Of a stretch of DNA of 64,000 bases, positions 1 through 64,000 are shown one piece after another. The translations under genes and the position numbers were made by a program. The stretch is from positions 4,586,501-4,650,500 of the forward strand of contig NZ_ATTE01000001.1 of NCBI RefSeq assembly GCF_000419525.1, written 5' to 3'. The stretch comes from Leucothrix mucor DSM 2157. GTDB taxonomy: Bacteria; Pseudomonadota; Gammaproteobacteria; Thiotrichales; Thiotrichaceae. The notes under the pieces were generated by a model, which ran no database searches, was not told the origin of the DNA, and saw only the letters and a program-made list of their open reading frames with translations. Positions within the stretch are counted from its first letter, which is position 1; every line of letters begins with the position of its first letter.

Positions 1-64
1 GAACGAAGTCAACAGTGCCGGTGCAGCATTGGATTGAATTACTCGAATAGCATGAGACTTTTCC

Positions 65-1210
65 ATGAAAATTGTTGTCGCACCGGACTCGTTTAAAGAA
101 AGTTTATCCGCCGAAGGCGTTGCTCAGGCAATTGGCCGTGGTTTTCAGGAAATATTTCCCAACGCCGAGTTGGTGTTAGTGCCGGTTGCCGATGGTGGCG
201 AAGGCACGACGGACTCTTTAGTGGCAGCAACCGGTGGCCAGCGCTTTACGCAATTGGCGACTGGTCCGTTAGGTGAGCAAGTTGAAGCCTTTTGGGGTCA
301 ACTCGGTGATGGTATTACAGCGGTGGTTGAAACCGCTGCAGCCTCTGGTTTGGACTTAATTACCCCACAACAACGTGATCCACTGGCGGCCACAACACGT
401 GGCACTGGTGAGCTGATTTTGGCGGCGCTGGATCGCGGTGCAAAACACATTATTGTTGGCTTAGGCGGTAGTGCGACCAATGATGGTGGCGCGGGTATGC
501 TGCAAGCACTAGGCGTTAAACTGCTGGATGCGCAAGGTAATGATATTGCTGCTGGCGGCGCTGGCTTAGCGCAACTGCACAGCATCGACCTGAGCCAAAT
601 GGACACGCGGCTGGCGGACGTAAAATTTGATGTCGCTTGCGATGTTGATAACCCATTAATTGGTGACAATGGCGCGTCTGCCATATTCGGCCCACAAAAG
701 GGTGCAACGCCTGAGTTGGTGGCTGAGTTAGATAAAAACCTCGCACACTTCGCTGAAGTTGTTTTAGCGGCTACTGGCAAAGATATTGTGAATATTCCCG
801 GTGCGGGCGCGGCGGGTGGTTTAGGTGCGGCGTTCTTAGGTTTCTTAGATGCAACCCTGAAAAGCGGTATCGATATTGTGTTGGATGCGGTGTCGTTTGA
901 GGAGAAAATACAAGGTGCCTCGCTAGTGATTACCGGCGAAGGGCGTATCGATAGCCAAACCGTTCGTGGTAAAACGCCAGTGGGTGTGAGTAAGCGCGCC
1001 AAAGCGGCGGGTAATATTCCGGTGATTGCCTTAGCTGGCTCGGTAGCGGCTGATGCGCACGTGGTTCATGAGCACGGGATTGATGCAATTTTTAGTGTGG
1101 TACCGGGAGTGGTAACGCTGGAAACGGCCTTAGCCGAGGCGGATGCTAATTTGTGTCGTACCGCGCGAAATGTGGCGATGAGCCTAAAGCTGGGTGGGAT
1201 GACTGCCTGA
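65..1210 (+). CDS. Glycerate kinase (GarK/GlxK type)
   Basis: This cytoplasmic enzyme phosphorylates D-glycerate with ATP in the glyoxylate/glycerate branch leading to central metabolism. The protein has 381 residues, normal for the type-1 glycerate kinase family. It shows the conserved VADGGEGT (residues 41-48), the glycine-rich GLGGSATNDGG (132-142) and a later TGEGRID motif near residue 290. The ATG start puts the typical MKIVVAPDSFKES opening at residue 1, although no strong Shine-Dalgarno precedes it. Only 64 bases lie upstream in the window, so a partner gene such as a tartronate-semialdehyde reductase could lie just outside. Family assignment is firm; whether the product is 2- or 3-phosphoglycerate is not visible from sequence. 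Confidence 0.95.
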   Translation: MKIVVAPDSFKESLSAEGVAQAIGRGFQEIFPNAELVLVPVADGGEGTTDSLVAATGGQRFTQLATGPLGEQVEAFWGQLGDGITAVVETAAASGLDLITPQQRDPLAATTRGTGELILAALDRGAKHIIVGLGGSATNDGGAGMLQALGVKLLDAQGNDIAAGGAGLAQLHSIDLSQMDTRLADVKFDVACDVDNPLIGDNGASAIFGPQKGATPELVAELDKNLAHFAEVVLAATGKDIVNIPGAGAAGGLGAAFLGFLDATLKSGIDIVLDAVSFEEKIQGASLVITGEGRIDSQTVRGKTPVGVSKRAKAAGNIPVIALAGSVAADAHVVHEHGIDAIFSVVPGVVTLETALAEADANLCRTARNVAMSLKLGGMTA

Positions 1211-1242
1211 GTGATGCGATCGCTCCGGCAGTCGGGCAGAAT

Positions 1243-1473
1243 TTACGACAGTAGTCGTATCAGCGTCTGCGCGTGATTCGCTGCTTCGATACCGCGTTCG
1301 GTTAAATAACCACCGTCAACTTGGTCGGTTAAGCCTTTTTCAAACAATCGGGCGGCGGCTGCAACTAATTCTTGCGGGGCTTCATGGGAATGAACTTTGA
1401 TGCCGGTCGCTGCAGACTCTAGATTGAACTGTGTCAGTAGCTTAACTTCTTCCAGCTGATCGTGTATTGGCAT
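1243..1473 (-). CDS. TIGR02647-like small conserved protein
   Basis: A 76-residue acidic, soluble protein without signal peptide or membrane segment. The central LTDQVDGGYLTERG stretch followed by a helix (AANHAQTLIRLL) resembles the TIGR02647 family of short gammaproteobacterial proteins of unknown function. The family match is from memory of the motif and has not been searched. The start is supported by an AGGAGAAAATT sequence just before the ATG on the minus strand. It is convergent with the glycerate kinase gene, with 32 bases between the stop codons, and stands alone. No function is proposed. Confidence 0.75.
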   Translation of the reverse strand: MPIHDQLEEVKLLTQFNLESAATGIKVHSHEAPQELVAAAARLFEKGLTDQVDGGYLTERGIEAANHAQTLIRLLS

Positions 1474-1593
1474 AATTTTCTCCTGCTCCTAATTGGTCGG
1501 ATTGTCTTGCGACAATGGCTCCATCATAGCTGAAAGCTGCTGATGAATCAGTTGAAATGTTGGGTTTAAAATTACAGCATTTTCAGGATGCGA

Positions 1594-2367
1594 TCAGGTG
1601 ACCAATGTTTTGATCAAACCAATGCCGGAAATCAGTATGAGCGCGACCAACACCATGCGCCGCAATTTGGCCTCCGGTAAATAATTGAACAGGCGCGTGC
1701 CGTAGTGAATCCCCACAAACATCACTGGAATAGCGACCAGTGAGGTATAGAAAATCTCTTTGGAATACACGTCACTTAGTATTGCACCGGCCATAAATGC
1801 GGCTTCGCTGATGAAGAAGTAAATCACCATGGTGGCGCGGATTCTACTCACGGTAATCCCAGAGCCTGTCAGGAATAAGGCAATTAATACGCCACCGATG
1901 GCGGCTAATCCATTAAACAAACCGGCCAAGCTGCCGACGATAACTAAGCGGATGGCGGATGGCTCGGGTTTAAAGCGAAATTGGATCAGGCTGAGTACGC
2001 AAATGACGGAGAGGTAGCTAGCGATCAACAGTTGCAGCAGGTCGGGATTAATAATCGAAAGCAGGTAAACCCCAAACATTGAGGCGAATGTGGTGCCGGC
2101 CGCTAGTGGGATGAGTAAGCGATATTGAATGTCGGTTTTGACATTGCGCATCATCATTAGGCTGGCCACGACTTCCAGCACTACCGTCATGGTCACAACG
2201 GATACCGGTGGCAGCCAAAAGCTGGTACTGGCGACTAAAAGGGCTGAAAAACCAAAGCCAATTGCCCCGCGCACAATGGACGCCATCAGAATGATCAGCA
2301 GTAAAATGATGAGCTCTAAGGGGGAGGATATAAACAGCTGGTCGAGCAAGCTATTAAGCAATGACAC
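1594..2367 (-). CDS. TauE/SafE-family sulfite/organic anion exporter
   Basis: A 257-residue integral membrane protein with about eight hydrophobic segments. It has the family's typical N-terminal pattern, MASIVRGAIGFGFSALLVA around residues 28-46, and a duplicated second half containing GLFNGLAAIGGVLIALFL. TauE/SafE proteins export sulfite, sulfonates or other C2/C3 organic anions, but the substrate cannot be read from the sequence. The protein is unlike the second TauE-like gene of this window (57852-58574), which is of the cbb3-associated type. It is on the same strand as the permease gene upstream (2541-3962), but a strong terminator lies between them, so it is probably a separate unit. 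Confidence 0.88.
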   Translation of the reverse strand: MSLLNSLLDQLFISSPLELIILLLIILMASIVRGAIGFGFSALLVASTSFWLPPVSVVTMTVVLEVVASLMMMRNVKTDIQYRLLIPLAAGTTFASMFGVYLLSIINPDLLQLLIASYLSVICVLSLIQFRFKPEPSAIRLVIVGSLAGLFNGLAAIGGVLIALFLTGSGITVSRIRATMVIYFFISEAAFMAGAILSDVYSKEIFYTSLVAIPVMFVGIHYGTRLFNYLPEAKLRRMVLVALILISGIGLIKTLVT

Positions 2368-2451
2368 GGTGGTGCTCCGGCAAGGGGTTGGGAGCAGCTA
2401 TGGTATGCCGTGCTTGGGTGAAAAGACTATGAGAAATCGAATCTGTACCCA

Positions 2452-2480
2452 TCAAAAAGGGTGCTGTGGTAGCACCCTTT
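2452..2480 (-). terminator. Rho-independent terminator after the 2541-3962 permease
   Basis: A perfect 10-bp stem (AAAGGGTGCT at 2456-2465 and AGCACCCTTT at 2471-2480) with a 5-base loop. Read on the minus strand, the second arm runs into five T residues. It lies about 60 bases beyond the permease stop codon and before the TauE gene. Confidence 0.88.
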
Positions 2481-2528
2481 AGGATCAAACATTGAAGCGT
2501 GTTGCAGGCTAAACTGTTTGTTAGCTTT

Positions 2529-2553
2529 AGCTGTTAGCTGTTAGCTGTTAGCT
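2529..2553. repeat. 7-bp tandem repeat spanning a stop codon
   Basis: About 3.6 tandem copies of AGCTGTT, covering the last codons and stop of the minus-strand permease gene (stop at 2541-2543). Gain or loss of one unit would shift the reading frame at the very C-terminus only. Confidence 0.8.
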
Positions 2554-3962
2554 TTGGCTACGCTTGTATCGGCTACTTCAGGCTCTACTGCAGTAGTTTC
2601 CGCTTCATCTTCCGTTTTGGCATTTTTACCCAGCAGGGTAGGACGCTCAATAAAGAAGTACAGTACCAGTCCAATGACTACCGCAAAGATAGTTGATTTT
2701 GGATCGGGCATTGCCAGTGTTACCGCAACGATACCCGCCACACCACGCTCCACCGAGGTTTTAAGCTGCTCCATACCGACCATAATACAAATGTAAGCAG
2801 TCAGGATTAGCGTTAGCGATAAAGCAATGGGCAGTACAGGTTTAAACAGGGTTACCAGTGGCAAGATAAACAGTGCGATTAAACCGGTAATCCAGAAGGT
2901 ACCGCCACCACTGTAAATCGAGTCCATAGACTTACGGCCGATCGCATAACGCTCAGCAACGGTCGCGTGTGCAGCAGTCCAAAGTGGACCCGCCAGACCA
3001 GGCCAAGGGGCAAAGAATGAATGGACTAAGTTACGAATACCAGTCACCAAGTGAACGCGGTCGATACTCATATCGATCTTCTCATCGGTACGCAGGTGAT
3101 CGATACGCTTAACCAAGGTAAAGCCGATAACAATGTCACCAAAAGCAATGACGTAGGCAATAATGGCGGTTGGAATCGCAATCAGGTACACATCCCAGTT
3201 CGGGAAGCCGACGTTAAATACTAAGTACTCAGAGAGCAGCGGGAAGTTTGGCTGGGTAATACCCCATTCGATGCTAGGCAGCGGGTATTCGCCAACAGCC
3301 CAACCGATCAGCATCGCCAATACCATACCCGGAACCATGCCGAAGTTGGCAATTTTGCGGGCAATCGGATGGTTTTCGGTGAGGTTCTTAAACGATAGTG
3401 AGAACAGTATGTAGGCTGAGATAACTGCACCTAAAATCAATGAGATTGGCGTGCCACCAATACGGCCACCGACTTTTAGCTCCCCCATAAGTGCGGCAAT
3501 ACCGGCACCAATAATAATGCCTGATTTCAAGGAGTTGGGAATGATCTCAACCAGCTTGGAGCCAAGCCGCGTGACCCCGAGAATAAAGAAGATAATCGCC
3601 ACCTCAATCTGCAAGGCAAATAAGGCTTGTATGGCATCGGGGCCGGGCTCAAAGCCATTGAGATACACCAGCACAACCGGAATCGCGGGCGTAATCCAAC
3701 CTGGAACCAACGGTACACCCAGCAGCGCGGGCAAGGTATACAGCAAGCCTGCTACAAAGGTAAAGGCCAGTGCGGCTTCATAAGGAATGCCAAGCGTGCG
3801 CTCTAGCAGGGGAATCATCGCCAGACCGACGACAAACATAATGGTGCCTTGAATCATTTCCGCGGCTTCCCAGCGGTAATGAATAAACGGCAGTCGAACA
3901 TGGAACGGCCCGAGCGGCCAATAAGGCTGCTGCTCGCCTTCCTTGCGTTTAATTAGTTGCAT
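2541..3962 (-). CDS. NCS2-like (xanthine/uracil permease-like) membrane transporter
   Basis: A 473-residue protein with roughly 12 hydrophobic segments. It is probably a secondary transporter of the inner membrane, of the broad NCS2/SulP-like fold. Visible family-like elements are a proline- and glycine-rich segment near residue 85 (LPALLGVPLVPGWITPAIP) and a GIIIGAGIAALMGELKVGG stretch near 150. The N-terminal ~30 and C-terminal ~30 residues are hydrophilic; the tail is rich in Glu, Ala and Val. The substrate is unknown, and no purine, pyrimidine or sulfate gene adjoins it to suggest one. The start is supported by a GAGGAGAGTAGGAA-type sequence before the ATG. Family placement is moderate, transport function likely. 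Confidence 0.7.
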   Translation of the reverse strand: MQLIKRKEGEQQPYWPLGPFHVRLPFIHYRWEAAEMIQGTIMFVVGLAMIPLLERTLGIPYEAALAFTFVAGLLYTLPALLGVPLVPGWITPAIPVVLVYLNGFEPGPDAIQALFALQIEVAIIFFILGVTRLGSKLVEIIPNSLKSGIIIGAGIAALMGELKVGGRIGGTPISLILGAVISAYILFSLSFKNLTENHPIARKIANFGMVPGMVLAMLIGWAVGEYPLPSIEWGITQPNFPLLSEYLVFNVGFPNWDVYLIAIPTAIIAYVIAFGDIVIGFTLVKRIDHLRTDEKIDMSIDRVHLVTGIRNLVHSFFAPWPGLAGPLWTAAHATVAERYAIGRKSMDSIYSGGGTFWITGLIALFILPLVTLFKPVLPIALSLTLILTAYICIMVGMEQLKTSVERGVAGIVAVTLAMPDPKSTIFAVVIGLVLYFFIERPTLLGKNAKTEDEAETTAVEPEVADTSVAKANS

Positions 3963-4179
3963 TTCCTACTCTCCTCAAAAGTTATAGCGCTTATGCTGGT
4001 GCATAAGTTGTTAACGGCGGCAGAGTACGCGAAGAGTTTTGCCAAAAGATTGCGGGATTGTAACGGAATGTAATCTCAGCCAGAGAACCACCTGAATAGG
4101 AGGAATTTTGCTGCATCAATGATAGGATGATAACTATGGCTGTTGTGGCAAAGTAATTGACCTAACCTGACCTCTAATA

Positions 4180-5991
4180 ATGATTTTAAAAAAAATACTA
4201 TTACCAATCATTCTGCTGATTCTCGCGTATGGCTTTTGGATTAGCCCTGCGTTTAAAGAGATTGCGGCGGGTGTGGCGATTTTCTTATTCGGCATGTTGT
4301 TTCTGGAGGAGGGCTTTAAAGCGTTCACCGGTGGCATGTTGGAGCGCATCCTCGCTAAAAGCACCAATACCACTTTAAAAAGCCTGAGTTTCGGGATGGT
4401 GTCGACTACGCTCATGCAGTCCAGCTCCTTAGTCTCTGTGGTGACGATTTCATTTTTAAGTGCGGGCTTGATTAGTCTGGTGGCAGGTATCGGGATTATT
4501 TTCGGGGCTAATATAGGCACCACAACCGGCGCGTGGCTGGTGGCTAGCTTTGGCTTAAAGGTGGATATCTCAGCTTATGCCATGCCCATGCTGGTGTTTG
4601 GTATCGTGCTGAATTTCCAAAAGTCGCGCTACGCCAAAGGGATTGGCTCGGTGCTGGCAGGCTTGGGCTTTTTATTCCTCGGCATTCACTACATGAAGGA
4701 AGGCTTTGAGGTCTTTAAAGGGCATTTTGATCTCTCGGCGCTGAGTGTTGATGGCTATGCCGGTTTGTTTTTATTTGCAGGGATTGGCGCGCTAGCGACT
4801 GTGGTGATGCAATCCAGCCACGCCACCATGGTGCTGATTTTAACCGCTTTAGCCTCATCTCAAATCACCTATGACAATGCGTTGGCGCTGGCCATTGGTG
4901 CGAATGTCGGCACCACCATTACGGCATTAATCAGTGCCATCGGCGCAAATGTGGAAGGTCGGCGGCTGGCAGGTGCGCATTTACTGTTTAATGTGATTAC
5001 TGGCCTGATCGCAATTGCTGGCTTGCAGCAGTTTATGCAAGCGGTGGATTGGTTGAGCTTGCAAGTCGGTATCGCCGCCGATAACTACACCCAAAAGCTA
5101 GCCATGTTCCACACGCTGTTTAATCTCACTGGCGTACTGGTGATGACGCCGTTTATTAAGCAATTAGCTGCCGCGCTGGTTCGTTATTTACCGGCTCGTA
5201 CCAAAGCGCTTACCGCGCCGAAATTCCTGAATTCATCGGTGATAGATTTTCCGGAAACCATGCTGACGGCGGTTAAAAATGAAACCTGGCACTTGCTGGA
5301 TTCAGCCTTTGAGATTATTGCCCATGGTATTAATTTACGGCAGCATCAAATTCTGGGGAATGAAGAATTAGGTTCTGTGATTGCTAAAGACCGCGAGCTG
5401 ATTATTTTTGATCTCGATGAGGTGTATGAGAACAAAGTTAAAACCTTATACGCCGCCATTATTGAGTTTACTGCCAAGGCGAATGCGCATAGTATGCCTG
5501 AAAAATATTCAGGGGAGTTGCTGAAACTGAGTATGGCGGCCTCGGATGTCGTTGAAAGTGTGAAAGATATTAAGCACTTACGGAAAAATACCAATCGCTT
5601 TATGCTCTCTCATAATTCTGTCATACAAGGTGAGTACAATCAGCTTCGGTTGAGAATTGCGACGATTCTCCGCCAGATTTACCGGGCCAGGGATATGGCC
5701 GACGATGCCCTGTCGGTATTGGAATTGGATGAGCTTAAAGTGGAGTCAGCCGAGGCCGATATGCGAATAAACCGACGGGTCAGTGAGTTACTGCGAAAAG
5801 GGCAGATTTCATCAATGATGGCGACTTCCTTACTGAATGACTCGAAATATGCACAGGATTCAGCAAATAAGTTGATTTCTATTACACAAACTTTGCTGAC
5901 GACGCATAATGAAAGAGTCACTGAAGTGGTTCAGGAAGTGATGTTAAGCCCAGAGGAAGTTGAGGAGATCAGCCGCTCGCAGAAACCTTAA
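4180..5991 (+). CDS. Na/Pi cotransporter family protein with PhoU-like tail
   Basis: A 603-residue inner-membrane protein. Residues 1-330 contain the two inverted PNaS repeats with their QSS signatures (TLMQSSSLVS near 86 and VVMQSSHATM near 210). They are followed by a hydrophilic, helical PhoU-like region (about 355-600) rich in charged heptads. Such proteins couple phosphate movement to Na+, and the PhoU-like tail is thought to regulate flux or sense phosphate. The length fits the YjbB/NptA-like bacterial branch. A small basic protein gene follows after 9 bases and is probably co-transcribed. No Pho box was recognised upstream. Confidence 0.92.
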   Translation: MILKKILLPIILLILAYGFWISPAFKEIAAGVAIFLFGMLFLEEGFKAFTGGMLERILAKSTNTTLKSLSFGMVSTTLMQSSSLVSVVTISFLSAGLISLVAGIGIIFGANIGTTTGAWLVASFGLKVDISAYAMPMLVFGIVLNFQKSRYAKGIGSVLAGLGFLFLGIHYMKEGFEVFKGHFDLSALSVDGYAGLFLFAGIGALATVVMQSSHATMVLILTALASSQITYDNALALAIGANVGTTITALISAIGANVEGRRLAGAHLLFNVITGLIAIAGLQQFMQAVDWLSLQVGIAADNYTQKLAMFHTLFNLTGVLVMTPFIKQLAAALVRYLPARTKALTAPKFLNSSVIDFPETMLTAVKNETWHLLDSAFEIIAHGINLRQHQILGNEELGSVIAKDRELIIFDLDEVYENKVKTLYAAIIEFTAKANAHSMPEKYSGELLKLSMAASDVVESVKDIKHLRKNTNRFMLSHNSVIQGEYNQLRLRIATILRQIYRARDMADDALSVLELDELKVESAEADMRINRRVSELLRKGQISSMMATSLLNDSKYAQDSANKLISITQTLLTTHNERVTEVVQEVMLSPEEVEEISRSQKP

Positions 5992-6000
5992 GGGAATACT

Positions 6001-6249
6001 ATGAAGTTTAAACAACTCCGTGAAGCGTTTAATACCATGATGGATCGCCTGAATGATGAAGATGGCGAGCGCGTTGAAAAGTCAGAGCTGCGTAAGCTAC
6101 GGATTGCGCTGGTTGAGAAAAAAGCGCATTACCATCGTAAGCTGAGAAAGAGTATTAATCTGGCGCGTCGCGATACGATCGAGGGCAAGCTGGAAGTGAT
6201 TCGTGCGCAGCTAAAAAAGGTTAAAAAGCTGGAGCGCGAACTCAACTAG
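6001..6249 (+). CDS. Small Lys/Arg-rich coiled-coil protein, unknown
   Basis: An 82-residue, strongly charged protein predicted to be almost wholly helical, with many Lys, Arg and Glu residues and no membrane segment. The family is not recognised. It begins 9 bases after the Na/Pi cotransporter stop codon, so translation is likely coupled. A role with the PhoU-like tail of that transporter is an inference from position alone. Its stop codon overlaps by four bases the stop of the convergent FGE-fold gene, so the two genes share their 3' end. Confidence 0.7.
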   Translation: MKFKQLREAFNTMMDRLNDEDGERVEKSELRKLRIALVEKKAHYHRKLRKSINLARRDTIEGKLEVIRAQLKKVKKLERELN

Positions 6250-7508
6250 TTAGGCGTGTAACTGCGAGCAACCCGAAAGCCGAAGTTCGGACGACTGGTT
6301 GCTTTATCGGCGAACTCCCGGTTGGCGGAGCGAATATCTTGCCCACGGCTGTTCCAGGCACCACCCCGTAATACTCGCACATTAATATCTGCACAGAGCT
6401 CAGTCCATGCGCTGCCATCGTTTGGCGCAAATGTATACGTGCGGTGGGAGCAATCCTCTATCCACTCTGCCACATTGCCCGCCATATCATGCAGAGCGAA
6501 TTCGTTTGCTGGATAGCTGCCAACTGGCGCGGTATGGGTCCAGTTATTGTATTTGGCTTCGGCGCTGTAATTGGCATGTTTCGGGTCTGGCTGGCCACCC
6601 CAATAAAAAGCTGTCGCTAGCCTGCCGCGTGCTGCATATTCCCATTCGGCTTCGCTGGGTAGCCGGTACTGTTCGCCCAGTTGCAGGCTTAGCCAGTCGA
6701 TATAGGCATGCGCATCTTCCCAGCTAACACAAGTCACCGGAAACTGGCTTTCCTGAGTGAAGCCTGGTGTGCGCCAGTTAGTTTGGCGTTGTTCAATTGG
6801 ATTTGGAGAGTGGTTGATGGCATTGATTTGGCCGCAACCCTGACCATTGGCTTCGGCGGTGGTTTTGTAATTAGTGCTTTCGACAAAGTATTCAAATTGG
6901 CTAACCGTGACTTCGTGCTGCGCAATATCAAAGGGCTCGATGGAAACATCATGCGGTGGGTATTCATCACGTTTACAACCAAGGCCATTATCCCAGCCGG
7001 CGCTGCAGCCCATGGTAAATCTGCCAGCAGGCATGGGGAGCATATTGGGGTATTTGTCGGGTGCTTCGCCTGGTTTTGCAATACGGTAATCGCCGTTGTT
7101 TAGCCGTGAGTTATCAAGGTTGGCCGTGGCTAAGGCCGTTGGCGAGTCTTGCTCATCGGCCACTAATAGGTAGGTAAAGATAACCACCGATGCACCAACT
7201 AGCGCGCCAAGTAGATAAGGCATGAGTTGCCCCAGTCTGTTTGGAGATGCGCGTTTATGGATAGCTTGGCTCGCTTGCCGGTAAATAAGCCTCGATTGCT
7301 CTGGAGAAATATCATTGCGAATATCATCCAGGGCCAGCGATTGAATCGCTTTATCCTGATCGCGTTTAATCAGATAGCTGCGAATCATGTCGGCTTCGCG
7401 TTGGGCATTATCGTTTTCTTCAGGTGTTAGCTCGCCGCGCAGAACTTTTTTCCAATGTTCCGCTTCTTCCTGCGTAATTAGCTCTTGTCTAACATCCTTA
7501 TCGGTCAT
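6246..7508 (-). CDS. Membrane-anchored FGE/SUMF1-fold protein
   Basis: A 420-residue protein with a charged cytoplasmic N-terminus (1-90), one membrane segment (about 96-116) and a formylglycine-generating-enzyme (sulfatase-modifying factor) domain over about 157-418. The domain is marked by MPAGRFTMGC, YRLPSEAEWEYAARG, HDMAGNVAEW and a C-terminal GFRVAR. The cysteine pair used by true FGE for substrate and copper binding should fall in the segment after RVLRGGAW. Here that segment reads NSRGQDIRSANRE and has no cysteine, so sulfatase activation is unlikely. No sulfatase gene is nearby. The domain may act as a binding or peptidoglycan/stress-associated module on the periplasmic side; that is inference. 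Confidence 0.88.
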   Translation of the reverse strand: MTDKDVRQELITQEEAEHWKKVLRGELTPEENDNAQREADMIRSYLIKRDQDKAIQSLALDDIRNDISPEQSRLIYRQASQAIHKRASPNRLGQLMPYLLGALVGASVVIFTYLLVADEQDSPTALATANLDNSRLNNGDYRIAKPGEAPDKYPNMLPMPAGRFTMGCSAGWDNGLGCKRDEYPPHDVSIEPFDIAQHEVTVSQFEYFVESTNYKTTAEANGQGCGQINAINHSPNPIEQRQTNWRTPGFTQESQFPVTCVSWEDAHAYIDWLSLQLGEQYRLPSEAEWEYAARGRLATAFYWGGQPDPKHANYSAEAKYNNWTHTAPVGSYPANEFALHDMAGNVAEWIEDCSHRTYTFAPNDGSAWTELCADINVRVLRGGAWNSRGQDIRSANREFADKATSRPNFGFRVARSYTPN

Positions 7509-7628
7509 TACAGTCCTGAACTCGTCCTGAGAAAAGCGTTGTTAGCTTATATACCGCAGTAGCTTATCAGAACTCCTGTTCAAAAACCTTATGTTAGATT
7601 GTAATTAATTATTATTTTCGGGCTTGTT

Positions 7629-9029
7629 TTAGATGGTTCTGGAGAAGCGGAGCACCTGATTGTCTTTGTCCTGCAGTTGAATGGCTAAGTAGCGATCAAA
7701 CGTCATGGCAATATTGCGTAAGAAATAACGTCCTGCATTGCTAATACTAAAGCGCTCCGCTTCCTGATGAATCAGGCCATCTTTTTCAAAATGAGAGAGC
7801 TTGTAGAGCTCATCATTAAAGTACTCAGCAAAGTCGATTCCAAACTCCGATTCAATCGGAGCATAGTCCACGGTTTGCTGGCACATAATCTGCTGAATCA
7901 CGCGTGCGCGAATCATGTCATCCTTGCTTAGGCTGACGCCGCGTTGGATGGGTAATTCACCCGCATCAAGGTGCGCATAATACTCAGGCAATGAGCTGGA
8001 ATTTTGGCTGTAAGCATTGCCCACTTTACTAATGGAGCTAACGCCAAGTCCGATTTGGTCACATTCGGAATGCGTGGCATAGCCTTGGAAATTGCGCTGC
8101 AGGCTGTGATTTTTCAGTGCGATTGACAGCGAGTCGCTGGGGCGCGCAAAGTGATCCATACCAATATGCACGTAGCCCGCATCGGTTAAAAACTCGATGG
8201 TGTCGCGGCTAATGGCTAAGCGCGTGTCACGGTCTGGCAGTGACTTAGGGTCAATCAGTTTTTGAGCGCGAATCCGGTTAGGCATAAAGGCAAAGCCGTA
8301 AATGGCAATGCGATCGGCGCCGGAGTCCACGACTTGTTGCAAGGTGTCACGGAAGCTTTCGCGGGTTTGGAAGGGTAGGCCTGCCACCAAATCTACTGAA
8401 ATGGATTCCACACCGCTGGAGCGCGCAGCATCAAAGACGGTATCGACTTGTTCACGGCTTTGTACACGGTTAATGGCATGCTGCACTTCGGTGGTGTAAT
8501 CCTGCACGCCAATGCTGATGCGGTTAAAGCCCAATGTCGCGAGCTCGTTAATATCGGTGTAGCTGGCAAAGCGCGGATCGATCTCAATACTGATTTCTAA
8601 GTCTTCCGGATAGCTTAAGTGGAAGTGGCGCGCGATCATGCTCAGCAATTCGCGGTGCTGTTCCGTGCTTAGGAAGTTCGGTGTGCCGCCGCCTAAATGA
8701 ATTTGAGTGACTAAGCGGTCGGAGGCAAATAAGCGGCTTTGCATTTCGATTTCACGAAATAGGTATTCGAGGTATAGCTCGGCCTTATCCGGATTTTGCG
8801 TCACAATTTTGTTGCAGCCGCAGTAGTAGCAAAGCGAGTGACAAAAAGGAATGTGAATATAGAGCGATAGTGGCCGCGGAATCAGCTCGTCATTGCTGTT
8901 GCTGGCATGGCGAATGTAGTCCTGCTGACCGAAATTACCCACAAACTCGGGCGCAGTCGGGTAGGAGGTATACCGTGGACCTTGCGTATCGTATTTTTCT
9001 AGCAGATCAAGATTAAAGTCCAGTGACAT
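7629..9029 (-). CDS. hemN: Oxygen-independent coproporphyrinogen III oxidase HemN
   Basis: A radical-SAM enzyme that decarboxylates coproporphyrinogen III to protoporphyrinogen IX without oxygen, in haem synthesis. The protein is 466 residues, the usual HemN length. The [4Fe-4S]/SAM motif CxxxCxxC is at C63, C67 and C70, followed by the extra Cys of the HemN signature (CGC). GGGTPNFL follows near residue 113, and a HemN C-terminal domain is present. It is a true HemN rather than the shorter HemW. A canonical FNR box lies 64 bases upstream, which fits induction when oxygen is low and fits the cbb3 oxidase and fnr genes elsewhere in the window. Confidence 0.96.
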   Translation of the reverse strand: MSLDFNLDLLEKYDTQGPRYTSYPTAPEFVGNFGQQDYIRHASNSNDELIPRPLSLYIHIPFCHSLCYYCGCNKIVTQNPDKAELYLEYLFREIEMQSRLFASDRLVTQIHLGGGTPNFLSTEQHRELLSMIARHFHLSYPEDLEISIEIDPRFASYTDINELATLGFNRISIGVQDYTTEVQHAINRVQSREQVDTVFDAARSSGVESISVDLVAGLPFQTRESFRDTLQQVVDSGADRIAIYGFAFMPNRIRAQKLIDPKSLPDRDTRLAISRDTIEFLTDAGYVHIGMDHFARPSDSLSIALKNHSLQRNFQGYATHSECDQIGLGVSSISKVGNAYSQNSSSLPEYYAHLDAGELPIQRGVSLSKDDMIRARVIQQIMCQQTVDYAPIESEFGIDFAEYFNDELYKLSHFEKDGLIHQEAERFSISNAGRYFLRNIAMTFDRYLAIQLQDKDNQVLRFSRTI

Positions 9030-9092
9030 TAGAAGTGCCCCTATGCGCTCAAAATAAAGGCTTATGCTACTGTTAAAGGGGATTGGCTGGCT

Positions 9093-9106
9093 TTGATGTA
9101 AATCAA
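9093..9106 (-). promoter_or_regulatory. FNR/ANR box upstream of hemN
   Basis: TTGATGTAAATCAA is a perfect FNR consensus (TTGAT-N4-ATCAA). Its centre is 70.5 bases before the hemN ATG. A TAGCAT hexamer on the minus strand at 9064-9069 sits where the -10 element of a class II (-41.5) FNR promoter should be. The box also lies between the divergent gene starting at 9206. Confidence 0.9.
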
Positions 9107-9205
9107 TTTGTTGGAGCTTGTCTGAAATGATTGCTTATTTTCTTGTCTACTTGTGCTGCTTGTGCGAATCTCAAGACTGATTACCTGAACTATGGAGCGA
9201 GATAA

Positions 9206-9934
9206 ATGATGGCAAATTTCAAGACCCTATTGGCCTCCTTCGTATTGCTTTTCGTGTGTGTACTTAATGTACAGGCTGAAGATGCTGAAAGTGTTGTGGT
9301 AGTTGAGATTGTTGTCAGCGAGTTAGATGCCGATGCTGTGGCCAGTACGATTTCGGCGCCTGTCGAGGTCTTGATGCGCAGTTTGGATGGGGTGAAACTG
9401 ATCTCCGCAAAATCCAGCGATGGCGAGGCGTCCATTAGTGTGAGTTTCGGGCCGACCGAGAACGCCACGAATGATGCCGTGGAACGGGTACGCAATGCCT
9501 TGGAGGGCAACCTTGGTCAATTGCCGGACAGCATTACCAGCTTTTCGGTTAGCTACTCAGCTGTAATTCAAAACCAGATTCGAGCCGTTCCGCCGCGCTC
9601 ATTTGCCGGTCGATATTTAGGCAGAATTGAGAGTTCAAATGAGTTTTTGCCGATTATTACCGTCTTCAATAAGGCCTCTAACCCTGCGACGGGGACTTCT
9701 GCTGGCCTGTATTACATGAGTGAACCAACGCGTCTGATCAATGGCCGTTTGACTAACTGTACCGATAGCCGTGCGCGTGAAGTAAAGTGTCGCTGGCAAG
9801 ACCGATACGGAAGCGGCGATGTAACATTCGGTTTTAACGGTAATTATTCAAGCTTTGAAGGACGTTGGACCGTGAAGGGTAGTGAAGGTGAGTTCGCCTG
9901 GAGTGGTTTTAGTGTGAAATTGCCGGCTGAGTAA
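9206..9934 (+). CDS. Secreted protein of unknown function
   Basis: A 242-residue protein with a clear Sec signal peptide (hydrophobic 5-20, likely cut after VQA at 24). The rest is soluble and probably periplasmic or exported. The first mature half is acidic and rich in Val, Ser and Glu. The second half is beta-rich with repeated Gly/Tyr/Arg (RYGSGDVTFGFNGNYSSFEG) and two cysteines (in NCTDSR and KCRW) that could form a disulfide. The family is not recognised. It is divergent from hemN, with the FNR box about 100 bases upstream, so shared oxygen control is possible but unproven. Two ATGs in tandem (9206 and 9209) make the exact start uncertain by one codon. Confidence 0.8.
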   Translation: MMANFKTLLASFVLLFVCVLNVQAEDAESVVVVEIVVSELDADAVASTISAPVEVLMRSLDGVKLISAKSSDGEASISVSFGPTENATNDAVERVRNALEGNLGQLPDSITSFSVSYSAVIQNQIRAVPPRSFAGRYLGRIESSNEFLPIITVFNKASNPATGTSAGLYYMSEPTRLINGRLTNCTDSRAREVKCRWQDRYGSGDVTFGFNGNYSSFEGRWTVKGSEGEFAWSGFSVKLPAE

Positions 9935-10086
9935 TTACCCGACAAAACAGTTTTGATTGGCGAAAAATTCATGTATTCGATATATAGTTGACTAGTAAAT
10001 ATAAGTATTCAAAATGTAGATAGATGGTATATTGTATCGCGAATATAAGATTAAGTTTATTACTCTACTTATTTGGAGATGGAAGT

Positions 10087-11643
10087 ATGAAAAAACGTTT
10101 AACGCTGATTGCTAGCGCATTCCTGAGCATGGGGCTAATGGCTTCAGCTTCTGCTGAAACCCTGAAAATGGCCTACGATGCTGACCCAGTCAGTATGGAC
10201 CCTCAAGAGCAGCTTTCAGGTGGAACTTTACAGCTTTCCCATATGACTTTTGATCCGTTGGTACGTTGGGCAAAAGACTTAAGCTTCGAGCCTCGCCTTG
10301 CTGAAAAGTGGGAGCAGGTTGACGACAACACTATGCGTTTCTTCCTGCGCAAGGGCGTAAAATTCCATTCTGGTAACGAGATGACAGCCAAAGACGTGCT
10401 GTTTACCTTTAACCGTTTGAAAGAATCCCCAGACTTCAAAGGTATCTTTAGCATCTTTAAAGAAGCTAAAGCGGTTGATGACTACACGGTTGATTTGGTT
10501 ACCGATAAGCCATTCCCATTGGTACTAAACAACGCGACTTACATCTTCCCAATGGACAGTGCTTTCTACGAAGGCATGGATGAAAACGGTAAGCCGAAAG
10601 ATGCCATCGTAAAAGCGGGTGATTCATTCGCATCACGTAACTCATCCGGTACTGGCCCATTCACGGTAACAAGCCGCGAGCAGGGTGTAAAAGTTGAGTT
10701 TGCTCGTAATCCGGATTACTGGGATACCGAGTCAAAAGGTAACGTGTCTAAAATCGTTCTGACACCGATCAAAGAAGATCCAACTCGTGTTGCAGCACTG
10801 CTGTCTGGCGATGTGGATTTCATTGCACCGGTTCCACCAAACGATCATGAGCGTATTAAGGCAAGTGATAAAGTTGATCTGATCACCATGGGTGGTACAC
10901 GGATTATCACGTTCCAGATGAATCAGGAACGCGTTGAAGCATTTAAGAACCCTAAAGTTCGCTTAGCGGTTAACTATGCAATCAATCAAGTGGGTATCGT
11001 AGACAAAATCATGAAAGGTTTTGCGACGGCATCTGGCCAGTTGAGCCCTGCAGGTTACTTGGGTCACAACGAAGCATTGGTTCCACGTTATGATGTGGCT
11101 AAAGCGCAAGAGCTGATGAAAGAAGCAGGCTATGAAGATGGCTTTAGCGTGACGATGATGGCACCGAATAACCGCTACGTGAACGATGACAAAATCGCTC
11201 AGGCAGTGGCTTCTATGCTGGCAAAAATCAAGATCAAAGTTGAGCTGAAGACTCTGCCAAAAGCACAGTACTGGCCCGAGTTTGATGCGCGCGCTGCTGA
11301 CATGATGATGATCGGCTGGCACTCAGATACTGAAGATAGTAATAACTTCTTCGAGTTCCTGACTGCATGTCCAAACAAAGAGACTGGTGCTGGTCAATAC
11401 AACGCAGGTAACTACTGTAACCCTGAAGCTGACAAGATGATGGCTGAAGCGAATGCAATTGTTGATCCTGAAAAGCGTGCTGAGATCATGCAGAAGATCG
11501 AGCAAATGTTGTATGACGATGGTGCCTTCGTGCCGTTACATTGGCAGAACCTGGCATGGGCTGCGAACAAGAAAGTGGACATCGAGCCAGTGCTTAACGT
11601 AATGGATTTCCCATACTTGGGCGATCTGGTTATCAAAAAATAA
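10087..11643 (+). CDS. Dipeptide/oligopeptide-type ABC transporter substrate-binding protein
   Basis: A periplasmic SBP_bac_5 family binding protein (518 residues), first gene of a five-gene ABC operon. The chosen ATG follows GGAGATGGAAGT and gives a standard signal peptide (KKRLTLIASAFLSMGLMASASA). An in-frame upstream extension would put hydrophobic residues before it and is not preferred. Mature features include YDADPVSMDPQ, a family-like LRKGVKFHSG segment and FAxRNPDYW. Family members bind di- or oligopeptides, nickel, haem, opines or glutathione, and the substrate here is not determined. A hairpin between this gene and the permease would favour higher expression of the binding protein. 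Confidence 0.93.
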   Translation: MKKRLTLIASAFLSMGLMASASAETLKMAYDADPVSMDPQEQLSGGTLQLSHMTFDPLVRWAKDLSFEPRLAEKWEQVDDNTMRFFLRKGVKFHSGNEMTAKDVLFTFNRLKESPDFKGIFSIFKEAKAVDDYTVDLVTDKPFPLVLNNATYIFPMDSAFYEGMDENGKPKDAIVKAGDSFASRNSSGTGPFTVTSREQGVKVEFARNPDYWDTESKGNVSKIVLTPIKEDPTRVAALLSGDVDFIAPVPPNDHERIKASDKVDLITMGGTRIITFQMNQERVEAFKNPKVRLAVNYAINQVGIVDKIMKGFATASGQLSPAGYLGHNEALVPRYDVAKAQELMKEAGYEDGFSVTMMAPNNRYVNDDKIAQAVASMLAKIKIKVELKTLPKAQYWPEFDARAADMMMIGWHSDTEDSNNFFEFLTACPNKETGAGQYNAGNYCNPEADKMMAEANAIVDPEKRAEIMQKIEQMLYDDGAFVPLHWQNLAWAANKKVDIEPVLNVMDFPYLGDLVIKK

Positions 11644-11662
11644 GATAGCCACACAGTCAGTT

Positions 11663-11693
11663 GGGCTTGCCGTTATGACATGGCGGCAAGCCC
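11663..11693 (+). terminator. Intergenic hairpin after the binding-protein gene
   Basis: A perfect 10-bp stem (GGGCTTGCCG at 11663-11672, CGGCAAGCCC at 11684-11693) with an 11-base loop and no clear T-run. It is 20 bases past the stop codon. It is better read as an mRNA-stabilising or partial-termination hairpin within the operon than as a full terminator. Confidence 0.6.
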
Positions 11694-11773
11694 TTCGATA
11701 ATCGTTTGTTGTAACAACAGTGGCCTCACTACTCTGTGAGCGGCCTTCCCCAAATTCAAAAGATAGTATTTCA

Positions 11774-12748
11774 ATGATTGCATTCTTGCTCAAGCGGTTG
11801 ATGCAAGGACTGGTCGTGATGTTCGTTATCAGCGTGATCAGTTTTTCCATTCAAGATAATCTCGGTGACCCGCTCCGGGATCTGGTGGGACAGTCCGTCT
11901 CCGAAGAAGAACGTCAACTCATGCGCGATGATATGGGGCTTAACGACCCGTTTTTTGTGCAGTACTGGCGCTTTGCCAAAAAGGCCGTACAGGGCGACCT
12001 TGGCACCTCCTACTTTTTTAAAGAACCTGCTTTAGAAGTTATCGCGAAAAAGCTGCCGGCCACGCTGGAGTTGGTGTTTGGCGCGACAATTATTATTGTG
12101 TGTTTATCGGTGCCGCTCGGTGTGTTCACCGCCATTCACCCCAAACACTTCGCCTCCAAAATTATTATGGGGATCAGTACCGTCGGTATCTCTGTGCCGG
12201 TATTCCTGACCGCCATCGGACTCATATACTTATTCTCAGTTGAGCTAGGTTGGATGCCATCCTACGGGCGTGGTGAAACCTATCAGATCACTGAAAACTG
12301 GGACACGGTACTGCTGACGGCCGATGGCTTGAAGCATTTGGTGTTGCCATCCGTCACGCTGGCTTCGATTATGTTGCCGTTGTTTATTCGACTGATTCGC
12401 TCTGAAATGATGGAAGTGTTGCAGTCGGAATACGTGAAATTTGCCTGGGCTAAAGGGATTTCACCGAAGCGTATCTACTTTCTGCATGCTTTGAAAAACA
12501 CCATGCTGCCGGTTATTACGGTGGGTGGGGTACAGATTGGAACCATGGTGGCTTACACCATTTTGACTGAGACCGTGTTTCAGTGGCCGGGTATGGGCTT
12601 CTTGTTCCTGGAAGCTGTTAACCGTGTCGATACCCCATTGATTGTGGCGTACCTGATTGTGGTCGGGGCTATTTTTGTGATTACCAATACCTTGGTTGAT
12701 CTGATTTACGGTTTGGTTAATCCCACCGTCAAACTGATAAAGCGGTGA
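11774..12748 (+). CDS. Dipeptide-type ABC transporter permease (DppB-like)
   Basis: A 324-residue inner-membrane subunit with an N-terminal membrane segment, a periplasmic loop and five more segments of the BPD_transp_1 fold. It carries the EAA-like loop (VKFAWAKGISPKRIYFLHALKN) that docks with the ATPases. The start is set at the second in-frame ATG (MIAFLLKRLMQG), which matches the family's N-terminus. An upstream ATG at 11720 would add 18 polar residues. Its stop is 4 bases before the next permease start, showing tight coupling. Codon use is like its neighbours. Confidence 0.92.
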   Translation: MIAFLLKRLMQGLVVMFVISVISFSIQDNLGDPLRDLVGQSVSEEERQLMRDDMGLNDPFFVQYWRFAKKAVQGDLGTSYFFKEPALEVIAKKLPATLELVFGATIIIVCLSVPLGVFTAIHPKHFASKIIMGISTVGISVPVFLTAIGLIYLFSVELGWMPSYGRGETYQITENWDTVLLTADGLKHLVLPSVTLASIMLPLFIRLIRSEMMEVLQSEYVKFAWAKGISPKRIYFLHALKNTMLPVITVGGVQIGTMVAYTILTETVFQWPGMGFLFLEAVNRVDTPLIVAYLIVVGAIFVITNTLVDLIYGLVNPTVKLIKR

Positions 12749-12752
12749 GGCG

Positions 12753-13730
12753 ATGAATACTATGAGTGATAACACAACAAAGAAAGCGGCTAAGCGATTG
12801 GTCGGTGAACGCCCGAGCCGCATGAAGCGGTTCCTTGGCTCGCACTTTTGGCACAGTTTCAAAACTGACCGTGTGGCACAGATTAGCTTCCTGCTGTTTT
12901 TGACCGCCGTGATCATGGCGTTGTGCGCGCCGATTCTAGCGCCATTCGACCCTTATGATCTGGCTGCCATCGACATTATGGATTCGGAAATCCCGCCAAG
13001 TTGGAAAGAGGGCGGCGACTCACGATTCTGGCTCGGTACGGATGCCCAAGGCCGTGATATGTGGTCGACCATTTTATATGGCACGCGCCTCTCGCTAATG
13101 ATTGGTATCTGTGCGGTAATGTTGCAGGCCTTTCTGGGCATCATTTTTGGCTTGGCCGCAGGCTATATCGGCGGTCGTGTCGATAGCGTGTTAATGCGTA
13201 TGGCTGATATCCAATTATCGTTCTCTACTTTGATGGTAGCGATTATTGTCTTGGCGATTTTCCAAGCGAGTTTTGGGGCAGAGCTGTATCAGGAGCTGGC
13301 AGTAATTATGCTGGTACTGGTCATTGGTATTGCCGAGTGGCCGCAATATGCGCGCACCATTCGTGCCTCGGTATTGGCTGAAAAAGAGAAGGAATATGTG
13401 GATGCGGCACGCGTGATGGGTTTGCCATCGCCACGCATTATGTTCCGCCACATTTTGCCCAATACCTTGTCACCGATTTTGGTGATCTCCACGGTGCAGG
13501 TCGCGAATGCGATTATCTCTGAGGCGTCTTTGTCGTTCTTAGGCTTGGGTATGCCGGTGTCGCAGCCGTCATTAGGCTCGCTAATTTCCAGTGGTTTCGC
13601 GTATATCCTATCAGGCTCTTGGTGGATTTCAGTGATTCCCGGTGTGATTCTAATCGCCATTGTATTGGTCATGAATCTACTCGGTGACTGGCTGCGTGAT
13701 GTGCTAAACCCCAAACTGTACAAAGGCTAG
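12753..13730 (+). CDS. Dipeptide-type ABC transporter permease (DppC-like)
   Basis: A 325-residue second permease of the operon. It has a hydrophilic N-terminus (1-45), one membrane segment near 48-68, then a periplasmic stretch containing WLGTDAQGRDMWST (a DppC hallmark), and five further segments. The EAA-like loop is EKEYVDAARVMGLPSPRIMFRHILPN. It begins 4 bases after the DppB-like gene and is followed after 9 bases by the first ATPase. Together the two permeases form the membrane channel. Confidence 0.92.
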   Translation: MNTMSDNTTKKAAKRLVGERPSRMKRFLGSHFWHSFKTDRVAQISFLLFLTAVIMALCAPILAPFDPYDLAAIDIMDSEIPPSWKEGGDSRFWLGTDAQGRDMWSTILYGTRLSLMIGICAVMLQAFLGIIFGLAAGYIGGRVDSVLMRMADIQLSFSTLMVAIIVLAIFQASFGAELYQELAVIMLVLVIGIAEWPQYARTIRASVLAEKEKEYVDAARVMGLPSPRIMFRHILPNTLSPILVISTVQVANAIISEASLSFLGLGMPVSQPSLGSLISSGFAYILSGSWWISVIPGVILIAIVLVMNLLGDWLRDVLNPKLYKG

Positions 13731-13739
13731 GAGAGACTT

Positions 13740-14720
13740 ATGCCATTATTATCGGTCAATAATCTCGAAGTGCAGTTTGCCCTGAGACAGGGTGCAGTGA
13801 CGGCACTGCGGGATATCTGTTTTAAACTGGAGCGCGGTGAGCGCTTGGGTGTGGTGGGAGAGTCAGGTGCCGGAAAGTCGGTACTGGGATTCTCGATTAT
13901 TAACTTGATTAGTAAGCCCGGTGCGATCACGCATGGCGAAGTGGTTTACGAAGATCAAAACCTTGCAGTGATGGATAACAAGCAGCTGCGCAGCATTCGC
14001 GGTAATCGCATTGCCATGATCTTTCAGGACCCAATGATGACGCTGAACCCAGTGCTCACCATTGGTGCTCAGATGGTTGAGTGCTTACATGCGCATCGCA
14101 AGATTAGCAAAGCGGAAGCGCGTGCGATTGCTTTGGATAAGCTCAAGCAGGTGCAAATTCCCTCGCCGGAAACGCGTTTAGATCAGTATCCGCATGAGTT
14201 ATCCGGTGGTATGCGCCAGCGTATTGTTATCGCGATTAGCTTGCTGCTCGACCCTGATTTGATCATTGCGGATGAGCCGACTACGGCACTGGATGTGACG
14301 ATTCAGGCGGAGATCATGGATCTGATTCTCACTTTGTGCAAAGAGCACAATGTGGCGCTGATGCTGATTACGCATGACTTGGGCGTGGTGGCAGAAGTTA
14401 CTCAACGCACCATGGTGATGTACGCCGGACGCATTATTGAGGAAGGCCCGACGCAGGAAATTATTCACAATGCGCGCCATCCTTATACCCACGGTTTGAT
14501 CAATGCTTTGCCGGAAATGACAACGCCTGGCCAACGCTTGAATCAAATCCCGGGCTCTATGCCATCGCTGCAATCGATTCCTGATGGCTGTGCGTTTAGA
14601 GCGCGTTGCGATCGTGCGATTGAGGTTTGTAAAACGCAGGTGCCGGGCTTACAACTCCAGCAAGATGTCAAAGTAGCCTGTCATTTGTATAGTCCGGAGA
14701 ATGAGGTGCCACATGGGTAA
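13740..14720 (+). CDS. Dipeptide-type ABC transporter ATP-binding protein (DppD-like)
   Basis: A 326-residue ATPase. Walker A is GESGAGKS at residues 40-47, the signature LSGGMRQR starts at 154, and Walker B with its following residues reads DEPTTALDV. The C-terminal oligopeptide-ABC domain carries cysteines (CAFRARCDRA...VCKTQ...VACH) that in this subfamily often bind a [4Fe-4S] cluster. It has a good GGAGAG ribosome site. Its last eight bases overlap the start of the DppF-like gene, so translation is coupled. Confidence 0.94.
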   Translation: MPLLSVNNLEVQFALRQGAVTALRDICFKLERGERLGVVGESGAGKSVLGFSIINLISKPGAITHGEVVYEDQNLAVMDNKQLRSIRGNRIAMIFQDPMMTLNPVLTIGAQMVECLHAHRKISKAEARAIALDKLKQVQIPSPETRLDQYPHELSGGMRQRIVIAISLLLDPDLIIADEPTTALDVTIQAEIMDLILTLCKEHNVALMLITHDLGVVAEVTQRTMVMYAGRIIEEGPTQEIIHNARHPYTHGLINALPEMTTPGQRLNQIPGSMPSLQSIPDGCAFRARCDRAIEVCKTQVPGLQLQQDVKVACHLYSPENEVPHG

Positions 14721-15729
14721 TTCATCCGCGCCATTAGTTGAAATTAAAAATCTGCACAAACGTTTCTCAATCTCTGGTGACTTTTTAGATCAGATCAAGT
14801 TTCAGGGCGGGCGTCTCGTTCGTAAGCAGGAATTTGTACATGCCATCAACGGTGTGACCTTGGATGTTAAGCCCGGCGAAGCCTTGTGTATCGTGGGTGA
14901 GTCTGGCTGCGGAAAGTCGACTGTCGCGCGTAATGTGATGGGTTTGCTAACACCGAGCGAAGGTGAAATTCATTACCGTGGCGAGCGCATTGATCACTTA
15001 AGCGCTAAGGAACTGCTGCCGTATCGCCGGAAAATGCAGATGATTTTCCAGAACCCTTACGCCTCGCTCAACCCGCGGATGACCATTAACAAGACGCTGC
15101 AAGAGCCGATTCGTTTTCACAATCCTAGTTGGAGTGAAGATGAGGTTAAGGACAAAGTCGTCGAAGTCATGGAGTCGGTCGGAATTGACCCTGGCTGGGG
15201 CGTGCGTTTCTCGCATGAGTTCTCCGGTGGTCAGCGTCAGCGTATTAGTATTGCGCGGGCCTTAGCGGTCGACCCTGAGTTCATTATGGCTGATGAGCCG
15301 ATTTCGGCGCTGGATGTGTCGATTCAGGCGCAAGTGCTGAACTTGCTGATGGAAGCGCAGGAAGCACGTAATCTTACCTATATGTTTATCACGCATGATT
15401 TGTCGGTGGTTGAGCACTTTGGAACACGGGTTGCTGTGATGTATCTCGGTACGGTGTGTGAAGTGGCGAAAACGGCTGACTTGTTTGCGACGCCAAAGCA
15501 CCCTTACACGCAGGCGCTGTTATCGGCGATTCCACGTTTGGATGCGAAAAAGCGTCCGCACATTAAGCTGCACGGTGAAGTGCCAACGCCGGTAAATTTG
15601 CCGAGTGGTTGCGTATTCCACGGACGTTGCCCGCACGTTAACCAGCGCTGTAAGGAAGAGATTCCCTTAGTGCGTCAGGTGGATGGCGGCGGCGTGGCCT
15701 GCCATGCAGTAGAGGAAGGGCGTATTTAA
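14713..15729 (+). CDS. Dipeptide-type ABC transporter ATP-binding protein (DppF-like)
   Basis: The second ATPase of the importer, 338 residues. Walker A GESGCGKS is at residues 62-69, followed by the signature FSGGQRQR and Walker B with DEPISALDV. The C-terminal cysteine-bearing domain (CVFHGRCPHVNQRC...VACH) matches the DppD-like partner. The start is the ATG at 14713, preceded by GAGGT at 14703-14707; an in-frame codon at 14701 lacks a suitable site. A perfect 11-bp hairpin follows the stop codon before the aminotransferase gene. Confidence 0.94.
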   Translation: MGNSSAPLVEIKNLHKRFSISGDFLDQIKFQGGRLVRKQEFVHAINGVTLDVKPGEALCIVGESGCGKSTVARNVMGLLTPSEGEIHYRGERIDHLSAKELLPYRRKMQMIFQNPYASLNPRMTINKTLQEPIRFHNPSWSEDEVKDKVVEVMESVGIDPGWGVRFSHEFSGGQRQRISIARALAVDPEFIMADEPISALDVSIQAQVLNLLMEAQEARNLTYMFITHDLSVVEHFGTRVAVMYLGTVCEVAKTADLFATPKHPYTQALLSAIPRLDAKKRPHIKLHGEVPTPVNLPSGCVFHGRCPHVNQRCKEEIPLVRQVDGGGVACHAVEEGRI

Positions 15730-15748
15730 GCTTAGTATGGGGATTGCC

Positions 15749-15782
15749 GGAGTCGTCTTATTAGCGATATAAAGACGACTCC
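15749..15782 (+). repeat. Perfect hairpin between the ABC operon and the aminotransferase
   Basis: GGAGTCGTCTT (15749-15759) and AAGACGACTCC (15772-15782) form a perfect 11-bp stem with a 12-base loop. No T-run follows. It may limit read-through or stabilise the upstream message. Confidence 0.6.
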
Positions 15783-15805
15783 AAACCCTCACTACAGGAA
15801 ATGCC

Positions 15806-16990
15806 ATGACACACGCCAAGCCTATGCGCGACTTTGGTCTCGAAGTCTTTTTCTCCCGCTGGGAATTCAACGCTAAACACCACATGACGGCTTCGGATTT
15901 GGAAAGCATGAGCTTATCTGAACTGCTTGCCATGGCATCACCGGAAGATAAATCCGCGTTTGAAAACCTATGGCTTGGCTACACCGAAACGTGGGGAGCG
16001 CCCGCGCTGCGAGTGGAAATCGCCAAAACCTATGAGTGCATGCAACCAGAGAATATTCTGTGTTTAGCTGGTGCGGGCGAAGGCTTGTATACCGTTGCCA
16101 AAGTGCTGTTGAGCGCCGATGATCATGTCATCGTACCCACCCCAAATTATCAAAGTGCCGAAACGGTGCCGTTATCAGTGTGTGAAGTGACCGGCGTACC
16201 GATGCACTATCAGCCGCCACAGCCTGATCAAAACGGCATTGCTAATGGCGGTTGGCGATTAGATCTTGATGATGTACGCGCGGCGATTCAGCCCAATACC
16301 AAACTGATTTCACTGAACTTCCCGCATAACCCAACCGGCATGTTGATGGGGCGTGAGGACTTAGATGCGCTGATTGCCTTATGCCGCGAGCATGGCTTGT
16401 ATCTGCTGAGCGATGAGGTGTATTACGGCGTTGAGCTTGACCCTAGCAACCGCATGCCGCAAATCGCTGATATTTATGAGCGGGGTATTTCACTCAACGT
16501 GATGTCTAAAGCCTATGGCATGCCGGGCTTACGCGTGGGCTGGATTGCCAGTCAGGATAAAGCACTGCTGCAAAAAGTAGAGCGCTATAAGCATTATCTG
16601 TCGATTTGTAACTCGGCACCCTCTGAGCAATTATCACTGATTGCCCTTAAAAACCGTGAGCAGATACTGGGCCGCAACCACGCTATCATGCTGGACAATG
16701 TGGTGTTACTGGAGCAGTTATTTAATGACTTTCCGGGACTGGTTGAATGGCAACGCCCAATGGGTGGCTGTGTTGCATTTCCTAAATACACCGGCCCCGG
16801 AACCGGGGAAGAATTCTGCCGATTATTGATTGAGGAAAGTGGCGTGCTGCTACTGCCATCGTCGATTTATTCCTCCGAATTGACGGACGTACCGCAAGAT
16901 CATTTCCGCATTGGTATTGGCCGCGATCAAGTGTTTAAAGACGGGCTGGCCGCAATGCGCACGCACTTTGAGACGCATTACTCCGATTGA
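15806..16990 (+). CDS. PLP-dependent class I/II aminotransferase
   Basis: A 394-residue fold-type I aminotransferase. The PLP Schiff-base lysine is K235 in the SKAYGMPGLRVGW motif. The NFPHNPTG segment and SDEVYYG, which bind PLP and substrate, are both present. The closest recollection is the branch containing capreomycidine synthase-like and alanine-type aminotransferases, so the substrate is open. A CAGGAAATGCC ribosome site supports the start. It follows the peptide-type ABC operon after a hairpin and may use an amine or amino acid imported by it; that link is by position only. Confidence 0.88.
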   Translation: MTHAKPMRDFGLEVFFSRWEFNAKHHMTASDLESMSLSELLAMASPEDKSAFENLWLGYTETWGAPALRVEIAKTYECMQPENILCLAGAGEGLYTVAKVLLSADDHVIVPTPNYQSAETVPLSVCEVTGVPMHYQPPQPDQNGIANGGWRLDLDDVRAAIQPNTKLISLNFPHNPTGMLMGREDLDALIALCREHGLYLLSDEVYYGVELDPSNRMPQIADIYERGISLNVMSKAYGMPGLRVGWIASQDKALLQKVERYKHYLSICNSAPSEQLSLIALKNREQILGRNHAIMLDNVVLLEQLFNDFPGLVEWQRPMGGCVAFPKYTGPGTGEEFCRLLIEESGVLLLPSSIYSSELTDVPQDHFRIGIGRDQVFKDGLAAMRTHFETHYSD

Positions 16991-17059
16991 TGAAATAACG
17001 CTGGCCATGCACCGAGTCATTCGCTTAGAGTCGGGAGCTCATTAAGCAAGGTCAGTACT

Positions 17060-18043
17060 ATGAATTTGGGATTTATGCAGGCCATTGGCGCCTTTTTCAT
17101 CTGGGGATTATTCCCGCTGTATTGGAAGCTGTTGCAGTCAGTACCGGCCACGCAAATTGTGGCGCATCGCATTGCTTGGTCCTTTGTGATTCTGTTTATC
17201 GTGATCCTGCTCACCAAGCGCAGCAAAGAGCTAATGGCGGGCGTTCGCAATAAAACCACGGTCGGCATTTATGCGCTGGCTGCGGTGTTGGTCAGCATCA
17301 ACTGGGTGGTTTATGTGTGGGCGGTGAATGCCGGTTTTGTGGTTGAAACCAGCTTGGGCTATTTCATTAATCCCCTAGTGAGTGTGTTGCTCGGTGTGGT
17401 GTTCTTGAAAGAGAGACTGCGTAAATTGCAATGGGTAGCGGTTGGCTCGGCATTTTGCGGCGTGCTATATCTGGCGCTAGTGTATGGTCAAGTTCCTTGG
17501 ATTGCTTTAACGCTGGGCATCTCCTTTGGCTTTTATGGCTTGGTTAAAAAGAAAGCGCCGCTGGGGTCTATTTCTGGTTTGACCGTGGAAACCTGTGTGC
17601 TGTTTTTGCCAGCGCTTGGATTTTTGCTTTATAGCGAATGGCAGGGCGTGGGGAGCTTTGCACACTCCGGCCCGTTAGATATTGGGCTACTGATTGGGGC
17701 GGGTTTGATCACGACAGTACCTTTATTGTTATTTGCTTCTGCGACTAAGAATGTGCCGTTGAGCTTGGTGGGGATTTTTCAATATATCGCACCGACCATG
17801 CATTTAATGTTTGGGCTGTTCGTGTTTAAGGAAACGTTTACGTTCCATCAGTTTGTGGGTTATGGTTTTGTTTGGCTGGCGGTGTTGTTGTTTATTGTAG
17901 ATGGGATTCGGCGGTATCGGGCTAATCAGAAGGTGGCGAAAAAGGTAAGTGGTATCAGTAAAGGCAGTCTTAACAACCTAAAGCCACAAACAGCGATAAG
18001 TGATGAGGAGTCAATGCTCAGTGCGATTAATGAACGTAATTAA
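17060..18043 (+). CDS. rarD: EamA-family permease RarD
   Basis: A 327-residue protein with ten membrane segments of the drug/metabolite transporter superfamily. The RarD-type N-terminus (AIGAFFIWGLFPLYWKLL), the SWVVYVWAVN-like motif (here NWVVYVWAVNAGFV) and GYFINPLVSVLLG are all present. The last ~35 residues are a polar extension not needed for the fold. RarD transports an undefined small metabolite; chloramphenicol-related phenotypes named the family. The gene is convergent with the ATPase gene 32 bases away, and no terminator is visible between them. Confidence 0.9.
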   Translation: MNLGFMQAIGAFFIWGLFPLYWKLLQSVPATQIVAHRIAWSFVILFIVILLTKRSKELMAGVRNKTTVGIYALAAVLVSINWVVYVWAVNAGFVVETSLGYFINPLVSVLLGVVFLKERLRKLQWVAVGSAFCGVLYLALVYGQVPWIALTLGISFGFYGLVKKKAPLGSISGLTVETCVLFLPALGFLLYSEWQGVGSFAHSGPLDIGLLIGAGLITTVPLLLFASATKNVPLSLVGIFQYIAPTMHLMFGLFVFKETFTFHQFVGYGFVWLAVLLFIVDGIRRYRANQKVAKKVSGISKGSLNNLKPQTAISDEESMLSAINERN

Positions 18044-18075
18044 TGCTGTGGTTGCTTAAGGTTTACGAAGGTGGT

Positions 18076-19233
18076 TTAGAATAATGTTGCCACATCTAAA
18101 TATGAGACAGCGTTGGTGCCATCACTGAACTCAATGCTGTCTCCGCTGTAAACCACATGGGACTGCGCCAATGCCGCGTTTTTTTCAGAAAAGTGCTGTA
18201 GGCCTTTTTTAAAGCGAGCATTCCAGGTAGATGCTGCTTTAATTTCCACACCTGATAGCTGGCTGCCGGACTTAAACAGCAAGTCAACTTCATGGCCAGC
18301 ACCATCACGAAAGAAATACAAATTCGGCGATAAGCCATGGTTGTAGCGAGTTTTTAGCGCTTCCAGAATAACCAGATTTTCAAAGATATTTCCGATTAAG
18401 GGGTCTCTACGAACCTGATTGACTCGTTCAATATCGAGCAAGTAAGTCAACAATCCGGTATCCGTGAAATAATACTTTGGCGACTTAATCACGCGCTTCC
18501 CAAAATTCTCAAAGTAGGGCGGCAGCTTGAATACGACAAAAGAAGCTTCCAGAATGGATAACCAGTTTTTAATGGTTTTACTGTCCACGCCAACATCATT
18601 AGATAACGAATCGAAATTCACCAACTGGCCCACGCGACCGGCCAATAGCTTGATGAATTTTTCAAATAAAGTGACGTCTTTTAAGTTAATGATTTGGCGA
18701 ACATCGCGCTCCAGATAAGTCTGGTAGTAGTTGGCGTAGGCAGTATGTGGGCGCTGTTTCTGATCGTAAATACGTGGCAAAAAACCCTGAAAGATGTACT
18801 CTTCGAATGTATCAAAACTGATTCCAGCCTCGCTGAGCTCCGCAATGCTGAGAGGTAGCAAATGCAGCATTCCGGTTCTGCCTGCCAGTGATTGCGTAAT
18901 GGCTGCGCGCAATTCCAGTTGATGAGAGCCGGTTAATACAAACTGGCCATTCTCACCCGTCTCATCCACGATGCCCTGTAAATAGCTGAGTAAGTGCGGT
19001 GTGCGTTGGATTTCGTCGAAAATTACCTTGCCTGAGTACTGCTTGAGAAAAGCCTTGGGATCTTCTGTCGCGATAGCGCGGGTTTCCGGATTTTCCAGAC
19101 TGACGTAGTCATAATCGGGTAAAGCATTACGGGTGAGCGTCGTTTTACCGGCTTGTCTTGGACCGAGTACGGTAACGATCGGGTACTCTTTAAGCTGTGT
19201 GAGCAGCTCTGATGTTAGGTGTCGTGGGATCAT
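18076..19233 (-). CDS. AAA ATPase with DUF4143 domain
   Basis: A 385-residue predicted ATPase. Walker A is GPRQAGKT at residues 24-31, and Walker B with its following residues is KVIFDEIQRTP near 70. A sensor-like VLTGSHQLEL follows, and a C-terminal DUF4143 segment (about 200-360) ends in a nuclease-like VDLLFKSGSQLSGVEIKA motif. Members are common, often accessory or horizontally moved, and their role is unknown. A 16-bp perfect inverted repeat lies 13 bases before the ATG, in its 5' region. Confidence 0.9.
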   Translation of the reverse strand: MIPRHLTSELLTQLKEYPIVTVLGPRQAGKTTLTRNALPDYDYVSLENPETRAIATEDPKAFLKQYSGKVIFDEIQRTPHLLSYLQGIVDETGENGQFVLTGSHQLELRAAITQSLAGRTGMLHLLPLSIAELSEAGISFDTFEEYIFQGFLPRIYDQKQRPHTAYANYYQTYLERDVRQIINLKDVTLFEKFIKLLAGRVGQLVNFDSLSNDVGVDSKTIKNWLSILEASFVVFKLPPYFENFGKRVIKSPKYYFTDTGLLTYLLDIERVNQVRRDPLIGNIFENLVILEALKTRYNHGLSPNLYFFRDGAGHEVDLLFKSGSQLSGVEIKAASTWNARFKKGLQHFSEKNAALAQSHVVYSGDSIEFSDGTNAVSYLDVATLF

Positions 19234-19246
19234 GTAACTAGAGTAT

Positions 19247-19285
19247 ATCCTGCAAATCCGGAGTTCAAGTCCGGATTTGCAGGAT
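19247..19285. repeat. 16-bp perfect inverted repeat before the DUF4143 ATPase
   Basis: The arms 19247-19262 and 19270-19285 are exact reverse complements, with a 7-base loop GTTCAAG. On the plus strand the second arm is followed by TTTT. It sits between two minus-strand genes and ends 13 bases before the ATPase start codon, so in that gene's mRNA it would form a strong hairpin near the ribosome site. Confidence 0.85.
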
Positions 19286-19328
19286 TTTTAGTATCCACGA
19301 GTAATCGTTCTATGGGTAACGTCACTAT

Positions 19329-20384
19329 TCAAAGCGTAGGGTAGTCGGTATAGCCTTCTGGACCCGGCGTATAAAATGTACTCTGGTCCGGTGCATTCCA
19401 TTCAATACCTTTAGCAATTCGCTCTGGCAAATCAGGGTTCGCTAAAAAGCCTGTTCCAAACGCAATCGTATCAGCCTTACCTTCGGCAATAGCCTGCTCC
19501 GCTTCTTCTGCGTTATAGCCCATATTGGCGATCAGTATGCCCTGATAGTTTTCACGAGCGGCAGTCATTACGTCGGCTTCCTGCTGGCCGAAGAAATCAC
19601 TGCGCATCATGTGCAGATAAGCTAGATTCATTTTGTCCAAGCGAGTAGCCAGATAAGTCACCAAGCCAACCGGATCACTGTCTTTCATGCTGTTAAAGCT
19701 GTTGAGTGGGGATAAGCGCACACCAACACGCTCGCTGCCAATCGCATCCGTTACCGCGCTTAATACTTCAAATAAGAAACGTGCGCGATTTTCCATTGAG
19801 CCACCATAGGGTGCACTGCGCTGGTTTGCGCTTTCGCGTAGGAATTGGTCAATCAGGTAGCCGTTTGCACCGTGTACTTCCACGCCATCAAAGCCGGCAG
19901 CAATCGCATTTTTAGCGGCTTGTGCGAAGGCTTCAACAATGCCCGGAATCTCATCATCGCGAAGTGCGCGAGGGGTTGCATTTGGCACCATGCCATTCGG
20001 AGTATGAATTTCGCCATCAATCGCAATTGCGCTGGCCGAAACGGTCTCTGCGCCATTGTTTAAATCAGGGTGTGCTGCGCGTCCGGCATGCCAGATTTGC
20101 ATAAAGATTTTGCCGCCAGCTTTATGTACTGCGTCGGTGGTTAGCTTCCAGCCTTCAATTTGCTTTTCAGAGTAAATACCTGGCTCAGTTCCAAATGCAG
20201 AGGTATTTTCCATCACCATGGTGCACTCGGTAATCAGCAGGCCAGCACTGGCGCGTTGCGAATAATATTCTGCCATCATGGCATTCGGTTGGTGTTCGAG
20301 ACCCGCGCGGCAGCGTGTTAGTGGTGCCATAATCGTGCGGTTTTTTAGCGTCATTGCGCCAACTTTAATTGGATCTAATAACAT
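19329..20384 (-). CDS. Alkene reductase, old yellow enzyme family
   Basis: A 351-residue FMN-dependent TIM-barrel enzyme that reduces activated C=C bonds (enals, enones, nitroesters) with NAD(P)H. Visible family features are MAPLTRCRA near the N-terminus and the substrate-binding His-x-x-Asn pair in VEVHGANGYLIDQFL. The barrel's phosphate-binding end reads IAFGTGFLANPDLPER. The length is that of NemA/YqiG-type reductases. It is probably a detoxification enzyme. It is 145 bases downstream of the ABC operon on the same strand, with a weak hairpin between. Confidence 0.94.
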   Translation of the reverse strand: MLLDPIKVGAMTLKNRTIMAPLTRCRAGLEHQPNAMMAEYYSQRASAGLLITECTMVMENTSAFGTEPGIYSEKQIEGWKLTTDAVHKAGGKIFMQIWHAGRAAHPDLNNGAETVSASAIAIDGEIHTPNGMVPNATPRALRDDEIPGIVEAFAQAAKNAIAAGFDGVEVHGANGYLIDQFLRESANQRSAPYGGSMENRARFLFEVLSAVTDAIGSERVGVRLSPLNSFNSMKDSDPVGLVTYLATRLDKMNLAYLHMMRSDFFGQQEADVMTAARENYQGILIANMGYNAEEAEQAIAEGKADTIAFGTGFLANPDLPERIAKGIEWNAPDQSTFYTPGPEGYTDYPTL

Positions 20385-20532
20385 GGAATAGTCCGTTTAT
20401 TTGAATGCAAAAAGCCTGAGGCATCAGAGTCTGATGCAACGGTTTGCTGATAATTATTAAGAGTGTGTCTAAGCGGAAATGATGCGGGTGGTTTTGGCTA
20501 AAACAAGAGGCGTTACGGAATCGTAATTTTGC

Positions 20533-21615
20533 TTAACGGGAGTCCGCAGGCAGTAGCACAGGGCCGGAGTCCATAAACGAAAGGCCGACCTGATCACCAT
20601 TATTCCAAGGTGTGTTTACTTTACCTGAAACGGCAAATAAATCGCCGAACTCGGTAGCAATACGATATTCCATATGGCTGCCCACATAGGTGGCTTTTTG
20701 GATGCTGGCTGGCAGGGTGTTGGCTGCGTCTGGAGCGGATAGCACGATGCGGCTTGGCCGTACGGCAATTACTGCGTCGCCCGTTAGTTGTGCTCTGGCG
20801 GGGAGTTCTAAGGTCAACGCGCCAACGCGAACCGTGGCAAGCTCTCCCTGTACCTGTTCAATGGTGCAATCAATCAGATTGGCTTCACCAATGAAGTCGG
20901 CAACAAAGGCATCTTGTGGTGCTTCATAAAGCTCTCTTGGTGTGCCGCTTTGAGCAATGCTGGCGTTACGCATCACGATAATACGATCTGATACGGCCAG
21001 CGCTTCTTCTTGATCATGCGTGACATAAACTACGGTTAATCCAAGCTTTTGTTGGATTTCCCGAATCTCTTCACGCACCTGGCGGCGCAATTTTGCATCC
21101 AGATTGGATAATGGCTCATCGAATAATAAAACCTGAGGCTCCAATACCAAGGCGCGAGCCACTGCTACCCGTTGCTGCTGACCTCCGGAAAGTTGGCTAG
21201 GTAAGCGCTTATCAAAACCGGCTAATCCAACCATTTCCAAACCGGCCAGCATGCGCTCGGTAACTTCCTGCTTTTTATAACCGCTGAGCTTCAGGCCATA
21301 AGCCACATTTTCACCAACCGTCATATGCGGGAATAGCGCATAGGATTGAAATACCATACTCACATCGCGATCGGTGGCAGGGAGTTGGGTAACATCCTGA
21401 TCACCAATTAAAATGCGGCCTTCGGTAGCCATTTCGAGTCCGGCAATCATGCGTAAGGTGGTGGTTTTGCCGCAGCCAGAAGGCCCGAGTAAAGTCACCA
21501 GTGTGCCAGCAGCAATCTCCAGCGAGACATCATCCACCGCTTTAACAGTTTCACCATACAGCTTGGTCACATTTTTAAAGGTGACTGATGCGGCATTGCT
21601 TTTGATCTTGCTCAT
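20533..21615 (-). CDS. Fe(III)-type ABC transporter ATP-binding protein (FbpC-like)
   Basis: A 360-residue ATPase of the CUT/Fbp subfamily. Walker A GPSGCGKT is at residues 44-51, and the signature is LSGGQQQR. Walker B with its following residues reads LLFDEPLSNLDAKLR, and a C-terminal TOBE-like domain (about 285-355) is present. It is the last gene of a three-gene unit (binding protein, fused permease, ATPase) with spacings near 20 bases. Subfamily members import ferric iron, sulfate, spermidine or 2-aminoethylphosphonate, and sequence alone does not decide among these. Confidence 0.92.
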   Translation of the reverse strand: MSKIKSNAASVTFKNVTKLYGETVKAVDDVSLEIAAGTLVTLLGPSGCGKTTTLRMIAGLEMATEGRILIGDQDVTQLPATDRDVSMVFQSYALFPHMTVGENVAYGLKLSGYKKQEVTERMLAGLEMVGLAGFDKRLPSQLSGGQQQRVAVARALVLEPQVLLFDEPLSNLDAKLRRQVREEIREIQQKLGLTVVYVTHDQEEALAVSDRIIVMRNASIAQSGTPRELYEAPQDAFVADFIGEANLIDCTIEQVQGELATVRVGALTLELPARAQLTGDAVIAVRPSRIVLSAPDAANTLPASIQKATYVGSHMEYRIATEFGDLFAVSGKVNTPWNNGDQVGLSFMDSGPVLLPADSR

Positions 21616-21634
21616 GGTGTTTTACCTATCATTG

Positions 21635-23821
21635 TCATGGGGCTAGCCGGGTTCCGGTGCGTTTTATGATTAGCCACTGGAACAGCGTAACCGCGATCAG
21701 CATCACCACAATTAGCGTGGTGGAGTAAGCAATAGCCAGTCCGTAGTCGTTGTTTTCAACGCGCCCGATAATGTAGCTGGTGGCCATATTGTATTCTGCA
21801 CTGACTAAGAAAATCACCGCGCTAATCGCTGTCATGGCGCGTACGAAGCTATACACAATCGCAGCCAGAATCGCCGGACGCATGAGTGGCAATATGATTT
21901 TCCGGAAGGTTTGCCAGGCATTTGCACCCAAGGTAAGCGAGGCTTCATCCAAGCTCTTATCCAGTTGCGACATAGAGGCAACGCCAGCACGAACGCCCAC
22001 TGGCATATTCCTGAAGATAAAGCTGAGTACCAAAATTGCACCGGTGCCGGTTAGCTCAATCGGTGGCACATTAAAGGCCAGAATATAACTTACACCGATT
22101 ACGGTACCGGGAATGGCGAAGGACAACATGGTGCCAAATTCAAAAGCATTTTTACCGGCAAAGCGTTGGCGCACGAGTAAGTAAGCGGTAACTAAACCAA
22201 TCATTGCCGTAAAGGGCGCGGCGATGGCAGAGATTTGTAGCGTGGTCCAGAAAGAGTCCCAAGCCGAGCCTTGCCAGAGGATGCCATTGTCATTCCAGCC
22301 AATGCCAAAGGCATCGATATAATGGCGGAAGGTGAGGGTGTTATTCAGGCCCCATAGCTCCACAAAACCACCGTAAACAATCATCGCGTAGATCACTAGC
22401 GTCATGCAGGTCCAAATTAAAGCGATGGTGTAAGCCGGCCATTTTATGCGACGTGGCAGCTTCGGATGCATGCCGCCATCGCCTTTTCCGGTTGTGGTGG
22501 TGTAAGACTTTTTACCCAGCCAGCGCCGTTGTGCAAAGAAGGCTAACAGGGTGAATGTGAGTAGCACGATGGCTAACACTGAGGCTTGCCCCTGATCGTT
22601 TTGCGCGCCAACAATGGCGAAGAAAATCTCGGTAGAGAGCACATCAAAATTGCCGCCAAGCACTAGGGGGTTACCAAAGTCGGCCATGCTTTCGATAAAG
22701 CCTAGCAAAAAAGCATTCGCTAAACCGGGTCTCATCAGTGGCAATGAAACCGTTCTAAAGGTATGCCATGGCGAGGCGCGTAAGGTTTGTGCAGCTTCTT
22801 CCATAGATGGGCTAATGCCTTCAACCACGCCGATCAGCACTAAAAATGCAATCGGGGTAAAGGCCAGCATTTGCGCAATCATAATGCCGGGCATGCCATA
22901 GACCCAGCGAGTGGCTTGTAAACCGAATAGATCAGCCACAAACGTGGTGACGCTACCGGAAAGCCCAAACAGCAAAATAATCGCCAAACCAATTACGAAT
23001 GGTGGGGTGATAATCGGTAATACGGTGAGTGCGCGCAGTACTTTAACGTAGCGAAAGCCGGAGCGCGTGGCGACTAATGCAAAGATTAGTCCTAATAAAG
23101 TGGTCGATGCACCCACAACAACACCTAAAAACAGCGAGTTCCATGCTGCGCCACAGCCTCGACTGCCATCCAAGCAGCCCAAGCCCCAAATTTTTGTACT
23201 AAAGAATTTCTCTAAAAAGACCGTGATGGAGTAAAGCCCTGCATCATCACGAAATGCATAAGTCAGCATTTGCAGAATGGGATAGAAAATAAAGATCCCA
23301 ACAATGGCGACTACAAAGCCGATTGCACTAACCACAAACACATCACCATTGACCGCGCCTTTTGCCGCCGCGCCATTGGTGATCATAAATAAGAAGGCGA
23401 GTCCTAGTAGTAGCGCGCCATAACCCAGCCCGAATTGCCGGTCGCCCAGTTCGCCGAATAGGGATTCGAAGGCATTTATTTGCCAACCTTGAATCCCAAT
23501 GGCAAAGCCTTGGCCGAGTAAAAATGCTAAGCCCCCGATACCACAAATCAATAAGAGTCGGGCATAGATGGGGTTAGTTTTGTTTTTAAAGAGCAGTGTG
23601 ACCGGTGCCAGTAGAAAGCCCACTAGCGGCCATAGCCAGAGTTTTTCACCCTGAGCCAGTAAAAAGGCCGCTGGGGCATAGTCCGAATCAAACGGGTAGC
23701 CATCCAGCAGCCATTCAAATGACCAGAAGCCATCCTCCTGAACATACCAAGGTAGCAGCATGAAACCGGCCGTGCCGAGCAGTAATAGCATCAGCACAGT
23801 TTTATTGAGGCGGTTGGTCAC
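21635..23821 (-). CDS. Fused double-domain ABC permease (FbpB-like)
   Basis: A 728-residue membrane protein containing two BPD_transp_1 permease domains (about 230-440 and 520-715), each with an EAA loop (EEAAQTLRASPWHTFRTVSLPLMRP and a second EASLTLGANAWQTFRKIILPL-type segment). An extra N-terminal hydrophobic region of about 200 residues holds four or five more segments. Fused permeases are normal in the ferric-iron FbpB family, but the long N-terminal extension makes this one larger than the usual ~500-550 residues. Confidence 0.92.
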   Translation of the reverse strand: MTNRLNKTVLMLLLLGTAGFMLLPWYVQEDGFWSFEWLLDGYPFDSDYAPAAFLLAQGEKLWLWPLVGFLLAPVTLLFKNKTNPIYARLLLICGIGGLAFLLGQGFAIGIQGWQINAFESLFGELGDRQFGLGYGALLLGLAFLFMITNGAAAKGAVNGDVFVVSAIGFVVAIVGIFIFYPILQMLTYAFRDDAGLYSITVFLEKFFSTKIWGLGCLDGSRGCGAAWNSLFLGVVVGASTTLLGLIFALVATRSGFRYVKVLRALTVLPIITPPFVIGLAIILLFGLSGSVTTFVADLFGLQATRWVYGMPGIMIAQMLAFTPIAFLVLIGVVEGISPSMEEAAQTLRASPWHTFRTVSLPLMRPGLANAFLLGFIESMADFGNPLVLGGNFDVLSTEIFFAIVGAQNDQGQASVLAIVLLTFTLLAFFAQRRWLGKKSYTTTTGKGDGGMHPKLPRRIKWPAYTIALIWTCMTLVIYAMIVYGGFVELWGLNNTLTFRHYIDAFGIGWNDNGILWQGSAWDSFWTTLQISAIAAPFTAMIGLVTAYLLVRQRFAGKNAFEFGTMLSFAIPGTVIGVSYILAFNVPPIELTGTGAILVLSFIFRNMPVGVRAGVASMSQLDKSLDEASLTLGANAWQTFRKIILPLMRPAILAAIVYSFVRAMTAISAVIFLVSAEYNMATSYIIGRVENNDYGLAIAYSTTLIVVMLIAVTLFQWLIIKRTGTRLAP

Positions 23822-23840
23822 AGTTCGCTGGCCCTAGTGG

Positions 23841-24866
23841 TTATTGTGGAAGGTTGCTGACTTCGTCATCCCACTTCTTTAACAAGCGCTTGCGCTCATC
23901 AGAAGAGCCGTACTTCTTAAAGTCATAATCTATCAACTTAACCAGCGATAAGTCCGGTGCTTTCGGCGAGCTCTCCGCTGTTTTGTTAGACATCACCTGA
24001 TAGGCCTTAACTTCCAGAGACCGTGTTTGAACGGGCGCGCTAAGTGCCCAATCATAGAACTTCTTAGCATTCTCAGGATTACGAGCGCCTTTAACGATGC
24101 TCATGGAGCCAATTTCATAGCCTGTGCCTTCACAAGGTGCCACCACTTTGATTGGGAAGCCGGAGACTGCCTGCTTCACCGCATCATGCATAAACACGAT
24201 GCCGATGGTATTTTCACCGCGCGCCGCAGATTTGATTGGTGCCGAGCCTGACTTGGTGTATTGATTGATATTTTTGTGCAGGCCTTTCATAAACTCAAAG
24301 CCTTCTTCTTCACCAAATAACTGCACCATGGTGGCGAGTGTGGTGTAAGCGGTTCCGGATGAATTTGGGTTAGCCATTTGCACATGGCCTTTGTATTCTG
24401 GTTTAAGCAAGTCTTTCCAGCAGGCAGGGACGGGCAGGTTGTTCTTTGCTAAGAGCTCTTCGTTGTAGCCATAGCCCAATCCACCGAAGTAAATACCAAT
24501 GGTTTTGTCATCGGCTGAGGTCGCTTGCTTGACGGCCCAGTCGTGCAGCTCTTCGCGCATAGGGGATACATAAGGTTCGGTCAGGCCTTCTTCGGCCGCT
24601 TGTAGGTGTGGGTCACCAGTGCCGCCCCACCAAATATCACCTTTAGGGTTACTGGCTTCTGCTTTGAGCTGCGCCATGGTTTCGCCAGAGCTTTTGCGAG
24701 TCATGCTAACTTTGATGCCAGTGGCTTCTTCAAAGCCTTTGGCCATGAGTTGGCACCATTCTTCTTGGGCGCTGCAATAGTATGTGAGTTTTTCAGCGGC
24801 AAAGGCATTGCCGGTCAGGCAGGAAACAATCAGCCCTGTAGCGGCTAGTCGCGAATACGTAATCAT
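23841..24866 (-). CDS. Fe(III)-type ABC transporter substrate-binding protein (FbpA-like)
   Basis: A 341-residue periplasmic binding protein with a signal peptide (cleavage after NAFA near residue 23). The FbpA-like fold is marked by KGDIWWGGTGDPHLQAAEEG and GLGYGYNEELL. The adjacent tyrosine pair that binds Fe3+ in classical FbpA is not evident in the expected region. A different ligand, for example an organophosphonate or another metal complex, is therefore possible. The GAGGAGGAATA site before the ATG is strong and marks it as the first gene of the operon. Confidence 0.9.
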   Translation of the reverse strand: MITYSRLAATGLIVSCLTGNAFAAEKLTYYCSAQEEWCQLMAKGFEEATGIKVSMTRKSSGETMAQLKAEASNPKGDIWWGGTGDPHLQAAEEGLTEPYVSPMREELHDWAVKQATSADDKTIGIYFGGLGYGYNEELLAKNNLPVPACWKDLLKPEYKGHVQMANPNSSGTAYTTLATMVQLFGEEEGFEFMKGLHKNINQYTKSGSAPIKSAARGENTIGIVFMHDAVKQAVSGFPIKVVAPCEGTGYEIGSMSIVKGARNPENAKKFYDWALSAPVQTRSLEVKAYQVMSNKTAESSPKAPDLSLVKLIDYDFKKYGSSDERKRLLKKWDDEVSNLPQ

Positions 24867-24988
24867 TATTCCTCCTCAGAAATAGTCGTACCGAGCCTTA
24901 TTGGTACTCCTTGTAGCTAATAAATGCAAATTTTGTTGTTTGTCGAATGTTCGGTGTATGCTGTTCTGGCCAATAGAGGAGGTAGTAA

Positions 24989-25597
24989 ATGAGTGACATT
25001 AAGCACGTGGTTTTTGATATCGGGCAGGTGTTTTTACATTGGGATCCAGAGGTGCCATATCGCAGATTGATTCCGAATGTGCAGGAGCGTCAGTGGTTTT
25101 TAAGCGAGGTGTGCACACCGGCTTGGAATCGTGAACAAGACCGCGGCCGTGAATGGGTGGATGCGGAAGAGCTGTTAGTCAGAGACTTCCCAGAGCAAGA
25201 AGAATTGATTCGGGCTTACCGTCGCGATTGGATTCAAATGCTGACCCACACTATTGATGGCAGCGTGGAGTTGCTACAGCAGGTGATGGATGCTGGTTGG
25301 GATGTCACATTACTCACTAACTGGCATCAGGATACTTTTCGTGAAGCGGGCAAAGTACACAGTTTCTTAAGCTCTACGCGCGGTGTAACAGTCTCGGGTG
25401 AGGTTAAGTTGATCAAGCCAGACCCTGCCATTTACGAGTTACATGCCACAAACTTTGATTTGGAGCCTACTGCCACCTTGTTCTTCGATGACAGTCCAAA
25501 TAATGTAAAAGGCGCGCAAGATTCTGGTTGGATAGCTGAGTTATTTACCACGCCAGAGCAAATGCGAGCGGACTTGCAAAAGCACGGCATCCTGTAA
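24989..25597 (+). CDS. HAD-superfamily hydrolase (subfamily IA, YihX-like)
   Basis: A 202-residue cytoplasmic hydrolase. Motif I is VFDIGQVFLHWDP, with the nucleophilic Asp. Motif II is TLLTNWHQD, the Lys of motif III sits in EVKLIKPDPAIYE, and motif IV is FFDDSPNNVKGA. This pattern is typical of YihX/GPP-like sugar-phosphate or phosphonate-type HAD enzymes. An AGAGGAGGTAGTAA site precedes the ATG. It is divergent from the FbpA-like gene and convergent with the TPR protein gene. The substrate is unknown. Confidence 0.92.
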   Translation: MSDIKHVVFDIGQVFLHWDPEVPYRRLIPNVQERQWFLSEVCTPAWNREQDRGREWVDAEELLVRDFPEQEELIRAYRRDWIQMLTHTIDGSVELLQQVMDAGWDVTLLTNWHQDTFREAGKVHSFLSSTRGVTVSGEVKLIKPDPAIYELHATNFDLEPTATLFFDDSPNNVKGAQDSGWIAELFTTPEQMRADLQKHGIL

Positions 25598-25701
25598 GGC
25601 AACCTTATAACAGGAGTGAAACCTAGTTCATCCGCAGGGTTGAAGCCTGACCTTTCGGAAGGAGGCTGAAACTTGGCTTAGCGACAATGTCTAAGCTCGT
25701 T

Positions 25702-27633
25702 TTAAGAGCAGGACTCAGTCGCAAGATCACTAATCGCCTGCTCACACTCAGAAATAGCGACCTTCTCTGGCGAGGGCGGAACGGCTTTAATGATTTTACA
25801 AGCCGCTGCCTTCGCCCCTGTGTTGCCAGTTTCCTCCAGCTCAAACAGGCCTTCCACCGCTCGCTGCATATGGCAGCCTCGGCGGTTTTCGGTGCTCATG
25901 GCAGTGATATAAGCTTCCATGGCTTTGTCCGCTTGCTCGGTTTCCTGATAGCGGTTAGCGATCTCGATATAGAATAATTTGTCGTACAAGGCTTCGCTGA
26001 TTGGCTCGATTAAACGCGCCTCGCGGCAGCTGGCATTCGCTAAATAACGCTCCAGATCCTTGTCATCAGCATAGGCTTCGGCAACGCATAAACTGTGATG
26101 TATCCAGCCCAAGCGCCCATTGAGTTTTATCGCTCGTTTCAGCGCAACTTGTGCCTGATCGGTATTGCGCACTTTGGATTCTAAGCTGGCGGTACTCAGT
26201 AAAATACCCATATTGGCCCACGCCACTGCATTCATGCAGTTGTGGGTAATGGCTTCCTGAAACTTCACCAGCGAGTCCTGATACAGGCCGTTATTGAATA
26301 ACTGCGTGGCATCGCTCTCCAGTTGATTGGCTTGCCGCGAGTCCAGCGTGCTGGCCAGTACTACCATTTGATAGCTTTCTTTGTTCGCTGGAAAACAGTA
26401 TTTCTCCAGCTTCTCAGCAACGCCCGGCTCTTTTTTGGTTTGCTCATTCCCCTCATCAACTGGAGTGGCGACGGGGTCAGGTGCCAGTACTGGCGCAGGC
26501 GCTAAAACTCCCGGATCAACCAGTAAGTCACTCACTTTCGGTTCGGGTAAAATAGATGCCGACGCGCTGACAATGGGATCAATATATGGCGCTCGCGACG
26601 GGCTGTATTGCATCGATTTAGCCAGCAGGGAAACATCCTGACAGGCCGCGGAGGCAATAGAGCGCTGAGACTGGCAAAGTTGCGCTAACTTCTTTCCGCT
26701 TTCATCACGCAAAAAGGCCAGCACCGGGCCGATGACGCTGCGGGTGTATAAAGTATCCGGATGCTTGGCGAGATCATTACGGAGCTCCTGTAACTTCTGC
26801 GGCGTGATATTGCCGTCTTGTAGTTGGCTGCAGTAGTCAAAAAATTCGCTGTGTTTACCTGTTTTATATTCAATCTTGTCGGTATTGCGGGTGCAGAAAT
26901 AGTAGAGGTTATGGTCTTCGGAGGCGATGCTGAGGATTTCTTTGCTTTTGGCTTCCAGCATCGCAGAAATTAGTTGCAGGTTTAGCCCGTCGCGGCTGGT
27001 AGGTGGCAACTGTTTACGTCGCTCAAGGCCAATATCATCTTCATTGAAATTGATAATCCGGCCTTTTAAAGTGATTTGCAGATACAGTTTATTGAGGTTT
27101 GGCTGAGTCGTACCAGCTTCTAGATACACCGCGCCATTGAGATTCTTGCGGCCAAATAGCCCCGAAATAAACTCGATGACATTATCGACTGAGATACCGG
27201 TTTCCGGCAGCTTAATACTTTCTCCCTCAATCAGAATTTGCTCATTCGAAGTCACTGGCTGACTGATGATGACGCCACCATTACCACGACCCCGGTTAAT
27301 CTCATCCTGAAAGGTGTTCTCAGCTTGCAGCAAATGGTCTTTGAGAATATTGGCGATAATGCGGCCGGAGTGTGCGTGGTTACCTTGCTCCATGGCGATG
27401 GGTACATCAAAAGGTTTGACGACCACCGTATTGCGGCTGGCGTAGGCGTTGTAGAAGATAAAAGCGACCATGGTAAACATCGCCACGGTGGCAGTCAGGC
27501 GCAATAAACCAATAAAACGCTCAGTTAACCAGTGCAGGCCTTCAAATAGCTTGCGCAACAGATTCCATACCCGATGCTTTAGAGATCGGGGAGTGGGCTT
27601 CTTGCTTGTATCCTCTGTTTGATCGTCAGCCAT
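25702..27633 (-). CDS. Membrane-anchored TPR-like protein, unknown
   Basis: A 643-residue protein with a basic N-terminal 40 residues and one membrane segment (about 42-66, LTATVAMFTMVAFIFYNAYA), so the bulk is probably periplasmic. The next ~200 residues are an unrecognised domain. A Pro/Ala-rich linker follows around residues 360-405 (PVLAPDPVATP). After the linker come TPR-like helical repeats in the C-terminal ~200 residues, e.g. FNNGLYQDSLVKFQEAITHNCMNAVAWANMG. Several cysteines are in this part. Its function is unknown; a scaffold for a periplasmic complex is an inference. It stands as a single gene. Confidence 0.75.
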   Translation of the reverse strand: MADDQTEDTSKKPTPRSLKHRVWNLLRKLFEGLHWLTERFIGLLRLTATVAMFTMVAFIFYNAYASRNTVVVKPFDVPIAMEQGNHAHSGRIIANILKDHLLQAENTFQDEINRGRGNGGVIISQPVTSNEQILIEGESIKLPETGISVDNVIEFISGLFGRKNLNGAVYLEAGTTQPNLNKLYLQITLKGRIINFNEDDIGLERRKQLPPTSRDGLNLQLISAMLEAKSKEILSIASEDHNLYYFCTRNTDKIEYKTGKHSEFFDYCSQLQDGNITPQKLQELRNDLAKHPDTLYTRSVIGPVLAFLRDESGKKLAQLCQSQRSIASAACQDVSLLAKSMQYSPSRAPYIDPIVSASASILPEPKVSDLLVDPGVLAPAPVLAPDPVATPVDEGNEQTKKEPGVAEKLEKYCFPANKESYQMVVLASTLDSRQANQLESDATQLFNNGLYQDSLVKFQEAITHNCMNAVAWANMGILLSTASLESKVRNTDQAQVALKRAIKLNGRLGWIHHSLCVAEAYADDKDLERYLANASCREARLIEPISEALYDKLFYIEIANRYQETEQADKAMEAYITAMSTENRRGCHMQRAVEGLFELEETGNTGAKAAACKIIKAVPPSPEKVAISECEQAISDLATESCS

Positions 27634-27781
27634 AGTGGTTTAGCCTGTATCACGTGGTCTTCTTAGTATAGGAAAGAAAATAGAGAATATTTTACTGTTT
27701 TTTGTACAGACTGGAGGGCGGTGCGGAATTTAGCAGTAAATCAGTCCACAGCAAGGCATAACCATGCTGCGGACACTTTGC

Positions 27782-28681
27782 TTATCGCCGACGTATTACA
27801 ACTGATGAAATAATATCGTTAAAGCGATTATCCACTAAGCAATTATCATTGCCTCGGAAGGTCAATGCACGACCACCGAAGTTATCATGCTCGTAGACGA
27901 TCATTTCCAGACCATTAGGCACTCTGAGCGCAGATAGGTCATCATTACGAATACCTAAGCGAGTTAACGCACCTAAGTTATAACGCCCTGGTGCCAGATT
28001 GCGGGCATATCCTGCAAAATTACAATGTTGATACACCGTCGCCACTGGCGGTGGAGTCGCTCGACGCACGCGAATCGATGAAATCGTGTCGTTGAATTGG
28101 TTATCAACCAAGCAATTATCATTGCCCCTGAATATCAGTGCTTTACCACCAAAGTGATGGTGCTGATAGGCGACAATTTCATAACCGGCTTTCACTTTAA
28201 GTGCCGACAAATCATCATTGCGAATGCCCAAACGGTTTAGGTCAGCCAGATCATAATTCCCAGGCTGTAGATTGATACCGTATCCGCCGTAGTTGCAGTG
28301 CTGGTAAACCGTGGCAACGCCGGGTCTTGGTGGTGGTTGAATCTTGCGAATTTTCAGCGATGATAAGGTGTCATTAAAACGGTCATTCACTAAGCAAGAG
28401 TCGTTACCGGAGAAGGTCAGGGAGCGACCCCCGAAGCGATGATGTTCATAAATAGTGATTCGATAACCGGGGTTTAATGAGAGTGATGAGATGTCATCAT
28501 TGCGAATACCACGGGCATTCAGCGCGGGTAGATCGTAGTCACCGGGGCCGAGTGTGACACGTGCGCCACCGAAGTCGCAGTGCTGATAGAGTGTGGCATT
28601 GGCAAAGGCAGAAGCTGGCAAATAAGCGGCGATGGATAACACGCTTAAGGCTGCCAGCCTCTTGATTGAGAGAGTCTTCAT
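27782..28681 (-). CDS. Secreted protein with three beta/gamma-crystallin-like domains
   Basis: A 299-residue exported protein with a signal peptide (1-28, SAFA) followed by three homologous repeats at about 30-112, 123-206 and 213-298. Each repeat has a YQHC(D/N)F-type start, an RNDD(I/L)S(S/A)L segment and a GND(S/N)CLV(N/D) to (F)ND(T/I)(L/I)SS end. The (N/D)D-x-S-S/A segments match the double-clamp Ca2+ site of microbial crystallins, so calcium binding is likely. Two proline-rich linkers (PPPRPG and PPPVA) separate the repeats. The second ATG (28681) is chosen because it begins a canonical signal peptide. Confidence 0.85.
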
Positions 28682-28768
28682 ATTGGATTTCCTCACAGCG
28701 TCAGATTTAGTTCTGACTTCTCTAAAGCGTAGTACAGTCTCTGAGTTTTGCAGGGAATCCTTTGATTT

Positions 28769-30406
28769 TTATGCAGTTTGCGTCAGGCGCGCATCCTCCA
28801 AAATCATATCCGCACCTTTCTCAGCAATCATAATCGCCGGTGCATTGGTATTGCCTGAAACAATTTCCGGCATGATCGAGGCATCAATCACGCGCAAGCC
28901 GGTAATGCCATGCACTTGCAGGCGATCATTCACTACGGCCATTTCATCATGTCCCATTTTGCAGGTGCTGGTTGGGTGGTAAATGGTTTGGCTAAAGCGG
29001 CGCGCGGCATCCAGTAATTCTTCATCGGTTTGGAATTGGCGGCCGGGAACATACTCATCAATAATGTGTGGCTTGAGCGCTGGCGCGTCGGCAATCTTAC
29101 GAGCAATTTTCACGCTCTCTACCGCCACTTTTAGATCGCGCTCATCCGATAAGTAATTGGGATGAATCGCCGGATGCTCAAAAGGGTCACTGGATTTAAT
29201 CTCAATATAACCACGGCTGTGCGGGCGCAGCTGACACACCGACGCAGTAAAGGCCGAGAAAGGGTGCACGCCATCACCCGGTTTATCAGCACTCAGCGGC
29301 TGCATATGAAATTGAATATCAGGGCGGTCAAGACTGGGATCTGTTTTGGTGAATGCGGCAATCTGGCTAGCGGCTAAAGTCAGCGGCCCAGTGCGCTTCA
29401 GTATGTATTGCAAGCCAACCTTAAACTGTTTGAAGTAACTATTAAGCTCGTCATTCAAGGTGCTTTCACTGGTTTTAAATACCAAGCGAATTTGCAGATG
29501 GTCTTGCAGGTTTTGCCCAACGCCCGGCAAATCTTTGACTACCGGAATCTGATGTTTATCTAACAATGCTTTAGAGCCGACTCCTGATAATTGCAGAATC
29601 TGTGGCGAACCAATCGCGCCCGCCGAGAGAATCACTTCCTTATTGGCATGCACCTGTTGCAGCTTTTCACCTTTGTAAAATTCAACACCCACTGCCCGAG
29701 TGCCACTAAATAAAACACGACCAATGTGCGCACGGGTTTTGACGGTGAGGTTGGGGCGCTTACGAGCTGGCTTTAAAAAGCCTTTCGCGGTACTCCAGCG
29801 AAACCCCTTATAGGCTGTCTGTTGAAAATAGCCAACGCCTTCCTGGGTTTCACCATTGTAATCATGATTGCGGGGAATGCCGGCTTGAATTGCCGCTTCG
29901 ATAAAATGATCAGCAATCGGGCGTCTTAAGCGCAAATCGGACACCTTTAATGGGCCACCGACGCCGTGATATTTATTCTCGCCACGCTCCTGATCTTCAG
30001 ACTTTTTGAAATAGGGAAGCACGTTTTCGTAAGACCAGCCTTTATTGCCAAGCGCTTCCCAGCGATCATAATCCTCAGCTTGTCCGCGTACATACAGCAA
30101 GCCGTTTAGCGAGCTGGAGCCCCCCAGTACTTTACCGCGTGGCCATTGCAGGCGACGTTGGTTAATACCGGTATCCGGCTCGGTCATATAGCACCAATCG
30201 GTACCGGGGTTGTGCATGGTTTTGAAGTAACCGACGGGAACATGAATCCACGGATTAACATCCGCCCCTCCAGCTTCCAGTAGCAAAACACGATTATTGG
30301 GATCGGCTGACAACCTGTTGGCCAGTACACAGCCAGATGAGCCAGCACCAATAATGATGTAGTCATAAGCGTCCTGTTGCGGACCTTGGTCAGGGGATTG
30401 TGGCAT
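28769..30406 (-). CDS. GMC-family FAD oxidoreductase (choline dehydrogenase-like)
   Basis: A 545-residue flavoprotein that oxidises a primary or secondary alcohol. The FAD-binding GAGSSG is at residues 20-25, and the GMC signature [14 protein letters not shown] is near 90-104. A second signature ([15 protein letters not shown]) and the C-terminal catalytic segment HPTSTCKMG are present, as is [16 protein letters not shown]. The substrate is unknown: BetA-like enzymes include choline, alcohol and polyethylene-glycol dehydrogenases. It is divergent from a TRAP transporter operon with IclR regulator, so the enzyme probably oxidises what that transporter brings in. Confidence 0.93.
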
Positions 30407-30428
30407 TCAGATTTTCTCCTCGTAAGTC

Positions 30429-30463
30429 TCGATAAACTATCGATTGCTACAGTTTTTAAACTG
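30429..30463. promoter_or_regulatory. Paired palindromes between GMC oxidoreductase and TRAP operon
   Basis: TCGATA-AAC-TATCGA (30429-30443) and CAGTTT-TT-AAACTG (30450-30463) are two perfect palindromes whose centres are about 20.5 bases apart, close to two helical turns. They lie 23 bases before the GMC start codon, in the divergent control region. They are candidate operators for the IclR-family regulator encoded at the end of the TRAP operon. Confidence 0.45.
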
Positions 30464-30587
30464 ATATTTCAAATAATGAGATCATTCGTATCAAAAAACA
30501 ATAAGAATATTTGATTTTTAGTATTGTTTATGATCTTATGAATTCAAGCCGGACTAATCGTTTGGCTGTCTCAATAGGAGGAGATCG

Positions 30588-31817
30588 ATGTACAAAGATG
30601 ACTCAACTGGCGTCTCTCGCCGTGATTTTATGCGTGTTTCCGGACGTTATGGTATGACGTCAACCCTGCTTGCTGCAGGTGCTCTGGGAACTACCGCCTC
30701 TCTGTCTCAACTGGCTCGTGCTGCTGAAGAAACTGATAAGCAGCGCTACGCTGTAGAACCTAAATTCAAACTCAAATTCGGCGCGTCTGGCTTTAATGAC
30801 GCCAATCTGGATATCCAAAAATCAGGCCAGCTGTTTTTTGCTCGTGATATCGAAGAGCGTACTAATGGTGCGATTCGTGTCGAGTTTATTGGTAGCAACC
30901 AAATCTGTGGGCAAGTCGACTGTGTTAAGAAAACACAGCAGGGTATTGTCGATATGTATTCCGCATCCACCCAAAACTCAGCCGGTGGCGCACCGTATCT
31001 GAATGTGCTGGATTATGCCTACATGTTCCCATCCCGCGCGGCGCAATATCACTTCCTGTACAGCCATAAGAGTGAAGCGCTGCTGCGTGAACCGCTGCGT
31101 CAAAAGCACAAGTTACAATTCCTGTTCTCTCACTGTGAGTTGCGTGGCCTGCAGCTTGGTTTGAAGTGGGCAGATAAGCCATTAGTGCAGTCCGTTAAAG
31201 AGTTAGCGGGGACCAAGAACCGCGTAACCGGCACGCAGTTAGGGCGTATCGCCATGCAATTGATGGATCTGAATCCGGTACCAGTGGCTTGGTCTGAGAC
31301 GTTGGATGCCTTGAAAACCGGTTTGATTGATGGGGCTGAGACTTGGGCTGGTGCGGTGGCTTATGCCGGTATGTCTCCAGTGGTGTCTCAGTCGGTTGAT
31401 CTGAAATTCTTCTGCGGTACTGAGCACACGTCAATGAGTTTGCCAGTGTTCGATAAGTTGGGTTCTGCACTGCAAGAGGCGGTGATGGAGTCTTCTTATA
31501 CCGCGCAGATCTTCACGCAAGGCATGAACGAAGCAGCATTATTCGACATCGTGGGTGGTACAACGCCACAGAAGCCAGGCACAGTATTTGCTCAAAATGG
31601 TACCCGTGTGGCAACCCTGTCGGATGCGGCGATCAAAGAAGCGGAAGAAATGTGTTCACCAGAGTTTGTGCCAGAGCCCTGGGAGCAGTGGCGTGAGCGT
31701 TTGAACAAATGGTCCGGCGGGCACGATACGTACAAAGAAATCTACGACATCGCGCGTGAGATTCCAAAGGACATGTCCGCAGTCAATGTTAAACCGAATC
31801 GCTGGTGGAGAGGCTGA
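30588..31817 (+). CDS. TRAP transporter substrate-binding protein (DctP family)
   Basis: A 409-residue periplasmic solute receptor. The N-terminus carries a twin-arginine-like signal (SRRDFMRVSG followed by a hydrophobic stretch ending ARAAEE), so export is likely by Tat. The DctP fold is shown by NDANLDIQKSGQLFFARDIEERT and the later LKTGLIDGAETW, in which the conserved substrate-binding region lies. TRAP receptors bind carboxylates, taurine, ectoine and similar solutes. The protein lacks features I can use to choose among them. A strong GGAGGAGATCG site precedes the ATG. Confidence 0.93.
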   Translation: MYKDDSTGVSRRDFMRVSGRYGMTSTLLAAGALGTTASLSQLARAAEETDKQRYAVEPKFKLKFGASGFNDANLDIQKSGQLFFARDIEERTNGAIRVEFIGSNQICGQVDCVKKTQQGIVDMYSASTQNSAGGAPYLNVLDYAYMFPSRAAQYHFLYSHKSEALLREPLRQKHKLQFLFSHCELRGLQLGLKWADKPLVQSVKELAGTKNRVTGTQLGRIAMQLMDLNPVPVAWSETLDALKTGLIDGAETWAGAVAYAGMSPVVSQSVDLKFFCGTEHTSMSLPVFDKLGSALQEAVMESSYTAQIFTQGMNEAALFDIVGGTTPQKPGTVFAQNGTRVATLSDAAIKEAEEMCSPEFVPEPWEQWRERLNKWSGGHDTYKEIYDIAREIPKDMSAVNVKPNRWWRG

Positions 31818-31857
31818 TCCTGTCAGCGCCACTGGTTTAAACGTGTTCTAAGTATGG

Positions 31858-31879
31858 GCAGGTGCCGAGGGGTGCCTGT
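31858..31879 (+). repeat. Hairpin between TRAP receptor and small permease genes
   Basis: A GCAGGTGCC...GGTGCCTGT stem (with two G-U pairs) and a 4-base loop lies 40 bases past the receptor stop codon. It could trim expression of the membrane subunits relative to the receptor, as also seen in the ABC operon at 11.66 kb. Confidence 0.4.
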
Positions 31880-31911
31880 TCATGCTTTGACTAATGAGGG
31901 GAAATTATCGC

Positions 31912-32442
31912 ATGGTCGTACTTCGCTTTCTATTAAGATGGCTGGATAATAATGCCGAAAAAGTCGTTATTATCATTGCCTATACCGCGATGGCCGGCAT
32001 TATCTTTGTTGAGGTAATCCGACGATTTGTCTTTAGTGTGCAAGCTCCCTGGAGTACCACCATCCCGGTTCTGCTGTTCTTATGGCTGACGTGGTTTGGT
32101 GCCTCGTACAACATCAAAAAACGCACCCATCTTGCGCTGTCGGAAGTGCGCAGCCGGATGCCCGCTAAGATGCAATTATATTGTCTTGGCTTGGATGCGA
32201 TTTTATGGATTGTGTTTGCGTCCATCGTTATCTACTACACCACCATTCAGGTCTACATCTCCTATGATAACTTCGCGATTGTCGGTGGTACCGATGATGT
32301 CATGGAGTGGTGGTTCTATCTGGCGACGCCGTTGGCCTGGAGCCTGCTGGTGATTCGCGTTATTCAGAATTTCATTGAAGATCTTGGCAAGTATAAACGC
32401 GGCGAGCCGTTTATCTTACAAGGCCTGTTAAACGACGATTAG
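31912..32442 (+). CDS. TRAP transporter small permease (DctQ family)
   Basis: A 176-residue membrane protein with four hydrophobic segments, the DctQ topology. Segments include VVIIIAYTAMAGIIFVEVIRR and WFYLATPLAWSLLVIRVI. The start at 31912 is preferred over an upstream in-frame ATG (31894) because GAGGGG lies 10 bases before it. It forms the Na+-driven transporter with the large permease that starts 10 bases downstream. Confidence 0.92.
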   Translation: MVVLRFLLRWLDNNAEKVVIIIAYTAMAGIIFVEVIRRFVFSVQAPWSTTIPVLLFLWLTWFGASYNIKKRTHLALSEVRSRMPAKMQLYCLGLDAILWIVFASIVIYYTTIQVYISYDNFAIVGGTDDVMEWWFYLATPLAWSLLVIRVIQNFIEDLGKYKRGEPFILQGLLNDD

Positions 32443-32452
32443 GAGATAATTC

Positions 32453-33742
32453 ATGGATCAGAACCTATGGGTGACGGTTATCTCCGTCGCAGTGACACTC
32501 TTGTTCATTATCGGAGTGCCAATCTTTTTGGTAATCGGATTTTGGGTCGTCGGTGTCAGTATTGTTATTGATTTTACCTTGGCCAATGTGGGCGTTACGC
32601 TGTTTGAAGGCTTGAGCTTCTTTGGTCTTCTGGCGCTGCCGCTGTTTATTATGACAGGTGACCTGATTAATGCCGCCGGTATCGCTAAACGCTTATCCGA
32701 CTTTGCTTATTCGCTATTGGGCTTTGCCCGTGGTGGTTTGGGTATGGCGGCCATCAGCGCCTGCGGCATGTTCGCGGCCATTTCCGGTTCAAACTCAGGG
32801 ACTACGGCCACTATCGGAAGCATTATGCATCCGGAGATGACGAAAGGTGGCTACGATAAAACCTTTGCGGCAGCGACGATTGCCGCCGGTGGTACGGTGG
32901 GGATTATCATTCCGCCCAGTATTATTTTTATTGTGTATGGCTTCCTGCTAAACCTGCCGATTAGTGAGTTGTTTATTGCTGGGATGTTGCCGGGCTTACT
33001 TATGGTTGTGGCGATGATGTTCACCTGCTGGGTGATCAGCCGACGCAACGGTTGGGGCCATATTATTAAGTTTGAACCTAAGCGGATTCTGCGTACCGGT
33101 TTACGCGCCTACCTTGGTTTCCTTGCGATTATTATCGTGGTTTACGGGATTTACTCCGGTACTTTCTCACCTACAGAAGCGGCCAGTGTCACGGTGGGTT
33201 TTAGTGTGTTAGCCGGTATCTTGGTCACTCGTGAAATTAAGATTCGTAACTTGCCTGCGATCTTAATGCGCTCCGGTCACATCACCGGAATGCTCGCGCC
33301 GTTAATTGCAGTGTCGGTCGTTATGCAGCAGATTTTGTCATTGCTGGGTGCGGGTGAATACGTGGGCGGGTTGATCTCTGGCTTAGGCGATCCATTCTGG
33401 ATTCTGATTGCTTGCATGATGTTGGTACTGGCAGCGGGAACGGTGTTGGAGAGCTTGCCTAACACCATTATCTTAGCGCCGATTTTGGCACCAATTGCCT
33501 ATACCGCCGGTGTTGACCCGATTCACTTCGCGGTAATCTTCTTAGTGGGTGATGCAATCGGCTTTATTACACCACCTTATGGGTTGAATCTGTATGTTGC
33601 CAGTGGCATCACCGGTATCCCTTATTTGCAGATCGTAAAGCACGTGATTCCATACCTCGTTGCACTCATGGCTGCTTGGTTCCTGGTGGCGTTTTGGCCT
33701 CCGCTTTCACTGTTCTTACTACAGTTCGGAGGGCTTAACTAA
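32453..33742 (+). CDS. TRAP transporter large permease (DctM family)
   Basis: A 429-residue transport subunit with about 12 hydrophobic segments. The DctM landmarks are LPLFIMTGDLINAAGIAKRL, FAAISGSNSGTTATIGSI and GDAIGFITPPYGLNLYVASG. It is a separate protein, not fused to DctQ. An AGGAGATAATTC site just before the ATG supports the start. Together with the receptor and small permease it makes a complete Na+-dependent tripartite importer. Confidence 0.95.
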   Translation: MDQNLWVTVISVAVTLLFIIGVPIFLVIGFWVVGVSIVIDFTLANVGVTLFEGLSFFGLLALPLFIMTGDLINAAGIAKRLSDFAYSLLGFARGGLGMAAISACGMFAAISGSNSGTTATIGSIMHPEMTKGGYDKTFAAATIAAGGTVGIIIPPSIIFIVYGFLLNLPISELFIAGMLPGLLMVVAMMFTCWVISRRNGWGHIIKFEPKRILRTGLRAYLGFLAIIIVVYGIYSGTFSPTEAASVTVGFSVLAGILVTREIKIRNLPAILMRSGHITGMLAPLIAVSVVMQQILSLLGAGEYVGGLISGLGDPFWILIACMMLVLAAGTVLESLPNTIILAPILAPIAYTAGVDPIHFAVIFLVGDAIGFITPPYGLNLYVASGITGIPYLQIVKHVIPYLVALMAAWFLVAFWPPLSLFLLQFGGLN

Positions 33743-33816
33743 GGCTCGATTTATTTGATGTTAAGAAGGAGTCTGATAAGCTGCACGACAGCCCGATAAA
33801 TTATCAACAGGACGCC

Positions 33817-34596
33817 ATGTCAAAAACAGTCAGTTCGAGTTCAACATTACTTCGTGGCCTCGCAATATTGGAAAATATTGCTGAGGCTCCACGGGGGCTT
33901 TCGACCGCTGAGTTAGTGGAGATTTTGGGGCTGCCAAAGCCAACCGTCCACCGTATTGCTCAGCAGCTTGAAGATGAAGGGTATCTGCAACGGACCCCGA
34001 CCGACCGCCGTTTTGTGGTGGGGCATCTGCTTAAGAAATTTTCCATTAATATCATTTCAAACGACACTGTTGGCGCACCGCGTCATGCCATTCTTGAGGC
34101 GTTATCTGAAGAGATTGGCGAGACTTGCAACTGCACCATGCTGGACGGCAATCACACTTTGTATTTCGATCGGGTGGAATGCAATTGGCCGATCAAGGTT
34201 GACCTGCATCCCGGCTCACGACTGCCGTTACATGCCACTGCCAGTGGTAAGTTGTTTTTGGCGCATATGAAGCCGCAGGAACGTAAGCGTTTATTGAATG
34301 CTGCGCCACTTTCCCGCAATACCGTACGTACTATTGTGTCTCCAGAGCTGTTGGAAGTGGAGCTTAAAAAGATCAAAGAAGAAGGCATTGGCTACGATAA
34401 TGAAGAGCTGCTGGATGGCATGGTCGCTGTTGCGGTGCCGGTTTTTGATAGCGCCAATCGGGTTTCTTTTACGTTGGCCGTGCATGCACCGACAACCCGA
34501 CGTAAAATAGAGGACTTACGCCAGTATATTCCTTCGCTCAGGCGCGCCGCAGCTGCTTTGGCGGCCTGCTATTGCGATCCTGAAGAGTCTGTTTAA
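33817..34596 (+). CDS. IclR-family transcriptional regulator
   Basis: A 259-residue regulator with an N-terminal winged helix-turn-helix (about 8-66, with ELVEILGLPKPTVHRIAQQLEDEGYL) and a C-terminal IclR effector domain (about 80-250, with LPLHATASGKLFLA and EGIGYDNEELLDGMVAVAVPV). It follows the TRAP large permease by 74 bases on the same strand and probably controls the TRAP operon and the divergent GMC oxidoreductase. The inducer should be the transported solute or its product. An AGGACGCC site precedes the ATG. Confidence 0.94.
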   Translation: MSKTVSSSSTLLRGLAILENIAEAPRGLSTAELVEILGLPKPTVHRIAQQLEDEGYLQRTPTDRRFVVGHLLKKFSINIISNDTVGAPRHAILEALSEEIGETCNCTMLDGNHTLYFDRVECNWPIKVDLHPGSRLPLHATASGKLFLAHMKPQERKRLLNAAPLSRNTVRTIVSPELLEVELKKIKEEGIGYDNEELLDGMVAVAVPVFDSANRVSFTLAVHAPTTRRKIEDLRQYIPSLRRAAAALAACYCDPEESV

Positions 34597-34622
34597 CTTA
34601 TTTGCAACCGGGAACCACCATT

Positions 34623-35942
34623 TTGCATACCCTCGCCGACCTTAAAGCCGGGCTGCTAAAGCATGCCACGCGCCTGCAGCTGTCAGAAAACCTGACTGAA
34701 TTCCCCACTGAAATTTTTGATCTGGCGGATACGCTGGAAACCTTAGATCTATCTGGCAATGCGCTCACTAGCCTGCCGGATGATTTCGCGCGTTTAACAC
34801 AGTTAAAAGTGCTATTTCTATCCAATAACCAGTTTGAAGTGCTGCCGGACGTACTGGCCGAGTGCCCGAAGCTGGAGATGATTGGGTTTAAAGCCAACCG
34901 CATTCACACCGTTGCTGAAAATGCCTTACCCAAAGCCACGCGCTGGTTGATTTTAACCGATAACCAAATTGGGCAACTGCCAGACTCTATGGGGCAATTA
35001 GCATCCTTGCAAAAGCTGATGCTGGCGGGTAATAAGCTGACCAGTTTGCCAGAGTCGATGGCCAATTGCCGTGCGCTGCAGTTATTGCGCATCTCGGCCA
35101 ACGAGCTAACAGCCTTGCCTGAGTTTTTACTGCAATTACCCAAGCTGGCTTGGCTGGCTTATTCTGGTAATCCCTTTTGTGGTGAGTTTGCAGCCGACCC
35201 AGCCGCTTTTGTGAATGTGAGCTTTGATGATATCGAGCAGCATGAAGTCTTAGGGCAGGGCGCATCCGGTGTGATTTATCGGGCATCTTGGGTGAAATCA
35301 CCAGCCGAGTTAGCAGATGCTGAGCAGCCAATTGCCGTTAAAGTTTTTAAGTCGAATGTGACTAGCGATGGCTATCCGGTGGATGAGTTACACGCTTGTT
35401 TAGCCGCGGGTAATCACGATAACTTAGTGCAGTTGCTGGCGCGTGTTGAGCAGCCGGAGCAGTTGGGCTTGGTAATGGGTTTGATCCCGGAAAGCTTTGA
35501 TAACTTGGGCGAGCCACCGACCTTTGCCAGCTGTACCCGCGACCATTTTGATGATGACTTTATGTTATCGACCGAAGCGGTCAGCCTGATTGCTAATCAG
35601 ATGGCTGGCGTGCTGGTATATCTTTGGGAGCAGGGGATTTGCCATGGCGACTTGTACGCGCACAACATCCTGATTAATCCGGAGGCCGAAGTATTATTCG
35701 GTGATTTCGGAGCGGCGTCATCGTTAGCGGGTTTAAGTGCGGGGCAGCGTAGCGGTCTGGAAAAACTAGAAGTGCGCGCATTTGGTTGTTTGCTGGAGGA
35801 TTTGCTAGGTAGTAGCTATGATGGCGATGATTTCCCTGATTTATTTGAGCCGCTGATTATGCTGAAAAACCGTTGTATGCATCCAAAGCCTGCGGCGCGT
35901 CCTAGCTTGGCGGACATTAAAGCCGAATTACAAAAGTTATAA
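34623..35942 (+). CDS. Leucine-rich repeat protein kinase
   Basis: A cytoplasmic protein of about 440 residues. It opens with seven or so leucine-rich repeats of the LxxLxLSxNxLxxLP type (residues 10-195), followed by a kinase-like domain (about 205-435). The kinase part has a glycine loop GQGASGVIY, an IAVKVFK lysine, a catalytic loop HGDLYAHN and the DFG motif (FGDFGAAS), so it may be active. Similar LRR-kinase proteins are recalled from Pseudomonas relatives. The start is a TTG codon. The TTG at 34623 is preferred over TTG 34602 because it has GGGA upstream and gives the family-like N-terminus HTLADLKAG. The small S4 protein follows after 9 bases. Confidence 0.88.
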   Translation: MHTLADLKAGLLKHATRLQLSENLTEFPTEIFDLADTLETLDLSGNALTSLPDDFARLTQLKVLFLSNNQFEVLPDVLAECPKLEMIGFKANRIHTVAENALPKATRWLILTDNQIGQLPDSMGQLASLQKLMLAGNKLTSLPESMANCRALQLLRISANELTALPEFLLQLPKLAWLAYSGNPFCGEFAADPAAFVNVSFDDIEQHEVLGQGASGVIYRASWVKSPAELADAEQPIAVKVFKSNVTSDGYPVDELHACLAAGNHDNLVQLLARVEQPEQLGLVMGLIPESFDNLGEPPTFASCTRDHFDDDFMLSTEAVSLIANQMAGVLVYLWEQGICHGDLYAHNILINPEAEVLFGDFGAASSLAGLSAGQRSGLEKLEVRAFGCLLEDLLGSSYDGDDFPDLFEPLIMLKNRCMHPKPAARPSLADIKAELQKL

Positions 35943-35951
35943 GAGACTATT

Positions 35952-36161
35952 ATGGAAGAGTTTAAATTAGATGACCGTGGTTATATCGAGTTGAATAGCT
36001 TGTTAAAAGTCACGGGCATGATTGATAGCGGCGGATTGGCTAAAAGCCTGATCGCAGACGGACATGTCACCGTGAATGGTGAAGTGGAGTTGCGTAAGCG
36101 CTGTAAAATCTACACGGATACGATTGTTGAGTTTGATGGGCAGAAGGTGCACGTCGTTTAA
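35952..36161 (+). CDS. Small S4-domain RNA-binding protein (YbcJ-like)
   Basis: A 69-residue protein made almost entirely of one S4 RNA-binding module: YIELNSLLKVTGMIDSGG, then AKSLIADGHVTVNGEVELRKRCKI. It resembles E. coli YbcJ, which is linked to RNA or ribosome binding. It lies 9 bases after the LRR-kinase stop codon with GAGACTATT before the ATG, so the two are likely co-transcribed. A functional link between kinase and RNA-binding protein is not established. Confidence 0.9.
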   Translation: MEEFKLDDRGYIELNSLLKVTGMIDSGGLAKSLIADGHVTVNGEVELRKRCKIYTDTIVEFDGQKVHVV

Positions 36162-36179
36162 TCGCACACCTTGCCAAGT

Positions 36180-36212
36180 CCTGCCTAAGTTGCTGATTAG
36201 CAGTTAGGCAGG
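36180..36212. repeat. Hairpin between convergent S4 and msrA genes
   Basis: CCTGCCTAA at 36180-36188 pairs with TTAGGCAGG at 36204-36212, with an additional GCT/AGC pairing inside. No T-run is present on either strand. A weak bidirectional terminator is likely. Confidence 0.5.
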
Positions 36213-36224
36213 GTACAGATTGGC

Positions 36225-36710
36225 TTAGTCGTAAGACTGAAAATATTCTAAGTGACACGTATAGCCGCCCGGATTCTTCTCCAAATAATCCTGATGATAG
36301 TCTTCCGCATCGTAAAACACGTCAAAGGCTTCCAACGACGTTGCTACTGGTGCAGGCCATTTGCCTGACTCATCCACAAACTTAATCATGGCTGCTGCTT
36401 CGGCTTTCTCTTCTTCATTCTGATAGAAAATCGCTGAGCGATAAGATGTACCAATGTCATTACCCTGACGGTTACGCGTGGTCGGGTTATGAATGCGGAA
36501 GAAGTATTCCAGCAACTCGCGATAGCTCATGATCTCATCGTCGTATTCGATCAGCATCGCTTCGGCGTGGCCTTCATGGCTTTTATAAGTCGGGTTTGGG
36601 GCAACGCCACCGGTGTAGCCAACTTCAGTGTTAATAATGCCGTCTTGCTTTCGGATCAGGTCTTCCATTCCCCAAAAACAGCCGCCGGCCAAATAGGCTT
36701 TCTTAATCAT
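36225..36710 (-). CDS. msrA: Peptide-methionine (S)-S-oxide reductase MsrA
   Basis: A 161-residue enzyme that repairs oxidised methionine in proteins. The catalytic cysteine is C11 in GGCFWGMED, and the family segments [18 protein letters not shown] and FFRIHNPTT are present. The start at 36710 is supported by GGAG six bases upstream and by the family N-terminus; longer upstream in-frame extensions are poorly supported. MsrB is not fused or adjacent. Confidence 0.95.
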
Positions 36711-36815
36711 TTTACGCTCCGTGTTTGTCTGTGTGATTTCGCTAACAGTATCCATACCGCGAGCGGGATGCAATATTCAGGAGTGCGCTAATGATATTAA
36801 AAAATGTCTGGAAAC

Positions 36816-36862
36816 AAAAATTGCCGACCTCTAGCTAAAGGATAGTAGAGTGGTCGGCAATT
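36816..36862 (-). terminator. Rho-independent terminator after the YebC-family gene
   Basis: A perfect 11-bp stem (AATTGCCGACC 36819-36829, GGTCGGCAATT 36852-36862) with a 22-base loop. On the minus strand it ends in a T-run. It starts 30 bases past the stop codon of the 36893-37612 gene. Confidence 0.8.
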
Positions 36863-36892
36863 AGTGCGATTTATTCTGCTGTGCAGAAAAAC

Positions 36893-37612
36893 TTATAACT
36901 CAGCGTTGTGATAAACGTTCTGAACATCGTCCAGCTCGTTCAACATATCCATGAATTTTTCAAACATTGCGGTATCGTCTTCGCCACTGATCTGCGTCAT
37001 CACTTGTGGCAGGAACTGAATCTCATCCACTTCAAAATCAGCATCCGGCACCACACTTAAAATGGCTTGTCTGGTTTTACCGTACTGATCGTGCGGTGCA
37101 AACACAGAGATCATGCCATCTTCGTTTTCGATATCAGTGACATCAACATCCGCTTCCATCAGCGCATCTAGTACCGCTTCTTCGTCATCGCCGGCAAATT
37201 TGAAAATCGCCAGATGATCGAACATGTGAGTCACTGAGCCCTGAGTACCGATTTTGCAATTGGTCTTCGTGAAGCACAGGCGAACATCACCAAAGGTACG
37301 GTTCGGGTTATCCGTTAGCGTATCGATAATCGCCATGCAGTTGCCAGGGCCGTAGCCTTCGTAGCGAGCAGGGTAGTAATCTTCACCACCGCCGCCTTTG
37401 GCTTTCTCGATACCTTTTTCAATAACGTGAGTAGGAACCTGGTCCTTTTTTGCGCGCTCAATTAAGCTGCGAAGCGCAAGGTTACCCTCAGGGTCAACAC
37501 CTCCTGCTTTGGCGCAAACATAGATTTCGCGTCCGTACTTACTGTAAACCTTGGCCTTCATATTTGAAGTCTTGGCCATGGATTCTTTGCGGTTTTGGTA
37601 CGCTCTTCCCAT
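36893..37612 (-). CDS. YebC/PmpR-family protein (YeeN-like branch)
   Basis: A 239-residue cytoplasmic protein of the YebC/TACO1 family, members of which act as DNA-binding regulators or help ribosomes through proline stretches. Family signs are [15 protein letters not shown], the [25 protein letters not shown] segment and the acidic C-terminal [10 protein letters not shown]. The N-terminus [16 protein letters not shown] fits the YeeN-like branch rather than canonical YebC (MAGHSKWAN). It is a single gene with its own terminator. Confidence 0.92.
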
Positions 37613-37718
37613 TACGCGGCTGCTCCGTAGAAACTGTTAAAGAGGCGAATTCTAACGCTTTTGAGGCAGCTTAGGAAACGTTTAGTTCGGCTGAGCCCTT
37701 ACATTAACAATCTGTTAC

Positions 37719-37732
37719 TTGACCTAGGTCAA
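37719..37732 (+). promoter_or_regulatory. FNR/ANR box of the ccoNOQPG operon
   Basis: TTGACCTAGGTCAA is a perfect 14-bp palindrome of FNR type. A GATAAT -10 hexamer at 37755-37760 is spaced as in class II FNR promoters, predicting a transcript start near 37767. The centre lies 78.5 bases before the ccoN ATG. Confidence 0.9.
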
Positions 37733-37803
37733 AGATGATTTTCAGCCCGTCATTGATAATTCGCAATGAATTTTATGAGTGATGCTTGCGTAAGGAGCGA
37801 TGC

Positions 37804-39231
37804 ATGAGTGAGTTAGCCTACAATGATAAAGTAGTGCGCCAGTTCTCGATTATGACCATTATCTGGGGCATAGTCGGGATGAGTGTTGGCGTACTCATCG
37901 CTGCGCAATTAGCGTGGCCAGCCCTGAATTTCGACGTCTCGTTTTTGACATTCAGCCGATTAAGACCCTTGCACACCAATGCGGTTATTTTTGCATTTGG
38001 CGGAAGCGCATTGTTCGCGACCTCCTACTACATCGTGCAGCGCACCTGTCAGGTTCCCTTATTTGCGCCTAAGTTGGCGGCTTTCACCTTTTGGGGTTGG
38101 AATCTGGTCATCGTATTAGCCGCGCTGACACTGCCATTCGGCTTCACCCAATCTAAAGAATACGCTGAGCTGATCTGGCCCATCGATATTCTGATTACGA
38201 TTGTTTGGGTGGCTTACGGCGTGGTGTTCTTCGGAACATTGGTCAAACGTAAAGTCTCACATATCTATGTGGCTAACTGGTTCTTTGCCGCTTACATCAT
38301 CACCATTGCGGTACTGCACATCGTCAATAACTTGGCTGTACCGGTGAGTTTGACTGAGTCCTACCCTGTATTCTCTGGCGCGGTCGATGCCATGAGCCAG
38401 TGGTGGTATGGTCATAACGCCGTAGGTTTCTTCCTAACGGCTGCCTTCTTGGGAATGATGTATTACTTCGTGCCTAAGCAAGCAAACCGTCCGGTTTATT
38501 CTTATCGCTTATCCGTGGTTCACTTCTGGGCGCTGATCTCTGTATACATGTGGGCTGGCCCGCATCACTTGCACTACACCGCATTACCCGATTGGGCGCA
38601 GTCATTAGGCATGGTGTTCTCACTCATCCTGCTCGCGCCATCTTGGGGTGGAATGATCAACGGTATCATGACCATGTCCGGTGCTTGGCATAAGCTGCGC
38701 TCCGATCCGATTCTGAAGTTCATGATCGTCTCCCTGTCATTCTACGGAATGTCTACCTTTGAAGGCCCGATGATGTCGATTAAGACGGTTAACGCCTTGT
38801 CACATTACACCGACTGGACCATTGGCCACGTGCATTCCGGTGCGCTGGGTTGGGTTGCCTTTATCGTTATCGGTTCGATCTATGCCTTGATTCCAAAGCT
38901 GTACGGCAAAGCGGAAATGTACAGCACTTCCTTAATTAACACGCACTTCTGGCTGGCCACCATTGGCGTACTGCTATACATCGCAGCGATGTGGATTGCG
39001 GGCGTTATGCAAGGTCTGATGTGGAATGCAGTAAACGATGACGGCACCTTAACGTATGCCTTTATCGAGAGTATTAAAGCGACCTTCCCGTACTACGTGG
39101 TGCGTTTCTTAGGTGGCCTGATGTTCCTCGGCGGCATGTTTATGATGGCGTACAACGTGTACAAAACCATCTACCAAGTGAAGCCAGTCGTCATCAGCAT
39201 TAAACCCGCTGTTGCAGTGCAAGGAGCATAA
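37804..39231 (+). CDS. ccoN: cbb3-type cytochrome c oxidase subunit I
   Basis: The catalytic haem-copper subunit (475 residues) of the high-affinity cbb3 oxidase in the inner membrane, with about 12 membrane helices. Family histidines lie in [36 protein letters not shown] and THFWLATIG-type segments. The start is the ATG at 37804, seven or so bases after AAGGAG; an in-frame TTG at 37786 is not preferred. The operon order ccoN-O-Q-P is complete, with a small unknown gene and ccoG following. It is driven by the FNR box upstream. Confidence 0.97.
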
Positions 39232-39234
39232 GTC

Positions 39235-39849
39235 ATGAAACACGATTTTATTGAAAGAAATGTCGGCGTGATGGGTGTGTTAATTGCGCTTGTCATCAGT
39301 GTGGCCGGTTTGGCGGAGATTGTGCCGCTCATGTATCAGGCACAGACCACCAAGCCAGCGCCTGGCGTGGTGCCCTATCCTCCGGTGGAATTAGCCGGTC
39401 GCGATGTGTATGTGAGTGAAGGTTGCTACAACTGCCATTCTCAAATGATTCGTCCGTTTGTATCTGAGAGCTTGCGTTACGGACCAGCATCGGTGGCGGG
39501 TGAGTCAGTGTATGACCGTCCGTTCCAGTGGGGCTCCAAGCGTACCGGGCCTGATCTGGCGCGGGTTGGTGGTCGTTACACCGATGAATGGCACCGCATG
39601 CACTTGATGAATCCACGTGATTTGGTACCTGAGTCCAATATGCCGGGCTTCCCTTGGTTGGCAGAGCGCACGGTTGATCCTGAGCTGATCACTACCAAGA
39701 TGAATGTGCTGACCATGCTGGGCCATCCTTATACCCAAGAGCAAATCGACGGTGCGGCTGAAAAAGTGAAAGGCGTTACCGAGATGGATGCCCTGATTGC
39801 GTATCTGCAATTCCTTGGCGTAGCCAATAACGGGAGGGCGAAGCAATGA
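39235..39849 (+). CDS. ccoO: cbb3-type cytochrome c oxidase subunit II (mono-haem)
   Basis: A 204-residue membrane-anchored c-type cytochrome. One N-terminal membrane segment (about 11-33) is followed by a periplasmic domain with one CxxCH haem site, C64-Y-N-C67-H68, in the family sequence GCYNCHSQMIRPF. Methionine ligand candidates are in ESNMPGFPW. It begins 3 bases after the ccoN stop codon. Its own stop overlaps the ccoQ start (ATGA), so translation is coupled. Confidence 0.97.
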   Translation: MKHDFIERNVGVMGVLIALVISVAGLAEIVPLMYQAQTTKPAPGVVPYPPVELAGRDVYVSEGCYNCHSQMIRPFVSESLRYGPASVAGESVYDRPFQWGSKRTGPDLARVGGRYTDEWHRMHLMNPRDLVPESNMPGFPWLAERTVDPELITTKMNVLTMLGHPYTQEQIDGAAEKVKGVTEMDALIAYLQFLGVANNGRAKQ

Positions 39850-40010
39850 GCGGAACCTTTAGTGGAGTGATGACGGCGATCTTAATCGTCGTGTTTCTCG
39901 GCATCGTATTTTGGGCTTATAGCAAACGCAACAAAGCAACATTCGAGAAGATGGCGCACATGCCATTAGAGGATGATGCACCGGTTAAAAAGGAGAGCAG
40001 CCATGAGTGA
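39846..40010 (+). CDS. ccoQ: cbb3 oxidase small subunit CcoQ
   Basis: A 54-residue protein, one of the small genes of the operon. One membrane segment (about 7-24, GVMTAILIVVFLGIVFWAY) is followed by a short charged tail. CcoQ stabilises the oxidase core under oxygen. The start overlaps the ccoO stop and the stop overlaps the ccoP start by eight bases. Identity rests on position, size and topology. Confidence 0.93.
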   Translation: MSGTFSGVMTAILIVVFLGIVFWAYSKRNKATFEKMAHMPLEDDAPVKKESSHE

Positions 40011-40881
40011 CGGTTGGAGTTGGTACATCATCATTTTGGTGATTGGAAATATTGTTGGGGTGTCTTGGTTATTGTTTGTCACCGCACGACCTAATGGTAA
40101 AGACGAAGAGTCGACCACTGGCCACGTGTGGGATGAAACACTGGAAGAATATAACAACCCACTACCGAGCTGGTGGCTGTGGTTGTTCGTGATCACCATC
40201 GTGTTTGCCCTGATTTACCTGTACTGGTATCCCGGTTTAGGTAACTACAAAGGCGCATTGAAGTGGACTCAAACCTCACAGTTTGAAGAAGCACGTGAGG
40301 AGATGATTGATCGCCAAAAGTTGGCGTTTGAGAAGTTTGCAGACCTGGATATTACAGAGTTAGCAAAGAATCCTGCGGCAATGCAAACGGCTGAGCGCTT
40401 GTTCTCCAATAACTGCGCAAGCTGCCATGGTTCGGCGGCGCAGGGTGCGAAAGGCTTCCCGAATCTGACGGATAACGATTGGCTGTACGGCAACTCACCT
40501 GAGCAAATCGAGCACTCGATTGTAAAAGGGCGTGCTGGCGTGATGCCAAAGCTGGGCTTAAACGAAGTACAGGTGGCGCAAGTCTCCAATTACGTACTGA
40601 CTTTGGGTAGCCGCGCGGCAGAAGCCGATGCTGAGGAAGCGAAGAAAGGTGAGGCTTTATTTGCAACCTGCATGGCGTGTCATGGGCCAGATGCTAAAGG
40701 GAACATCCTAATGGGTGCGCCTAATCTAACCGATGATATCTGGCTGCATGGCTCTGAGTTGGCACAAATTCAGGATGTTATTCTGAATGGCCGTCAAAGC
40801 CAGATGCCCGCGCATGAGACCTTGCTGACTAAAGCCGAAACCAAGCTTTTGACAGCTTACGTCACATCCTTATCCAAGTAA
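40003..40881 (+). CDS. ccoP: cbb3-type cytochrome c oxidase subunit III (di-haem)
   Basis: A 292-residue membrane protein with two N-terminal membrane segments (about 5-26 and 55-75) and two CxxCH haem c sites: C137/C140/H141 (CASCHGSAAQG) and C222/C225/H226 (CMACHGPDAKG). The second-helix pattern PSWWLWLF and WYPGLGNYKG match CcoP/FixP. The start at 40003 has AGGAG at 39991-39995; an upstream in-frame ATG at 39973 lies inside ccoQ and is not preferred. It passes electrons from soluble cytochrome c to CcoN via CcoO. Confidence 0.96.
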   Translation: MSDGWSWYIIILVIGNIVGVSWLLFVTARPNGKDEESTTGHVWDETLEEYNNPLPSWWLWLFVITIVFALIYLYWYPGLGNYKGALKWTQTSQFEEAREEMIDRQKLAFEKFADLDITELAKNPAAMQTAERLFSNNCASCHGSAAQGAKGFPNLTDNDWLYGNSPEQIEHSIVKGRAGVMPKLGLNEVQVAQVSNYVLTLGSRAAEADAEEAKKGEALFATCMACHGPDAKGNILMGAPNLTDDIWLHGSELAQIQDVILNGRQSQMPAHETLLTKAETKLLTAYVTSLSK

Positions 40882-40896
40882 TTTAAGGAGGACACT

Positions 40897-41223
40897 ATGA
40901 ACCCTTTGCCTGAAACACATCCGCCGGAATATGAGCTCTATCGCAGTATCGGCGTGGTGGTGTGGGTATCGTTTGTTACGGCAGCGATCGCCACCGCCCT
41001 GTTCTTTGCTATTTTTGATCCGCTAGTGATTATGGGGCAGGCGACCTATCCCTTGGACTGGAGTCGCACGGCAAGTTACAGCGTTGGGTTCTTTTTGTTC
41101 TGGCTATTGACCAGTGCCACCGGTGCAATGGTGGCCTGGTTATTGGCAACACCGATCCGTTCGGTTAACCATTTACGTCAGGCTTACGAGCCAGATGAAG
41201 ACGATGAGGAGGGCAAGTCATGA
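40897..41223 (+). CDS. Small two-TM protein between ccoP and ccoG, unknown
   Basis: A 108-residue protein with two membrane segments (about 20-43 and 64-87) and a strongly acidic C-terminal tail (EPDEDDEEGKS). It has no cysteine or other cofactor motif. The family is not recognised. It starts 15 bases after ccoP behind an AAGGAGGACACT site, and its last codons overlap the ccoG start (ATGA). It is thus co-translated with the oxidase genes and is likely an assembly or stability factor; this is inference from position. A gene of this kind is not part of the basic ccoNOQP-GHIS set. Confidence 0.8.
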   Translation: MNPLPETHPPEYELYRSIGVVVWVSFVTAAIATALFFAIFDPLVIMGQATYPLDWSRTASYSVGFFLFWLLTSATGAMVAWLLATPIRSVNHLRQAYEPDEDDEEGKS

Positions 41224-42602
41224 GTAACAATGCGAGCCCACAACCCATCCAGTTTTATAAGCAACATGAAAAAGTCTACCCGCGTGAAACTAAAGGCTTT
41301 TTCCAGCGCTTGCGCAATATCACGTTGCTGGTATTGCTGGGTATTTACTATTTCACGCCTTGGATTATGTGGAATGGTCGTCAGGCAATTTTGTTTGATC
41401 TGCCTGCGCGTAAATTCCATATTTTTGGCCTTACCATGTGGCCACAGGATTTCTTCTTTTTAACCCTGCTGCTGATTATGGCAGGGCTATCGTTATTCTT
41501 TTTTACCGCCTTAGCCGGTCGCTTATGGTGTGGTTACGCCTGCCCACAAACGGTTTGGACCGATGCTTTTATCTGGATGGAGCGCTTAGTCGAAGGCTCG
41601 CGCGCCCAGCAGATGAAACTGACCAAGTCGCCATGGACGCCGGAGAAAATCCGCAAGCGCGTGCTCAAGCAAGTGATGTGGGTGAGTTTTTCGCTGTGGA
41701 CCGGCTTCACCTTTGTGGGTTACTTCACACCGATCAAAGAGTTAGCCAGTGTACTGTGGGCCTTTGATGCCTCATTCTGGCAGCTGTTTTGGGTGCTGTT
41801 TTACGGCTTTGCGACCTATGGCAATGCCGGCTTTTTGCGTGAGCAAGTATGCCAATACATGTGCCCGTATGCGCGATTCCAAAGTGCCATGTTTGATAAA
41901 GACACACTGGTTATTGCCTATGATGAGGCGCGTGGTGAGCCACGCATGAAAGGCAAAAAGCGTAATGAAAATGCCGATAAAGCCGGTGACTGTATCGACT
42001 GCGGCCTGTGTGTGCAGGTGTGCCCAACCGGTATCGATATTCGTAATGGCCTGCAATATGAGTGCATCGCCTGTGCTGCTTGTATCGATGTGTGTAATGA
42101 GGTCATGGATAGCGTCGGTAAGCCGCACAATTTGGTGCAATACACTACCGAGGCAACCACCGAAGGGCGCAAGACTAAAATACTGCGACTGCGCATTGTG
42201 ATTTATGCCTCCTTACTCGGTGCGCTGGCGATTGGCTTTTTGATTGCCTTGATGATGCGCAGTAGCGTGCAGATGGACATTCTGCGGGACCGCAATGCGC
42301 TGTATAAAGTGATCTCGGGTAATCAGATTGAAAACACTTATAACCTGAAAGTCATGAACAAAAGCCACGTGGATCAACGTTATCAGCTGGTGATCGAAGG
42401 CTTGCGAGATGCCAAGGTTGAGATGGTAAATGATCGTGTGGTGAAGGCAGGGGAAATTGCTAATATTACCGTGCAGGTGACTGTACCGAAGGATAAATTG
42501 GTAGCCGCTAGCCAGACAGTGCACTTGAAACTGAGTGAGCTGGAAGGGGATTCACCGGATTCTATTACTGAGGAAACGCGGTTTTTTGGGCCGAGTCAGT
42601 AA
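41220..42602 (+). CDS. ccoG: cbb3 oxidase assembly protein CcoG (FixG/RdxA family)
   Basis: A 460-residue membrane protein with about five hydrophobic segments and two ferredoxin-type [4Fe-4S] motifs (C258/C261/C264/C268 and C282/C285/C288/C292). An N-terminal CGYACPQTVWTDAF motif of the NapH-like family and a C-terminal periplasmic immunoglobulin-like domain (about 350-460) are also visible. CcoG is a Cu(II) reductase for oxidase copper delivery. It overlaps the preceding small gene by four bases. The operon ends with the terminator 28 bases downstream. Confidence 0.96.
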   Translation: MSNNASPQPIQFYKQHEKVYPRETKGFFQRLRNITLLVLLGIYYFTPWIMWNGRQAILFDLPARKFHIFGLTMWPQDFFFLTLLLIMAGLSLFFFTALAGRLWCGYACPQTVWTDAFIWMERLVEGSRAQQMKLTKSPWTPEKIRKRVLKQVMWVSFSLWTGFTFVGYFTPIKELASVLWAFDASFWQLFWVLFYGFATYGNAGFLREQVCQYMCPYARFQSAMFDKDTLVIAYDEARGEPRMKGKKRNENADKAGDCIDCGLCVQVCPTGIDIRNGLQYECIACAACIDVCNEVMDSVGKPHNLVQYTTEATTEGRKTKILRLRIVIYASLLGALAIGFLIALMMRSSVQMDILRDRNALYKVISGNQIENTYNLKVMNKSHVDQRYQLVIEGLRDAKVEMVNDRVVKAGEIANITVQVTVPKDKLVAASQTVHLKLSELEGDSPDSITEETRFFGPSQ

Positions 42603-42629
42603 CGGCTCTGAGCCTAAATAGTTAGTTTA

Positions 42630-42656
42630 AATAGCCCGGTTTTCCGGGCTATTTTT
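42630..42656 (+). terminator. Rho-independent terminator of the cco operon
   Basis: AATAGCCCGG (42630-42639) and CCGGGCTATT (42644-42653) form a perfect 10-bp stem with a TTTT loop, followed by a run of T residues to 42656. It begins 28 bases after the ccoG stop codon. Confidence 0.95.
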
Positions 42657-42707
42657 GGTTATGGGTTTTGTAATATCAGAGACTGCCTAGCCCAAGCACT
42701 CAGATAA

Positions 42708-42748
42708 ATGTGCCACTTTAATTCACTGGCTGCATTAAAGTGGCACAT
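42708..42748. repeat. 15-bp perfect inverted repeat before the Uma2 gene
   Basis: The arms 42708-42722 (starting ATGTGCCACTTT) and 42734-42748 are exact reverse complements separated by 11 bases. A degenerate third half (GCATTAAAATG) follows at about 42765. It lies in a 289-base non-coding stretch between the cco terminator and the Uma2 gene, AT-rich and otherwise without recognised features. Confidence 0.85.
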
Positions 42749-42891
42749 CTTAGTACTTCCATTGCATTAAAATGAGGGATTTATTTGGTTTGATGCATTA
42801 CGAGTGGAAGTCTAAATAATCTAATTTTCACTATAATCCTATCTCATTAATGTCATGCTAAACTCAAACAAACGACTTGGAAGGTGGCCCA

Positions 42892-43455
42892 GTGTCAGTC
42901 ATCAAAAATAAAGCAACCCGCGATGAGTATCTTGAGCTAGATGACATTTCTCCAGAGAAGCATGAATTCTTTCAAGGTGATATTTTTGCAATGGCAGGTG
43001 GGTCTTTCAATCACTCCACTATTGGACTGAATATCGCCACGACGTTGCGCAATGCATTACGTGGAAAACCTTGTCAGCCGATGAATAGCGATATGCGTAT
43101 CCACACGCCCTCTGGCCTTGATACGTATCCTGATATTTCAGTGTTTTGTGGTGAGCCTGAGCTGACGGACAAGCAGGGGACGTTACATAATCCGGTATTG
43201 ATTATCGAGGTGCTGTCGCCATCAACTCGCAGCTATGACAGGGGTGATAAGTTTTGGCATTACCGCTCAATTCCAACGCTGGAAGAATATCTGCTGGTGG
43301 ACTCTGAGTCTGTCCATGTTGAACACCATCAGCGTAAAAGTAAAGATGAGTGGCTGCTGCATGAGTATCGGGATTTGGAAAATACGCTACAGCTGAAGTC
43401 TATTGGTGTGACTTTATCTGTGGCGGTTTTGTATGAGGATACTTTGTTTGATTGA
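42892..43455 (+). CDS. Uma2-family (DUF820) putative nuclease
   Basis: A 187-residue protein of the Uma2/DUF820 family, which has a restriction-endonuclease-like fold. It shows the YPDISVFCGEPEL segment followed by PVLIIEVLSPSTRSYDRGDKFWHYRSIPTLEEYLLVD, which is the PD-(D/E)xK-like core. Members are scattered, often mobile, and their function is unknown. The start is a GTG (42892) with GGAAGGTGG upstream. It stands at the start of the small accessory patch after the cco operon. Confidence 0.9.
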   Translation: MSVIKNKATRDEYLELDDISPEKHEFFQGDIFAMAGGSFNHSTIGLNIATTLRNALRGKPCQPMNSDMRIHTPSGLDTYPDISVFCGEPELTDKQGTLHNPVLIIEVLSPSTRSYDRGDKFWHYRSIPTLEEYLLVDSESVHVEHHQRKSKDEWLLHEYRDLENTLQLKSIGVTLSVAVLYEDTLFD

Positions 43456-43554
43456 TTAATTACTCAAATTTATACGGCTAAACAAAGGCATAACTACCTT
43501 GCCCTTTTGTAAAAAGACATAAATTGAATTTGTTTCCTTCTCTGGAGGGAAACG

Positions 43555-43626
43555 ATGCCTTCATTATTTCAGGGGCTAGACCGTTTAACCGTAAGTTTAT
43601 GTGCCTTTGATTCAATTGCAGGATGA
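43555..43626 (+). CDS. Possible 23-residue small ORF
   Basis: ATG at 43555 is preceded by CTGGAGGGAAACG, a strong ribosome site, and opens a 23-codon frame of mixed composition that ends with TGA. No homology is recognised. The strong site suggests either a small peptide or the remnant of a longer gene. It lies between the Uma2 gene and the toxin gene. Confidence 0.25.
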   Translation: MPSLFQGLDRLTVSLCAFDSIAG

Positions 43627-43648
43627 CAGGGAGTGGTTATTAAATTAC

Positions 43649-43945
43649 TTAATAATCAAGTTCACGCTGATGCTTGATGGCTAGTATAACGACAGTATTT
43701 TCATCTGAATCAAAGCGGTAGCGTGCCAAGTAACCGTCTTTACCAAAATCAATGACAACCTCGCGATACTCCTCCGGCATATCCTCAATGACACGCCCAA
43801 TTTCGGGATTATCAGCAAGTAGCTTTAGTGTTTTCTTGATCGCTTGTGCTGCACGGCGCGTTGCGGCAGGGTTCTTTGGTCTAAGGAACTCAAGCAAATG
43901 GTCTAAGTTACGTAGTGCGTTGGCTGATAATGTTACTTGTGGCAT
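43649..43945 (-). CDS. RelE/ParE-family toxin
   Basis: A 98-residue basic protein of the RelE/ParE superfamily, with helical hairpin FLRPKNPAATRRAAQAIKKTLKLL followed by the beta-strands YREVVIDFGKDGYLARYRFD and VVILAIKHQRELDY ending. Members poison gyrase (ParE) or cut mRNA (RelE); the sequence does not settle which. It starts inside the last codons of the antitoxin gene (13-base overlap), the normal antitoxin-first order. Confidence 0.92.
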   Translation of the reverse strand: MPQVTLSANALRNLDHLLEFLRPKNPAATRRAAQAIKKTLKLLADNPEIGRVIEDMPEEYREVVIDFGKDGYLARYRFDSDENTVVILAIKHQRELDY

Positions 43946-44223
43946 ATAGGTGCTTCAGTTTCTTTATCGGTTCCCCAAGTATCTAGCCAATCAGAGGCTT
44001 CATCCGCCGTCACATGCAAACCTGTTTCTTGGTAGTCATTCCATGCCGCTATTGTTTCCTTTCGGAATTGATCACGCTTTTCTTCACGATCTAAGTATTG
44101 CTGAATAGCTTGCTGCATGACCCAGTGAGCGGTGCGGTCTCTGGAGTCTGCGAGTTGTTTAATTCTATTTTTGGTATCGACATCCAGCTTTACCGATGTC
44201 GGTTTTATTGCTGCTTGTGACAT
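43933..44223 (-). CDS. Ribbon-helix-helix antitoxin (CopG/ParD-like)
   Basis: A 96-residue protein. The N-terminal ~45 residues form a ribbon-helix-helix (SVKLDVDTKNRIKQLADSRDRTAHWVM) for DNA binding and autorepression. The C-terminal half is acidic and should wrap the toxin. It precedes and overlaps the toxin gene. The 39-bp duplicated fragment of the DUF294 gene lies about 70 bases upstream of its start, so its promoter is close to the insertion boundary. Confidence 0.9.
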   Translation of the reverse strand: MSQAAIKPTSVKLDVDTKNRIKQLADSRDRTAHWVMQQAIQQYLDREEKRDQFRKETIAAWNDYQETGLHVTADEASDWLDTWGTDKETEAPICHK

Positions 44224-44296
44224 AAGGTTCGCCTAAGTATTACGAGGTATTACCTCTGACTATATCAAATGATGAACGAGTTCTAAAGAGATTGCT

Positions 44297-44335
44297 TCAA
44301 CTATCCATCCCAAACTGCTTCTGTATCCGAAGCCG
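44297..44335. repeat. 39-bp imperfect direct repeat, distal copy
   Basis: This segment matches 45356-45394, the last codons of the DUF294 gene, in 37 of 39 positions. The similarity continues more weakly, with a small gap, to about 44354. It lies 1059 bases from the intact copy and does not belong to a reading frame here, so it is a duplicated 3' end. Confidence 0.85.
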
Positions 44336-44354
44336 TTCACAATCTCCCTAAGCT

Positions 44355-44906
44355 TTGGCTGTAGTCCAAGGGTTTGGTGAGGTGTTTACTGCAAGACTAG
44401 TGGCTTGGCGTAAATCATGTGAGGCTGGCTTTCAGTACGATAGAACTAAGTCACAGGACTCGAATGAAGAAAGGAGGATTAAAAGTGAATATCGTGCTTC
44501 TAGATCATCTTTTCTGACTGAATTGCGATCAGGTTATAGAGTCTTACAGGGGTTTAGTATTTCTACACTAATACAAGAGGCTAAGCGGGATGCTGCTTTA
44601 ATGCAGGCTTTGAAAAGTAGGGCTGTGATACGAGGTGATTTAAAAGCTCTGGGAGTATTCTTACCTGAGTCTTCATTAGTTCTTCCTGGAAAGTTAAAAG
44701 TAAACTTTCCTCGGATTACTAGTAATACGGCGAGGCATACCTCTGCACCAAAAGTTAATATGAGTACACCCAAATGTCCAAACTGTGGCTCGCATATGAT
44801 AAAAAGAACGCCTAGAGGTTCTGGAAGAAGGATGCGTTATTTCTGGGGGGGGGCAGCCGCTATCCAAAATGTCACGGAACTCGTAATTACTGAGCGTTAC
44901 TTTTAG
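44355..44906 (+). pseudogene. Truncated, frameshifted helix-hairpin-helix/zinc-ribbon protein
   Basis: The frame opens at a TTG after an in-frame TAA at 44349 and begins abruptly inside a helix-hairpin-helix motif (VQGFGEVFTARLVAWRKS). A charged helical region and a topoisomerase-like zinc ribbon (CPNCGSHMIKRTPRG) follow. At 44845-44853 a run of nine G breaks the zinc ribbon: the frame ends in an unrelated tail. A shift of the frame restores SRYPKCHGTRNY and a stop at 44893, though one expected cysteine is replaced by glycine. This combination resembles the C-terminus of larger proteins such as YegI-type kinases. It is probably a C-terminal remnant. Confidence 0.7.
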
Positions 44907-45201
44907 TTACACTTTCAATGCACAGAATAGAGCAAACACCCATGACTAAGCCAAAAGGCTTCAGCAATTTATCCGCTGTTTTAATCGTTGGGCTCACTCT
45001 GCCAGCTTCAATATTTTGAATAGTACGCGTCGCCACTCCAGTCATTTTTGAGTACTCGGCAACGGTTAGGCGGGTACGAGTGCGTAGCGTTCGTAGTGTG
45101 CTCATTAAAGGCATCCCGGGCTGTTCGCGAATCTCACCAAGTAGCTCTTTTCGCATCGCAATTTCTTCGAATGGAGGGAGTGGGTTGTAACGTTTATCCA
45201 T
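44887..45201 (-). CDS. XRE-family helix-turn-helix regulator
   Basis: A 104-residue protein with an XRE helix-turn-helix at about 43-90 (TVAEYSKMTGVATRTIQNIEAGRVSPTIKTADKLLK) and a 30-residue N-terminal arm. It may control itself or a lost partner such as a toxin; no toxin adjoins it. Its 3' end overlaps tail-to-tail with the broken zinc-ribbon gene. The region upstream is notably AT-rich, with paired TATTATAAT elements at 45265-45273 and 45309-45317 that could be promoter and operator. Confidence 0.85.
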   Translation of the reverse strand: MDKRYNPLPPFEEIAMRKELLGEIREQPGMPLMSTLRTLRTRTRLTVAEYSKMTGVATRTIQNIEAGRVSPTIKTADKLLKPFGLVMGVCSILCIESVTKSNAQ

Positions 45202-45355
45202 TTTCTGTGGCGCCTAAAGAGTGAGATAGATGGAGCCATAGAAACCATCGGCTCTCTAATAAGGTATTATAATAGCAAGATTAGCAGAAAATTTAGTGGT
45301 ATTTACGCATTATAATAACCATATTAGTTTCTAAGCCGATCACTCAGCTAACACC

Positions 45356-45394
45356 TCAACTATCCATCCCAAACTGCTGCTGTATCCGAAACCG
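45356..45394. repeat. 39-bp direct repeat, copy within the DUF294 gene 3' end
   Basis: This is the in-gene copy (last codons and stop of the gene below) of the repeat at 44297-44335. The pair frames a 1.06-kb segment holding the broken zinc-ribbon gene and the XRE gene, like the att sites of an element that enters a gene's 3' end and restores it. Confidence 0.85.
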
Positions 45395-47203
45395 TATTTC
45401 CTCAACAGTCTCATAAGCTCCCAACAGCAAGCGCTTTCGCGTCTCCCCAACCTCACTAATCGGTATCAAATCACTAGGCTGCTCGCCACGAACAACCTGC
45501 TCCATATGCCAGTCAAACCTCAAATCCGAAAACACGCTATTAGCCACCACCGCCTCATTCGCAGTCTCTTTCAGCTCCGGCACATTCTCCGCCAAATAAG
45601 CCAAGCGCCCCAGCGTGTCAGTCTGCTCTAACCAGCCAGCATCCAAGCAAAATAGCCGTGCGGCATTGGTAATTAAGCGGGTGCCTTCATTCTTCGCATC
45701 CAACACTTCAACGCCATCGTGCTTCGAGCCTTTTACCCGTCGTCCAAGAAAGCGGCGAACCGGCAAAGGTGGCTCAAGTGCCGCCAAGGCTAGCGTACGA
45801 GGAAAGCCCCGTTTCACCTGTAAATTCTCAAGAAGCAGTCTTTTAAAAGCCGAACATAAAAACAGATCGCCATGCACAGCGCGGCAATCAATCAAGGCCG
45901 AGAGCCAGAGTTGCCGCTCCTCTACCGGATCAGCCAGCCACTCTGTAATGGAGCTGCGCCAAGATGATAGCGTCTGGCGCATGGGGTCTTCACGCGCCAT
46001 CAAGCCACCGTCGCAGAGCTCGATGCCTGCCTTTGCCAGCTTGTCGTTTACGGTGGTAGCCAGTGCTTTTAGCCATTGATCTGCAGCTTGCTCATCTTCG
46101 GCTTCATAGATAATCGCGTTATCCTGATCGGTACGCAGCCCCATCTCACCGCGCCCTTCAGAGCCTAGCGACAACCAACACCAACGCATTTTGTCCGGCG
46201 GTGGTGGCATGCTAGCGCTAACGATTTCGATAATGCGTACCGTCAGCGCATCGTTAAAGCCGGTATTCATACGCAGTAAATCGCGGGTTCGTACCCCACG
46301 GCGATGCATGGTGATTAACGAGGCATTGGCTATTTGGCGCAGTTCCAATAAACCCTCATCAGTACTTTCCTGAGTGAGTCGTCGGCGTAGTGCGGTCGGG
46401 CTTGCCAGCAGGGTACGTGCCAGATCGGCTTCGCTGACTACGCCGCAAAACTCACCTTCTTTATCCAGTAGAATTAAATGCCGCCAACCGTGTTGCTCCA
46501 TGAGCATCATGCCATCAAAGACTGGCGCATTGGCAGGCGAGGTGTGCAGTTCGGTGGTCATAATGGTGGTGATCGGCTCTTCGGCAGAGATGCCTTGTCC
46601 CACGACTTTATTGCGAAAATCCGTATCGGAGACGAGTCCGATGGGCTTGTCATCTTTGAGTACTACCACGCAATCACAGTCTTCGCGTGTCATCAATTGC
46701 GCGACTAAGCGAATCGAGCAGTGGTAGCGACAGGTGAGGGTGGACGCTTTTGGTAGCTCATATAAGCGCTGGCCAAACAGAAAGCGGCTACCGGCGACAT
46801 CATCAAATGCGCCTAGCTCGCGTTCAAAACGGCGCAGATCTGCTTGAAACCAGCTACCTAAAAAGGGGTGTAGAGTGAATAGCTCGCGAATTACTTCATT
46901 AGGGATTTCGAGAATCTCGCCTTCTTCGGTGATCTCTACGCGATAGGGTAATGGCATATTTCGGATTAAGGAAAAATGCCCGAAAATTTCACCACTGCCA
47001 AGGTGGCGGATAGTGGCGTGTTGATCGTGATCGATGATTTTTAAGCGTCCGGAGAGCACCACATAGATCACGGACAGGGTGACATCTTCGTCACCTTCAA
47101 ACACCAAGCTTCCGGCTTGCAGCGAGCGCTTAACCGCGACCGCACGAATCTTTGCCAGAGAGGTTTCAGGTAATTTAGAAAACGGCTTTATTTTGCTTAA
47201 CAT
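45356..47203 (-). CDS. cNMP-binding/CBS/DUF294 nucleotidyltransferase-like signalling protein
   Basis: A 615-residue cytoplasmic protein with an N-terminal cyclic-nucleotide-binding-like domain (about 5-130), a CBS pair (about 160-270), a DUF294 nucleotidyltransferase-like domain with GSEGRGEMGLRTDQD at 347-361, and a C-terminal helical DUF294_C domain (about 470-610). Genes of this type often adjoin solute symporters and may modulate them. Here a sodium:solute symporter gene lies 130 bases upstream on the same strand. The last codons are duplicated at 44297-44335. Confidence 0.93.
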   Translation of the reverse strand: MLSKIKPFSKLPETSLAKIRAVAVKRSLQAGSLVFEGDEDVTLSVIYVVLSGRLKIIDHDQHATIRHLGSGEIFGHFSLIRNMPLPYRVEITEEGEILEIPNEVIRELFTLHPFLGSWFQADLRRFERELGAFDDVAGSRFLFGQRLYELPKASTLTCRYHCSIRLVAQLMTREDCDCVVVLKDDKPIGLVSDTDFRNKVVGQGISAEEPITTIMTTELHTSPANAPVFDGMMLMEQHGWRHLILLDKEGEFCGVVSEADLARTLLASPTALRRRLTQESTDEGLLELRQIANASLITMHRRGVRTRDLLRMNTGFNDALTVRIIEIVSASMPPPPDKMRWCWLSLGSEGRGEMGLRTDQDNAIIYEAEDEQAADQWLKALATTVNDKLAKAGIELCDGGLMAREDPMRQTLSSWRSSITEWLADPVEERQLWLSALIDCRAVHGDLFLCSAFKRLLLENLQVKRGFPRTLALAALEPPLPVRRFLGRRVKGSKHDGVEVLDAKNEGTRLITNAARLFCLDAGWLEQTDTLGRLAYLAENVPELKETANEAVVANSVFSDLRFDWHMEQVVRGEQPSDLIPISEVGETRKRLLLGAYETVEEIRFRIQQQFGMDS

Positions 47204-47255
47204 GAGCGAACTCCCCGTATTCGTGTCATCGATTATACCAGCCTGTTGAGAGGTG

Positions 47256-47288
47256 TCACAGGAGCCGAATGAGTGTCGACTCCTGTGA
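47256..47288. repeat. Hairpin between symporter and DUF294 genes
   Basis: TCACAGGAG (47256-47264) and CTCCTGTGA (47280-47288) form a perfect 9-bp stem. No T-run follows on the minus strand. It may weaken read-through between the two genes. Confidence 0.5.
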
Positions 47289-47333
47289 GTGCCGGTTTTA
47301 GAGACCGGATTCTAGCGTGTTGCGAGTTGCTGC

Positions 47334-49118
47334 TTAGTGACTGCTGGATGGCTTTTCACGAGCTGACCATTTAAGCAAACAACCGATTCCCAGTACGATA
47401 CCACCGGTCATCACAAAGCCCAATACCGCGCCTGTGCTGCCTTCTGGTTGTGGCACTAACAGCAACAGGAATAGGCAAGCACCATAAACCATGGCGAGAA
47501 TACCTAGCTTGTTACGTTGCTCCAAGTCAGATGCGGTTGCACCTTTCTCTTCTGCAACCACTGGCGTATTAATATCATCAAAGAAGGCTGCCATTTCTTT
47601 TTCACGCTCAGCCGAGGCTGGCTTGTAGAAGCGACGCGTGTAGAAGAAGAAGCCCATAGTAATGATCAAGTGTAGCAACATTGAAACAACAAACAACAGA
47701 TCAGCACCTTCACGCTTACTGAAGACCACACCGAACAGGTCCGCAAACATGTCTGGAGTCAGCACAAACTTACTCAGCATGGATACACATAAACCAACCA
47801 GTACGGTTGCCCAAGGTGCCCAGTCAGGAACCTTCTTTACAAAGACCGCTAAGAACAACGGAATCAGAATCGGCATCTGAATTAAACTACCGGTTTGCAG
47901 CATGATATCGAACAGGCTTAAGCCTTTCAGCGATGAGATAAATAAGCCGACTAGCACGATCACTAAACCAAAGCAGAAAGTCAGGATTTTACTTACGCGC
48001 ATTAATTCTGCGTTACTGGCTTTGCCCTTCTTGATCACTGGGTTATAGAAGTTCAGCACCATAATACCGGCGCTGCGGTTCAGCCCTGAATCCATTGATG
48101 ACATGGTCGCTGAGAACAGAGCAGCCATCATGATACCGACCATACCGACCGGCATAACGACATCAACAAAGGCTAGGTAGGAGGCATCTGCCGCTTTAGA
48201 GCCAAGTGATGGGTACTGCGCAGCAAGGTCGATGCCCATTACCGCGGTTGCCATTGGAGGTAGGAACCATACAAAGGTACCGGCAAACATCAAAATAGCA
48301 GCCAGTAGCGCGGCTTTTTTGGCGTTGATACTGTCTTTAGCGACTAAGTAACGCGAGGCATCAAACAGGTTATTGGTACTGAATATCTGCTTGGTAATCG
48401 ACATCATACACCAGACAAAGAATAGCCCGACGTAACTCATGTCATTGGTAAACAGGTCTTTCGGGAACTCCGTGACCACATTCACGATACCGACTTCCAT
48501 GCCCACAAATACAGTGGCCGTAATGGAAATGGCCATAATGACCAGCATCTGGATGTAATCACTGGCGACCACCGCCCAGGAGCCACCGGTGAGCGAGACG
48601 AACATTACGATTAGACCGGTAATCACGATGGTCCACTCGATGCTGATATCAAATACAGCAGAGGTGAAAATCGCCAAACCATTTAGCCAGATACCGGCTT
48701 GGATTACGCCAAGTGGCACTTGAGCCCACGTAAAGAATTGCTCATTCACCGGGCCATAACGGCGGCGAATGGCATCAACAGGGGTGATACAGCGGGTTTG
48801 CCTGAACATCTCGGCGACCAGCAGGAAGGATACGAAATACCCGACTGCGTTTCCGATGAAGATGGCGGCGACAGATAAGCCGTCGTTGTAGGCTTTACCG
48901 GCTGCACCGGTAAATGTCCATGCACTGAACTGCACCATAAAGGCGCTGGCACCGGTCATCCACCAAAGCATTTTACCGCCGCCACGGAAGTAGTTGCTAG
49001 GGTCTGTGGATTTTCCGCTGAATAAAACGCCGATGGCGACAATGAATACCAGATACAGCGTAATGAGCGCTATGTCGACACGACGCTCGAATATCATCGA
49101 GCTTAATTCTAACTCCAT
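47334..49118 (-). CDS. Sodium:solute symporter family protein
   Basis: A 594-residue membrane protein of the SSS family with about 13-14 hydrophobic segments. Hallmarks are the GKAYNDGLSVAAIFIGNAVGYF segment, QMLVIMAISIT, and the Na+-site region ALFSATMSSMDSGLNRSAGI. Its substrate cannot be named: relatives carry acetate, proline, sugars and vitamins. A strong GGAAGGAGG lies before the ATG. A hydrophilic stretch and a final pair of segments at the C-terminus go beyond the classic 13-segment core. Its neighbours are the DUF294 signalling gene downstream and the reductase gene upstream. Confidence 0.93.
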   Translation of the reverse strand: MELELSSMIFERRVDIALITLYLVFIVAIGVLFSGKSTDPSNYFRGGGKMLWWMTGASAFMVQFSAWTFTGAAGKAYNDGLSVAAIFIGNAVGYFVSFLLVAEMFRQTRCITPVDAIRRRYGPVNEQFFTWAQVPLGVIQAGIWLNGLAIFTSAVFDISIEWTIVITGLIVMFVSLTGGSWAVVASDYIQMLVIMAISITATVFVGMEVGIVNVVTEFPKDLFTNDMSYVGLFFVWCMMSITKQIFSTNNLFDASRYLVAKDSINAKKAALLAAILMFAGTFVWFLPPMATAVMGIDLAAQYPSLGSKAADASYLAFVDVVMPVGMVGIMMAALFSATMSSMDSGLNRSAGIMVLNFYNPVIKKGKASNAELMRVSKILTFCFGLVIVLVGLFISSLKGLSLFDIMLQTGSLIQMPILIPLFLAVFVKKVPDWAPWATVLVGLCVSMLSKFVLTPDMFADLFGVVFSKREGADLLFVVSMLLHLIITMGFFFYTRRFYKPASAEREKEMAAFFDDINTPVVAEEKGATASDLEQRNKLGILAMVYGACLFLLLLVPQPEGSTGAVLGFVMTGGIVLGIGCLLKWSAREKPSSSH

Positions 49119-49231
49119 TATGAGTTCCTCCTTCCGATTACCAAGTAGATTGGACGCTTGATATGCTACAAGCGTAAACTAACATATCAGATGTGGAGGC
49201 GTTTCGATAATGAAATAATCCAATACTTACA

Positions 49232-49258
49232 GATTTGCGCATAATTTATACGCAAATC
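49232..49258. repeat. 27-base near-perfect palindrome before the symporter gene
   Basis: GATTTGCG-C-ATAA-T-TTAT-A-CGCAAATC is symmetric around 49245 except for one C/A pair. It lies between the reductase gene stop (49274) and the symporter start (49118), 113 bases upstream of the latter. It is a candidate operator or intergenic hairpin. Confidence 0.65.
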
Positions 49259-49273
49259 ATGGGTTATTTTGAA

Positions 49274-50359
49274 TTAAGTACGCTCAACTACCTCACAGCG
49301 GCTTGCGCCAGTGGGTTGTGAATTGGCAAGGTAGCGCTCGTACATCAGCTCGCTACGCTCAATGCCACAGGCCTCTGCGACGGTAGAAATGCCTTCAATC
49401 AAGCCTGGTGAACCACAGATGTACACATCGGGTTTGGTGGCTTCGGCTTTTAATGCCGCTTCAAATGCGGAGACCACCGAGCCTTTGTAACCTTGCCAAC
49501 TTTCAGACGGCTCTGTTACGCAAATCTGATATTCTAGTTTGGGATACTCAGCGGCGAGGGCTTCAATTTCTTGCTGGAAGAACACCTCATTTTCCGACCA
49601 TACGCCAAAAAATAACTTCACAGGATGTGGCTCTTCCCACTCAGCCATACGGCGTAGCATCGACATGACTGAGGCCAAACCACAGCCACCGGCCACAAAA
49701 AACCGAGGACGTAATCCGCGATCTTGCAGCATAAACGTGCCCATTGGTCCATCTAAGCGCAGCTTCATACCGGCTTCAGCGGTAGTTTCTAAGAAGGTTG
49801 AGAACTGGCCGTTTTTACGCAGCTTGATTAAAAACTCCAGACTGCCATCCCAGTTTGGTGCATTCGCCAGAGAATAAGCGCGCTTAGCGCCATCCTCATC
49901 ACCCGGAATATGGAATTCCATGAACTGGCCGGGCTCAAAGTCCAAACTGAGGCTGTCGTCTTCATCTGGTAATAATTGTAGGTCGAGTTTTACCGTATCT
50001 TCGGTGAGGAAAGTCTTGGCGACGATCTCTGCTTCGCGCTCTGGCATTTTCTCAAAGCGCACCACGCTATAGGCGTAGGGCAGCGTCATGGTCAGGTCGC
50101 TGTTTGGATAAGTACGGCAGAGTAAGACTTGCTGATTGGCAATATCAGTTTTGGTCAACGCATCGGTACTGCACTCGCCTAAGCGATAATCACCGCTTTC
50201 ATGGTGGGCAATACACGCACCACAAGAACCGGCATGGCACTGTGCAGCCAGAAAGATATTCTCTTTTTCAGCGGCTGAAACCAAATCTTCTTCGGGCTCG
50301 CAAGCAAACGACAGCGTTTGGCCATCATTGGTATTTAATTGAATTTGAAAAGCTGACAT
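49274..50359 (-). CDS. 2Fe-2S/FAD/NAD(P)H oxidoreductase (HCR/MmoC-like)
   Basis: A 361-residue three-domain electron-transfer protein. Residues 1-90 form a plant-type ferredoxin with C41, C46, C49 and C81. The FAD domain (about 100-205) holds RAYSLAN, and the NAD domain (about 210-345) holds FFVAGGCGLASVMSMLR. It passes electrons from NAD(P)H to a partner. Position just downstream of hcp suggests it serves as hybrid-cluster-protein reductase, although the domain order differs from the E. coli Hcr (FAD/NAD then ferredoxin) and resembles monooxygenase reductases. A terminator lies between hcp and this gene. Confidence 0.9.
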   Translation of the reverse strand: MSAFQIQLNTNDGQTLSFACEPEEDLVSAAEKENIFLAAQCHAGSCGACIAHHESGDYRLGECSTDALTKTDIANQQVLLCRTYPNSDLTMTLPYAYSVVRFEKMPEREAEIVAKTFLTEDTVKLDLQLLPDEDDSLSLDFEPGQFMEFHIPGDEDGAKRAYSLANAPNWDGSLEFLIKLRKNGQFSTFLETTAEAGMKLRLDGPMGTFMLQDRGLRPRFFVAGGCGLASVMSMLRRMAEWEEPHPVKLFFGVWSENEVFFQQEIEALAAEYPKLEYQICVTEPSESWQGYKGSVVSAFEAALKAEATKPDVYICGSPGLIEGISTVAEACGIERSELMYERYLANSQPTGASRCEVVERT

Positions 50360-50374
50360 CGTAATTTTCCATGT

Positions 50375-50402
50375 AAAAAGCCGGAGCGATTAACTCCGGC
50401 TT
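50375..50402 (-). terminator. Rho-independent terminator between hcp and the reductase
   Basis: AAGCCGGAG (50378-50386) and CTCCGGCTT (50394-50402) form a 9-bp stem with a 7-base loop. On the minus strand a run of five T follows, ending 15 bases before the reductase ATG (50359). It should terminate most hcp transcripts and leave a little read-through. Confidence 0.85.
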
Positions 50403-50459
50403 GTATTTAACAATAGCTCACGATTTAACCGCGCGAGCTATTCAGCCATTTAGCTAAAC

Positions 50460-52130
50460 TTAGGCAACTGCATGGCCTAACGCGCGCTCCAAGTCAGCTT
50501 CTGCTGTGCCATTGATGCGTAAGTCAAAGCGCTCAGACAGAACAGCCAACAGGTTTGGCGTGAGGTATGGCGGCAAGCTAGGGCCGAGATGGATACCCTT
50601 TACGCCAGCTGCCAACAGGGCTAACAATACCGCTGTCGCTTTCTGCTCAAACCAGGACACCATCAGCGATAATGGCAATTCATTGACGCCACACTCAAAG
50701 GCATTGGCCAGCTCAGTCGCCACTTTAATTGCGGAGAATGCATCGTTACATTGGCCCATATCCAATAGACGTGGAATGCCGCCGATGTCGCCAAATTCTT
50801 TATCATTAAAGCGGAATTTGTTGCAGCCCAAGGTCATCATAATGGTGTTATCAGGCGTCTTTTCAGCAAGCTCGGTGTAGTAGTTACGGCCCGGTTTTGC
50901 ACCGTCACAACCACCAATCATAAAGAAGTGTTTAATGTCGCCAGATTTCACGGCATCGATCACTTTGTCAGCCACGCCCAATACCGTGTGATGGCCAAAG
51001 CCTGTGGTAATGGTTTTCTCTTCAGCGTCTACCTTGAAGCCAGGAAGCGCTTTAGCCGCCTGAATTAACGGCTTGTAGTTACCATTTTCGATATGACGCA
51101 CACCCGGCCAGCCGACTGGGCCTGTGGTGAAAATCCGCTGACGGTAGTTTTTAGCCGGCTCAATAATGCAGTTAGAGGTCAATACGATAGGGCCAGGGAA
51201 TTCAGCAAATTCACGTTGCTGATCCTGCCATGCGCCACCGTAGTTACCGACTAAGTGTGGGTATTTTTTCAGACCAGGGTAGGCGTGTGCTGGCAACATT
51301 TCGCCATGCGTATACACGTTGATGCCCATGTCTTTGGTTTGCTCCAAAATCTGGTGCATATCATGTAAATCGTGACCACTGACCAGTAAGCACTTGCCCG
51401 CAACCGGTGTTACACGAACTTGCGTTGGCTCTTGGTTACCGAAGGTTTCGTTATTGGCGCGATCTAATAAATCCATGACTTTCAGGTTCAAATGACCGGC
51501 TGATAAGGCTTGGTTTAACAGGTCTTCGATATCCGTTGGGTTGCTAGTCAGGTAGGTAAGAATGCGCTCAACTTCAGCATCAATTTCATCGTTGCGGTAG
51601 TTCAACATGCGAGCGTGATGTGAGTAAGCGCAGATGCCTTTCATTCCGTAAAGGATCAGCATTTTCAAGCCGTTAGCGTCTTCGCCAATGATCTTATGAT
51701 CTTTATTAACGATCGCAACCGACTCTTGCTTCAGGATGTTATCCATATCAGCGGCTGGATCAAACTGTGCTGGACCCGCTGGAGCTTGGGCTTCTACGCC
51801 TTTTAATAACGCCGCTGCAATGTACTTTTCTTTAATGCTGTCACGTGTTTCAGCGGCTTGCTGAATCAGGCTAACAAAGCGCGTTGATGCGAAGTTCACA
51901 TTGGTGAGTGTGGTGAAAAATGCATATTGGATGAAGTCATCAACCGCAACATCGACCACGCCTAAAGTGCGTGCCAGTTGTGCATATTGAGCAATGCCTT
52001 TCACTTGATAAATCAGGATGTCTTGCAGGTCAGACGTTTCAGCAGTTTTCCCGCAAACGCCCTGATCCGTTGAACAGCCATCTTCCTGAACATCGCTACG
52101 CATTGTTTGTTCACATTGATAACAAAACAT
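50460..52130 (-). CDS. hcp: Hydroxylamine reductase / hybrid cluster protein
   Basis: A 556-residue iron-sulfur protein with an unusual [4Fe-2S-2O] cluster, active as a nitric-oxide reductase and hydroxylamine reductase under nitrosative stress. N-terminal cysteines are C3, C6, C19 and C26, the CX2C-X12-C-X6-C spacing of the facultative-anaerobe type. Later family motifs include [32 protein letters not shown] and MTLGCNKF. The start at 52130 is set by GGAGAGAAAC just upstream; longer in-frame extensions are not supported. A palindromic FNR/DNR-type box lies 67 bases upstream, shared with the divergent Crp/Fnr regulator. Confidence 0.96.
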
Positions 52131-52196
52131 GTTTCTCTCCACATCAAATTCGGTAAGTAATGCGGCGCAGGGTACGGAGTTGTTGAGCGGCCCGCC

Positions 52197-52210
52197 TTGA
52201 CCACGGTCAA
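52197..52210. promoter_or_regulatory. FNR/DNR-type box between hcp and the Crp/Fnr regulator gene
   Basis: TTGACCACGGTCAA is a perfect FNR-family palindrome. Its centre is 73.5 bases before the hcp ATG, and TACCCT at 52169-52174 (minus strand) sits in the -10 position. It also lies 71 bases before the regulator's ATG, so autoregulation is possible. Confidence 0.85.
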
Positions 52211-52280
52211 GTGCCAAATTTTATTTGCCTGCTGAGCGATTGTGGTAGGCTTTTATGACTCCCCAAATCAAGGCGTCACT

Positions 52281-52949
52281 ATGGAACAATTTCTACGCAC
52301 CGCCGCTATTTTCCAAAGCCTCAGCCAAACCGATCTGATGCCTATCGCCAACGCTTCGAAAAAAGTGAGCTATCCTGCGAATGAGTTATTATTTTCAGAG
52401 CAGGACCCTGCCGCGCACTTTTTTCTGGTGATTAAAGGCAGTGTGCGCTTGTACAGGCTGACGCCAGATGGCAAAGAAAAGGTGATTGAAATTATTCGCG
52501 CTGGTGAAACTTTTGCCGAGTCTGTTGCGCTGCTCGATAAGCCTTATCCAGTGTTTGCCAGCACCATTGAAGCAACTGAAATGGTGAAGATTCCGGCGGC
52601 GGTGATTCGCAGTTTAATGATGCAAAATACCGGACTAGCCTTAAAGATGTTGGCGAGTTTAAGTTTGCGGGTGCATAAGTTTATTAATGATATTCACACG
52701 CTGAGTATGTCGTCGGCACAGCAAAAAGTGGCGGGGTATTTTCTGGCGTTTTTATCGGATGAGACGACTGAACAACGGATACAGTTGCCATCGAAAAAAG
52801 CGATAGTGGCATCGCGCTTGGGGCTGCAACCGGAGACTTTTTCACGGGTACTGGGAAAGATGAAAGAGCGTGGAGTGATTTTAGAGGAAGGGGCTGAGAT
52901 TGTGGTGTTGCAGCCAGAGAAATTAAGGGAATTGCGGGATTCGGCTTAG
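52281..52949 (+). CDS. Crp/Fnr-family transcriptional regulator (DNR/NnrR-like)
   Basis: A 222-residue regulator with a cNMP-binding-like domain (about 10-120) and a Crp-type winged helix (about 150-215) with recognition segment ASRLGLQPETFSRVLG. It contains no cysteine at all, so it is not an FNR-type [4Fe-4S] sensor. The ETFSR recognition helix and its position divergent from hcp fit a nitrosative-stress regulator such as DNR or NnrR. The ATG at 52281 is chosen because it gives the family N-terminus; a further in-frame start at 52242 adds 13 residues. Confidence 0.9.
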   Translation: MEQFLRTAAIFQSLSQTDLMPIANASKKVSYPANELLFSEQDPAAHFFLVIKGSVRLYRLTPDGKEKVIEIIRAGETFAESVALLDKPYPVFASTIEATEMVKIPAAVIRSLMMQNTGLALKMLASLSLRVHKFINDIHTLSMSSAQQKVAGYFLAFLSDETTEQRIQLPSKKAIVASRLGLQPETFSRVLGKMKERGVILEEGAEIVVLQPEKLRELRDSA

Positions 52950-53139
52950 TTTGGTTGTGCCAATTTGAGAAGAGGGCTGTTTTTTGTATTGTCTGCAAGC
53001 TCGAATGTTACTCGGCAATCGCCCCGAATATCTGCTATCTTTTGTTGTATTAAGCCGTTGATAATCAATAGTAATAAGGTCTTCGATTTTTGCAGCGACT
53101 CATGGGCATTTTTAATCACTTGGGCACAGTAGAATTATA

Positions 53140-54840
53140 ATGAGCAATAAAAACTATCAGCTTAAATTCATTATTCCTTTCCTCGCATTATTCCTAATGA
53201 CTCAGGCCTTTGCCGATACGGAGTCCAGCCAGCCGGTAGAGGAGACTGCCGCAATCGAAAGTGCTGAGCCGCAAGTCGCCGCTGAGCCAACCACCATCGA
53301 CACGCTAACCTCGTTGATCGCTCAGCAATTACTGATTGATAAAGACATTGAAGAGCTCAGTGCCGCATTCAAAAAAACCACCTCCGATGCAGAAAAAGCG
53401 CAGATCAATCTGGATTTAGATGTTAAGAGCAAAGAAGCGCAGGATGTTGCCCGAAACATCGAAAACCTAGCTGCTAACACGGACATCAGTGTGCTACGGG
53501 CAGTGAAGGAGGAGTCTTTCAACTTTGAAAGAGAGTTCTTTGCCTTGCTGGAGCCTACGCTTAAAGAAATGAATCACTTAACCAGTGATGTCAGAGCGAA
53601 AGCGGACTTGCGTGAGCGAATCGAGTTTGCCAATAAACGCATTCCGATTGTGCAGACTGCGCTGACGAATATTTCTAACCTTGAAGAAAATGCCAGCAAT
53701 GAAACCCTAAGGAAGCATCTTGAAAAATTAAAGACGCGCTGGCAGCAAAAGTTAGATGGCTATCAAACCGAGCTCAACGCCGCGACCTTACAGCTTGAAA
53801 AATATGAGCTGGATGAGCGCCTTCGTGAAGAAAATGCGCCGAGCTATATCAAAACCTTCTTCCAAAAACGCGTTTGGGTCTTGTTAAAAGCGCTGGGCGC
53901 TTTGACGCTGGTATTACTAGCGTCGAGATTACTGCACCGGATGCTGACCTTCGTAATTAAGGGCTACCAAAAAGAAAACCGCAGCGTGCGCTTGCGGATT
54001 ATCGATTTGGTACACCGCACAGTCACCACCGTTTTGATGATTGTTGGGCCGATGCTGGTGTTCTATCTGTCGGAAGATTGGGTGCTATTTACTTTAAGTA
54101 TCCTGCTTTTGATCGGTATTGCCTTTAGTTTGCGCGAAGCGATTCCAAAATACTGGCATCAGATTGAGATTTTCCTGAATATCGGCTCAGTACGCGAGGG
54201 CGAGCGGCTGTTGATGGATGGCATCCCGTGGGAAGTCAAAAACATCAATCTGTTCACCACCTTATATAACCCCAGAGCCGACCTGACTAAGCGCGTAAAG
54301 CTGCGTGAATTAACCGGCCTTAACTCCCGCCCTTGCCATAAAAGTGAGCCGTGGTTTCCTTGTGAGCGTGGGGATTGGGTGATTTTATCTGATGGTACTC
54401 GCGGCAAAGTGATCGGTATTTCTTTGGAGTTGATTGAGTTAATCCAGCGTGGTGGCGCGCGTTGTACCTATACGCTGAGCGATTTCTTATCCGCCTCGCC
54501 GCAAAATCTCTCATTGAATTTCCGCTTGAAAGAGTTGTTAGGTATTAGCTATAGCTATCAGAAATTAGCAACCACCGAAGCGCCAGCCATGTTGAAAGCG
54601 TACCTAGAAAAGCGCTTACTGGCCGATAACTACGACAAGATTCTACTAAACCTCAATGTGGAATTTGAAAAGGCGAATGACTCATCGTTGGACTTGGTGG
54701 TAATCGCTGACTTTAAGGGCGAAGCCGCTGATTTATACAACCGCTTAAGACGCGCGCTGCAGCGTTATTGCGTGGATGCCTCGACTGAATTCAATTGGGA
54801 AATTCCATTCCCACAGGTGACTTACCACCGTCCTGCATAA
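53140..54840 (+). CDS. MscS-like membrane protein with periplasmic coiled coil
   Basis: A 566-residue protein with a signal peptide (cleavage after QAFA at 25) and a long charged coiled-coil region (about 60-240). Three membrane segments follow (about 247-268, 290-308 and 312-332), and then a cytoplasmic part resembles the MscS beta domain: GSVREGERLLMDGIPWEVKNINLFTTLY. The final ~180 residues include a CPWF-like CxxxEPWFPC segment and an alpha/beta tail. The architecture suggests a mechanosensitive or osmotic channel with a sensor domain. Classical MscS glycine/alanine pore helices are not obvious, so gating is not assured. Confidence 0.72.
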   Translation: MSNKNYQLKFIIPFLALFLMTQAFADTESSQPVEETAAIESAEPQVAAEPTTIDTLTSLIAQQLLIDKDIEELSAAFKKTTSDAEKAQINLDLDVKSKEAQDVARNIENLAANTDISVLRAVKEESFNFEREFFALLEPTLKEMNHLTSDVRAKADLRERIEFANKRIPIVQTALTNISNLEENASNETLRKHLEKLKTRWQQKLDGYQTELNAATLQLEKYELDERLREENAPSYIKTFFQKRVWVLLKALGALTLVLLASRLLHRMLTFVIKGYQKENRSVRLRIIDLVHRTVTTVLMIVGPMLVFYLSEDWVLFTLSILLLIGIAFSLREAIPKYWHQIEIFLNIGSVREGERLLMDGIPWEVKNINLFTTLYNPRADLTKRVKLRELTGLNSRPCHKSEPWFPCERGDWVILSDGTRGKVIGISLELIELIQRGGARCTYTLSDFLSASPQNLSLNFRLKELLGISYSYQKLATTEAPAMLKAYLEKRLLADNYDKILLNLNVEFEKANDSSLDLVVIADFKGEAADLYNRLRRALQRYCVDASTEFNWEIPFPQVTYHRPA

Positions 54841-54870
54841 TTTATTTCAGGGAGTCGTATCCCCAAAAAA

Positions 54871-54884
54871 TTGACTCAAATCAA
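54871..54884 (+). promoter_or_regulatory. FNR/ANR box before the cbb3 maturation genes
   Basis: TTGACTCAAATCAA matches the FNR consensus (TTGAY-N4-ATCAA). A TG-TAGACT extended -10 (TG at 54904-54905, hexamer 54907-54912) is spaced as in class II promoters. The centre is 72.5 bases before the ATG at 54950. Confidence 0.88.
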
Positions 54885-54949
54885 TCCCTTTCGTTGCTCG
54901 CCTTGTTAGACTTCACACTCAAACAAGGCAGCCTATCAGAGGGCAGAAA

Positions 54950-55123
54950 ATGGATATTGTTCAAAACACTCAGGAAATTGAATTGCCATGGTACCGTTAC
55001 GGCATGGTTTGGATGGTGATTCTCCTACCACTGATGGTAGTGGCGGCCAGCAGCGTGACGATTTATATCGCTTACGATAATGCGCCTGAAATTGTTCCAC
55101 CTGCCATTACTCAAACGCGCTAA
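54950..55123 (+). CDS. ccoH: Miniature FixH/CcoH-like protein
   Basis: A 57-residue protein matching the N-terminal part of FixH/CcoH: a PWYRYGMVW motif at residues 13-21, one membrane segment (about 18-40) and the TIYIAYDN end typical of the helix's periplasmic edge. Normal FixH proteins have about 150-170 residues with a periplasmic domain after the helix, and that domain is missing here. The TAA stop is clear and the ccoI gene follows after 12 bases. It is probably the CcoH function reduced to its anchor. It is preceded by the FNR box. Confidence 0.8.
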   Translation: MDIVQNTQEIELPWYRYGMVWMVILLPLMVVAASSVTIYIAYDNAPEIVPPAITQTR

Positions 55124-55135
55124 GCGGCTTAAGCG

Positions 55136-57592
55136 ATGCCTCTTGCTATCCCAGCCTCCGGCCATGCGCATTCTCATGACGAACTGAGCTGCTATCACTG
55201 TGGCTTGGATGTTCCTGCCCATACTAATTATCGCCTATCGATTAAAGGGATTGAGCAGCCTATGTGTTGTTTGGGGTGCTTGGCGGCAGCGGATTTTATC
55301 CAGCAAAATGGCATGGGCGATTTTTATCAGCACCGTGGGAATCAATTGCCGGAGTCGGCAGTTTCGGGTCAGTACGGCGACCGCAAAAGCTGGGAATATT
55401 ATGACCAGCCTGAAGTACGCCTCCAATATCAAAAAGAGCAAGATGGCGAAACCTGTGCACGCATTTATGTGCAAGGCATGTATTGCAGCAGTTGTGCCTG
55501 GTTAATTGATAGCTCCTTATCGCAGCTGCCGGGTGTGGAGCGTGTACAGCTAAACCCCGATACCCATCAAGTGCAGTTATTTTGGAAGCCGGAGCAAAGC
55601 CGGCTAAGCGATATTTTAAGCACCATCTCCAAACTTGGTTATCAGCCACGCCCGCTTAATGAAAGCGAAACCGGTGTAGATAAGCGTGAATTTGAAAACC
55701 GTCAATCCTTAAAGCGCCTTGCGGTGGCTGGCTTTGGGATGATGCAGGTGATGACTTACGCAATTGGCGTGTATCTGGGTGACTATCAGGGCATGGACGA
55801 GGGGATTCGTCAGTTTCTGAATTTGGTTAGCTTGTTGGTGGCGACTGTCGTTGTGTTTTATTCCGGTGCGCCATTTTTCAAACACGCTTGGTTTGATCTG
55901 AAAAATCGTCATTTAGGTATGGATGTGCCCGTGGCGCTGGCGATTGGTGGTGCTTACAGCGCAAGCCTCTGGCAGGTTCTGATCGACCATACGCTCGGTG
56001 CCGAAGTCTATTTTGATTCTGCGGTGATGTTTGTATTTTTCCTATCGCTGGGGCGATTTCTGGAAATGCGGGCGCGTTACAGTGCGGCTTCCAGTGCAGA
56101 TGCTTTACGGCAATTACTGCCACCATTAGTCACTGTTTGGCGTAATGGCGAAAGCTTGGTGATCAGCCCGCAGCAGTTAGAAAAGAGCGATGAAGTTGAT
56201 GTATTAGCAGGCGAAACCATTCCTTGTGATGGCCGCGTATTAAATGGCGAAGCGCAGTTGGATGAGTCTTTACTGACTGGCGAGGCGCGGGCAGTGGCTT
56301 GCGCAAAAGATAGCTTGGTTACTGGTGGTACCAAGCTGCAATCCGGCCGTTTAAGGTTGGTGGTGACGCAAGCTTGGGAGCAATCTGCGGTCGCATCCAT
56401 CAAGCAATTACTGGATCGGGCACAATCGCAGCGCCCACAACGAGTGCGCTTAGCCGATGCCATGGCGCGTTACTTTGTGGCTGGCTTATTGGTGCTGGCA
56501 TTTGCCGTGGGATTATTTTGGTATATCGTCGCGCCAGATCGGGTATTTGGCATTGTGTTATCCGTATTAATTGCCAGTTGCCCTTGTGCCTTTTCATTGG
56601 CAACGCCTGCTGTGCTAACCGTCGCCAGTCATTTTTTAAGCCGACATGGCGTACTGCTCAGTAATGCCGATGCTTGCGAATCGTTACTCAGTGTTAATCA
56701 CTGGTGTTTTGATAAAACCGGTACGCTCAGTACCGCAGAATTGGTGGTTGAACATGCTGAATTATTTGCTGACATGCCGGAAGCGGACTGCTTAGCGGTT
56801 ATCGGAGCCATTGAGCGACAAACCGATCATGTACTGGCGAGTGCCTTTTCAAGTAATAACACGCTGCAAGCCACCGATGTGCAAGTGGTACACGGCTCCG
56901 GTGTGTATGGCCAAGTTAGCGGAAAACAGTATTTTATTGGAAACCCTAGCTGGATTGAGGCGCAATGCAGCATTGCTAATATGCCATCACTGCAAGATCA
57001 ACACAGCGTTATACTGCTAGCTGAAGCAGGCAAACTTCTAGCCGCCGTCTATTTATCCGATAAAATCCGACGCGATGCCGCTCCAGTTTTGCAGTCTCTC
57101 AAGCAACAAGGCGATCAAATCAGCATATTAAGTGGCGACCGTCAGGGTGTAGTATCACGATTTGCGCAAAGTTTGCCGGTAGATAAAGCCTTGGGTGACT
57201 TGCTGCCTGCCGATAAAGTCGCCTATTTACGCGAGCTACAAGCTCAAGGCCAGCACGTTGCCATGATTGGCGATGGGGTCAATGATGCGCCGGTACTCGG
57301 TCAGGCGAATGTCAGTATTGCCATGGCGAGCGGCAGCCAGCTTAGCCAAAGTCAGGCAGATGTGATTTTGCTCGGTGGTCGTTTGCAGGGATTAGGCATT
57401 GCACAGCAGGTTGCCAAGCGTGCTCAATACATTATCCGGCAAAATCTGACTTGGGCCATATTGTATAATTTAACCGTATTACCGCTGGCAGCGACGGGCG
57501 TACTTGCACCGTGGATGGCGGCGATTGGTATGTCATTGAGTTCTTTGGCGGTGGTGGTTAATGCCCGCCGTTTGAATCGTTTAACCTTTTAA
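55136..57592 (+). CDS. ccoI: Copper-type P-type ATPase CcoI (FixI)
   Basis: An 818-residue heavy-metal ATPase that exports copper for cbb3 oxidase assembly. The N-terminal CcoI-type zinc-binding region is CYHCGLDVP...CCLGC, followed by an HMA domain with CSSC. The metal site is C482-P483-C484 in SCPCAFSLATP, the phosphorylated Asp is D526 in DKTGT, and TGEAR and GDGVNDAPVL are the other P-type motifs. About eight membrane helices are present. It lies between the small ccoH and ccoS in the usual order. Confidence 0.95.
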   Translation: MPLAIPASGHAHSHDELSCYHCGLDVPAHTNYRLSIKGIEQPMCCLGCLAAADFIQQNGMGDFYQHRGNQLPESAVSGQYGDRKSWEYYDQPEVRLQYQKEQDGETCARIYVQGMYCSSCAWLIDSSLSQLPGVERVQLNPDTHQVQLFWKPEQSRLSDILSTISKLGYQPRPLNESETGVDKREFENRQSLKRLAVAGFGMMQVMTYAIGVYLGDYQGMDEGIRQFLNLVSLLVATVVVFYSGAPFFKHAWFDLKNRHLGMDVPVALAIGGAYSASLWQVLIDHTLGAEVYFDSAVMFVFFLSLGRFLEMRARYSAASSADALRQLLPPLVTVWRNGESLVISPQQLEKSDEVDVLAGETIPCDGRVLNGEAQLDESLLTGEARAVACAKDSLVTGGTKLQSGRLRLVVTQAWEQSAVASIKQLLDRAQSQRPQRVRLADAMARYFVAGLLVLAFAVGLFWYIVAPDRVFGIVLSVLIASCPCAFSLATPAVLTVASHFLSRHGVLLSNADACESLLSVNHWCFDKTGTLSTAELVVEHAELFADMPEADCLAVIGAIERQTDHVLASAFSSNNTLQATDVQVVHGSGVYGQVSGKQYFIGNPSWIEAQCSIANMPSLQDQHSVILLAEAGKLLAAVYLSDKIRRDAAPVLQSLKQQGDQISILSGDRQGVVSRFAQSLPVDKALGDLLPADKVAYLRELQAQGQHVAMIGDGVNDAPVLGQANVSIAMASGSQLSQSQADVILLGGRLQGLGIAQQVAKRAQYIIRQNLTWAILYNLTVLPLAATGVLAPWMAAIGMSLSSLAVVVNARRLNRLTF

Positions 57593-57632
57593 GTGTGCGC
57601 GGCAATGCGCCCAATCACACAGGCTACGGCTT

Positions 57633-57848
57633 ATGAACATTATTTATCTGCTAATTCCCCTAAGTTTAGTGTTGGTTGCCTGCGCGATTGGGGCCTTTTT
57701 CTGGGCGGTTCGCTCGGGGCAATTCGATGATTTGCACACGCCAGCGCTAAAAGTGTTGGATGATGATAAAATTCCGGCACCTCAACCGCGCACTACCTCG
57801 CAAGAGTCAGATAAACGGCAGGCGGATAACCGCAACGGACAGTCATAA
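57633..57848 (+). CDS. ccoS: cbb3 oxidase maturation protein CcoS
   Basis: A 71-residue protein with one N-terminal membrane segment (about 4-24) and the family pattern FFWAVRSGQFDDLHTPALKVLDDD. CcoS is needed to insert cofactors into the oxidase. It begins 40 bases after ccoI and is 3 bases ahead of the TauE-like gene. The tail after residue 50 is polar and disordered. Confidence 0.95.
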   Translation: MNIIYLLIPLSLVLVACAIGAFFWAVRSGQFDDLHTPALKVLDDDKIPAPQPRTTSQESDKRQADNRNGQS

Positions 57849-57851
57849 GTT

Positions 57852-58574
57852 ATGGGATTTGTATCAGCAATATTATTGGGTTTACTCGCGAGCCTGCACT
57901 GCGCAGGCATGTGCGGTGGGCTGCAAGCGGCGCTAAACCGTCCGCAAGCCCTGCGCAAACCCATCGAAAATCAACTGCATTTGCTGTCGATGAATTTGGG
58001 GCGAGTGGCTTTGTATACCATGGCTGGCGCGATCATTGGCTTTATCGGGGCCGAAGTGGGTACGGTACTCAACTTACCGGATTGGTCGACCTGGCTACGC
58101 CGCTTTGCCGCCATTATGATTATTGTGATTGGCTTCCAGCTACTGTTTCGTATCGAAAAACCGTTTAGTTTTCTGGAAAAGTTTGGCTATGCCTTTTGGC
58201 AGCGCATCAAGCCGTATCTGAATTTAGGCGCGCCCGTGACTTATGCGCAGTCGTTTCGCCAAGGCTTAGTGTGGGGATTCCTGCCCTGCGGACTGGTGTA
58301 TTCGGTATTGTCGGTCGCCAGCGTGAGTGGCTCGGCATGGGGTGGTGGACTAACAATGTTGGGTTTTGGTGTCGGAACCTTGCCAGCAATGTTGCTAACC
58401 GGTCAGGTGTTTTGGGCATTTAAAGGGTTTTTGCAGAAACGTGCAGTACAACAGAGTGGAGGCGTGTTCTTTATTCTGATTGGTACGTTGATTTTTCTAG
58501 CGCCGCAATTGGCGAGCCATGAAGCCATTCAACAGCATCCGCTGTTTTATAATCTGGCACGTTGTATTTTGTAA
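57852..58574 (+). CDS. TauE/SafE-like membrane protein of the cbb3 assembly cluster
   Basis: A 240-residue protein with about six membrane segments and the cysteine motif LHCAGMCGG near residues 17-25 that typifies the branch found with ccoI/ccoS and copper handling genes. Its role is probably in metal or redox support of oxidase assembly rather than sulfite export. It begins 3 bases after ccoS and closes the maturation operon. The TauE-type gene at 1594-2367 lacks this cysteine motif. Confidence 0.9.
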   Translation: MGFVSAILLGLLASLHCAGMCGGLQAALNRPQALRKPIENQLHLLSMNLGRVALYTMAGAIIGFIGAEVGTVLNLPDWSTWLRRFAAIMIIVIGFQLLFRIEKPFSFLEKFGYAFWQRIKPYLNLGAPVTYAQSFRQGLVWGFLPCGLVYSVLSVASVSGSAWGGGLTMLGFGVGTLPAMLLTGQVFWAFKGFLQKRAVQQSGGVFFILIGTLIFLAPQLASHEAIQQHPLFYNLARCIL

Positions 58575-58668
58575 GGCTTGTTTGACTGATTCCAAAAGGT
58601 TTGGCTAATCAGTATCGAGTCAATCCAGTGTTGGATGAATCAGGATATGGATCAATTAACTGTTGGGA

Positions 58669-58677
58669 GGGGGGGGG
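58669..58677 (+). repeat. Run of nine G
   Basis: A G9 tract lies in the 182-base intergenic space between the convergent TauE-like gene and the first DUF1127 gene. It is not inside a gene and so has no frame consequence. A second G9 tract occurs in the broken gene at 44845-44853. Confidence 0.6.
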
Positions 58678-58756
58678 TAAAACTAACCTCCGCCAGCAGA
58701 CCGGCAAGCCATTTCTAGCTTGCCAATCTAGCAGACGGGGATATTAGCCAGCATGA

Positions 58757-59101
58757 TTAAGCTGCCTGTGTGCTATCAATTCCTGCACGACCTTTAGTAA
58801 CGGCATCACGGATTTGACCGCGAGAAATACCTAAATCAGCCAGCTCAGTATCGTTGTAAGCAGTCAATTCTTTGATAGCGGCTTCGATTGCTGAAGCGTC
58901 TTGAGCTTTGCTGGTTGGGCTGCGGAATTCTTCAGTTCTCCAAGGCCATCCTTCAACGCCTTGACTTAATAGAGCGCGAGAGAAACCCAGATCATCCAAT
59001 GTGCGATCGCTAAGAGTGTTTAAGTAATTCAATGTCTTATGACGACCGTAAGATTCGATAGCTGAAGACAAAGTGTTTTTTAGATTTTTAAAGTATGACA
59101 T
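58757..59101 (-). CDS. Double DUF1127-like protein A
   Basis: A 114-residue basic protein with two DUF1127-like motifs, LSDRTLDDLGFSRALL (about 29-44) and YNDTELADLGISRGQI (about 80-95). Normal DUF1127 proteins have one; members with an Arg-rich helix are RNA-binding or regulatory in other bacteria. The start at 59101 (MSYFKNLKN) is chosen for agreement with its paralogue. The paralogue is at 60183-60527, and the promoter, leader and 3' flank are also conserved. The fnr gene lies between them. Confidence 0.85.
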   Translation of the reverse strand: MSYFKNLKNTLSSAIESYGRHKTLNYLNTLSDRTLDDLGFSRALLSQGVEGWPWRTEEFRSPTSKAQDASAIEAAIKELTAYNDTELADLGISRGQIRDAVTKGRAGIDSTQAA

Positions 59102-59135
59102 TTTATATGTTCCATGTGTGTTGTTCATGGAGCGC

Positions 59136-59163
59136 ATAATAGTCTTTTTGCTGCGACGCACAA
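59136..59163 (-). promoter_or_regulatory. Sigma-70-type promoter of DUF1127 gene A
   Basis: On the minus strand TTGTGC, a 16-base spacer and TATTAT are found (-10 at 59136-59141, -35 at 59158-59163). The same two hexamers and spacing recur before the paralogue, and the surrounding bases (GCGACGCACAAGAGACAAG) are nearly identical. Confidence 0.7.
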
Positions 59164-59322
59164 GAGACAAGAATTTGATGTTCGGGTTACTAAATTTATC
59201 CAGAAAATATGAACCAAATTCAGCTTAGGTTGTATTGGCGCTAAAACTGTGGCGTGGCGGAGGGAGAGCTCTGAAAGGAGGGCGACAAGCGGTCATAGAG
59301 TAATCGCTTGTCTGCTAAATAC

Positions 59323-60069
59323 TTAGCCTTTGTGCAGTTTTGAGGTGTCGATATTTTGTGTTTGTACTTCGCAACCGGTGAGTATTAGCAGTTGCTCAGG
59401 GTTCAAAATCTTCACTTCGCGGTGATTAATCTTAAGCACACCTTTGTCCTGAAAGCGCTTTAATAAGCGGCTCACGGTTTCAGCGGCCATACCTAAGTGA
59501 TTAGCAATATCTTGTCGGGTCATTGCCAAAATCAATTCACTGCCAGAATAGCCACGTGTTTCGTAGCGAATTGCAAGGTTGCGAATAAAGGAGGCGAGCT
59601 TTTGCTCAGCACTTAACTCCGACAATAAGGCGTTGGAGTTATTAATCTCTTTACTAATTAGGCGGATAAGCTGTTTTTGCAATGCAGGAATGTGCGCCGA
59701 TAGGTCAGTCAGTTGGTCATAATCCAGTTGGCATAGCGCTGAGGTGGTCAGGGCTGTCGTGCTACTGGTGTATTCCATGGGATAAATCGCATCCAAGCCG
59801 ATCAACTCACCGGGCAGGTGAAAGCCTGTGATAGTCTCGTGACCATCAGCATTGAGCTTAGTGGATTTATACATGCCGGATTTTACGGCGAAGATTTTGG
59901 TGAATGGTGTGCCTTGTTGAATGACAACATCACCATCGTGTTGAATGTGTGAGCCTTGAACCAATTTCTCTAAACGATCCAAGTCATTTTTATCTATCCC
60001 AAGCGGCAGACAAATATCGCTCAGTGAGCAATGGCTGCAGGAATGAGCTTCATGTTTAGGGTTGGCCAT
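59323..60069 (-). CDS. fnr: FNR/ANR-type oxygen-sensing regulator
   Basis: A 248-residue Crp/Fnr regulator. The four [4Fe-4S] cluster cysteines are present: C11, C14 and C20 (CSHCSLSDIC) and C113 (in SALCQLDYD). The recognition helix reads AAETVSRLLKRFQ, with the E-T-V-S-R pattern that reads TTGAT. It should dimerise without oxygen and bind TTGAT-N4-ATCAA. It is flanked on both sides by the duplicated DUF1127 genes. No FNR box was seen at its own start. It is the natural regulator of the five boxes in this window. Confidence 0.96.
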   Translation of the reverse strand: MANPKHEAHSCSHCSLSDICLPLGIDKNDLDRLEKLVQGSHIQHDGDVVIQQGTPFTKIFAVKSGMYKSTKLNADGHETITGFHLPGELIGLDAIYPMEYTSSTTALTTSALCQLDYDQLTDLSAHIPALQKQLIRLISKEINNSNALLSELSAEQKLASFIRNLAIRYETRGYSGSELILAMTRQDIANHLGMAAETVSRLLKRFQDKGVLKINHREVKILNPEQLLILTGCEVQTQNIDTSKLHKG

Positions 60070-60182
60070 ATCTTAATGATACTAGTTACGTGTGATGGCC
60101 TTTAGACTAAACCTCCGCCAATAGGCTGGCAAGCTAATTTAAAACTTACCAGACTAGTTGGCGAGGTTGTTAGTCAGCATTA

Positions 60183-60527
60183 TTAAGCTGCCTTTGAGTT
60201 TTCAATTCCTACGCGACCGTTCAGTACGGCTTCACGGATTTGACCGCGAGAGATCCCTAAATCAGCCAGCTCAGCATCGTTATAAGCTGTTAGCTCTTCG
60301 ATAGCTGCAGTGATTGAAGTGCTGTCTTGGTTACGGTTTGCAGCGTTGCGAACTTCATCTGTTCTCCAAGGCCATGCATCGACACCTTGGCTTAGCAAAG
60401 CGCGTGAGAAACCCAGGTCGTCTAGTGTACGATCGCCAAGATTGTTCAAGTAACTCAAAGTCTTATAACGACCATAAGATTCGATAGTTGAAGACAGTGA
60501 GTTCTTTAGATTTTTTAGAAATGACAT
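60183..60527 (-). CDS. Double DUF1127-like protein B
   Basis: A 114-residue paralogue of protein A (clearly alignable over the whole length). It has the motifs LGDRTLDDLGFSRALL and YNDAELADLGISRGQI. The start at 60527 begins MSFLKNLKN. Its promoter (60562-60589) and its 3' flank, which includes AACCTCCGCCA, repeat those of A. The pair and fnr in the middle indicate a segmental duplication around fnr, or an insertion of fnr between two tandem copies. Confidence 0.85.
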   Translation of the reverse strand: MSFLKNLKNSLSSTIESYGRYKTLSYLNNLGDRTLDDLGFSRALLSQGVDAWPWRTDEVRNAANRNQDSTSITAAIEELTAYNDAELADLGISRGQIREAVLNGRVGIENSKAA

Positions 60528-60561
60528 TTTATGTGCTCCATGTGTGTTGTTCATGGTTACA

Positions 60562-60589
60562 ATAATAGTCATTTTGTTGCGACGCACAA
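60562..60589 (-). promoter_or_regulatory. Sigma-70-type promoter of DUF1127 gene B
   Basis: On the minus strand TTGTGC, 16 bases and TATTAT (-10 at 60562-60567, -35 at 60584-60589), the same as before gene A. Confidence 0.7.
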
Positions 60590-60621
60590 GAGACAAGATT
60601 TTGGCTTCGGGTTTATTAAAA

Positions 60622-61497
60622 CTAACCTTTATCGAGTCGGGCCTTAATTTTCGCCAGATCCGCCGCTGATGCGTGCCCCTGTTCGCGGGCTAACGGTATT
60701 GATAGATCGCCAAGTAGCCGATATAGATTTCCATAGTCTTTATTCCATGCACTGATAGTGTCTAGTTGATTATTAACCACTTCGTGATCGCCGCGGGCAA
60801 TTGGGCCGGTGAGTGCTTCACTAGTACCCAAGCGAAACACGTTTTCAACGGTGCCTGAAACAATGGGTTTTAAGACAGCCATGGCTTGTTCGCGTTCAAT
60901 GCCGGCTTCTGCAAAGGTTTGAATGCTGAGCTCTTGCAGCGCCACCAAATAGTTACAGGCGATAACACTGGCCGCGTGATAAAGCGTTTTATGCTCTGCA
61001 TGAATTGGTAACAGGTGAGCACCCAACTGACTAAATAGAGGACCCGCTAAAGACAAAGCTGCTGCATCGCCTTCAACGCCACAATAAGTACCAGCAAAGC
61101 TATCGGCAGCCAGCTGTGGATTGGCAAAGCTCTTAATTGGGTGGATGCTGGCAATGTACGCGCCTTTCTCCCGACAATTGGCAAGCAGGGCAGATGACTG
61201 CGCTCCACTGCAATGAAACACTACATCGCCATCGCGCAGCACGCCGCTATCGGCCAGCATCTGACTGCAGTCAGCAATCGCATCATCGCCACAGGCTACA
61301 ATTGTTAGCTCAGCGGCTTGCATCTGTGCAATATCATCAATGGCGCGGCCTGCGCCAATGGCGGCTACCGCCGACTCAGCGCTGTCTAGCGAGCGGTTCA
61401 GGATATCGCCAATGACAACGGTGTGCTCCCGCTGCCATAACAAGCCCAGTGTGCGGCCAAGCTGCCCGCAGCCGATAAAGTTAATGCGATATGCCAT
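60622..61497 (-). CDS. DUF2520/Rossmann-fold oxidoreductase-like protein
   Basis: A 291-residue protein with an N-terminal Rossmann domain (NFIGCGQLGRTLGLL) and a C-terminal helical DUF2520 domain (about 150-285). The latter contains LPIHAEHKTLYHAASVIACNYLVAL, typical of ketopantoate- or pyrroline-reductase-like relatives. It probably uses NAD(P), but its reaction is unknown. It is a single gene between DUF1127 gene B and a terminator-closed membrane-protein gene. Confidence 0.88.
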   Translation of the reverse strand: MAYRINFIGCGQLGRTLGLLWQREHTVVIGDILNRSLDSAESAVAAIGAGRAIDDIAQMQAAELTIVACGDDAIADCSQMLADSGVLRDGDVVFHCSGAQSSALLANCREKGAYIASIHPIKSFANPQLAADSFAGTYCGVEGDAAALSLAGPLFSQLGAHLLPIHAEHKTLYHAASVIACNYLVALQELSIQTFAEAGIEREQAMAVLKPIVSGTVENVFRLGTSEALTGPIARGDHEVVNNQLDTISAWNKDYGNLYRLLGDLSIPLAREQGHASAADLAKIKARLDKG

Positions 61498-61591
61498 AAC
61501 GGTGGTCTTTGATTAATGAGGCTCAAATCATCCGTAAGCGACGATCTAAAGTCAAACCATGAAATCGTTCTAATGATGAGTTGGCACCTGT

Positions 61592-61625
61592 AAAAAAGCC
61601 AGACACCGTTTCCAGTGTCTGGCTT
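61592..61625 (-). terminator. Rho-independent terminator after the 61649-62860 membrane protein
   Basis: AAGCCAGACAC (61596-61606) and GTGTCTGGCTT (61615-61625) make a perfect 11-bp stem with an 8-base loop. On the minus strand six T residues follow. It lies about 25 bases past the stop codon. Confidence 0.93.
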
Positions 61626-61648
61626 GATAACGTAAGGCTTATGCCTGA

Positions 61649-62860
61649 TCAGATGGCTGGCTTGAGCACCGGCTCAGGTTTGCCTGTTAGCATCTTGCCA
61701 TTCAATTTAAACAGCACCCGAATGGTCAGGATTTGTAGCAATACGATAGGAACTAGCAAGATAAAATACGGCGCAGACCATATCGCGACAATGCCATTAG
61801 CAACCAAACCTTTATGCAGGAAGAAGAATGCCATGACTGTACCTGCTACTCCGGGGCAAATCAGCGCATACGACACAGCATGTTTATCATCGCCATGAAT
61901 AAAGCGTTTAAAGTACTCGGTATCTTTCATCACACGATAGCCCAGCAAGCCAAACATGACCTGCAAGCTGGCGAGAATCGAGAACAAAATCAGTACGCCA
62001 GCATTCGAGCTAGGCATCGCAAAGTTATGATGTAAGCCCATATTAATGCGGTAAATCGCAATGCCCATTACCGTGATAATTGGCACCATAATCCACAGCG
62101 AAACGGCTGCATCCCGATCAATACCGTTGGATAACATATCGCGAAAGCCCAATACCAGCGAGATCACTGCCATTACGGTGGCGATAGTCAGAAATAAAAT
62201 CGCGAAAATAATGCCGATGCCTGAGGTAACAAGCGTATGGCTCATCGCGCCAGCGGCTGAGAAGCCCACGCCGACCATCGCAAAGGCAAACACTGATAAC
62301 AGCTGGCTTAAGCTATTGTTTTTACGGGTATCGAAGTTACCTTGTGACAATAAGCGAGAAATAAAATTACCGTATAAGATCAGCGCATAAACACCAATTG
62401 CAGCAAAAGCCAGTAGCGCGCCTGGGAATAGGTATTCAACGATCGTCCATAAGCTCGGTACAAATAATGCACCCACAATAAACGCCACATTCACCGACAT
62501 TGCATAGGTTAGCGGAATAGCCATTAACTGTACTTCGCCATTGCTGGCAAACAGGGCTTTATGGGCCTCAGTTGTCTTGAACGCCTTGTACTCTTGGATA
62601 TTCCAAACCAGCAAACGAACGTGCAAAACACTAAAGACAATAATGCCAATAATCGCGGCCACGATCATGCCAATTTGCCATATATTGCCGGTCTGAACCA
62701 GCGACATCAGCGTGTCAAAGGTGGGTATTGGTGCGGATGTGTGGGGTGTCATAAACATCAAATACATAAAAAATGAAACCACCAAGCCGCCTGCGCCCAG
62801 CGCTGCCAGAAAGTACATCGGGGAATATTTTTCACCCATGTGTTTGTTTAATGCGAACAT
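61649..62860 (-). CDS. Multi-pass membrane protein of unknown family, candidate FNR-regulated
   Basis: A 403-residue protein with about ten hydrophobic segments. No enzymatic motif is recognised. A few features (GFSAAGAMSHTLVTSG, scattered Met/His in the N-terminal half such as MFMTPHTSAP and HVRLLVW) are loosely like TehA/SLAC1-type anion channels, but that is not secure. The start at 62860 is preferred over 62887 because GGAGG lies eight bases upstream, and because the predicted FNR transcript start falls near 62887. It is the only gene of its unit, ended by a strong terminator. Confidence 0.75.
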   Translation of the reverse strand: MFALNKHMGEKYSPMYFLAALGAGGLVVSFFMYLMFMTPHTSAPIPTFDTLMSLVQTGNIWQIGMIVAAIIGIIVFSVLHVRLLVWNIQEYKAFKTTEAHKALFASNGEVQLMAIPLTYAMSVNVAFIVGALFVPSLWTIVEYLFPGALLAFAAIGVYALILYGNFISRLLSQGNFDTRKNNSLSQLLSVFAFAMVGVGFSAAGAMSHTLVTSGIGIIFAILFLTIATVMAVISLVLGFRDMLSNGIDRDAAVSLWIMVPIITVMGIAIYRINMGLHHNFAMPSSNAGVLILFSILASLQVMFGLLGYRVMKDTEYFKRFIHGDDKHAVSYALICPGVAGTVMAFFFLHKGLVANGIVAIWSAPYFILLVPIVLLQILTIRVLFKLNGKMLTGKPEPVLKPAI

Positions 62861-62921
62861 CTCTTCGTCCTCCATTAGGTTTGTCATAGGTTTAGTGTAT
62901 TAGTAAGTGCTAATATTTAAA

Positions 62922-62935
62922 TTGATATTTCTCAA
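62922..62935 (-). promoter_or_regulatory. Imperfect FNR box before the unknown membrane protein
   Basis: TTGATATTTCTCAA matches TTGAT-N4-ATCAA with one mismatch. Its centre is 68.5 bases before the chosen ATG. TACACT on the minus strand at 62894-62899 is in the -10 place of a class II promoter. Spacing agrees with the other four sites. Confidence 0.65.
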
Positions 62936-63035
62936 TCGAGAAGTCTGCCAGCGAATTGGCTAACAATTTTGCATTAGGAGAGGGGGCTGCTATAGTCCGG
63001 ACAGCTCAAAAATACTCAATTCAGGGAATGATGTT

Positions 63036-63542
63036 GTGATGAACTTTCGCCTCCAAGAGCTCTTTTTTATTGTTCTGCTAACTGTGACTGCGCTGATGAA
63101 TATCGCTGATTTTATTGGTGATTATCGGGAGCAGTCTCCTGCGTGGCATTTGTTTCAAGAAGCGTTTGTGGTGATTGCTTCGGTGGGCGGTATTGCGTAT
63201 TTGCTGTGGGAAGTGATGCTGCGCCGTCGTGAAATTGAGCAAATCAAACAGCAGCTGCAACAGGCCAATACTCGCTTATCAGCCTCAAACGAAAAACTCA
63301 AAGGCGTGCAGCAGTCATATCGCGAAGTGATTCAGCAACAATTGACGGATTGGGCGCTAACGCCCAGCGAGCGCGACGTGGCTATGCTATTACTCAAAGG
63401 GCTAAGCTTTGAGGAAATCGCCGGTGTGTGGGAGACCAAAGAAAAGACCGTACGCCAACAAGCTTCAATGATCTATCGCAAGTCCGGTTTAAATGGTCGA
63501 CATGAATTTGCCGCTTGGTTTTTTGAAGACTTCTTACAGTAA
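63036..63542 (+). CDS. Membrane-anchored LuxR-family regulator
   Basis: A 168-residue protein with two N-terminal membrane segments (about 8-29 and 42-63), a coiled-coil linker (about 65-100, rich in Gln and Leu), and a C-terminal LuxR-type helix-turn-helix (LTPSERDVAMLLLKGLSFEEIAGVWETKEKTVRQQASMIYRKSGL). It lacks a response-regulator receiver domain, so it probably responds through the membrane. The frame begins GTG ATG; either could be the start. It is divergent from the unknown membrane protein and precedes the VIT-family gene by 18 bases. Confidence 0.85.
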   Translation: MMNFRLQELFFIVLLTVTALMNIADFIGDYREQSPAWHLFQEAFVVIASVGGIAYLLWEVMLRRREIEQIKQQLQQANTRLSASNEKLKGVQQSYREVIQQQLTDWALTPSERDVAMLLLKGLSFEEIAGVWETKEKTVRQQASMIYRKSGLNGRHEFAAWFFEDFLQ

Positions 63543-63560
63543 CGAGCAAAGGCCACTTTT

Positions 63561-64000
63561 ATGCGGAAAAAAGAAAAGCATTATTCCAATCGGGTTGGCT
63601 GGTTACGGGCTGCAGTATTGGGGGCGAATGACGGCATTGTCTCGACCGCGAGTTTGATTTTAGGCGTGGCCGCGGCAGAGGCCGGCTCTTCGGGAGTCTT
63701 GGTTGCCGGCGTGGCGGGATTAGTGGCTGGCGCTATGTCGATGGCCGCCGGTGAATATGTGTCTGTTAGCTCACAAGCTGATACGGAGTCGGCTGATTTG
63801 GCACGTGAGAAGCAAGAGCTGATTGATGAGCCGGAATATGAGCACGAAGAGCTAGCTGCGATTTATGTGGAGCGCGGCTTAACCCCAGAGTTGGCTGCCG
63901 AGGTGGCGGTGCAATTGATGGACTATCTGCCCATGCTCGTGACGAGTTAGGAATTACCGATACGGTCGCAGCCAATCCCATTCAGGCGGCGGTTACCTCC
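63561..64000 (+). pseudogene. VIT/CCC1-family metal transporter gene, frameshifted and cut by window edge
   Basis: The opening matches the VIT (vacuolar iron transporter/CCC1) family: NRVGWLRAAVLGANDGIVSTASLILGVAAAE, a MSMAAGEYVSVSSQ motif and the LAxxxVxVQLM start of the next region. The reading frame then goes to TAG at 63948. From about 63920 a frame shifted by one base carries GLSAHARDELGITDT, which is the expected VIT continuation, to the end of the window. A small deletion (or a sequence error) at the LMD site explains both. The gene continues beyond 64000. Confidence 0.8.

Follow-up and report, generated by a model that had tools for sequence, protein, structure and literature searches.

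The window, that is the whole stretch of 64,000 nucleotides that was analysed, comes from a filamentous marine bacterium and contains two copies of a gene encoding a protein with two DUF1127 domains, here called dufA and dufB, placed on either side of fnr. The minus strand reads DUF2520/ProC-like gene, dufB, fnr and dufA, and on the plus strand a DsbD_2 (TSUP-like) gene and two genes which we take to be ccoS and ccoI are convergent with dufA. The features of the locus are the following.

60622..61497, minus strand: DUF2520/Rossmann (ProC-like) gene, conserved neighbour of the DUF1127 gene
60106..60620, minus strand: duplicated block B (promoter, gene and terminator), its start 2 nt away from where the DUF2520 gene ends (60622)
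60574..60589, minus strand: shortened PhaR-type dyad TTGTGC-N3-GCAACAA, covering the dufB -35, 47-62 nt before the ATG
60562..60567, minus strand: dufB -10 TATTAT, 16 nt after TTGTGC, from sequence inspection; the 16-nt spacing is kept in the genus
60183..60527, minus strand: dufB, DUF1127 gene with two domains, coding for 114 aa, at the ancestral site adjoining the DUF2520/ProC-like gene
60105..60175, minus strand: long terminator-like hairpin 3' of dufB (-36.8 kcal/mol, z -6.9)
59323..60069, minus strand: fnr, 248 aa, CRP/FNR family, with an N-terminal cysteine cluster
58682..59194, minus strand: duplicated block A (promoter, gene and terminator)
59148..59163, minus strand: shortened PhaR-type dyad TTGTGC-N3-GCAGCAA, covering the dufA -35, 47-62 nt before the ATG
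59136..59141, minus strand: dufA -10 TATTAT, 16 nt after TTGTGC, from sequence inspection
58757..59101, minus strand: dufA, the other copy, also 114 aa, flanked by fnr and the DsbD_2/TSUP-like gene
58690..58738, minus strand: terminator-like hairpin 3' of dufA (-34.2 kcal/mol, z -4.6)
57852..58574, plus strand: DsbD_2 (TSUP-like) membrane protein, end gene of the ccoI-ccoS run

Both dufA and dufB are monocistronic cassettes of about 515 bp, each with its own promoter, gene and terminator. Both genes encode 114 aa from an ATG, and the outer limit of 60596 given in the original prediction is an upstream TTG inside the -35 region. The product of fnr scores 221.5 bits against the NCBIfam Fnr subfamily, slightly below the cut-off of 228. 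A consensus promoter scan did not list the TTGTGC-16-TATTAT of dufA and dufB and returned two other sites against 3.2 expected, which is the chance level. A plasmid search gave no match, and the window is chromosomal DNA of a Leucothrix member. Two candidate leader elements were discarded. A hairpin CCATG...CATGG has a z of -2.1 in dufA and -0.5 in dufB and is missing in L. pacifica. An upstream peptide 'MSLVR' can be read in every genus member, in frame with the gene in the dufA, dufB and L. pacifica promoters, but it sits in the -35 region without a ribosome site and was rejected as coding; attenuation of a DUF1127 gene by an upstream ORF is described for S. meliloti (PMC12218461). A run of about 9-10 G (58667-58676) lies between the dufA terminator and the DsbD_2 gene, in no gene, and could be a tract of slippage or phase variation.

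The two proteins align without gaps over their full length with 72% identity and are encoded in the same orientation, and each matches the DUF1127 model (Pfam PF06568; 49.3 and 42.6 bits) in two stretches, as had been predicted. The similarity that had been noticed between promoters, leaders and 3' flanks was borne out by local alignment against 300 shuffles per side, with a score of 110 upstream (shuffle maximum 27) and 46 downstream (33). In the 79 nt before the ATG 66 positions are identical between the copies, compared with 74 of 114 third codon positions. The genes differ at 77 of 342 nt (dN 0.16, dS 0.76), and both copies are under purifying selection. From the L. pacifica gene dufA and dufB differ at 140 and 141 of 342 nt, so that the copies are nearer to each other than to L. 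pacifica and the duplication postdates the split from that species.

The homology between the copies spans 58682-59194 and 60106-60620 and ends there, short of both fnr and the DUF2520 gene. The stretch past the dufA terminator is not fnr-like (118 of 300 shuffles were equally good), nor is the stretch between fnr and the dufA promoter DUF2520-like (251 of 300). The idea of a duplication that enclosed fnr therefore holds for the duplication, found in the window's genome alone among the seven genus genomes searched, and is not borne out for the enclosure, since the homology stops before fnr and no remnant of a second fnr was found. A duf-fnr tandem followed by the clean loss of one fnr may nevertheless have occurred. 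The duplication is real and lineage-specific, and the placement around fnr is no evidence for an oxygen function.

The ancestral place of the cassette was found by comparing gene order in the seven genus genomes, the relatives including L. pacifica, L. arctica and MAGs of uncultured Leucothrix/Thiotrichaceae. The double protein is present in six of the seven, with two copies in the window's genome and one in each of five others, three of these single-copy genomes being incomplete (56-69%). A DUF2520 gene adjoins the DUF1127 gene in all six genomes having the protein (G000, G001, G003, G004, G005 and G006), which puts dufB in the old place and makes dufA the newer copy. The dufB leader is also more like the L. 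pacifica leader than the dufA leader is, and in L. pacifica the place of dufA, the interval between fnr and the TSUP-like gene, is empty of a copy. The neighbour on the other side varies, being fnr in L. pacifica, a TSUP gene in L. arctica and yebC-msrA in three MAGs. Only in two of the six genomes, the window's and that of L. pacifica, does fnr adjoin the DUF1127 gene; it is at another place in G001, G004 and G006 and was not found in G002 and G005. A single copy is thus ancestral elsewhere in the genus, an outcome that the original prediction itself had named as speaking against it. There are also signs of regional rearrangement, as yebC and msrA (36228-37612) are 23 kb off here but are found near the DUF1127 gene in L. 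arctica and in three Leucothrix MAGs. In sister genera, single-domain DUF1127 genes were seen as tandem pairs (L034 and L013/L020; G070:C78 and G022:C12), local duplication being recurrent in the family.

It had been suggested that the DUF1127 products may have a role in RNA control related to oxygen; Fnr might then act with them. The adjacency to fnr in the two genomes speaks for this, and so do the ties reported between PhaR and FixK2, a regulator of the FNR type, in microoxic Bradyrhizobium (PMC10888616) and between the DUF1127 protein CcaF1 and RNA in microaerobic growth (PMC10253847). Nevertheless, no FNR site (TTGATNNNNATCAA, TTGAT-N4-ATCAA, 0 or 1 mismatch) exists between the matches at 54871-54884 and 62922. 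The nearest sites with two mismatches are within genes or after dufA. With fnr elsewhere in three relatives, its neighbourhood common to only two of the six genomes having the gene, no second fnr left behind and proteins that are not arginine-rich, a duplication that carried fnr along and served oxygen-related RNA control is very improbable. As part of the explanation that we favour, fnr is rather a neighbour that probably goes with the genes for cbb3 assembly and exerts no control over dufA and dufB. An indirect effect of oxygen is possible because some bacteria have a physiological link between PHB and low oxygen (PMC10888616).

The window as a whole contains 59 FNR-type matches with up to two mismatches against 37 expected, a number reached by none of 100 shuffles. 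A perfect site, TTGATGTAAATCAA (9093-9106), lies directly upstream of hemN (7629-9029, minus strand), which encodes the oxygen-independent coproporphyrinogen oxidase. Sites with one mismatch lie before ccoI (54871-54884, the gene at 55136) and before a gene with its upstream side at 62887 (62922-62935), and these two are likely to be real Fnr targets near fnr.

The DUF1127 family has nearly 25 000 members, with a mean arginine content of 14%, and its hallmark is an arginine-rich, positively charged sequence (PMC12501420). Its role is disputed between RNA binding and protein binding. When the four domains of DufA and DufB were scored singly, three were above the curated PF06568 cut-off of 23.3 bits and the N half of dufB reached 21.1. 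Single-domain DUF1127 genes of the sister genera are of two kinds, with the motifs SRELL..G..YPWR and AIREL.AMNDREL..LGL.R..IE.AV..GR. In a domain tree (n=34), which covers 40 columns only and leaves most inner forks open, the Leucothrix N halves group with the SRELL kind and the C halves with the AIREL kind, a split found in 99 of 100. As the two halves belong to separate subfamilies, the double protein arose by fusion and not by recent internal duplication. A search at class level gave matches at E 1e-12 or better in seven of 369 genomes; outside the genus the two-domain layout was seen in L121 (125 aa) and in L123, which is cut by the contig end, and L122, which likewise sits at the end of a contig, matches over positions 30-107. 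DufA and DufB differ from the DUF1127/YjiS family in joining two different subfamilies in 114 aa and in not being arginine-rich, although both halves match the family model.

DufA and DufB lack the hallmark composition, arginine amounting to 8-9 of 114 residues (7-8%), with net charges of -1 and -2 and pI values of 5.79 and 5.09. Five of the six distinct genus proteins are acidic or neutral (pI 4.4-6.3) and one is basic (pI 9.39). The same genome has a separate, arginine-rich YjiS-like single-domain gene (C1:3402047, 8 Arg in 49 aa). Residues 1-30 are predicted to be an amphipathic helix, its moment being reached by only 5 and 3 of 1000 shuffles, which resembles the amphipathic N-terminal helix of Salmonella YjiS, a protein associated with the inner membrane (PMC11707872). 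The structure model is poor (pLDDT 58.9).

An RNA-binding protein of the CcaF1 kind, processing sRNAs or altering mRNA stability, is an unlikely product of these genes. CcaF1 of Rhodobacter sphaeroides is indeed an RNA-binding DUF1127 protein (PMC10253847, PMC12501420), but it is 71 aa long and shares its operon with four sRNAs (PMC12501420), whereas 58500-60700 gave no match to Rfam with an E of 1 or better. Moreover, it is the arginine-rich form of DUF1127 that is tied to RNA binding (PMC11707872, PMC12501420), and YjiS, another member from the gammaproteobacteria, is reported to show no association with RNA (PMC11707872). The suggested role in RNA control is weakened by the low arginine content and the pI of 5.1-5.8. 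The partners described for DUF1127 proteins are sensor kinases, namely PhoR for the A. tumefaciens and E. coli proteins and SsrA for Salmonella YjiS (PMC12501420).

The control signals before the two copies point to carbon-polymer storage and not to oxygen, as far as their sequence can be read. The genome encodes PhaR (equivalog model, 121.9 bits; cut-off 109.45), and phaR adjoins a PHA-synthase gene that scores 339.5 bits against the class III PhaC model, below the cut-off of 365.3. There are four phasin matches; sites of the TTGYTGCNNNGCANCA type precede three of them and the fourth directly follows another phasin. Sites with up to one mismatch number 154 genome-wide against 28 for the reversed pattern, a count in which one dyad may score on both strands. 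For PhaR, TG[N]TGC[N]3GCAA and CTGC[N]3GCAG have been published as boxes (PMC3206438), and as in the PhaR (AniA/PhbF) regulon of phasins and pha genes, a TGC-N3-GCA dyad lies over or near the dufA and dufB promoters; by its sequence the dyad of the DUF1127 genes is a putative PhaR dyad. At dufA and dufB its left arm is one base shorter than in the phasin promoters. The ungapped box accordingly has three mismatches at both promoters and is not striking (9/200 and 4/200 shuffles were as good), but the fit becomes perfect once one left-arm base is dropped (TTGTGC-N3-GCARCAA).

This shortened form, TTGTGCNNNGCARCAA, occurs three times in 5.19 Mb, with none for the reversed control: before dufA, before dufB and 65-80 nt before phaB, the only pha gene of the genome found to share it. 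The phaB product is an acetoacetyl-CoA reductase (TIGR01829, 375.9 bits; cut-off 302.1), the next gene encodes an acetyl-CoA acyltransferase and phaR is about 4 kb away. As dufA had already been inspected when the shortened form was defined, the shuffle counts for dufA and dufB (0/1000) are an unfair test and only the matches at phaB and at L022 are independent. Among 30 scanned loci of relatives it is exact in two, L022 from a sister genus and L124 from another family, both 5' of DUF1127 genes. The L. pacifica promoter has it with one mismatch, and no box was found before the DUF1127 gene of L. arctica, in which phaR is present, or of three MAGs, which counts against PhaR control. The overlap of the dyad with the -35 at both promoters also counts against it. 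From the imperfect dyad in L. pacifica and its absence in L. arctica and the MAGs, PhaR control is likely here and weaker or lost elsewhere. A further string, WTGTCKCTTGTSNG, was rejected as a regulon marker, as it occurs at three genome places, two of them the dufA and dufB promoters, against one for the reversed control. In the literature searched, including PMC9230146, no paper ties DUF1127 to PhaR or PHB control, and DUF1127 is not named in the PhaR papers within the text that was searched.

The upstream block can also be read as a sigma-70 promoter alone (TTGTGC-16-TATTAT), with the dyad there by chance and the genes outside the PhaR regulon. This would explain why every genus member retains the -35, the 16-nt spacing and the -10, with or without the dyad, and it agrees with the modest fit of the ungapped box. 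It seems rather unlikely, given that the GCARCAA arm sits in the spacer, where it is superfluous for a promoter, and that the exact dyad string is found elsewhere in the genome only before phaB.

The dyad was also looked for in the sister genera, where 10 of 21 scored single-domain DUF1127 genes carry TTGYTGCNNNGCARCAA with at most one mismatch and no more than 200 nt from the start, a result obtained in 0 of 200 shuffles for each. The count left out L042, duplicate loci of the same places and this genome's own YjiS-like gene, and it rose from 9 to 10 of 21 (L016) when the starts of 8 loci were re-set by eye. All ten genes sit in seven genomes, each with phaR, and in eight of them (L009, L010, L011, L015, L018, L021, L034 and L049) the dyad is followed by a TANNNT at a distance of about 6 nt. 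Among the counter-cases, eight of the 21 have at least three mismatches despite phaR in the genome (L008, L012, L013, L017, L019, L020, L023 and L044), L014 and L022 have two mismatches to TTGYTGCNNNGCARCAA, and L041 belongs to a genome without a phaR match.

The main rival to PhaR control is a LysR-type regulator (VtlR/GcvA-like) that would activate the DUF1127 genes through the dyad, as VtlR does in Brucella and Agrobacterium. VtlR is a LysR protein regulating DUF1127 genes in Rhizobiales (PMC12595884, PMC7486931), so that the VtlR/LsrB system likewise has DUF1127 under one transcription factor, and LysR neighbours exist in other gammaproteobacterial families. Indeed, the DUF1127 gene adjoins a LysR gene in four of the five class-level loci outside the family (L121, L123, L124 and L125; called by Pfam for L124, by the GcvA family for L123 and L125 and by eye for L121), and in L124 an exact shortened dyad lies between the two genes. 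With these neighbours and the L124 dyad, a LysR protein could read the dyad in some lineages. However, the published VtlR box GCAT-N3-TG-N3-T (PMC7486931) is unlike the dyad, a LysR neighbour was not seen at the Leucothrix DUF1127 genes, and the phasin and phaB promoters of this genome carry the same dyad. Moreover, no box with up to two mismatches was found between the DUF1127 and LysR genes of L121, L123 and L125. For dufA and dufB, control by a LysR-type protein is accordingly doubtful.

We propose, on the grounds of promoter sequence, that dufA and dufB belong to the PhaR carbon-storage regulon. The reading that we prefer, with a probability of about 0.55, is a cassette encoding a fusion of two subfamilies, copied across fnr, repressed by PhaR and encoding a small surface-binding adaptor, this last biochemical role being one that we infer. 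The cassette had its old place beside the DUF2520/ProC-like gene and was copied in this Leucothrix lineage to the other side of fnr. The locus anatomy, this copying, the ancestral place, the fusion, the phaR gene and the shared sites are observed, and PhaR binding, timing, location and partner are proposed. PhaR, a PHB-sensing regulator, would most likely repress both copies via the dyad over the -35 region, and PHB granules would titrate it off the DNA and open the dufA and dufB promoters. DufA and DufB would then accumulate, the N-terminal helix may attach to the surface of the granule or of the inner membrane, much as YjiS attaches to the membrane, and the DUF1127 domains may bind a partner protein, for which sensor kinases are the best-founded class (PMC12501420). 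Two copies would give a higher dose.

The existence of the fused form suggests that the two subfamilies act together. More tentatively, the DUF1127 proteins of the Leucothrix/Thiothrix family might form a PHB-storage module run by PhaR, in which two subfamilies cooperate on the granule surface as phasin-like adaptors that connect carbon storage with sensor kinases, encoded by separate genes in sister genera and by one fused and duplicated protein here. If it is true that many DUF1127 genes of this bacterial family belong to the PHB regulon, carbon storage would be the setting in which to search for partners. The carbon-storage signature and the fusion of two subfamilies are more interesting than the placement around fnr.

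Some neighbours of the DUF1127 genes in sister genera are also of note. In L011 (2384-3127) and L015 (1825-3075), glgC, a gene of glycogen synthesis, is preceded by a C-type DUF1127 gene with a PhaR-type dyad, which is a second link to a storage polymer; glgC was called by NCBIfam for L015 and by eye for L011. In L016 and L021 C-type genes with perfect dyads have a yebC-family gene next to them, an arrangement also seen for the Leucothrix gene in three MAGs, but by eye this is a different YebC paralogue from the Leucothrix one.
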